A stretch of DNA of 27,764 nucleotides from a virus: the IMG/VR virus record IMGVR_UViG_3300035145_001244, positions 1 to 27,764 of that record. The stretch is one strand, 5' to 3'. The notes under the pieces were generated by a model. That model was not told the origin of the DNA, made no database searches, and worked only from the letters and a program-made list of their open reading frames with translations. Positions 1-27,764 of the stretch are shown piece after piece (within the stretch, counting starts at the first letter, position 1; the number at the start of each line of letters is the position of its first letter). The position numbers and the translations under genes were made by a program.

Positions 1-30
1 TTGTTTTGTCATCATCTTTTCCATAGTCAT
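1..30 (-). CDS. 5' end of a gene cut by the window edge
   Basis: An ATG at 28-30 on the minus strand opens a frame to the window edge, reading MTMEKMMTKQ. It lies about 60 bases downstream of an early-type promoter (box 89-96), at the spacing seen for other genes here. Ten residues are too few for a functional call. The ATG at 22-24 is an alternative start. Confidence 0.4.
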   Translation of the reverse strand, partial: MTMEKMMTKQ

Positions 31-88
31 TTAATTTAATTAAGATTTACTGTCTCTATTAAATCAACTATTACCGATGATTACAAGG

Positions 89-125
89 CCAATATACCAC
101 AAACATTTCATATAAAAAAATATTT
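89..125 (-). promoter_or_regulatory. Early-type promoter cassette, copy 1
   Basis: On the minus strand a T-rich stretch is followed by TGTTTGTGG and the box TATATTGG (89-96). This matches the box and flank of the cassettes at 7206-7266 and 8451-8516. It would drive the gene cut at the left edge. Confidence 0.55.
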
Positions 126-151
126 GCGTAACTTTTTTAAAGTTTTTTGCA

Positions 152-222
152 CGTCCACTAGGATTCGAACCCTGAATGAGTGGACCAAAACCACTAGTGT
201 TGCCAATTACACCACAGGACAA
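152..222 (-). tRNA. trnQ: tRNA-Gln (UUG), structurally imperfect
   Basis: The minus strand gives a good D arm (GTGT/ACAC), an anticodon stem AGTGG/CCACT with loop TTTTGGT (anticodon UUG) and a T loop TTCGAAT. The rest is weak. By hand the acceptor pairs only over about five positions (TGTCC with GGACG), and the 3' side of the T arm appears one base short or bulged. It resembles Bacteroidota tRNA-Gln in the D-arm region. It may be a decaying tRNA or an unusual functional one; exact ends are uncertain. Confidence 0.7.
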
Positions 223-327
223 TTAAAAAGAAAAGGCTTCGGGTCTTTCGGGGTTTCTGGTTTGCTGGCCTTACTACAAACCCTTTTTCTTGGCGCCAAC
301 CTAACAGCTTCACTACCTTTTCCTTTG
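223..327 (-). other. Gene-free spacer between tRNA-Gln and tRNA-His, possibly a structured RNA
   Basis: About 105 bases between two tRNAs hold no convincing ORF. The ends can pair (GAAAAGG at 230-236 with CCTTTTC at 316-322). Inside, GGGTTT (251-256) can pair with AAACCC (278-283), and a perfect palindrome TTGGCGCCAA sits at 290-299. T4 carries two small stable RNAs, C and D, in its tRNA cluster, so a non-tRNA transcript here is plausible but unproven. Confidence 0.35.
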
Positions 328-402
328 GGTGAATGATGGGTTTCGAACCCACGACCTCTGGAACCACAATCCAGCGCTCTAACCAGCTGAGCTACAATCA
401 CC
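328..402 (-). tRNA. trnH: tRNA-His (GUG)
   Basis: The anticodon stem CTGGA/TCCAG holds loop TTGTGGT, anticodon GUG. The extra 5' G (position -1, at 402) faces C73 (at 328), the hallmark of tRNA-His. The acceptor GTGATTG/CATTCAC has one T-T mismatch. CCA is not encoded. Confidence 0.95.
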
Positions 403-405
403 ATA

Positions 406-481
<76 letters not shown>

Positions 482-487
482 TAAATA

Positions 488-949
488 TTATTGCTGAATT
501 GTGTCAGAAACCACGATCAGTTCAGGGATAACTATAGGTCTAATCTCTACATGATCTTCTTGATTTCTAACGGGCTTTTGTGTATAACAGTAGATCGGAT
601 GACCCTCTGTATCGTAGTAAAAATACTCTTTTGACGATGGATCTAAGAATGCTCTGTAAATACCATTGTTCTCGTCTACATAAATAATTTGACCAGATTC
701 AGTATCGCTTCTTAAACCTATCGAAAAAGTCTTTTTCTTATTGGCTCTATCCTCTTCGTATTGCTCAATGTGAGTCTCAATTCTTTGCATTGAATTGTGA
801 ATTGCCTCATATTCACCAACTAGTTTATTAAGATTAGATGCATAATCAACGATAGGACTAATATAGCCAATTAGTGTAATAGTAGCACCAATTGCAGTGA
901 CCACGAAAATAATGTTACCAAAACGGTTTTTAAACTCTGTAAATGACAT
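488..949 (-). CDS. Small membrane-anchored protein of unknown function
   Basis: A 153-aa protein. Residues about 13-32 (starting IIFVVTAIGATITLIGY) form one hydrophobic segment, probably a membrane anchor or uncleaved signal. A charged, probably coiled-coil stretch follows (about 40-75). The C-terminal half is soluble with many aromatic residues and ends in a hydrophobic IPELIVVSD stretch. I recognise no family. The gene sits between two tRNA blocks and has its own late-type promoter directly upstream (GATATATA at 971-978), so late expression is likely. A role in the cell envelope or lysis would be a guess. The ATG at 949 has no Shine-Dalgarno sequence, as usual here. Confidence 0.85.
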   Translation of the reverse strand: MSFTEFKNRFGNIIFVVTAIGATITLIGYISPIVDYASNLNKLVGEYEAIHNSMQRIETHIEQYEEDRANKKKTFSIGLRSDTESGQIIYVDENNGIYRAFLDPSSKEYFYYDTEGHPIYCYTQKPVRNQEDHVEIRPIVIPELIVVSDTIQQ

Positions 950-961
950 GATAGAGGCATA

Positions 962-979
962 TATTTATATTATATATCC
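962..979 (-). promoter_or_regulatory. Late-type promoter upstream of the 488-949 gene
   Basis: The minus strand reads GGATATATAATATAAATA and contains both GATATATA and TATAAATA, the T4 late promoter consensus. It lies just ahead of the ATG at 949. Confidence 0.6.
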
Positions 980-990
980 TCTAATATTTG

Positions 991-1064
991 CTCTTCCTCT
1001 TGGGCTCGAACCAAGGACCCTCTGATTAACAGTCAGATGCTCTAACCAACTGAGCTAAGGAAGA
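991..1064 (-). tRNA. trnN: tRNA-Asn (GUU)
   Basis: The acceptor TCTTCCT/AGGAAGA and the T stem CTTGG/CCAAG pair perfectly. The anticodon stem TCTGA/TCAGA holds loop CTGTTAA, anticodon GUU. Discriminator is G; CCA is not encoded. Confidence 0.96.
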
Positions 1065-1073
1065 AGAGGTTAG

Positions 1074-1147
1074 CGATCCGGACGAGACTCGAACTCGCGA
1101 CCACCTGCGTGACAGGCAGGTATTCTAACCAACTGAACTACCGGATC
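1074..1147 (-). tRNA. trnD: tRNA-Asp (GUC)
   Basis: The acceptor GATCCGG/CCGGATC is perfect. The anticodon stem CCTGC/GCAGG holds loop CTGTCAC, anticodon GUC. Discriminator is G; no encoded CCA. Confidence 0.97.
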
Positions 1148-1152
1148 AAATG

Positions 1153-1237
1153 CAGAGGAAGAGGGATTCGAACCCCCGGTACCGTGAAGTACGCTGGTTT
1201 TCAAGACCAGTCCATTCGACCGCTCTGGCATTCCTCT
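1153..1237 (-). tRNA. trnS: tRNA-Ser (UGA)
   Basis: A class II tRNA. The acceptor AGAGGAA/TTCCTCT is perfect, the anticodon stem CTGGT/ACCAG holds loop CTTGAAA (anticodon UGA), and there is a long variable arm with a GTAC/GTAC stem. Discriminator is G. Confidence 0.96.
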
Positions 1238-1242
1238 GTAAG

Positions 1243-1261
1243 TTCTATATATCATATAGAA
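1243..1261 (-). promoter_or_regulatory. Perfect 8-bp inverted repeat with a late-promoter box between tRNA-Thr and tRNA-Ser
   Basis: TTCTATAT and ATATAGAA (8 bp each) flank a 3-base centre. The minus strand contains GATATATAG, the core of the late promoter motif. It could start late transcription into the Ser-Asp-Asn tRNAs, or be a processing hairpin. Confidence 0.4.
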
Positions 1262-1266
1262 TTTTG

Positions 1267-1339
1267 AGCCTCTTGACAGACTTGAACTGACGACCTGCTG
1301 ATTACAAATCAGCTGCTCTACCAACTGAGCTAAAGAGGC
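1267..1339 (-). tRNA. trnT: tRNA-Thr (UGU)
   Basis: The acceptor GCCTCTT/AAGAGGC is perfect. The anticodon stem GCTGA/TCAGC holds loop TTTGTAA, anticodon UGU. Discriminator is T; no encoded CCA. Confidence 0.96.
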
Positions 1340-1367
1340 AACGGTAAAATACACGTCTGGGCTTTTG

Positions 1368-1441
1368 TACGCCGTTCAGGATTCGAACCTGAGACCGTCT
1401 GCTTAGAAGGCAGATGCTCTATCCAGCTGAGCTAACGGCGC
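1368..1441 (-). tRNA. trnR: tRNA-Arg (UCU)
   Basis: The acceptor GCGCCGT/ACGGCGT pairs with one terminal G-T wobble. The anticodon stem TCTGC/GCAGA holds loop CTTCTAA, anticodon UCU, which reads AGA/AGG codons common in AT-rich genes. Discriminator is A. Confidence 0.96.
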
Positions 1442-1449
1442 ATGTAAAA

Positions 1450-1506
1450 GATAGGATGCTTTTTTAAAGCTATCTAGTTCCAACGCGTATTGGATAGCTT
1501 CCTATC
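1450..1506 (-). other. Nested stem-loop between tRNA-Arg and tRNA-Leu
   Basis: GATAGG (1450-1455) can pair with CCTATC (1501-1506), and inside it AAGCTATC (1467-1474) with GATAGCTT (1493-1500). An alternative inner stem is TCCAA/TTGGA. No U-run follows, so it does not look like an intrinsic terminator. A processing signal or small RNA is possible. Confidence 0.45.
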
Positions 1507-1509
1507 TAT

Positions 1510-1598
1510 TGGTACTCGGGGCGGGAATCGAACCCGCACGAACATTACTGTTCAACAGATTTTAAGTCTGTCGTGTCTACCAATTCCACCACCCGAGC
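1510..1598 (-). tRNA. trnL: tRNA-Leu (UAA)
   Basis: A class II tRNA with a long variable arm. The acceptor GCTCGGG/CCCGAGT ends in a G-T wobble. The anticodon stem ACAGA/TCTGT holds loop CTTAAAA, anticodon UAA. Discriminator A is followed by an encoded CCA (1510-1512). Confidence 0.96.
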
Positions 1599-1604
1599 AT
1601 TTCG

Positions 1605-1676
1605 TAGTCCCTAGGAGAATCGAACTCCTCTTTCCAGGATGAAAACCTGGCGTCCTAACCGATAGACGAAGGGACC
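1605..1676 (-). tRNA. trnE: tRNA-Glu (UUC)
   Basis: The acceptor GGTCCCT/AGGGACT pairs with a terminal G-T wobble. The anticodon stem CCAGG/CCTGG holds loop TTTTCAT, anticodon UUC. It is the first tRNA after the sigma-factor gene. Confidence 0.96.
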
Positions 1677-1697
1677 AACGTGGTGACCAATAAGTCA

Positions 1698-1772
1698 AAG
1701 AACTGTGTTCTTGTTGTTTAGACAGATTTAATACGCTCTGTCGGTGCGTTTGTTTCAAGGTCTATATACCTT
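1698..1772 (-). promoter_or_regulatory. tRNA-array leader: two hairpins and a promoter-like box
   Basis: Between the sigma gene and tRNA-Glu the minus strand has GGTATATAGACC (around 1759-1770), close to the early GGTATATTAG box. Then come two perfect 6-bp hairpins, GACAGA/TCTGTC (1721-1742) and AAGAAC/GTTCTT (1698-1712). They could start or shape the tRNA transcript, or weakly end the sigma transcript. No U-run follows either hairpin. Confidence 0.35.
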
Positions 1773-2377
1773 TATTTTGTCATTGATTCTTGGATCAAAA
1801 TCTTACCGCGGCGGATACGATTCTTAACAGTTTGAAGAGGCACGTTATACTTTGTTGCAATGTCTTCGTACTTCATATCGTTAAGTAGGCGATCTTCAAG
1901 AATTTCACGATACATTGGCTTAAGATCATTAATTGCTTTTAGAGCCAACTCATATGAATCCATGATCGCTTGATCTTCTTCGATAAAGTCCAATTCAGTT
2001 TTATGTTCCATCTCAATCAGAAGATCATGAGCTGAAGTGTGTGAGTAGTGTTCTGAGACCTCAATACCGTACTCTTTCATGGCATCGATGCTGTACTTAC
2101 GATTACGTTGACGAATCCAACCAAGACACTCATTAAAGGCAATACGATACAACCAAGTAGTGATTTGATAAGATGGATCGTATTGATCAATCTTAGTCCA
2201 CATCTTAGTTAGAGTGTTGGTCAAAATATCGTCAGTAGCTTCATTGTCTTTAACTACATTATGAATATAGTTACGCAATCCTGGTTTTACACGATTGTAG
2301 AGAGCATTGTAATCACGCTCTGATTTAGACTTAATAAAGTTTTCTGATAGTTGACGGTAGCTGATTTGTTTAGACAT
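1772..2377 (-). CDS. ECF-type sigma factor, probable phage late sigma
   Basis: A sigma-70 family protein of 201 aa that would direct host RNA polymerase to phage promoters. Residues about 23-92 look like sigma region 2 (ATDDILTNTLTKMWTKI, then ITTWLYRIAFNECLGWIRQR). Residues about 143-197 look like the region 4 helix-turn-helix (YEDIATKYNVPLQTVKNRIRRG). T4 gp55, the late sigma, is of similar length (about 185 aa) but lacks a classical region 4, so this is a fuller ECF-type protein. I chose the ATG at 2377 rather than the in-frame ATG at 2434, because the extra 19 codons are the promoter box CTAATATA and its leader. Its early-type promoter and the late motifs ahead of structural genes fit a late-switch role, which is inference. 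Confidence 0.9.
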   Translation of the reverse strand: MSKQISYRQLSENFIKSKSERDYNALYNRVKPGLRNYIHNVVKDNEATDDILTNTLTKMWTKIDQYDPSYQITTWLYRIAFNECLGWIRQRNRKYSIDAMKEYGIEVSEHYSHTSAHDLLIEMEHKTELDFIEEDQAIMDSYELALKAINDLKPMYREILEDRLLNDMKYEDIATKYNVPLQTVKNRIRRGKILIQESMTK

Positions 2378-2402
2378 ATATGTTATTTTTTTATTGACTA
2401 GG

Positions 2403-2440
2403 CTAATATACAAAAAATATTTTAAACGGGACATAGGCCC
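2403..2440 (-). promoter_or_regulatory. Early-type promoter of the sigma gene, copy 2
   Basis: The minus strand carries a T-rich stretch and the box TATATTAG (2403-2410), about 26 bases before the ATG at 2377. A GC-rich GGGGGCC...TCCC element just upstream could form a short stem. It differs from the other copies outside the box. Confidence 0.55.
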
Positions 2441-2452
2441 CCTTAAAATATT

Positions 2453-2590
2453 TTAAAATTCTTGTTCAAGTTGTTCAAGTTCCATCTCAACCTCAAGGGC
2501 CAAGTTGCGAATTTGATGTTGTGTCATGTTAGCGATTTGAGCGCTAGAGTACCCCGCTTCTTGAAGCAGTTGGATTGCATAATTATTCAT
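2453..2590 (-). CDS. 45-aa helical protein of unknown function
   Basis: This short frame reads MNNYAIQLLQEAGYSSAQIA and then an acidic helix rich in Glu, Gln and Leu, ending LEQEF. The pattern of a short helix, a turn at GYSSAQIANM and a second helix resembles UBA-like or helix-turn-helix folds, but it is too short for a firm call. The ATG overlaps the stop of the upstream gene by one base (TAATG), typical of translational coupling. An AT-rich palindrome TTAAAATATTTTAA (2443-2456) lies at its 3' end, just ahead of the sigma promoter. Confidence 0.7.
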   Translation of the reverse strand: MNNYAIQLLQEAGYSSAQIANMTQHQIRNLALEVEMELEQLEQEF

Positions 2591-2805
2591 TATCGTTCGA
2601 GGATTACAAAGTCACCAAAATAAGAATCGAAAACATTGATCAAGTTTTCATAGTCACCTGAAGTCATCTCTTCATGAATCTTATTAGCATCAAGGCCAAG
2701 TTGCTTAGCGAATAGGTTGGCATAACCAAGAATTACGAAAGCATTGCCTTCGGGGCCAGTAAGATCGATAACGATCTCAGATTTGGGTTGTTTTGTTCTA
2801 ATCAT
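2590..2805 (-). CDS. Conserved T4-like phage small protein, unknown function
   Basis: A 71-aa protein. The stretch IVIDLTGPEGNAFVILGYA followed by a helical AKQLGLDANKIHEEMTSGDY and an acidic C-terminus is a pattern I associate with small uncharacterised proteins of T4-like phages. No catalytic motif is visible. It is the first gene after early-type promoter copy 3 and is coupled to the 45-aa ORF downstream. Confidence 0.85.
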   Translation of the reverse strand: MIRTKQPKSEIVIDLTGPEGNAFVILGYANLFAKQLGLDANKIHEEMTSGDYENLINVFDSYFGDFVILER

Positions 2806-2828
2806 TGTGTTTAGCTTTTAAATACAGT

Positions 2829-2889
2829 ACTAATATACTGAATTCTAGCCAAATAAAAAAATCTGGGAGTAAAAAGTTACGAACAATTT
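2829..2889 (-). promoter_or_regulatory. Early-type promoter cassette with stem, copy 3
   Basis: The minus strand holds, in order, GTTCGTAACTTTTTA, CCCAGATTTTTTTATTTGG (a weak stem, CCAGAT/ATTTGG, around a T-run) and the box TATATTAG (2830-2837). The left part matches the sequence around 8490-8516 for 17 bases. It may end the phosphoesterase transcript and start the next one. Confidence 0.7.
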
Positions 2890-3405
2890 TTAGAAATCAG
2901 CAAAGATCTCTACCAATTTTACTAGGTTCTGTGGTTTGTTGCTCCAAAAATCAGTGGCAGCGTTAATAACACGCTCCTTTGGATCACTCTTATACTTCTT
3001 TAACGGATAACCAATAACTGAGTAATACTTCTTAGATTTATTAGGCCAAACTTTCATCGGCCAGTAACTTAATATGACACCTTGATCCTTTAGTTCTACA
3101 ATGTCATCAACGATTTGAGTTCTCGCACGCAACATGCCTTTGGTCTCTAAAGTTTCAAGTGCTTGGTCATGTTCACCCATAATAAAGTAAATCTGACCAT
3201 TTAAACGTAACAATGCCTCTTGAGCAGTTTTAGGATCCCACGCAAAGTTGCCAATGTGATAGACCACATCGTCTTTGGTGACCACCTCATTCCACTTATC
3301 AATCATTTTTTTAGTCATTTCATCCACATTTGGATAATCACGACTGTATTTCTTGATGGCCGATGGTCTGCCAAGTTGCATATTTGATGTTACGTAAATT
3401 GCCAT
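2890..3405 (-). CDS. Degenerate calcineurin-like metallophosphoesterase (likely inactive)
   Basis: At 171 aa this has the size and layout of small phage and bacterial metallophosphoesterases, but the metal-ligand motifs are altered one after another. The family motif SDxHxGH reads SNMQLGR (residues 7-13). GDF reads GNF (52-54). GNHD reads GEHD (77-80), keeping the His. The later SHYP-type motif reads SYWP (113-116), and the final GHxH reads GYPL (132-135). The flanking residues that define the fold are kept. A hydrolase that needs two metals would not be expected to work, so a binding or structural role is more likely. The reading frame is intact and densely packed in an operon, one base from the nuclease-like gene, which argues against simple decay. 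Confidence 0.8.
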   Translation of the reverse strand: MAIYVTSNMQLGRPSAIKKYSRDYPNVDEMTKKMIDKWNEVVTKDDVVYHIGNFAWDPKTAQEALLRLNGQIYFIMGEHDQALETLETKGMLRARTQIVDDIVELKDQGVILSYWPMKVWPNKSKKYYSVIGYPLKKYKSDPKERVINAATDFWSNKPQNLVKLVEIFADF

Positions 3406-3406
3406 A

Positions 3407-3943
3407 TTAAGCTACAATAAATTTAATGTTGTATTGGTTCCAAAGCAAGTCAACGAATTCAGTTTCATTAACTCCACCTTGAGCATTTTTAATTTTACCG
3501 TCTTCGCTAGTGTCAACAAAGAGATAGAGTACAAAATCATAATGAGTTGAGTAGATCATTGATTGGCCAATACCAGATCTCAGATCAGATCCTTTTTGTC
3601 CTCTCTTAAATTCGATGGCAATCTTTAAGCCATTCAACTCAAGAATCATGTCGGGCCTGTTTTGAGTTCCCATAAATAAGATATGACTAACTGTCGTATT
3701 GACGTTGCCTTCCCATTTAAGGTTTTTCTTAACAAGTTCCTTTGCAGTCTCTTTGTCTTTACCTTGCTCTTCTACGACATAGCGCGTTAGAGACTCGACC
3801 AAGTGTGGGTAAATAAACTGCTTGATTGCATCTTCGCTCTTCTTTTTATAATCTATGGTACCGAAAATATCCTCATGTGTGATAGCTTCAGTAACTAGAT
3901 CAAGAAGATCAATTCTCTTTTGACTCTTACTAGCTAATTTCAT
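3407..3943 (-). CDS. PD-(D/E)XK nuclease-like protein
   Basis: A 178-aa protein. The central part holds a restriction-endonuclease-like signature: RPDMILELNGLKIAIEFKRG, giving Asp98 followed by Glu111-Phe-Lys113, then a helix containing Gln127 (GIGQSMIYS). This is the D...ExK arrangement of PD-(D/E)XK nucleases, with the typical beta-strand spacing. The N-terminal 90 residues are helical and lysine-rich. Substrate is unknown; host DNA degradation, repair or recombination are possible. Its stop overlaps the region just upstream of the phosphoesterase start and its ATG overlaps the stop of the coiled-coil gene upstream, so the three form one operon. Confidence 0.72.
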   Translation of the reverse strand: MKLASKSQKRIDLLDLVTEAITHEDIFGTIDYKKKSEDAIKQFIYPHLVESLTRYVVEEQGKDKETAKELVKKNLKWEGNVNTTVSHILFMGTQNRPDMILELNGLKIAIEFKRGQKGSDLRSGIGQSMIYSTHYDFVLYLFVDTSEDGKIKNAQGGVNETEFVDLLWNQYNIKFIVA

Positions 3944-4464
3944 TAAGCATTGGTTTGTTCAGCATCAGCTTCAACCAATTCAGGATCTACTGATTCTACA
4001 CCTTCAGCTTCAATTTGACGATAGATCTCATCAAGTTGAGTGTGCATATCATTGATCTCTTTGTTCATGTCTGCCAACTCGGTCATGGCATTAGAAACGG
4101 TTTCACCAACGTGAGTTAGCATTGTGATAAAGCGACGAGCATTCTCAACGCCTTGACCTTCTACATTTAGAAGTGCTTGATAAAGAGCATTTAATTCATG
4201 ACCTCTAAGACTGATTACAGTATCTTCAGAATCACTATTAGTCAACTCTTTGTTTTGTTGTTTTAGTTGATCGTAAAGCGTTACGATAACTGCAGCGTTT
4301 GCGGTTTTCCAAGTGTAGCCTTTGTTTAAGTGGTCCATTACAGTTTTAACCATCTTGCGGTCGTTAAACTGAATTTCAAACTTACGTTCAGCTGCCTCGA
4401 TTTGCAAAGCATCTACTTTTTCTTGCAACTCATCGCGTTGCTCTTGAAGTGTTTTAGTACTCAT
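3943..4464 (-). CDS. Conserved coiled-coil protein of unknown function
   Basis: A 173-aa, mostly helical protein. Residues 1-35 and about 120-155 look like coiled coils (QEQRDELQEKVDALQIEAAE; MNKEINDMHTQLDEIYRQIE). Between them is a compact segment with SLRGHELNALYQALLNVEGQ. The C-terminal tail is acidic. I do not recognise a characterised family. A weak late-type motif (CAGATAAATAATAAA on the minus strand, around 4486-4498) lies just upstream, so it may start its own unit leading into the nuclease-like and phosphoesterase genes. Confidence 0.8.
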   Translation of the reverse strand: MSTKTLQEQRDELQEKVDALQIEAAERKFEIQFNDRKMVKTVMDHLNKGYTWKTANAAVIVTLYDQLKQQNKELTNSDSEDTVISLRGHELNALYQALLNVEGQGVENARRFITMLTHVGETVSNAMTELADMNKEINDMHTQLDEIYRQIEAEGVESVDPELVEADAEQTNA

Positions 4465-4500
4465 ACTATTTTAATTAATCGTGTTTATTATTTATCTGTC

Positions 4501-4974
4501 TTAAAAATCTGCGTTAGTGACGCGGATGTCGTAATCTCTAAAGCCTTTAAATTGTTCATCATCAGTATTCATGCGGCGAATAATAGAATCATTAGCATCT
4601 GCTCTTGACTCTAAGCGTTCAATGCGATCAATGCGAGGTGGATCAAGATACATGACAATGCAGCGCTCTCTATATTCAGAAGGCAGCATGTCAAGCCCAT
4701 CTTTACTCATAATCATTACATCGGCAGCTTCAAAGTCTTCTTTAGTTTGCCCATAAAACCAACCATTGAATTCCATATACTCTACAAATAGATTCTTTTC
4801 GATCATTTGCTTAAATTCGGCTACAGTAACAAAATGATAATCCTTGCCATCGGTCTCAGTTGGGCGAGGAGGACGAGTAGTGTGACTAACACCAGCTGTA
4901 AAACCCTTACTAGCAAGTCTAGTCTTTAAATGATCTTTGCCTGCGGCTGCTTTTCCTACAAGTATTAATTTCAT
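4501..4974 (-). CDS. gmk: Guanylate-kinase-like nucleoside monophosphate kinase
   Basis: A 157-aa protein that would phosphorylate GMP or dGMP with ATP. The P-loop is GKAAAGKD (residues 7-14). The GMP-binding signature is clear: SHTTRPPRPTETDGKDYHF (30-48), matching the family S.TTR.PR..E.dG.dY.F. A tyrosine-rich segment follows (FVEYMEFNGWFYG). Bacterial Gmk is about 200 aa, so this is a compact version. T4 instead uses gp1, a different dNMP kinase family. The gene lies in a run with the flavodoxin-fold and Fpg-like genes, suggesting nucleotide supply for phage DNA synthesis. The ATG at 4974 is one base from the upstream gene's stop. Confidence 0.88.
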   Translation of the reverse strand: MKLILVGKAAAGKDHLKTRLASKGFTAGVSHTTRPPRPTETDGKDYHFVTVAEFKQMIEKNLFVEYMEFNGWFYGQTKEDFEAADVMIMSKDGLDMLPSEYRERCIVMYLDPPRIDRIERLESRADANDSIIRRMNTDDEQFKGFRDYDIRVTNADF

Positions 4975-4975
4975 A

Positions 4976-5611
4976 TTAGTTATATGTGGTCTTTGATGAA
5001 TGTTTAATTTGGTGCTTCTTTAAATCTCTTATGATGTCTTTTTTAACTGTTTCTAAATACTTGGCTCTTTTTTGGTCGCTCACAAACGGCACTGACCAAA
5101 ATTGTTTAGTTTTTAGCCACCTTGAAATGTTCCAACCAAATACAAACGTAAATACGCCCATTACCAATCTTAACTTAACAGAATTTAAGTAGAGTGTTTT
5201 TACAGGAAGCGAAGGAGCGCCATGTGTAATGTAAGTTCTAACCTTCTTATCACTTAAGAATGGTTTAGGATATGCATAATTACCAATCAATGGCATAAAT
5301 TTATATGCAAAGCCAGGTGTCATCACCTCATCAAAAAAGATTTCTGTTCTTGGTGTTAGTCTAAACCACCAAACTGGAGATACAAAGTAAATGCGGTCGG
5401 CCCAAGTTACTAACTCTTGATACTTTTTAATAAGATCTGTTCTTGGTTGAGAGAAATCATCACGATAAAGATCAATCACTTCGATCTCATTTAAATAGTC
5501 ATTTTGTGATAATAACGTTTCTTTTATAGTTTTAAAAATACCATTATAGCAAAACGAATCTTGATCTGGGTGACCAATGACAATTAGGTTTTGCATTCTT
5601 TCCTTTTTCAT
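4976..5611 (-). CDS. Flavodoxin-fold NAD(P)H:quinone oxidoreductase-like protein
   Basis: A 211-aa protein resembling the NQO1/MdaB/KefF (Flavodoxin_2) family of FMN or FAD enzymes that transfer two electrons from NAD(P)H to quinones or drugs. Evidence is the N-terminal NLIVIGHPDQDSF with the family GHP..SF pattern, a central ADRIYFVSPVWWFRLTP flavin-loop motif and FDEVMTPGFAYKF, plus a THGAP segment. Such genes are unusual in phages; a role in host redox balance is inference. Two starts are possible. The ATG at 5611 gives MKKERM; the ATG at 5596 has AAGGAAAG just ahead of it, one of the few Shine-Dalgarno-like sequences here, and would start at MQNLIV. A TATAAATA late-type motif lies upstream inside the Fpg gene. 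Confidence 0.8.
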   Translation of the reverse strand: MKKERMQNLIVIGHPDQDSFCYNGIFKTIKETLLSQNDYLNEIEVIDLYRDDFSQPRTDLIKKYQELVTWADRIYFVSPVWWFRLTPRTEIFFDEVMTPGFAYKFMPLIGNYAYPKPFLSDKKVRTYITHGAPSLPVKTLYLNSVKLRLVMGVFTFVFGWNISRWLKTKQFWSVPFVSDQKRAKYLETVKKDIIRDLKKHQIKHSSKTTYN

Positions 5612-5614
5612 CTG

Positions 5615-5630
5615 TTTTATTTATATGCAT
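5615..5630 (-). promoter_or_regulatory. Late-type promoter motif at the end of the Fpg-like gene
   Basis: The minus strand reads GCATATAAATAAAACA, with a perfect TATAAATA (5619-5626) followed by AAAC as in the tube promoter. It lacks the GATA part of the other copies. Confidence 0.45.
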
Positions 5631-6468
5631 TAGGACTTGGTAAGCCGCTATAATAATCCCAATCTTTTAGATCATCTCGATGAATTGAAATATCCCACTT
5701 TGGATCATACCAAAACCTTCTGCCTTTAGGATCTATACGAGTATTCATCTCTTTGTTTCCATAACAGAGCATAAATTTTTCTTGAAGAGCATCTGTACCG
5801 AATGGATTATCCCAGTCTTTAATGCTTCCACCGCCTTTAGCATAAGCCAACATCGGAATATCTGTACACAATTGAATGATCTGTGGGTACTTGGTCAATT
5901 GCATTGATGCTGGTAAGAATGGATCAACATCACCTAAGCGATAAATGATTTCAGCTCGTAGGTAATTACCAATACCGTTAAAATATTTTTGGTTCATCAT
6001 GACCTCATAAAGTGGCTTACGAAAAACTGGCTTAGTTAAGTTGGTCATAATATTCAAAAAGAATTCTTTAGGATCTGTGGTCGGATCTGGGCCTCTGTCC
6101 TCATTCCAAGCAACACCTTGTTTCCACTTGCCAAAACGCCTAACGTCTACAAATGAGAGTGTAGTTCCATCTTTACGATAGAATTTAAGATGAGCGTGTT
6201 TTGGTTCATGTGCAGTATTAGTAACCTTAAAATGCCCGCTCATGCCCATTGTCATGCGAATAGGAATAGTTTGGCCAGTATCATCACACGTGATAGTCAA
6301 TACAATCTCTTTACCTCTACTTTCAGATGAGAGTCTCCAATATTTAAAAGGAATATCAAGATCTTGACCCTTGTGTTCTGGATTCTTTTCTACATATGTG
6401 TAAACAAGACCTTCAGAGGCCCTGTTTACAAAGTCTGATGTTAATTTAAGTTCTGCTAATTCAGGCAT
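5617..6468 (-). CDS. Fpg/Nei-family DNA glycosylase without a zinc finger
   Basis: A 283-aa formamidopyrimidine-DNA glycosylase/AP lyase family protein, which removes oxidised bases and cuts the abasic site. The start MPELAE keeps the catalytic Pro2 and Glu3. A lysine at 53 (SRGKEI) matches the family beta-elimination Lys. MGMSGHF (74-80), DVRRFGK (108-114) and the helix-two-turn-helix KYFNGIGNYLRAEI (161-174) are typical. The C-terminus lacks the four-Cys zinc finger of bacterial Fpg; instead it has a single Cys and TRIDPKGRRFWYDPKW (243-258), which looks like the zincless finger of NEIL1 and plant Fpg. It overlaps the upstream gene by 8 bases. Whether it serves repair or modified-DNA processing is open. 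Confidence 0.92.
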   Translation of the reverse strand: MPELAELKLTSDFVNRASEGLVYTYVEKNPEHKGQDLDIPFKYWRLSSESRGKEIVLTITCDDTGQTIPIRMTMGMSGHFKVTNTAHEPKHAHLKFYRKDGTTLSFVDVRRFGKWKQGVAWNEDRGPDPTTDPKEFFLNIMTNLTKPVFRKPLYEVMMNQKYFNGIGNYLRAEIIYRLGDVDPFLPASMQLTKYPQIIQLCTDIPMLAYAKGGGSIKDWDNPFGTDALQEKFMLCYGNKEMNTRIDPKGRRFWYDPKWDISIHRDDLKDWDYYSGLPSPNAYK

Positions 6469-6787
6469 TTTGAGTCTTTTTTACTAGAGATTCGAGAGCA
6501 TCAATAAATTCCCAAGCGTTACTCTTACCACCGATATTCCATGTGGTCAGCTCATTGATTGTGTATTGAACATCATATGTTTTCCAATCATAGAGTGTAT
6601 AGTAGTCACCATCGAATTCAAAAACCCATTCAAATTGGGTTTTGCCATCGCCTGACTCTTGATTAAACGTAGGCTGACCAAGTGCTTCGATCAACTCTGA
6701 ATATTTTACACCATAAAGGTGTCCTTTAAGACTAGTGCCCCCGATTTTCTCGAGAGCCCAGTCTTTATCTTGAATTACTTCTATCAT
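6461..6787 (-). CDS. Conserved phage protein, unknown function (WKTYD / WNIGG type)
   Basis: A 108-aa protein with a central motif YTLYDWKTYDVQYTINELTT followed by WNIGGKSNAWEFIDALESL. I associate this pattern with small uncharacterised proteins of large tailed phages. Aromatic and acidic residues dominate; no catalytic residues stand out. It overlaps the Fpg-like gene by 8 bases and follows the next gene by one base, so the three are probably co-transcribed from promoter copy 4. Confidence 0.85.
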   Translation of the reverse strand: MIEVIQDKDWALEKIGGTSLKGHLYGVKYSELIEALGQPTFNQESGDGKTQFEWVFEFDGDYYTLYDWKTYDVQYTINELTTWNIGGKSNAWEFIDALESLVKKTQNA

Positions 6788-6788
6788 A

Positions 6789-7175
6789 TTATACGTAACG
6801 ATTTACAAGTGAAATAGGAAACTTATAGGTTTTACCAGTGTTATTGCTCACAGCCAAGATTGGATATTTAGAGCTACGTGGCTTATAACCGGTGATGGTG
6901 AAGATGTCACCTTGATAGTTAAAGGCATCTCCGAGTTCGGCATTAATACCTTTGATATTCTTATAACGATTAAAGTCAATGGCCTCTTTGGTCATTACTG
7001 TACCGTCATTAAGAGTACACACCTCAATTTTAGTAGAGTAGTTATCAGTGGTGAAACGCGTGTTCTTAAGGTTGATCTCAACTCCATACTTTTGAGCTAC
7101 AGCTGAAAGAGCGTTCTCGATTTCAGCATTGATTTGGCGAATGTTCGCGCGGTCGAATGAATTTACTTTTGACAT
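6789..7175 (-). CDS. Conserved phage protein, unknown function
   Basis: A 128-aa protein. An N-terminal helix (about 8-30) is followed by beta-rich segments and a C-terminal YQGDIFTITGYKPRSSKYPI motif and GKTYKFP. The C-terminal part resembles a small beta-barrel domain seen in uncharacterised phage proteins; I cannot name the family. It is the first gene after promoter copy 4, whose -10 box lies about 40 bases upstream of the ATG. Confidence 0.82.
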   Translation of the reverse strand: MSKVNSFDRANIRQINAEIENALSAVAQKYGVEINLKNTRFTTDNYSTKIEVCTLNDGTVMTKEAIDFNRYKNIKGINAELGDAFNYQGDIFTITGYKPRSSKYPILAVSNNTGKTYKFPISLVNRYV

Positions 7176-7205
7176 TTGTTTGTTTTTTTAAGTTTGACTA
7201 ACAAT

Positions 7206-7266
7206 TACAGATCTAATATACCACAAATATTTGACATAAAAAAATCTGGAGCTAAAAATTTACCAA
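7206..7266 (-). promoter_or_regulatory. Early-type promoter cassette, copy 4
   Basis: On the minus strand: GTAAATTTTTAG, CCAGATTTTTTTATGTCAAA, TTTGTGG and the box TATATTAG (7213-7220). The 26 bases from the box outward (7203-7228) are identical to copy 5. The left end overlaps the last codons of the glycosyltransferase gene. Confidence 0.75.
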
Positions 7267-7907
7267 CTTTTTTTCAATTTTTCATCATCTACCCATGAAA
7301 ATAGACGAGTCTCTTCTACATCATGCAAGACAATTGTATTATCAGTGATTTTGTTATCATAGAAGTATTCATAACTTAGGAGTGCAATATCAGTGTCCAT
7401 TGTTTGAATAATCTTATTGTTAAAGGTCTTGCAACCGTGAGCCCACGTTAGACTCTCATAGCATGATAAGCAATCCTCAATAACTCGACTACCTTTGACT
7501 GCACCATACACAGTACAATCAATAAGTGTATTATTATCTTGAGATGGTTTCATGCCAGCAAAAAAAGTGTGCTGTGGCGCTAGCTTATCTAAGACGACGT
7601 CAAATGGTCGAATAGGTCGAGCGTCTAAGTCACAATAGACTCCACCATAATCTCGAAGAATCAAGAGTCTAACGCGGTCAGCAATAAAAGCCCAACGATA
7701 AAGCTCTGGATCTTTAAGATAACTTTGCAAGAATGGATCATCTTTATAGACCACATTAAAAATCTCATGATGCGACCACAATTTATATTCCCAATCGGGA
7801 TGCAGTCTTCGCATATCATTTGAGAAGTTTACACAATGCGGTGGGATCGACTTATCGCCGATCCAAATCTGATGAATTTTCTTTGGTATACCGCTCTTAT
7901 TTTCCAT
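7260..7907 (-). CDS. GT32-type (OCH1-like) glycosyltransferase
   Basis: A 215-aa enzyme of the DXD sugar-binding family (Gly_transf_sug). The N-terminus IPKKIHQIWIG (7-17) is the family opening motif. The catalytic segment AFIADRVRLLILRDYGG (74-89) leads to VYCDLD, where Asp93 and Asp95 form the metal- and sugar-nucleotide-binding DXD. In phages such enzymes may modify host surface glycans, phage DNA or virion proteins; the sequence does not say which. It has no signal peptide or membrane segment, so it is probably cytoplasmic. It overlaps the upstream gene by 11 bases. Confidence 0.9.
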   Translation of the reverse strand: MENKSGIPKKIHQIWIGDKSIPPHCVNFSNDMRRLHPDWEYKLWSHHEIFNVVYKDDPFLQSYLKDPELYRWAFIADRVRLLILRDYGGVYCDLDARPIRPFDVVLDKLAPQHTFFAGMKPSQDNNTLIDCTVYGAVKGSRVIEDCLSCYESLTWAHGCKTFNNKIIQTMDTDIALLSYEYFYDNKITDNTIVLHDVEETRLFSWVDDEKLKKSW

Positions 7908-8436
7908 AGACTTTTTCTTGGCGACTCATGAAATAGGCTACTTTTTTACTAGCGAATTCAACTCCGGCCAAATTACCTTTCGTAGCCTCTTGTTGCATAC
8001 GACTAGTCCAATACTGAATCTTCGGCAAATAGCCTTCAGCATATTTAGTCTCTTTAGCTACTCGAGTCTTTTTAGCTCGAGGCTTTTTAACCTCATAAGG
8101 ACGATCCCAATCACCGATTGAAATACTAACATAGAATGTTGGCACTGAACCGTAATCGCCGTCATAAACCAACTCTCGCTGATCTTCTTTACAAATGTTA
8201 GCAATCGTATTCAATACGTTCTTAATCTCAGGACGATCTTCATAGTGATCGTCAATCCAAAAATGATTAACCTGCTCATATCCACGAGGATCTTGAGTCA
8301 TTTCGATTGGACCATTAAGGATAGTTACACAAATTTGTGAGTGATTACGATTACGTACACTCAACTTAAACTCAGGAAGCGCTTTCTTTAAAGCTGCACG
8401 CTTAGCAGCTACTTGATCTTTAGTGATGTAAGGCAT
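7897..8436 (-). CDS. LPD29-domain-like phage protein
   Basis: A 179-aa protein. Residues about 10-120 resemble the LPD29 domain (large polyvalent protein associated domain 29) found in many phage and mobile-element proteins: an initial helix, ALPEFKLSVRNRNHSQICVT, then NGPIE and a DGDYGSVPTFYVSISIGDW segment. The C-terminal part (about 118-179) is basic, with KKPRAKKTR followed by a helical region. The biochemical role of LPD29 is not known to me. It is the first gene after promoter copy 5. Confidence 0.75.
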   Translation of the reverse strand: MPYITKDQVAAKRAALKKALPEFKLSVRNRNHSQICVTILNGPIEMTQDPRGYEQVNHFWIDDHYEDRPEIKNVLNTIANICKEDQRELVYDGDYGSVPTFYVSISIGDWDRPYEVKKPRAKKTRVAKETKYAEGYLPKIQYWTSRMQQEATKGNLAGVEFASKKVAYFMSRQEKVYGK

Positions 8437-8450
8437 AATGTTTAACTTTT

Positions 8451-8516
8451 AATTACAGATCTAATATACCACAAATAATTGACAAATAAAAATTTTAGAC
8501 TAAAAAGTTACGAACA
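8451..8516 (-). promoter_or_regulatory. Early-type promoter cassette, copy 5
   Basis: On the minus strand: GTTCGTAACTTTTTAG (which also encodes the end of the upstream protein), a T-run, TTTGTCAATTATTTGTGG and the box TATATTAG (8461-8468). It shares 26 identical bases with copy 4 and 17 with copy 3. Confidence 0.78.
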
Positions 8517-9034
8517 ACATCAATATTAACTTGTTCGTAACATGGTTTCCAACCGCCCGGTCTTTTAGACCTAAAGCCAGCTTTATCTAGTCTTTCGTTT
8601 TCCTCTGCTGTTATCCAACAACATCCAACATGCTTATCCATAAGCGCTCTAAGCTCTTCTCTAGACTTACATTTTACGTACTCTTCAAAGACTAATTCAT
8701 TTGGCGTCATATGCTCCCATTGCATCACGGTTTTTTTACCGGCATAGCCTAATATTTTTCTACCTTTACCGATTGCATATGTCAAGTCAAATGGACTTTG
8801 ATCTATACCTAATTCTTCAAATAACCGTAGGATCTCTTTTGAAACATGTGATGGTGGCAAAGAATTGGTCCATCTATAAACACCCTTCTTAAACGACTCC
8901 TTAGTTCTTTGATATAGAAGTTTTCGAGTGTACTCATCGACTTCTATAGAGTTTAAGTGATGAATAGCATCTATTTCACCCCACAAAGAACGTGAGTGCA
9001 CATCGTTCCAGATTTTTACATCTAGCTTTTTCAT
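8495..9034 (-). CDS. Phage protein of unknown function, weak HNH-like features
   Basis: A 179-aa protein with helical N-terminal two thirds. The C-terminal third contains MQWEHMTPNELVFEEYVKC, then CCWITAEENERLDKAGFRSK and PGGWKPCYEQVNI. The WEH...P start and ITxEEN segment weakly recall phage HNH-type endonuclease proteins, but the catalytic His/Asn pattern is not clear. Four Cys residues sit in this part. Its final codons form part of promoter cassette copy 5. The ATG at 9034 overlaps the stop of the upstream gene. Confidence 0.75.
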   Translation of the reverse strand: MKKLDVKIWNDVHSRSLWGEIDAIHHLNSIEVDEYTRKLLYQRTKESFKKGVYRWTNSLPPSHVSKEILRLFEELGIDQSPFDLTYAIGKGRKILGYAGKKTVMQWEHMTPNELVFEEYVKCKSREELRALMDKHVGCCWITAEENERLDKAGFRSKRPGGWKPCYEQVNIDVVRNFLV

Positions 9035-9318
9035 TAACCTAGTCTTTTATAAGTCTTAATAGTCTCAAGCTCATCATACTCTTCGACGATGTTGATCTCA
9101 TAACCCACATTTTTAAGAGCGGTCATAATCTCAGGTGCATCACAGTCCTCTTCAAAATAGAAAAGACCCAACTTAGCATTATAGAATGAGAATGGAGACC
9201 TAAGAGCCTCACATGATGCAACTTCCTCAACCAAGTTTTTATGAACTTGAAGATAGCCGTGGCTTGGTGTTGAGTAAAAATTAAGAGTCACTGATTTGGT
9301 AATAGTTTGATAATTCAT
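9034..9318 (-). CDS. Conserved small phage protein, unknown function
   Basis: A 94-aa protein. The pattern HGYLQVHKNLV, then SPFSFYNAKLGLFYFEEDCD, matches a layout I associate with short uncharacterised proteins in many phages (HGW.. followed by Y.EED.D). Mixed alpha/beta, no membrane segment. It is first in its transcription unit, downstream of the terminator-promoter cassette copy 6. Confidence 0.82.
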   Translation of the reverse strand: MNYQTITKSVTLNFYSTPSHGYLQVHKNLVEEVASCEALRSPFSFYNAKLGLFYFEEDCDAPEIMTALKNVGYEINIVEEYDELETIKTYKRLG

Positions 9319-9342
9319 AACTTCTGTTCTTTAATTACTCTA

Positions 9343-9350
9343 CTAATATA
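9343..9350 (-). promoter_or_regulatory. Early-type promoter box, copy 6
   Basis: The minus strand reads GGTATATTAG directly after a terminator T-run. About 25 bases separate it from the ATG at 9318. Confidence 0.65.
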
Positions 9351-9352
9351 CC

Positions 9353-9382
9353 AAAAAAAGCCCAAATAAAAAAATCTGGGCT
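9353..9382 (-). terminator. Intrinsic terminator abutting promoter copy 6
   Basis: On the minus strand AGCCCA (9377-9382) and TGGGCT (9359-9364) form a 6-bp stem, followed by seven T residues (9353-9359). The loop is T-rich. It would end the transcript of the 9396-9731 gene. Confidence 0.75.
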
Positions 9383-9395
9383 AAATTATTTTCGA

Positions 9396-9731
9396 TTATT
9401 TGTAAAATCTTCTAAAGACTGAGAACCAAAATGATTCCCATCGACTCATACCTGAGTTCCAGAGCTCTCTTTCTTCCATATCGCTTAACCAATCGAAGAG
9501 AGGTGTGCTTAAGAACATGAAGTCCCAGTTATCTATGGTGAAGCGCTTAACATTACCGCCATTTGGCAATCTACACTCAAAAGAGAGTAATGCGTATGGT
9601 CGGAAGTCTTTGATCACTTCAAAGAATGAAAAGCCCCAACATCCGTCTCCATCGTGTAGATATATGTCAAGTACGTTAATCTTTAGATTCCATCTTCGTG
9701 TCTTCCACGCTATCTTCTGTAATAGTCCCAT
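9396..9731 (-). CDS. Phage protein of unknown function
   Basis: A 111-aa protein rich in Trp, Phe and Arg, with segments KINVLDIYLHDGDGCWGFSF and YALLSFECRLPNG. I recognise no family. I chose the ATG at 9731 (MGLLQKIAWKTRRW), preceded by an A-rich leader; an upstream in-frame ATG at 9782 would add an unconvincing stretch, MRCGTCQPINLKKQQIK, that overlaps another small frame. The gene ends at an intrinsic terminator. Confidence 0.75.
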   Translation of the reverse strand: MGLLQKIAWKTRRWNLKINVLDIYLHDGDGCWGFSFFEVIKDFRPYALLSFECRLPNGGNVKRFTIDNWDFMFLSTPLFDWLSDMEERELWNSGMSRWESFWFSVFRRFYK

Positions 9732-9807
9732 TTTTATTTGTTGTTTTTTTAAGTTGATTGGCTGACATGTTCCACATCTCATCCCAAAAAATCATATCAT
9801 CACCCAT
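9676..9807 (-). CDS. 43-aa ORF overlapping its neighbours
   Basis: This frame reads MGDDMIFWDEMWNMSANQLK and then a polar, Lys/Thr/Asp-rich tail ending MESKD. Its ATG lies in the last codons of the gene upstream (AATGGGTGA), suggesting translational coupling. It overlaps the first 56 bases of the downstream gene in another frame. The start is well placed and the composition looks protein-like, but there is no homology evidence. Confidence is moderate to low. Confidence 0.45.
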   Translation of the reverse strand: MGDDMIFWDEMWNMSANQLKKTTNKNGTITEDSVEDTKMESKD

Positions 9808-10093
9808 TGCTTTCATTCTCTACAATATATGTTAGTTCAGCCTCTGGATCATTAATAACCTGTACAATGACTGGCTTAGGTGCACCAGATGCTGATAAGA
9901 TCTTCTTGGCTCTGTTCCAAGCACCAGCTTTAATACATCCACGAACACCGGAGCCCAAATCACCAGAATTCACTAAAATGCTTTCTAGATGATCGTAAAT
10001 AAATTTAGATCGATCTACATCGTCATAGTTAGCAATGTATGCATTGTATGTGTAGTTATTATACATAGTCTTGATAATCTTCATACTCATCAA
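9800..10093 (-). CDS. Phage protein of unknown function
   Basis: A 97-aa protein. A tyrosine-rich N-terminus (MYNNYTYNAYIANYDDVDRS) is followed by a helix-rich centre (KAGAWNRAKKILSASG) and a short beta/acidic end. No family recognised. Several starts are possible: ATG at 10093, and ATG at 10066 (MYNNY), which would reduce the overlap with the upstream ORF from 35 to 8 bases and is the more usual arrangement. Confidence 0.75.
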   Translation of the reverse strand: MMSMKIIKTMYNNYTYNAYIANYDDVDRSKFIYDHLESILVNSGDLGSGVRGCIKAGAWNRAKKILSASGAPKPVIVQVINDPEAELTYIVENESNG

Positions 10094-10226
10094 GATCTTT
10101 CATGCTTTTTACTCGACGATGATCAAAATGAGGTTCTTGGTTACGTTGACGCTTCTTTTTAAAGTTCAGCTTACGTTTGCGATCTTCAGGATTGTGGTCC
10201 TCGCGTGAAGGCTTACGCTTTTTCAT
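10059..10226 (-). CDS. 55-aa highly charged protein
   Basis: This frame starts MKKRKPSREDHNPEDRKRKL, continues with a lysine/arginine-rich stretch (FKKKRQRNQ) and switches to an acidic tail (MKDLDEYEDYQDYV). The strong basic-to-acidic polarity suggests nucleic-acid or RNA polymerase binding, as in many small early phage proteins, but that is a guess. The ATG at 10226 lies 13 bases after the stop of the upstream gene. Confidence 0.65.
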   Translation of the reverse strand: MKKRKPSREDHNPEDRKRKLNFKKKRQRNQEPHFDHRRVKSMKDLDEYEDYQDYV

Positions 10227-10238
10227 TAGTACTTGGGT

Positions 10239-10484
10239 TTAATCGATGTTATTCTCAGGAGTTTCACCTGGCCAACGAGTATCAGAATACTCAAACTGCT
10301 GATCAGCCGTACTAGTTGTACAATATGGCTCGAAAGGTGGGTTGTATGGGTTGGTAGTCTCGCTTGGAGTATATGGGATCCAAGTAATATTTGGTTCTTG
10401 GATGTTATTCAGAAGAACTACAGCTTCTTCGGCTGTAATGTGCCCTTCATCTAAAAGTCGTTGTACAATTGATGCTTTAGTCAT
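10239..10484 (-). CDS. Small Pro/Thr-rich phage protein, unknown function
   Basis: An 81-aa protein. The N-terminus MTKASIVQRLLDEGHITAEE is a helix-turn-helix-like segment with the GHITAEEAVVLL pattern seen in short C-terminal oligomerisation motifs. The rest is Pro-, Thr- and Tyr-rich and probably disordered. A TATAAAAAATAAAAG sequence just ahead of the ATG could be a weak late-type promoter. Confidence 0.7.
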   Translation of the reverse strand: MTKASIVQRLLDEGHITAEEAVVLLNNIQEPNITWIPYTPSETTNPYNPPFEPYCTTSTADQQFEYSDTRWPGETPENNID

Positions 10485-10528
10485 CTCTTTTATTTTTTAT
10501 ACTTAAATCAGTGATAAGGTTTCAAAAA

Positions 10529-10541
10529 TAACGGGTCGGCC
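10529..10541. repeat. 13-bp inverted repeat, left arm
   Basis: TAACGGGTCGGCC lies 8 bases beyond the stop of the 10550-10963 gene. Its exact reverse complement is at 10986-10998. Both arms are GC-rich in AT-rich surroundings. Confidence 0.85.
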
Positions 10542-10549
10542 GGGTTTAA

Positions 10550-10963
10550 TTATTTAGAGAGGACTCTCTCCTTAATTGAGTTAATTTCGTGAAACATATT
10601 GTCCACGAAAGCTGTGTTGTCGTTAAATTTAGTTTGAAGACGATCTTCTAATTTATCAGTGCGAGAATCAATGTAAGCATATAGCTTATTCATTTCATCG
10701 TGTACATGATTATTCAATGTATCCGCGTAATCAATTGTTTTATCGCCCATTCTATCGATTCGATCAATCTCACCATCAATGCGACGGTTTAATAGTTCTT
10801 CTCGATGGTCTTGCTCTCTTGCGAGAGTGTCTACGTAATCTTGGATTGTTTGTAATTCGTCACGCAAGTTCTTAACCTGCACGGCAGTCCTAAACATACT
10901 TACGACACCAACTAAAGTTGCCACCGTCAATACACCTAGAACGAAATAGAGTAATTGTTCCAT
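10550..10963 (-). CDS. Membrane-anchored coiled-coil protein
   Basis: A 137-aa protein. Residues about 4-24 (LLYFVLGVLTVATLVGVVSM) form one membrane segment. The rest is a long charged coiled coil (about 30-135) with repeats of the type REELLNRRIDGEIDRIDRM. The topology, a short N-terminal anchor with a soluble rod, resembles inner-membrane spanins, but also many unrelated anchors, so I give no function. The gene is exactly enclosed by a 13-bp inverted repeat. Confidence 0.82.
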   Translation of the reverse strand: MEQLLYFVLGVLTVATLVGVVSMFRTAVQVKNLRDELQTIQDYVDTLAREQDHREELLNRRIDGEIDRIDRMGDKTIDYADTLNNHVHDEMNKLYAYIDSRTDKLEDRLQTKFNDNTAFVDNMFHEINSIKERVLSK

Positions 10964-10985
10964 GTTATTATATTGTTTTTTTGGT

Positions 10986-10998
10986 GGCCGACCCGTTA
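10986..10998. repeat. 13-bp inverted repeat, right arm
   Basis: GGCCGACCCGTTA is the reverse complement of 10529-10541. It lies between the KTSC gene's stop and the start of the membrane coiled-coil gene. Confidence 0.85.
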
Positions 10999-11002
10999 AA
11001 GA

Positions 11003-11236
11003 TTATTGAGTTACAGCTTCATTAATTTTCTCAAAATCATATTTACCTTTGATGTATTCGTTAAGTGCTTTACCTTGAGATTGTGCCGAGTTAAAGGCCT
11101 CAAAGTCAGCAGCTTCTACACCGTAATAAACATATGACGCGTGATTAAAATGAACTGTAAGAGTTTTGTGTTCATAATTATATGCAGCCGAAGTCAAAGT
11201 CGAGCTGTCATACTGAGAATGTGTTGATTTAATCAT
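11003..11236 (-). CDS. KTSC-domain protein
   Basis: A 77-aa protein matching the KTSC domain over almost its whole length: an initial S..YDSSTLTSAAYNYEHKTL, a beta strand LTVHFNHASYVYYGV, then a helix and the SQGKALNEYIKGKY end. KTSC domains are short beta-rich modules found alone in phages or fused to other enzymes; their role is unknown. A CATATAAAGAC late-like sequence lies upstream of the ATG at 11236. Confidence 0.88.
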   Translation of the reverse strand: MIKSTHSQYDSSTLTSAAYNYEHKTLTVHFNHASYVYYGVEAADFEAFNSAQSQGKALNEYIKGKYDFEKINEAVTQ

Positions 11237-11283
11237 GTTAAAGATGTTTAGTCTTTATATGATCAGAGAAGAAATAGTTTCAA

Positions 11284-14200
11284 TTATCCGAGGAGGTCGT
11301 CGACGTTACTAATCTTAACACCGTTTTTAACAAGAGCTCTATTCAATTGATTAATAGCACTTACAACTTCGGCAGAATTACCGCCTCCTCCGTCACCTCT
11401 AGCACCGTCTCTAAATGCACCAACAACACCTCCGAGTGCACCTGCAATTTTCTCAGGAATAGTTTCGTTTGACTCAGTTTGTTCACCAACTGTAGTTTGG
11501 AATGTCTTAAGAATATCGGCAAGTCTTTCCATTGCTTTTTCTAAGCTTTCACCCATTTCAGCAAGAATATCTTCAGCTTCGCCACCATTAGCCAATACAC
11601 CGAGTGCTTCGAACATTGTTCTAGCTTCAGTCAACTTAGCCAAGTCCATATTATTGATACCTTCAGCAATCTTAGGCATTGCAACAGATGTCATCATCAT
11701 ACTTGTACCAATAGTGGTCCAAAGCTTTTGTTGATCCTCATACTTATTACTAAATAGACCACCTTTTTCTTTGTTAATAAAGATGCCGCTAAAGATCTTA
11801 GCTTTATTATCGTCTAATGTATTAATCGCAGAAGTCATATTAGGAATCGCTGCACCCATTTGAGAGTATGTCAAACCTAAAACAGTGTACATTGCAGTTT
11901 TAGCAGCGTAATTAGAAATGCCACCTAAAAGACCTCGTACACTATTAGCCTGCTCTGGCATAAGAGTTGCTATTGCCGCTGTAATCTTTGGAATAGACTG
12001 GCTCATTTTACCGTAAGCTGCGGATAAAATAGTTAACATAGTAATTTTAGTAGGTAAAGTGTCTGGATTAACATCTCCACCAAAAATACTCATAAATGAT
12101 TTACCGAGTTCTGGTTTAAATTCTGCAGTTGCATTAACAATGGCTGGAATTGCGGTTTCAAAAGTTTTATATGCCTTTTCAGTGGCTTCAATTAATGCTA
12201 TTCTAAAAGGTACCATTGCAAAATTAGTGTTTTCACCTATACCCATTAGAGCGTCCATCATTAATTTAATGGTATTATGCATTTTATCAGCGTCATCAAC
12301 TGCTTTGGTCACATTAGCGGCAGACTGCGCTGCTGAAGCTAATTTTTGGAATGGTTCCCCAACTTGTTCTACTAATCTAATACCTTTTTCAAAATTAGTT
12401 GGCTTCCAGAATGCCCAACCTCTACCCTTTGGTTTCTTTTCACCAAGTTTAGTAAAGACATTAGTTAAAGCACTGATCAATTTAATTGAGTTACTTTCAA
12501 TCTTAGGAAGAAGTGTCCCTAGATCTTTAATAGTATACCATTTAGTTACATTACCTTCAGCATCATATTCAGCTGGGAATTTAAGGTTAGCCATTTCTTG
12601 AACACCTTGTGCCAAGTTAAATAATGGTGTACCCATACCACTAACAAGTTCAATACCTTTTGTAATATTAGATTTACCACCCCACCAAGTATCTCCGGCT
12701 GCATCTGGATTTGCACCGATTTTAGCGAATGTACCTGAAAGGGCACCAACTAACATTTCAGTATTAGAAGTAACCATTTGTGCAGAGTTAGCGTCAAATG
12801 GTACAAAGCCTGTTGGTTTACCTTCGGCATCAAAACCGGTTGGCATTTTTAGCATTGCCATTTCTTGAACACCAATTGCTAAGTTAGATAATGTTGTACC
12901 AAGATTTTTAACCGCAGCAATACCTTTTTGTACATCACCGCCACCCTTAAGGAAGCCCATAATACCGCCATCACTTGGTGCACCAAAGTCAACTTCAATA
13001 TCTTTGCCCGTCATCGGGTCTTTAATAGTAGTTTTACCACCTCTACCAATTTTAGCAAACGGAGCTGCGAGAGCACCTACAAGATATGCTGTATTTGTAG
13101 AAACGTTAACTACATCATCACTATTAATCTTATTATAACCAGTAGCGTTACCGTCTTTATCAAAGCCAGTTGGGAACTTTAAATTAGCCATTGATTGTAC
13201 ACCACCTGCAATATTCGTTAAGGCTCGACCCATGTTCATTACAGCCATAACACCCATTGAAACTGGGTTAGAACCGCCTAAACCAAAGAATCCACCAGAG
13301 CCACCGCTAAATTTAACTGGAACCTCTTCGCCTGTGACCGGATCAATTACATTTAAAGTACCTCCGCCTCCAATAACTGAGAATGGTACTGCTAATGCAC
13401 CTATTAATCTAGAAATGTTTTGAGCCATTTCTACAAGATCAATCTCTTCGGCAAGTTTTGCAAACTGTTTAACGCCAACTCCTACAAGAACTAAAGCAGT
13501 TCCTGCGAGTATCATTGATGCAGCACCTAAAGCTATACCCGCTGCTTCCCATGGCCACATATTAAATGCATCGCCTATACTACCAACTAATAAACCGATT
13601 GGTGTATTTCCATCTTTATCGGCCTCTGTAATTTTACCACCCTTTTTTATAACAGCCGACATGACGCTAACTCCAGCACCTAACATAATTAATGCTATAC
13701 CGGAAACTAGCATTGCAGCCGCACCTGCTAATATAAATGGAGCTGCAAGGCCAAGAAGACCAAATTCAACAGCAATCATTGCTACTAAAGCACCAACCTG
13801 ACCAATAAATTCCCAACCTCCTTTTTCTAAAGGACCAGATAAAATCATTAGACCAACGCCTAAAAGAATCATTGATATACCTGCGACTATCATTGCAGTA
13901 GCACCCTGCATAATTAATGAAGCTGCAGCACCCGCAATAGCAAATACTATACCTACTGCACCGATAATTAAAAGCGGTGCAAAAGTTTCTAATGACATTT
14001 CACTTGCTGGGAATAGAGCACCTAGAATTAAGAATCCTATACCAACAGCTACCATGGCAAGAGAAGCCCAAAGAAGTGCCATAGCACCCTTTTTAATCTG
14101 CTTTTCAAAAATACCTATTAATGCAAATGTCAGAGCAACTACACCCACAACTGCAAGTGTATTCCAAACTGCACCCCAATCTGGAATTACTATATTAAAT

Positions 14201-15153
14201 AAAGCTATAGAAACACCTATTGATAAAATACCTAAACCTGCAAATGCTAAAGCCTTTGCAGCGTTTTCCATTTTATCAGCTATCTTTAATTTTTCAATAA
14301 GCCAAAATATACCAACAACTGCAAGTAATATTGGAATAGCATATAATAAACCCTTTAGTGCCATTGGGCCAATAAAAGATATAAGTGCCATAGCACCTGT
14401 GAATGCAAGTAATCCAAGACCCAATGATAATAAACTATCACCAATGCTTTTAATATATTCAGGATCTGCTAATCCTATTTTATCTAAAATCTTAAATGTA
14501 ATACCTAATAAAAGTATTAGACCCATCGCGTAAAAAGCTCCTTGAACAGCCCACGGGCCTATAAAATAAACTAAAGCCATTGATCCTGCAAATGCAAGAA
14601 TACCTAATCCAACATTTTTAAGATTAGATAAGCTTTCCATGGTTTTTTCATCTAGCATTCTGCCGATCAACATAACGGTTCCCACGGTTAAAAACATAGC
14701 TAGCGCTATAATAGGGGAGGCCGCAGCTGTTAAAACTAATAATGGAAGCGCCAGTATCATATAACCAGCAAAAATAAGAACAGATTTACCGACATCTGCT
14801 AATTTAGTCAAGACGCCGACAATACCTTCTAATGCTTTGGCTTTTTCTTCTCCGCCATCGTCCATTTTATTAATGGCATCAACAATGTAGCCTAAACCTA
14901 AACCAATTGGTTTAAGTGAAGGTGCCATAACTGCAAGAGCCATAGACTCTGCTAAACCAATCTTTGCTTTACTACCACCTTTACCAGATGCCAGATCTTC
15001 AAGTACTTGTACCAGTTTATCTATACGCGAATACAGATCTCCGCCCTTGGTGACAGAAGCTGCCATCACCGCAGTGTTGTCTTTTATTTCGCCCAATAAG
15101 GATCCTTGATTACCTAATTTATCAAAGGCGTTTTTTAAGAAGTTTGCGTTCAA
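11284..15153 (-). CDS. Giant membrane-helix-rich protein, probable tail tape measure
   Basis: At 1289 aa the largest gene here. Residues about 55-75 and 120-560 hold many hydrophobic helices with Gly/Ala-rich repeats such as LAFAGLGILSIGVSIALF and MILLGVGLMILSGPL. Residues about 575-950 contain three or four tandem copies (roughly 90-110 aa each) built on NLAxGVQEMAxLKxPTGFD, then LVGALxxxFAKIG. The C-terminal part is helical, ending in a coiled coil and a glycine-rich segment. Size, helical repeats and position after the gp26-like and chaperone-like genes suggest the tape measure protein, which sets tail length and may enter the membrane. T4 gp29 is shorter (about 590 aa) and lacks such helices, so this is inference. 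The start is TTG at 15153; an in-frame stop lies four codons upstream. Confidence 0.72.
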   Translation of the reverse strand: MNANFLKNAFDKLGNQGSLLGEIKDNTAVMAASVTKGGDLYSRIDKLVQVLEDLASGKGGSKAKIGLAESMALAVMAPSLKPIGLGLGYIVDAINKMDDGGEEKAKALEGIVGVLTKLADVGKSVLIFAGYMILALPLLVLTAAASPIIALAMFLTVGTVMLIGRMLDEKTMESLSNLKNVGLGILAFAGSMALVYFIGPWAVQGAFYAMGLILLLGITFKILDKIGLADPEYIKSIGDSLLSLGLGLLAFTGAMALISFIGPMALKGLLYAIPILLAVVGIFWLIEKLKIADKMENAAKALAFAGLGILSIGVSIALFNIVIPDWGAVWNTLAVVGVVALTFALIGIFEKQIKKGAMALLWASLAMVAVGIGFLILGALFPASEMSLETFAPLLIIGAVGIVFAIAGAAASLIMQGATAMIVAGISMILLGVGLMILSGPLEKGGWEFIGQVGALVAMIAVEFGLLGLAAPFILAGAAAMLVSGIALIMLGAGVSVMSAVIKKGGKITEADKDGNTPIGLLVGSIGDAFNMWPWEAAGIALGAASMILAGTALVLVGVGVKQFAKLAEEIDLVEMAQNISRLIGALAVPFSVIGGGGTLNVIDPVTGEEVPVKFSGGSGGFFGLGGSNPVSMGVMAVMNMGRALTNIAGGVQSMANLKFPTGFDKDGNATGYNKINSDDVVNVSTNTAYLVGALAAPFAKIGRGGKTTIKDPMTGKDIEVDFGAPSDGGIMGFLKGGGDVQKGIAAVKNLGTTLSNLAIGVQEMAMLKMPTGFDAEGKPTGFVPFDANSAQMVTSNTEMLVGALSGTFAKIGANPDAAGDTWWGGKSNITKGIELVSGMGTPLFNLAQGVQEMANLKFPAEYDAEGNVTKWYTIKDLGTLLPKIESNSIKLISALTNVFTKLGEKKPKGRGWAFWKPTNFEKGIRLVEQVGEPFQKLASAAQSAANVTKAVDDADKMHNTIKLMMDALMGIGENTNFAMVPFRIALIEATEKAYKTFETAIPAIVNATAEFKPELGKSFMSIFGGDVNPDTLPTKITMLTILSAAYGKMSQSIPKITAAIATLMPEQANSVRGLLGGISNYAAKTAMYTVLGLTYSQMGAAIPNMTSAINTLDDNKAKIFSGIFINKEKGGLFSNKYEDQQKLWTTIGTSMMMTSVAMPKIAEGINNMDLAKLTEARTMFEALGVLANGGEAEDILAEMGESLEKAMERLADILKTFQTTVGEQTESNETIPEKIAGALGGVVGAFRDGARGDGGGGNSAEVVSAINQLNRALVKNGVKISNVDDLLG

Positions 15154-15174
15154 GCTGGAGAATCAGTATTTTTT

Positions 15175-15220
15175 AAGTATGTGGAGTGCCACCTCTCGAT
15201 GACACTCCTTCTCTCATACT
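15175..15220 (-). promoter_or_regulatory. Extended hairpin in the leader of the tape-measure mRNA
   Basis: On the minus strand AGTATG (15215-15220) pairs with CATACT (15176-15181), and inside it GGAGTGTC (15201-15208) with GGCACTCC (15183-15190), one pair being a wobble. The loop is 10 bases. It follows the late promoter box directly, so it would form the 5' end of the transcript. An A-run, not a U-run, follows, so it is not a classical terminator. Confidence 0.6.
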
Positions 15221-15229
15221 ATATATCTT
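15220..15229 (-). promoter_or_regulatory. Late-type promoter of the tape-measure gene
   Basis: The minus strand reads AAGATATATAGTATG, with GATATATA at 15220-15227, at the end of the upstream short ORF. It lacks the full TATAAATA. Confidence 0.5.
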
Positions 15230-15561
15230 TACAACTTCGGCATCTTTAAAGACGGAGTCTTCATTGATGGGACTTTAGGCATCTTAGGAGAAGTATTCTT
15301 TCGCATTGCGGCTGATTGTTTCTCCTGTTGTTCTTGTTGGTCCGTGTGTTGCTTATTCTTAGCTTTAATGTACTCTTGAAGATTTTTAACGTAGTACCAA
15401 TATTCATAGTAGTACATTTCTTCAATCTCCGAGGGTTGCATTCTAAGATGTATGCCCAGGTAGAACTTTGTCTTAAAGTAGTTCTCCAGAGAGATCTGAA
15501 ATAATGAAAAGACTTTTGATGCCACCTGGGAAGTCAAGAGGGGCTTTCGCCGGCTCTCCAT
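15229..15561 (-). CDS. Tail-assembly-chaperone-like ORF, possibly expressed by +1 frameshift
   Basis: A 110-aa frame if begun at the ATG at 15561, which directly follows an in-frame TAG. It overlaps the 3' end of the gp26-like gene by 89 bases. The first 30 residues (MESRRKPLLTSQ...) look like an overlap by-product. The convincing part begins near KTKFYLGIHLRMQPSEIEEM, a motif with clustered Tyr/Trp (YYYEYWYYVKNLQEYIKAKN) like the second ORF of tail assembly chaperone pairs, then a Gln/Lys-rich stretch and a basic tail with KMPKVPSMKTPSLKMP. A +1 slip at the CTT TAA ending the gp26-like gene (15473-15478) would enter this frame exactly at that point. T4 gp51 is an alternative comparison, not provable by eye. 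Confidence 0.7.
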   Translation of the reverse strand: MESRRKPLLTSQVASKVFSLFQISLENYFKTKFYLGIHLRMQPSEIEEMYYYEYWYYVKNLQEYIKAKNKQHTDQQEQQEKQSAAMRKNTSPKMPKVPSMKTPSLKMPKL

Positions 15562-16465
15562 CTACTTCCGCATAAAGTTCGGTTTGTACACCAATTCTCA
15601 TTTTTTCAGCAAGCCTATACATGATCATGTACTTTCTATCGTCCCATGCTTTGTAATCAACTTCTAAAGAAAAGATCTTAGTCAAAGATAATTGTCTCCA
15701 ATCAGATACAGTGTAAGGCAATATTTGAATAAACGCCTTGTCAATTTCAATTTCTTTTTCTTGACGATCTCTTAAGTAACTTGTTACTTCTTCCATCACA
15801 CCGATTGTTGGTGGCTTCATGCGCACTTCACCAGCTGATTTAGTTTGAATAACATAAGTTCTTTCTTTAGCATCGTAATACTTTTCGATTTCTGCTACGA
15901 TTTCAGTTGGAACCAAGTTTTTAACTGAAAGTTCAATCTCAACTGACTTTTTAGTCTTTTCAGTTTTACCTTTAAGGATCAACTTATTTTCTGGTTCAGG
16001 GAAAGTTAGATCTCTAATACTCAATAGTAAAATAATTCTATCTTCTTCAAGAATATCTTTGTAAGATAATTTTTTACCATTGCCAGTCATTTGAGAACAT
16101 GATGCTACAACGTGATTAAGTTTCTCTTCCATGTCGATGTAGTTATTATCGTCCATAGTTGAGAAGTGTCTAATCTCAGCTGCCTTTGCAGATCTAATCT
16201 TAAGAACAGTGTCAGCTGGGTAGAATTTACCTTTAGACGGTAGCTCATTAAGATCAAGAACATGCCATCCTAAAATGTCATCAGACTTTTCAGGTTTAGC
16301 TGGACCAAAGTTTTGCATATTAACTCTACCTAATCCAGTAGAATCAATCACTGCTTCCATTTCAGAAACGTCTTCAGCTGGAGTTTCAATGGTTCTGTTA
16401 ATACCATCTTTAGCATCCAAGGCTCTTGCCATTTCTTCTTCGTTTTTGTTTAATTCGTCACTCAT
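15473..16465 (-). CDS. gp26: gp26-family baseplate/tail-assembly protein
   Basis: A 330-aa protein. From about residue 63, DILGWHVLDLNELPSKGKFYPADTVLKIR matches the opening of the T4 gp26-like baseplate family (LPS.G.fY....I.I), followed by AAEIRHFSTMDDNNYIDMEEKL and a helical body. The N-terminal 60 residues are acidic and probably flexible. T4 gp26 (about 208 aa) works in baseplate hub assembly. Related proteins in other myophages sit before the tape measure as tail assembly chaperones, as here. The gene ends CTA CTT TAA G, with GGAG five bases before CTT, a layout like the prfB frameshift site. No Shine-Dalgarno precedes the ATG at 16465, which lies one base past the upstream stop. Confidence 0.82.
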   Translation of the reverse strand: MSDELNKNEEEMARALDAKDGINRTIETPAEDVSEMEAVIDSTGLGRVNMQNFGPAKPEKSDDILGWHVLDLNELPSKGKFYPADTVLKIRSAKAAEIRHFSTMDDNNYIDMEEKLNHVVASCSQMTGNGKKLSYKDILEEDRIILLLSIRDLTFPEPENKLILKGKTEKTKKSVEIELSVKNLVPTEIVAEIEKYYDAKERTYVIQTKSAGEVRMKPPTIGVMEEVTSYLRDRQEKEIEIDKAFIQILPYTVSDWRQLSLTKIFSLEVDYKAWDDRKYMIMYRLAEKMRIGVQTELYAEVDGEPAKAPLDFPGGIKSLFIISDLSGELL

Positions 16466-16466
16466 A

Positions 16467-16688
16467 TTATTTTTCTTTTAGGTTTTTAAGCGTTTGTTTA
16501 ACAATTGATTTTTGATCGGGAGTTTTAGACTTTAACTCTCGCTGAATAAGATCTCTTATCCATGCGCTGACTGAAATAGGTCGAGTTTCAGATTCTAAAG
16601 CATCGTTTAAGATAACCCGATTAACCTCACGCACTTCATCCTCAGTTAATAGAACTTGAAGCTTTTTGGTTAATTTGGTGTTATTCAT
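16467..16688 (-). CDS. Ribbon-helix-helix-like small protein
   Basis: A 73-aa protein. The core KLQVLLTEDEVREVNRVILN followed by SVSAWIRDLIQRELK has the beta-strand, helix, helix pattern of Arc/CopG-type DNA-binding proteins. The remainder is lysine-rich. A DNA-binding regulator would be unusual inside a tail operon; autoregulation of tail genes or a diverged structural role are both possible. An AT-rich palindrome (TAATATATTA, 16707-16716) just upstream could be an operator or promoter element. It is the first gene after the tube gene's terminator. Confidence 0.68.
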   Translation of the reverse strand: MNNTKLTKKLQVLLTEDEVREVNRVILNDALESETRPISVSAWIRDLIQRELKSKTPDQKSIVKQTLKNLKEK

Positions 16689-16728
16689 AATATTTTAGTA
16701 TTTTAATAATATATTATATTTTCTGTGC

Positions 16729-16765
16729 AAAAAAGAAGGAGAAGTCGCTTGGCGTCCTCTCCTTC
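16729..16765 (-). terminator. Intrinsic terminator after the tail tube gene
   Basis: On the minus strand GAAGGAGA (16758-16765) pairs with TCTCCTTC (16735-16742), a perfect 8-bp stem, followed by six T residues (16729-16734). Confidence 0.88.
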
Positions 16766-16776
16766 CAAGTAGTTTA

Positions 16777-17334
16777 TTAGTTCAATTCTTCAGCCCAAAG
16801 ATCAGATCTCCAAGTGATTTCTAATGTTTGTGGATCAGCAGTTTCATAGTTTAATTCACCTGTGAAACCGATACCTGAAGTGATGAAACAATCATCAAGG
16901 GTTACTTTTCTGTAAATGTCACCTTCTCTGTTGAACTGTACGATAACAATTGTACCTACGTAGTTCTTCTTAAGACCCATTTCGCCAGTCTCAGGATTGT
17001 ACTGAGCTCTGTACCATTGTCTCATAGTTTTGTACAAGTACGCTTGGTTAGAATCGTTTAAGTTCAATGTAAAGTTAACAGTTACATCGATTGCAGTACC
17101 GTCAGGCATACCAGCAAAAGATCTGGTAGCGAATTTATATTTCTGCTCGATAGCTGCTACTTCTCTGTGTAAAGTATCTAAACCTGAAATAGAGTTGATG
17201 TGTTGTAGTAACATTTCTTGACCAGCGACGCCGTCAGGAGGCAAAATAGTCACCTCAAATAGGTTAGCCTGTACTGGTTCGAAGTTTCTGCCCTTTTTCT
17301 GAGTTTGATCTTCTGAATAATGTGGTAAAGCCAT
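16777..17334 (-). CDS. gp19: Tail tube protein (gp19-like)
   Basis: A 185-aa protein of the T4 gp19 family, which stacks as hexamers into the inner tail tube. Length is close to T4 gp19 (163 aa). The N-terminal NLFEVTILPPDG, the central FAGMPDGTAIDVTVNFTLNL and MRQWYRAQYNPETG, and the C-terminal GELNYETADPQTLEITWRSD all fit the beta-sandwich tube fold; the last segment is the typical Y....Q....tF-type end. It follows the sheath gene, as in T4, has its own late promoter and ends at a strong terminator, allowing high separate expression. Confidence 0.93.
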   Translation of the reverse strand: MALPHYSEDQTQKKGRNFEPVQANLFEVTILPPDGVAGQEMLLQHINSISGLDTLHREVAAIEQKYKFATRSFAGMPDGTAIDVTVNFTLNLNDSNQAYLYKTMRQWYRAQYNPETGEMGLKKNYVGTIVIVQFNREGDIYRKVTLDDCFITSGIGFTGELNYETADPQTLEITWRSDLWAEELN

Positions 17335-17350
17335 AATCTTTATCTTGTTT

Positions 17351-17364
17351 TATTTATATATCTC
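17351..17364 (-). promoter_or_regulatory. Late-type promoter of the tube gene
   Basis: The minus strand reads GAGATATATAAATA, containing both GATATATA (17355-17362) and TATAAATA (17351-17358), then AAAC. It lies between the sheath stop and the tube ATG. Confidence 0.7.
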
Positions 17365-17369
17365 GTTTA

Positions 17370-20225
17370 TTAAGCAAAGTTACCTGTTGCGATTTCACCC
17401 GTATTCAAGATAGTTACTCTCGATACTAAGATTTCAAGACCTTTAACTGGCTCAACGTAAGTATCAAGGATACCCATGTTGTTGTCGATAACCTCAGTAG
17501 TGTTGTTAGTTCCGTCCATGATGTTTCTGTAATCGTAAACACCACCGTCTTTCTTAACTGACTCCATAAAGTTGTCTGCCAAAGTTTTAATCTCTAATCT
17601 TGTTTGAGCGTTATTGAATTCGAACAAGTAGTTTTTCAAGATCTCTGCTAAACCGTCTTCGATATAGATCATCGCTTCTCTCACGTGAGCTGAAGACAAT
17701 GCTGATTGAATTGACTGCTGAGCTGTCTTGTTTCCTTTAATTGTCAAACCTACACCTCTTTCAAATACGATTGGGTTGTAACCGAATGGTTCAAGTACGT
17801 CTCTATCGTCTTTGTCGAATGCAAATTCTAGAGATTGTACGCCTGTACCGCCTACAACACCTCTTCTTGGCCCTGCGATGATTGACCATGGCAATGCTGA
17901 AGTGTATTTGTCGATGTAGTTGTTAGATACGTAAGCTGCAGGTGGGATCACCTTAGTTCTTCCGTTCTCGATTACATTCAAACCAGGACCGTAGTAGAAT
18001 GCGTAGTTTGCACCTTCGTTGATCGATGGTAGAGTGTAAAGTGCCGATGGATTCAAGTTCAAGTTACCACCAGTTGCAACGTATCTAGTGCTGAATGCAC
18101 CTGTGTTTTCGTCTAAGAATGATGGGTTAGTTGAAGCTTTGAATTCTTTGATCATCGGAGCGTTCAAGATAGCTGAAGCGTTTTGTCTTTCTTTACAAAG
18201 GAAAGCAAGCTCTTCTTTGTTAAGTAGACCGCCGTTCTCTAATGAACCGAAAGTATCAACAACATATCTAAATGTAATGTTATCTTTGTCAATCAATGCG
18301 TTACCTAAACCTGTACCCGGCTTAATAGCTGCCATTAACTCAGCGATTAGTTTGTCGCTTTGAGTTGCACCATCAAGTGGGAACATTGTGTAAACATCAG
18401 TTGAATCTTCATATCTCTTAAGAGCATGACCTGGTCTGCTAGAAACTGGTCTGTGTGATTCAAATTTGTAAGTAGTTACAGAACCGTCAACTGATTTGAT
18501 AATTCTCTTAATCTTAGCTAATTTACCGCCGTCAGCCGGTACATACATACCAACTTTAACTTCTGACCAATCAAATGTATCAGCGCCTGTGATTGAGAAT
18601 GCAAATTGACCAGCACCTAAATCTTCCCAAGTGTATGAAGTATTAACTCCAGGGAAAAGTACTGCTCTTGCGTTAGGATCGATTGTTGCCAATTCTAGAG
18701 TAGCTGAAGCTGCTCTTACATATGGTTGAATGCTTGCAGCTGTGATGCCATCAAAGCTTGAAGAGAATGCTTCACCTCCAACTGGAGATACTTTGATTTT
18801 AGTAGCTGAATCGTAGTTTGTATCTACGCTTGAAATTTCTACATATTCACCGGCAGTAGCGCTAGGTAAGAAGTTACCTGAGATTAATGCACCTTGGCTA
18901 GTAATGTTAGCAAATGGAATATCGAAGATTAAACCACCATCGGCAGGATCTACTGTAATTGCAACGTTTGCACCGAATACCATTGGAGCAACGTTATTAG
19001 AGTCACCGTCAAATGATTCGTAAACTGCTTTATTAAAGTTACCTTCAGATGTGCTGATAATTACATTACCGTTACCATCATCATTAACACCTTCAATCAT
19101 TAAGTATTCACCAGTAATAGCTGATTTTAAGAATTTACCAACTGTTACGTTGTATGGTGCTGCTTCGATAAGAGCTTTAGTAATACCAGTAATTTTCATA
19201 TCACCTCCATCCATAACTTCAACTTGTAAGTTAAGAGTTACAGGATCAATAGAAACCTCTTGATCAACTCTGTGTGAAAGTAATTGGTAGTCTTGGTAGA
19301 TATTGAAATCTGTACCAACTAAATCGATTGCTGCTAAAGCATCTTCGTTAACTGCACAGAATAAGCCAGTTCTTCTTGCTTCGATATTAATCAAAGTTTC
19401 GATAAACAACTGACGACCTTCATTGTCCATAAATTCTGGAATCAATGAACCAGTGTATTGTGCTAACAACTCAACTTCTCTTAAACCAGCAAACTTAGAA
19501 AGCTCTGATCTGAAAAGACCTTTATTGTCAAAGTAAGTACCGTAAGTTGGATCGTTGTTTAATTCAGCCGCATTAAATTTACCTTTGAATACCATTACGT
19601 CAACCATGTAGTCTGATACGTAGTCTAGATCATCGATACCTTCAGGGATATTACCTTCACCGTACCATTCTCTTGCAGTCATGTTAAAACCATCAGTGTT
19701 AGCCGCTTGTCTAACGATGATAGTGATAGGAGTCTGCTTGATGTTTACAAAAGAAATTGCGTGATTTGAAGCTTCATCTTCGTTACCAGCTGCTGCCAAT
19801 AATTTAGCGTCGTCTGGTGTCCAGAATTTGTCAGTATCAAATACTTCACTGTACTGTGAAGTTAAGTTAACGTGACTTAAACCTTCTTGACTTGAATTAG
19901 TAGCTGGAGAAACGATAGAAACTGTATCATCTTCGTCTGCCGCTGTTAAGTTCAAGGCTAAGATAGGTCCTCTTGAAAGAGCTTCGATAGCTGATCTGTG
20001 GAAAAACATACCTTTTCTTTCCAAAGACTTATCAATGCTGCCAAAAACTTGGATGAACTGTTCTACATCTTCGATGAAAACCGGAGTATTGTAAGGACCT
20101 TTTTTAGATCTACCTACAACTAATCTGATAGTCTCAGCTGGGATGTTAACAGTTTGTGATTTGTCAAACTCTAGACGATATACGCCTGAGCTTTTGAACT
20201 GTTGTAATTGAGGACTTAATGCCAT
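17370..20225 (-). CDS. gp18: Contractile tail sheath protein (gp18-like) with inserted domains
   Basis: A 951-aa sheath protein; T4 gp18 is about 660 aa. The N-terminal SGVYRLEFDKSQTVNIPAET, VVGRSKKGPYNTPVFIED and the C-terminal ANYAFYYGPGLNVIENGRTK, ARTKV-type core and FEFNNAQTRLEIKTLADNFM are the conserved sheath parts that form the contractile core. The excess length lies at about residues 340-600: two similar beta-rich units (with GKFLKSAITGEYLMIEGV and GNFLPSATAGEYVEISSV) plus a shorter third, probably exposed on the sheath surface. Late promoter upstream; the gene follows the terminase genes as in T4. Confidence 0.95.
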   Translation of the reverse strand: MALSPQLQQFKSSGVYRLEFDKSQTVNIPAETIRLVVGRSKKGPYNTPVFIEDVEQFIQVFGSIDKSLERKGMFFHRSAIEALSRGPILALNLTAADEDDTVSIVSPATNSSQEGLSHVNLTSQYSEVFDTDKFWTPDDAKLLAAAGNEDEASNHAISFVNIKQTPITIIVRQAANTDGFNMTAREWYGEGNIPEGIDDLDYVSDYMVDVMVFKGKFNAAELNNDPTYGTYFDNKGLFRSELSKFAGLREVELLAQYTGSLIPEFMDNEGRQLFIETLINIEARRTGLFCAVNEDALAAIDLVGTDFNIYQDYQLLSHRVDQEVSIDPVTLNLQVEVMDGGDMKITGITKALIEAAPYNVTVGKFLKSAITGEYLMIEGVNDDGNGNVIISTSEGNFNKAVYESFDGDSNNVAPMVFGANVAITVDPADGGLIFDIPFANITSQGALISGNFLPSATAGEYVEISSVDTNYDSATKIKVSPVGGEAFSSSFDGITAASIQPYVRAASATLELATIDPNARAVLFPGVNTSYTWEDLGAGQFAFSITGADTFDWSEVKVGMYVPADGGKLAKIKRIIKSVDGSVTTYKFESHRPVSSRPGHALKRYEDSTDVYTMFPLDGATQSDKLIAELMAAIKPGTGLGNALIDKDNITFRYVVDTFGSLENGGLLNKEELAFLCKERQNASAILNAPMIKEFKASTNPSFLDENTGAFSTRYVATGGNLNLNPSALYTLPSINEGANYAFYYGPGLNVIENGRTKVIPPAAYVSNNYIDKYTSALPWSIIAGPRRGVVGGTGVQSLEFAFDKDDRDVLEPFGYNPIVFERGVGLTIKGNKTAQQSIQSALSSAHVREAMIYIEDGLAEILKNYLFEFNNAQTRLEIKTLADNFMESVKKDGGVYDYRNIMDGTNNTTEVIDNNMGILDTYVEPVKGLEILVSRVTILNTGEIATGNFA

Positions 20226-20252
20226 AATTGTTCTAGTTTATTTTTTTGTTCT

Positions 20253-20266
20253 TTTATTATATATCT
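20253..20266 (-). promoter_or_regulatory. Late-type promoter of the sheath gene
   Basis: The minus strand reads AGATATATAATAAA (GATATATA at 20258-20265), about 30 bases before the ATG at 20225, in the short gap after the terminase gene. Confidence 0.65.
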
Positions 20267-20282
20267 GTTTCCGTTCGTAAAT

Positions 20283-22115
20283 TTATTTGAGTAGGTCGTA
20301 AATATCATACTGCAAATCTCCTTGATCCTGTGAGTCTCTATATAGTATTTGTTCCATAGCATCATGCAGATCTGGGTCGATGAAATCTAGTAATTCTTCA
20401 ATGTAATCCGCATAGTCTGTAGTGTTAAAGAATTCAGTTGCAGTGATGGCCGTCATTATCGTATCATCATTCCCCATCTGCGCTCCATAACTACCATTTG
20501 GTAAAGTACCAAACAGACTCGCTTCAGTCACTGTCGACTCCTCAGTCAAATCTAATCTATTTATCTTGTAGAGTTTAGCAAAATTCTGACAAAAAATTGC
20601 TTTGTTGTCAGCCTTAAGTTTTATTCCTGGTTTTAAAGTTCTGGCATCGTGACGATGTCTAAATCTAACTACCATCTCATCATCAAAATCATTTCTTTGT
20701 GGAAAGACTTGTCTTAGATAGTTAAAGAGCACTGTACCATACGTATTGTATTCTACGATCATCTTAACGTTTTCTGGGTTAAAGATGTCACATGCTAATG
20801 TATAGAGTACTTTAGCAAAGTCTTCAATAACGTGACCATTAGATCTAAAAACTCCAACCTGCTCTAATTTAAAGAAGTCGTACATTGCACCGGGATTAAC
20901 TACGTTCTCTATTTCTTTCACGTTCATTGGTGAAACTTCGAACATATTAATCACTGAATAATCACCACCGTTACCTTCGGCAATATCAACTGAGAAGAGC
21001 CAAAACTTTTCGCCGTCTTTGCACGTATCTATATCAAAATCAGGATCCCAAAATAAATTGTCTTTAGTGTCAATTGAAATATAGTCAAACTCATCAAAGT
21101 CATGCCAAACGTATTTTTTCATACGCTTACGCATTTTCTTCATATCGACTGGATCTAATAGTAGATTAGATGAACTAACAAACTCGTTACCGTATTGACG
21201 ATTAAAGGCCTCAATTGAACCTAAGTTTTTGAGTTCTCTGTCGTACCATGCATCGTCTCTGTCAGGATGTTCCCACCAGTCGATACGCATAGCATGATAT
21301 TCATTATCGCCACGATCTGCTGCGGAGTATATTTCGTAGAACTTGTTAAAGCCATTTGGGGTTGATGTGATTGTAATTCTTGAAACCTTAGAGGCTGAAA
21401 GCGTTGGATAAACGTTTTCATAAAAAGTGTCAACAATTGAATGGTGAATGTGTGCAAACTCATCCAAGTACAAGTTATGAATCGTAAAACCAATACCAGC
21501 CTTTGCGGTAGTTGACTGACCAACTAGTCTACAACCATTATCACAACGTACATTCATAACGTCATATTTAATGATCCCAGGTTTCATAAAGAATGGTAGG
21601 TTTTCAACTACAACTTTAGCCTTATCAATAATCTCTTTAGTTGAATCAGATTTGTTTGCAAGTAGTAGTGTATTCTTATCTGTGTTAAACGTTAGGTACC
21701 ATGCATTGAAAATCGAGGCCGTTACCGTTTTACCCATTTGTCGAGATGCCAAAACAATATTAAATCTTTCATGTTGAAAGTTACGCAACATTCTCTTTTG
21801 ATATTCTCTAAGCTTAACTCGTTGAATACCTTCATCAGTCATTACAACTGCATATTTTTCAGCAAAATAGACTATATCACTGGCACATCTAGCCAGCTCC
21901 TGAATTTCATCATCAGTGTATTCAAAGACAATATTACCCTTTCTTAAGAATTGCTTACCTTCATAAAATGGCATTGCAACTTTAGGTTTATAACCTTGAT
22001 CTAGGGCAAGAAGCAGATCATTGACTTGCTTGGTTGACCAAACAATTCTGTCAGATGAGGCTTGACCCCCATCTTCCTTTGGAATCCACTTATTATCGCC
22101 TACGTAATCACTCAT
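20283..22115 (-). CDS. gp17: Terminase large subunit (gp17-like)
   Basis: A 610-aa packaging motor, the same length as T4 gp17 (610 aa). The ATPase domain has Walker A SRQMGKT (124-130), Walker B LYLDE (215-219) and the coupling motif TSTPNG (250-255). The nuclease domain shows SVDIAEGNGGDYSV with Asp377, VEYNTYG with Glu455 and GNDDTIMTA with Asp550/551, the three acidic metal positions. It cuts concatemeric DNA and drives it into proheads, working with the small subunit whose gene overlaps its start by 8 bases. No portal or capsid gene is in the window. Confidence 0.98.
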   Translation of the reverse strand: MSDYVGDNKWIPKEDGGQASSDRIVWSTKQVNDLLLALDQGYKPKVAMPFYEGKQFLRKGNIVFEYTDDEIQELARCASDIVYFAEKYAVVMTDEGIQRVKLREYQKRMLRNFQHERFNIVLASRQMGKTVTASIFNAWYLTFNTDKNTLLLANKSDSTKEIIDKAKVVVENLPFFMKPGIIKYDVMNVRCDNGCRLVGQSTTAKAGIGFTIHNLYLDEFAHIHHSIVDTFYENVYPTLSASKVSRITITSTPNGFNKFYEIYSAADRGDNEYHAMRIDWWEHPDRDDAWYDRELKNLGSIEAFNRQYGNEFVSSSNLLLDPVDMKKMRKRMKKYVWHDFDEFDYISIDTKDNLFWDPDFDIDTCKDGEKFWLFSVDIAEGNGGDYSVINMFEVSPMNVKEIENVVNPGAMYDFFKLEQVGVFRSNGHVIEDFAKVLYTLACDIFNPENVKMIVEYNTYGTVLFNYLRQVFPQRNDFDDEMVVRFRHRHDARTLKPGIKLKADNKAIFCQNFAKLYKINRLDLTEESTVTEASLFGTLPNGSYGAQMGNDDTIMTAITATEFFNTTDYADYIEELLDFIDPDLHDAMEQILYRDSQDQGDLQYDIYDLLK

Positions 22116-22770
22116 CTGTATTCTCTTCTATGTCAACATCTGTAATGTCATCATCGCTACTCTTAATACCTGCTTGAATTGCAGCCATTAGATCTTTTGT
22201 ACCTCTTTGAATATTTTTGTTTTCTGTGCTACCGCCGCTCTCTTCGATTTCACGAGTATCATCTCTCTTTTTATAGATCTCAATATCACGTGCAATTCTC
22301 TTGGTTGATTCTTCGGCAGCCATCAAGTACATTGTCTGTGACTTAATAATGTCAAGCATTGATTTTTGAAGTGTTGCCAAGACCTCGAACATTCTCGGTG
22401 CTAATTCACCGCCTTCGATAGTTTCAAGTAGAGTAGTTAAGGCTCTTTCACCAGCCTGTAATTGATAGATCAACGAACTCATCGTCATCTCGTCCATCTT
22501 CTTTTTAGCTTGAATATATTCGTCCTTTTCAATAATATCTGCATCGAGATAGAATTTCATTAGACTAGTAATAGTCTTTTTAGCCTTGGTAGTTGATTGA
22601 CTTTTTATTTCAGTGTAATTTACTGGTGCAAGACTGGTTTCCCTTTGAGTTACGGGTAAATCAGATGGATCAGTTTCAACATCAAGTTGGCCTTCGCCTA
22701 TAAGAGCGTCTAACTCTTTTCTGATTTCGTCAGCTTGTTCAGAAATACTTTTCTTATTATCTTCGCTCAT
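22108..22770 (-). CDS. gp16: Terminase small subunit (gp16-like)
   Basis: A 220-aa, acidic, largely helical protein in the gp16 position directly before gp17. The central helical part (about 60-160, for example KKTITSLMKFYLDADIIEKD and the long ERALTTLLETIEGGELAPRM) fits the coiled-coil oligomerisation core of T4-type small terminases; both ends are charged and probably flexible. T4 gp16 is 164 aa. It would bind DNA and regulate gp17. The call rests on synteny and general pattern more than on motifs. A late-type box lies just upstream of the ATG. Confidence 0.85.
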   Translation of the reverse strand: MSEDNKKSISEQADEIRKELDALIGEGQLDVETDPSDLPVTQRETSLAPVNYTEIKSQSTTKAKKTITSLMKFYLDADIIEKDEYIQAKKKMDEMTMSSLIYQLQAGERALTTLLETIEGGELAPRMFEVLATLQKSMLDIIKSQTMYLMAAEESTKRIARDIEIYKKRDDTREIEESGGSTENKNIQRGTKDLMAAIQAGIKSSDDDITDVDIEENTDE

Positions 22771-22780
22771 AATATTATAT

Positions 22781-22796
22781 TATAATCTATATATCT
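22781..22796 (-). promoter_or_regulatory. Late-type promoter of the terminase genes
   Basis: The minus strand reads AGATATATAGATTATA (GATATATA at 22788-22795), 20 bases before the gp16 ATG. Just upstream, AGACG/CGTCT (22808-22824) forms a small hairpin. Confidence 0.55.
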
Positions 22797-22827
22797 ACCA
22801 TATTCTAGACGATCAGAGCGTCTTAAA

Positions 22828-24777
22828 TTATCTGGCTTGATTATAGCGTCTTAATTGAATAGAAGGGATTGCATTATCGACAATCTTAGCATATTGACTA
22901 TCTCTAACAACATATTGTTGAAGTACATTAAAGTGCTGTTCTTGCTCAATGGTTCTTGAGAAGAGTCTAATATTAGTCATCTCAACTTTACTTGGCATTA
23001 ACGCCCATTGTGTGTCACTTGTCCAACCATATGGCATAATATTACTTACAGTTCCAGTGAGTGCTGAAGTCATTGTGTCTTGTACACTTTGGCCATTTTG
23101 CCAGTTGCTCTGTGGATCTAATCTATAAACATTTGCAGTCACTGCATTATATTGATTGTTAAGATTAAAGACTAGACCATACCACACACCAGCTTCTAAG
23201 TTATTGTTATAAGTAAATGAGTGTGTATCGTTATTAATCTTAACACTTAATGTATCATGGGTTGTATTAATAGCAAGCCCCTTGTTATTGTTATATGAAG
23301 TAATCAATGGTAAATCTGTACCGTCAACTACACTTGGTCTAAACCACAAAGTAATAGCTAAGTTTTCAGAAGTTGATAGCTGTGACTTTCTTTTATAAGT
23401 TAAAGCATTTAAACCTTGATCTTTAATAGAACTTAAGTCATATACGTTCTTAGCAACTACAGTCCATTTATTTCTAATCTGAACGTCTTTAATTACCAAT
23501 CCGTTGTGAATCTTATATCTAACGCCATCACCAACTTCACTAAATACGGTTTGATATTGTTGTGGTTTAGTAACTTTGTCAAACTCCTCTTGAATCTCTT
23601 CACCGAAAACCTCTTCAATACCTGTCACTAAATCATCAACAGTCTGTTCAACTTGGCTATCATTGTGAATTGAGCTAGTTCTCTCTTCATATTTGGTCAG
23701 CATTACTCTCCAATACGTCATATCCATATTGAACTCATCTGCAAAAGAGACTGAACGCACTTCATACATTCTATTCATTAGAGGGAAATATAAGTAGTCT
23801 CTGCTTCTTGGACTCGCCCCTAAGCCAAATGCGGTGTTAAATTGTCCTTTAGTAATGTGAACCTCAAAGTCTTCAAAGCCCATGCCAAAAATATCAAAGC
23901 TGAATTCTTGGGTTGGCATTGCATTGTCTGGTACAACTATTTTAAGTTGCTTTTCTTCCATTACATTATAGAGTGAATACTCCATTAAGACCACATCTCG
24001 AGATCTTTGATCTGGCTCAACTCTAAAGTATCTAACTTGGTGGCCCCACATTTCTGAAGCCAATTCACTGATTTCTCTATAAGTATCTCTTGGTCTTTGA
24101 AGATTATATGGATTGTAAATATCGTCTTCGCAATCTATAACAATGTTTGCACATCCGCTCATTGCCCATGGATCTGAACAATCACCACAAAATTGAGGAC
24201 AAGATTCAATTGTACCATTCTCGGTTTCTAATTCAAAGGTAACACTTAAGAGTGTAATTGAATTATAATCACTTAACGCATTAACTTCGGCCTTTACGTC
24301 GATCCATAATGGTTTAGTTGGATCAAACGTTTGACCTAAAAGATCTTGTGGACCCGAGCCAATATTTAAAGAGTAGAGTGGTGACATTTGACCACCATCA
24401 GAGCTTGAACCCTCTTGAGACCATCTATAAGAGTATGTAAAATGATTATTAGGATTTGGCGCCTTGTAGAACTTAATAGCACTAGCCGTAAATGGTGCAG
24501 GTTCTACGATTGTAAAACCATTAGGGCCTAAAACTTGATCTACTGTTAAAATGTAATTAGCTACAATAATCTGATCACCTGATTCTAAGTCTAAGTTTGT
24601 GCCAGTACCTACTACATTAGTATCTCCGCCAACAAGCGCTAGTGTACCAATCGTTGTTGGTGATGAAACACCTGCAATTATATTCCAGCTTAAGACTTTA
24701 GTTACACCTTCATAAGGTTCAACTAACTTAGCAAACATATAATCACCTATTTCAGTAGCTGTAAAATTCGTTACCAT
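22828..24777 (-). CDS. Probable neck protein (gp14-like) with a LamG-like C-terminal domain
   Basis: A 649-aa protein; T4 gp14 is about 256 aa. The middle part (about 230-360) has EMWGHQVRYFRVEPDQRSRD and SPRSRDYLYFPLMNRMYEVR, which resembles the neck gp14 family (Y.G...qy.., then GD.iYFP....lFEI). The N-terminal part adds a beta-rich segment and a Cys cluster (CPQFCGDCSDPWAMSGC, about 192-208). Residues about 430-620 look like a concanavalin/LamG-type jelly roll: LAITLWFRPS, LSVKINNDTHSF, LEAGVWYGLVFNLNN and MTNIRLFSRTIEQEQ. Neck proteins seal filled heads and join them to tails. The extra LamG-like domain would be on the outside and could bind sugars. The neck assignment rests partly on position before gp16. 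Confidence 0.62.
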   Translation of the reverse strand: MVTNFTATEIGDYMFAKLVEPYEGVTKVLSWNIIAGVSSPTTIGTLALVGGDTNVVGTGTNLDLESGDQIIVANYILTVDQVLGPNGFTIVEPAPFTASAIKFYKAPNPNNHFTYSYRWSQEGSSSDGGQMSPLYSLNIGSGPQDLLGQTFDPTKPLWIDVKAEVNALSDYNSITLLSVTFELETENGTIESCPQFCGDCSDPWAMSGCANIVIDCEDDIYNPYNLQRPRDTYREISELASEMWGHQVRYFRVEPDQRSRDVVLMEYSLYNVMEEKQLKIVVPDNAMPTQEFSFDIFGMGFEDFEVHITKGQFNTAFGLGASPRSRDYLYFPLMNRMYEVRSVSFADEFNMDMTYWRVMLTKYEERTSSIHNDSQVEQTVDDLVTGIEEVFGEEIQEEFDKVTKPQQYQTVFSEVGDGVRYKIHNGLVIKDVQIRNKWTVVAKNVYDLSSIKDQGLNALTYKRKSQLSTSENLAITLWFRPSVVDGTDLPLITSYNNNKGLAINTTHDTLSVKINNDTHSFTYNNNLEAGVWYGLVFNLNNQYNAVTANVYRLDPQSNWQNGQSVQDTMTSALTGTVSNIMPYGWTSDTQWALMPSKVEMTNIRLFSRTIEQEQHFNVLQQYVVRDSQYAKIVDNAIPSIQLRRYNQAR

Positions 24778-24803
24778 TAAATTGGAGTCTAAGACCTCTT
24801 ATT

Positions 24804-24819
24804 TTTATTTATATATCTG
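24804..24819 (-). promoter_or_regulatory. Late-type promoter of the neck gene
   Basis: The minus strand reads CAGATATATAAATAAA, with GATATATA (24810-24817) and TATAAATA (24806-24813). A TGAC/GTCA hairpin lies immediately upstream. The box overlaps the end of the gene at 24809-25459. Confidence 0.7.
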
Positions 24820-25459
24820 ACTTTTTGTCAGCTATTAAGAGCATCTCAGGATCATCAGACTCATACTGTTCTGCAACTGAAATTATTGGATTAATAATAT
24901 TAAAAATCTCAGTTGTGTTGTTTTCTGATAAGAATAGATCTAATGTGTTTAAAAAAGTCTTAACTCGCATAACCGTATAGTGCTCATCGTCTTTAAAAAG
25001 ATTAGCTCTTCTAAGAACTTTGCTGGCCACTTCACATTCATGCTCATTAAAAATATCAAAGAGTCTAATACTACCTCTTAGTGTTTTGATGCTATATTTA
25101 ATAGTTTTGATTTGATCAATGTTAACTATACGATTATAACTTGCATTCTTATTGAGTGTTAGTTTAATCCACATAAGATTAGTCATGTGATCAAACATTT
25201 GCTGTAAGAAATAAACAGAGGTAGCCTCTTTGTGAATAGCTACATCGCTAACGGCCTGAAAGCGATTGATCTCGGCTCTAAAGAACCCTCGAAGTGCTTT
25301 TCGCATATCATCACTACTGACTAGAATCGAATCTTCATCTAATTTCTTAGTACCTGAGCTTCTACACAAAATACCCCACAACTTTAGATCAATTGAGTTA
25401 TACTTGTATAAGGTTATATCAATAACCTCAGAGAATGTATCTTTACTTGGTGTAGACAT
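24809..25459 (-). CDS. Helical phage protein of unknown function
   Basis: A 216-aa, mainly helical protein with charged residues throughout and no membrane segment. Segments include FFRAEINRFQAVSDVAIHKE and IKTLRGSIRLFDIFNEHECE. I recognise no family. In T4 the region near rnh holds genes 59 (helicase loader, 217 aa), 33 and dsbA, so a counterpart of one of these is conceivable from position and size, but the sequence gives no support I can see. It overlaps the upstream gene by 17 bases. Confidence 0.75.
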   Translation of the reverse strand: MSTPSKDTFSEVIDITLYKYNSIDLKLWGILCRSSGTKKLDEDSILVSSDDMRKALRGFFRAEINRFQAVSDVAIHKEATSVYFLQQMFDHMTNLMWIKLTLNKNASYNRIVNIDQIKTIKYSIKTLRGSIRLFDIFNEHECEVASKVLRRANLFKDDEHYTVMRVKTFLNTLDLFLSENNTTEIFNIINPIISVAEQYESDDPEMLLIADKKSDI

Positions 25460-25874
25460 CTATCTGGGCTTCAATTTTTTTAAGATCAGCGTATAGTTCT
25501 TCTTTAGCGAAAGTCTTCAATTCATTGAATTCTCGCATGCCTATTTCATTTTTAGACAGATAGATTTCTACAGCACGATCGTCTGGAGTATATTTATCTG
25601 TATCATTTTTAGCGGCCGATTTTTTGGTCTTAGTGTAAAACCAACCCGGTACAGATTTAAACCTTGAAGCTACCATGGCCCAAGATTCAACTACATTTGC
25701 TCCATTGATCCCATTGATGTTAAACATCTGCGAATTTGCAGGATATTTAATAGCAAAGAAACGATTGATCATAAAATGATGACGTTTCTTAGAATGATTT
25801 TTTAATTTATTATAAGTGTCTTTCTTCGTAAACATAATTTTTACGAAGTCGAATAATTTAGTTTCGTCTAGCAT
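25443..25874 (-). CDS. Conserved T4-like phage protein, unknown function
   Basis: A 143-aa basic protein. The core HHFMINRFFAIKYPANSQMF, then ESWAMVASRFKSVPGWFYTK, is a pattern I associate with a conserved uncharacterised protein of T4-like phages (NRF..i.YP ... W ... VP.WFY.K). The C-terminus is a charged helix. It is too small and generic to assign a DNA-replication role, though its place next to RNase H suggests one. It starts at ATG 25874, 30 bases after the stop of the 50-aa ORF. Confidence 0.8.
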   Translation of the reverse strand: MLDETKLFDFVKIMFTKKDTYNKLKNHSKKRHHFMINRFFAIKYPANSQMFNINGINGANVVESWAMVASRFKSVPGWFYTKTKKSAAKNDTDKYTPDDRAVEIYLSKNEIGMREFNELKTFAKEELYADLKKIEAQIDVYTK

Positions 25875-25904
25875 ATATGTTATATGTGTTAGCTACGCTT
25901 TAGT

Positions 25905-26057
25905 TTACTTAACCCAATCCATAAAAGACAGTTGATATGCCTCTAGCATGCCATAACCATCTTCTATGAAATCGAGCGCAGTCAAAATAACTTCTTGTCT
26001 TAAACCATAAGCACCGGCTTCGGTTAAAATTTCTTCAACTTGAATAAGTTCTTCCAT
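25905..26057 (-). CDS. 50-aa acidic helical protein
   Basis: This frame reads MEELIQVEEILTEAGAYGLR, then a helix (QEVILTALDFIEDGYGMLEA) and ends YQLSFMDWVK. The ATG overlaps the stop of the RNase H gene by one base (TAATG), as in several coupled pairs here, which supports its reality. The composition is protein-like, with a predicted two-helix structure. No function is evident. Confidence 0.72.
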   Translation of the reverse strand: MEELIQVEEILTEAGAYGLRQEVILTALDFIEDGYGMLEAYQLSFMDWVK

Positions 26058-27331
26058 TAAAATAATTTTTTAGTCTGACTCTCCTCGGTGGTCTTTTTAG
26101 GAGTTGTCTTCTTACCAACGAGCTTCATCTTTTTAGGAGGAGCAGTTGATTCATCTGGAATATCCATGCCTGCGAAAGCATCTGGACCAAAACTTGGCTG
26201 ATCTTTTAACCAAGTCGTACCTTCAAGAATGCGATCCATTTCCATGATAGACTCTTTGTTTTCAATAGCACCTTCCCAATCCTTTTCAATAGAATCGTAA
26301 ATTGCCTTTTGAATAGCATCTGGAATTGTCTTAGTGTGTAGTAGCATTAGTGCAATGTTGTTTGACAATGCAACTTTAATTAGAGTAGGATTACTGTGTC
26401 CAACTACACGATAAACAATATCTGATAATTTATCTTTATACTCAGATGAGAACAAGTGATCAATAACAAAATTGTCATACTCTTTAATAAACTGATCATA
26501 GATAGTATCAGCATGCTTCATTGTCAAAGAGTAGTTGCGTAATTTACCTGACTTCATTTCTTTTTGCCAAGTAACTACTGCAGGAATATTGTCTGACTTG
26601 TCACCCGTTAAGATCTTCTTAAGAATAAACTCGTCACAATCAATTTCTTCGATCTGAATTTTATTAGCTTCAATCCAAGACAAAATATCACCTTGATAAT
26701 TATCTCTAAGCATTGTTTGTCCACCCATATTAAAGAGCATGTCTTCATTGCTCATATCGGCAGCAGCTGAAGTCTCCATATCTTTTAAGAAACCTTTGTA
26801 ACCATAGAGTGACTTTTTAGTATTGTAATACCATATAGTGTGAGCATCGTTAGTAGTAGAGTAGTTTACCAATTGAATAAGGTCTCTATCACCCGACCAT
26901 ACGATACATGATTTACCACGAGCGTTAAGCATTGTAGACCAACCAAAAATAACATCGTCAGCCTCAGCACCTTGAATTTGGTGAACCGTAACGCCTTTAC
27001 TGGCTACTACCTTTTGGAATTCTTCATATACAGAATAGACAGCGTTCCAATCTACATCAGAACTCTGCTTTCTAGTGCCTTTATAATCTGACTCAGGATA
27101 AAGATCCTTACGCCACGATTTACTGTCGACTGTTAATACAACATCATCGACAAACATTTTTAACTTGCGCATCTCTGATGCAAAGTCAATGGCCAACTTT
27201 CTCATGAACTGTGCTTTTTGCTTATCATCGCCCAATAAGGCTACACCGCCTTTAGGTTTAGGTAAGACAAAAAGTCTACTGAACACAAAATAGTTACCGT
27301 CTATAAGTAGTGTATGTTTTCCCACTTTCAT
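26057..27331 (-). CDS. rnh: 5'-3' exonuclease of the T4 RNase H / FEN family
   Basis: A 424-aa nuclease; T4 RNase H is about 305 aa. Metal-binding motifs are all present: LLIDGNYF (Asp11), TVDSKSWR (Asp70) with LYPESDYKGTR, GAEADDVI (Glu123, Asp125, Asp126), SGDRDLIQLV (Asp148, Asp150) and the H3TH segment GDKSDNIP (243-250). Such enzymes remove RNA primers and flaps from lagging strands. The extra length is mostly C-terminal, ending in a Lys- and Thr-rich flexible tail. Promoter copy 7 lies directly upstream of the ATG at 27331, so it opens a transcription unit. Confidence 0.95.
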   Translation of the reverse strand: MKVGKHTLLIDGNYFVFSRLFVLPKPKGGVALLGDDKQKAQFMRKLAIDFASEMRKLKMFVDDVVLTVDSKSWRKDLYPESDYKGTRKQSSDVDWNAVYSVYEEFQKVVASKGVTVHQIQGAEADDVIFGWSTMLNARGKSCIVWSGDRDLIQLVNYSTTNDAHTIWYYNTKKSLYGYKGFLKDMETSAAADMSNEDMLFNMGGQTMLRDNYQGDILSWIEANKIQIEEIDCDEFILKKILTGDKSDNIPAVVTWQKEMKSGKLRNYSLTMKHADTIYDQFIKEYDNFVIDHLFSSEYKDKLSDIVYRVVGHSNPTLIKVALSNNIALMLLHTKTIPDAIQKAIYDSIEKDWEGAIENKESIMEMDRILEGTTWLKDQPSFGPDAFAGMDIPDESTAPPKKMKLVGKKTTPKKTTEESQTKKLF

Positions 27332-27354
27332 ATCTCTTGTTTCTTATTCTACTG

Positions 27355-27400
27355 CCAATATACACAAAATAATTGACAATAAAAAATTTTCTAATAAGTT
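27355..27400 (-). promoter_or_regulatory. Early-type promoter cassette, copy 7
   Basis: The minus strand carries a T-run, TATTGTCAATTATTTTGTG and the box TATATTGG (27355-27362). It matches copy 5 closely (TTGTCAATTATTT). It would drive the RNase H gene. Confidence 0.68.
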
Positions 27401-27402
27401 TT

Positions 27403-27764
27403 TTAAGAGTTGACGATAGATTGTATTTCATACACACAACTAAGCATTGTAATCACTGGGTCAATAACATGTACACGTTGCGCTTGGTGTTTAGCAACTG
27501 TAATGATAATCTGAGGAATGTGCTTTACATGCTGCAACTTCTCTTGTTGTATATATTCAACAAACTCTTCACCTAATGTTTGAAGTACGTCGTCAACTTT
27601 ATTTGCATAATTGCTCACTAGCAATTGATAGTTCTTTGCTGGATCTGTCTCGTTAAAGATCAACTCAAATACATCTTTGTAAACTGAGTTAAACTTTTTA
27701 ACGTCCTCAACTGTGATATTATTTGTACCTTGAGTTTTGTAACCTTGAAGCTTGTTAAGTGTAG
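27403..27764 (-). CDS. Partial gene cut by the right window edge, unknown function
   Basis: The frame stays open from its stop at 27403 to the window end, about 119 codons, with no need for a start inside the window. A TTG at 27663 is an internal codon rather than a likely start, since the upstream part reads well: TLNKLQGYKTQGTNNITVED, then KKFNSVYKDVFELIFNETDP. The visible part is a soluble, mainly helical C-terminus (ANKVDDVLQTLGEEFVEYIQ). No family recognised. Confidence 0.75.
   Translation of the reverse strand, partial: TLNKLQGYKTQGTNNITVEDVKKFNSVYKDVFELIFNETDPAKNYQLLVSNYANKVDDVLQTLGEEFVEYIQQEKLQHVKHIPQIIITVAKHQAQRVHVIDPVITMLSCVYEIQSIVNS

Follow-up and report, generated by a model that had tools for sequence, protein, structure and literature searches.

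Genomic context of the overlap

The window, a 27,764-nt stretch of viral DNA analysed in full (IMG/VR record IMGVR_UViG_3300035145_001244, positions 1 to 27,764), carries on its minus strand genes for a tail sheath (17370-20225; phrog tail sheath, E = 1.2e-124) and a tail tube (16777-17334; phrog tail tube, E = 4.6e-8), followed by a small ORF, a gp26-like gene (G), a second ORF with a T domain, and a long hydrophobic ORF of 1289 aa (11284-15153 (-)). The last of these had no match in a family search and, from its position and length, is the putative tape measure gene. This is the gene order of a tail, and G and T lie between the tail tube and the putative tape measure, as expected of G/GT loci. 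A large terminase gene is also present in the window. The small ORF (73 aa, 16467-16688 (-)) that separates the tube gene from the proposed chaperone genes appears ribbon-helix-helix-like by eye and had no match in family searches. At 149-1676 there is a cluster of ten phage tRNA genes, which includes tRNA-Leu(TAA); neither tRNA-Leu(GAG) nor tRNA-Phe is among the ten.

The gp26-like gene, our candidate for the short chaperone (G, or TAC-N), spans 15473-16465 (-), encodes 330 aa and ends CTA CTT TAA, followed by G. The second ORF (15229-15561 (-)) overlaps it in a frame that is exactly +1 and reads KTKFYLGIHLRMQPSEIEEMYYYEYWYYVKNL past the gp26-like TAA; its T (TAC-C) domain, SLFQISLENYFKTKFYLGIHLRMQPSE...KMPKL, covers 15229-15507 (-), with the stop at 15231-15229. 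A preliminary description, made from the sequence alone, had recorded this gene end, the exact +1 frame and a GGAG five bases 5' of the CTT, all of which are seen in the window. It had also reported a TAG directly before the only ATG of the second frame; the TAG is there, but another in-frame ATG precedes QPSE. The ATG at 15561 is not conserved, and many relatives have a +1-frame stop 3' of it. The T proteins of most phages that share this arrangement (the +1 group) have a C-terminal tail rich in Lys, Met and Pro (KMPKVPSMKTPSLKMPKL or the like; 15229-15300 (-) in the window), which is absent from cyanophage T domains.

Homology to T4 gp26 and gp51

Many tailed phages make a short and a long tail chaperone via frameshifting. 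In T4, gp26 and gp51 are paralogues, both belonging to PF12322, and gp51 alone has a C-terminal extension; the gp51 C-terminus matches a T profile at 2.2e-8. We found that the second ORF matches phrog_634 (gp51) with E = 2.8e-6. An initial profile comparison that used T4 gp26 and gp51 alone was weak, and broader sets were used instead. In these one-to-one profile-profile comparisons, to which the E-values refer, the +1 group matched the T4-like phages with a -1 arrangement (the -1 group) over the G profile (gp26, E = 1.5e-9), over the T profile (cyanophage T domain, Prob 95.3, E = 6.9e-9, hhalign) and over the whole fusion (Prob 98.8, E = 1.1e-15). The +1-group T profile gave no match directly to T4 gp51, so the link from T to gp51 goes via the cyanophage T domain. 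A single-sequence Pfam scan of the gp26-like protein gave no match, and neither fold nor sequence searches of the PDB returned one; its AF2 model (pLDDT 80.5) matched models of T4-like baseplate hub/gp26 proteins in a fold search (E = 1.2e-10 to 1.3e-3). Since the profiles match over G, T and the fusion, and the G model matches hub/gp26 models, these results indicate remote homology of both the gp26-like protein and the second ORF to T4 gp26/gp51 and point, by sequence comparison, to a tail-assembly chaperone of the G/GT kind.

In other T4-like phages, gp26 is single and the domain of the gp51 C-terminus comes after it, in the -1 frame. Of 59 unique contigs of this -1 group, 58 have TTTTTTC just 5' of the gp26 stop, and variation changes its codon phase at this heptamer. 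Neither the gp26/gp51 paralogy nor the cyanophage -1 shift is taken as new here, in view of a 2022 publication cited in PMC10885494. Phage RM378 has one PF12322 copy and no T match by profile, and it was excluded from the +1 group. Campylobacter phage CP220 has two PF12322 copies with the T domain on one of them, a T4-style, separate-gene solution in another lineage.

Conservation of the overlap among relatives

CTTTAAG and the second frame are kept in all 79 IMG/VR relatives with a readable junction (67-100% identity). Because the overlap was recovered from many metagenomes, an assembly error as its source is very unlikely. A search for relatives in genome contigs found none. Among 60 unique genes, synonymous codon diversity over the last 20 degenerate codons of the gp26-like gene was 0.042, and no other non-overlapping 20-codon window of the gene fell below 0.268; the same measure in an independent clade gave 0.059 at the gene end versus 0.286. 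The block of near-zero synonymous variation comprises codons -23 to -1 (15473-15544 (-)), while the rest of the gene is variable. On the 3' side of the TAA, variation falls on +1-frame third positions, also ahead of the first ATG there, and this stretch is therefore translated.

We further examined 12 distant relatives closely. The gp26-like gene is also present in Lak phages (in which TAG encodes Gln), PAU, Tenacibaculum phages PTm1 and pT24, Chryseobacterium phage MA9V-2, Flavobacterium phage MaF61 and several phages of 460-735 kb. In 12/12 of these relatives the second domain occupies the +1 frame, which stays open through the stop, despite varying spacing. The bases at the stop, kept among the 79 IMG/VR relatives, differ in the distant lineages (GAA TAA, AAG TAA, GAG TAA, TTT TAA and TTA TGA). 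In the 735-kb phage LR756501 (L009, 3764-4135), T begins well past the gp26-like stop, via a linker, and is still in +1.

Position of the proposed frame shift

The second frame had been described as protein-like only after the CTT. We found instead that SLENYF, which is encoded in +1 on the 5' side of the TAA, is itself part of the match to the homologous domain in other phages. The cyanophage T profile can be aligned to SLFQISLENYFKTKF... with no gap, and the window scores ~22 bits with a shift before SLENYF versus ~11 bits with a shift at the stop. Across the window's clade, shifting at the stop costs ~8-11 bits of T-domain match. Codon phase gave a similar picture. In a related clade (L001/L096/L099), variation at third positions is unrestrained as far as codon -12 (0.332) and suppressed past it (0.058, with first positions at 0.160), so the phase changes at codon -12/-11, and the +1 Leu is kept through CTG, TTA or TTG while frame 0 reads Ser, Phe or Thr. 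Over 12 lineages, the mean BLOSUM62 score of frame 0 falls from 1.55 before an [LI]F motif to -0.29 after it, and that of the +1 frame is 0.71 before and 0.65 after; frame 0 is thus better conserved up to the motif and +1 beyond. In the window's clade and the next, the homology of the second domain and the phase of its conservation start 6-12 codons 5' of the stop. Together, the T-profile scores, the phase change in L001/L096/L099 and the BLOSUM62 switch place the shift upstream of CTT TAA.

The zone CTT TTC ATT ATT TCA GAT CTC (15491-15511 (-)), invariant in 43/43 unique junctions, lines up with the site, U UUU UUC, at which T4-like cyanophages slip by -1, and the slip is most likely at CTT TTC (15511-15506); the T profile alone fails to separate positions 0 to +6 inside the zone. 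There is no universal slip sequence, given TTA TTC in L096, ATA TTC in Lak and ATT GTC in pT24. The shift site may have moved between lineages, because the profile slightly favours a shift closer to the stop in most members of the LR756502 clade, and Lak and LR756501 have a T domain that begins beyond the stop.

The preliminary description had proposed a prfB-like +1 slip at the short-form stop itself (CTT TAA G, 15472-15478 (-)), with the GGAG as stimulator. The classical slip of RF2 is at CUU U, and the window's clade keeps CTT TAA G, with CTT TAA recurring in L001/L096/L099. Overlapping +1 coding of Y/F-F-K, which matches SYYK in cyanophages, accounts for this conservation. The SD-like element of prfB has a 3-nt spacing; here GGAG stands 5 nt before the CTT and is replaced by GCAG throughout one subclade. 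A slip at the stop would also place frame-0 ELL ahead of KTKF, which does not raise the T-profile score (10.9 bits; the post-stop T alone scores 11.0), whereas the upstream +1 residues gain ~11 bits; the phase flip in L001/L096/L099 sits 6-12 codons further upstream, and distant relatives carry GAA TAA, AAG TAA or GAG TAA. CTT TAA, although invariant in the 79 relatives, was rejected as the slip site on the codon-phase and T-profile tests, and we consider a slip there unlikely.

Given a shift at CTT TTC or immediately past it, dual coding accounts for the final 11 codons of the frozen block. Codons -23 to -12 (15509-15544 (-)) are also frozen at silent sites in the window's clade, although they lie outside the inferred dual-coding part.

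A probable fusion rather than independent initiation

A separate T protein could in principle start within the overlap, at the GTG at 15525-15523 or a TTG, or arise by re-initiation near the stop. The +1-frame GTG at codon -17 and the TTG at -21 occur in 43/43 unique junctions of the window's clade, and a separate small CDS is annotated after the gp26-like gene in MaF61, MA9V-2, PAU and PTm1. However, in L001, MA9V-2, LR756501 and Lak the +1 frame holds no ATG, GTG or TTG from the shift zone to the T domain; the frame stays at +1 in all 12 lineages though the spacing varies, and T4 gp51 carries the homologous domain in frame with a gp26-like one. The annotated starts vary among phages, that of MaF61 falls inside the domain, and these small CDSs appear to be mis-started parts of the fusion. 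We therefore regard independent initiation as very unlikely. Transcriptional slippage at the short T run of CTTTTC, which could likewise give the +1 frame, is extremely improbable, as the run has only four T's, too short for any polymerase slippage known to us, and is even shorter in L096 and Lak.

A recoded G-T fusion at the overlap, predicted from sequence, is accordingly well supported by the gp26/gp51 homology, by T lying in +1 in 12/12 relatives and by the four lineages that lack a start codon. In this respect the preliminary description is supported: a short/long tail chaperone pair, recoded via the +1 frame, is indicated in a T4-related phage between the tube and the putative tape measure.

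Direction of the proposed shift and candidate stimulators

Two slips could lead into the +1 frame: tRNA-Phe could move back by two bases (-2) from UUC onto UUU, or a +1 step could carry the pairing from CUU to UUU. An AGGTGG (15522-15527 (-)), ~10 nt 5' of CTT TTC, occupies the position of GGAGGG in cyanophages and is confounded by a Gly-Gly protein motif; an SD-like stretch lies 7-10 nt 5' of the shift site in most lineages, as in the -1 group. An upstream SD spacing of 7-10 nt favours backward slips. Most lineages keep TTTTY, which allows UUC to UUU re-pairing in them, while the codon before it may begin with C, A or, rarely, G. Because TTTTY is kept, the preceding base varies and the SD-like spacing is as described, the direction of the net +1 shift leans to -2. 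Two protein motifs, Gly-Gly and Leu/Ile-Phe, confound this lean, and it does not fit L096, Lak and pT24, in which this re-pairing is not possible. In another clade (L005, with L213-L276), a strong SD-like GAG GAG GTC lies ~36 nt 5' of ATT TTC and is nearly invariant at silent sites. Bacteroidota ribosomes make little use of SD sequences, and the locus raises the question of SD-assisted frameshifting in Bacteroidota.

A hairpin TTTCAGA/TCTGGAG (15484-15501 (-)) starts 4 nt past the TTC. Taken alone, its stability equals that of shuffled sequences (z = -0.03), and a search for covariation in it found none. A nested fold around the shift site (15455-15530 (-)) pairs CCCAGGTGG (15530-15522) with CTACCTGGG (15463-15455) in an outer stem and AGTCTT with AAGAC(T) in an inner one; it reaches z = -3.31 over 78 nt, a stretch selected for its fit, and -1.75 over 96 nt. 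Across relatives, 95.5% of cells are paired, yet double (compensatory) changes are absent, and since covariation is lacking we retain this fold as part of the shift signal only as a suggestion.

Proposed model

We propose that ribosomal slippage probably gives this phage two forms, short and long, of a single tail chaperone. In this G/GT (TAC-N/TAC-NC) locus, most ribosomes would terminate at the TAA and release the 330-aa gp26-like G protein. A minority, on the efficiency we presume, would switch frame at or just past CTT TTC, 11-12 codons 5' of the stop, and read on in +1 to add a T domain of ~92 residues, giving a gp51-like G-T protein with the predicted junction ...KSL(F)SLFQISLENYFK. We hold this outline to be quite likely. 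By homology, G and GT would serve as chaperones of the tape-measure protein and the tail tube. A more specific version is possible, and we put it forward tentatively: T4's Bacteroidota-type relatives, including Lak and other huge phages, would shift by -2, with tRNA-Phe moving from UUC to UUU and an SD-like element ~10 nt upstream, at the place homologous to the -1 site, the locus having switched from -1 to -2 with its product kept and the window's clade having added a structured RNA.

Comparison with known systems

A 2016 review (PMC5009743) named T4 as the exception to G-T frameshifting. Vladimirov, Gautam and Davidson (2022), as described in PMC10885494 and PMC12846349, identified the T4-like chaperone genes (TAC-N/TAC-NC): the short and long forms have a gene each in some T4-like phages, and poly-T -1 signals occur elsewhere. 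Frameshifting of the chaperone in T4-like phages, which the preliminary description had taken to be without precedent, is thus already published, according to these two sources. Our search of the open-access literature found no report of a +1-frame version in Bacteroidota-type phages, and a net +1 variant across these phages looks new. For a large group of phages with little annotation (Lak, PAU, Tenacibaculum and huge marine/freshwater phages), the findings tie the chaperones to T4 gp26/gp51, and they fit the tiny 'gp51' genes of cyanophages, which lack the first ~200 residues (PMC3037559).

Compared with prfB (RF2), the locus shares CUU U at both candidate sites. It differs in having no conserved SD at 3 nt, in the sense codon UUC rather than a stop next at the favoured site, and in not being autoregulatory. 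The phage Mu tail chaperone offers a parallel for a possible -2 entry into the same relative frame, putative here, with a different slip sequence; if true, the -2 direction would provide a testable natural case beside Mu. Lambda G/GT shares the order of tube, G, T and tape measure and the short and extended chaperone (PMC5009743), but shifts by -1. T4 gp26 corresponds to G and T4 gp51 to the G-T fusion proposed here; in T4 these are two separate, divergently oriented genes that need no shift. The gp26-gp51 locus of T4-like cyanophages, Pelagibacter and Sinorhizobium phages has homologous G and T domains, a shift at the homologous 'GxxS-[FL]-F' position and an SD-like element ~10 nt upstream. 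That locus uses the -1 frame and the heptamer U UUU UUC that define the T4-like -1 TAC genes, whereas here the frame is +1 (net +1 or -2) and the site xUU UUC, CTT TTC in the window. Homologous chaperone loci would thus reach the same two products by three routes, namely the -1 frame, the +1 frame and gene duplication.
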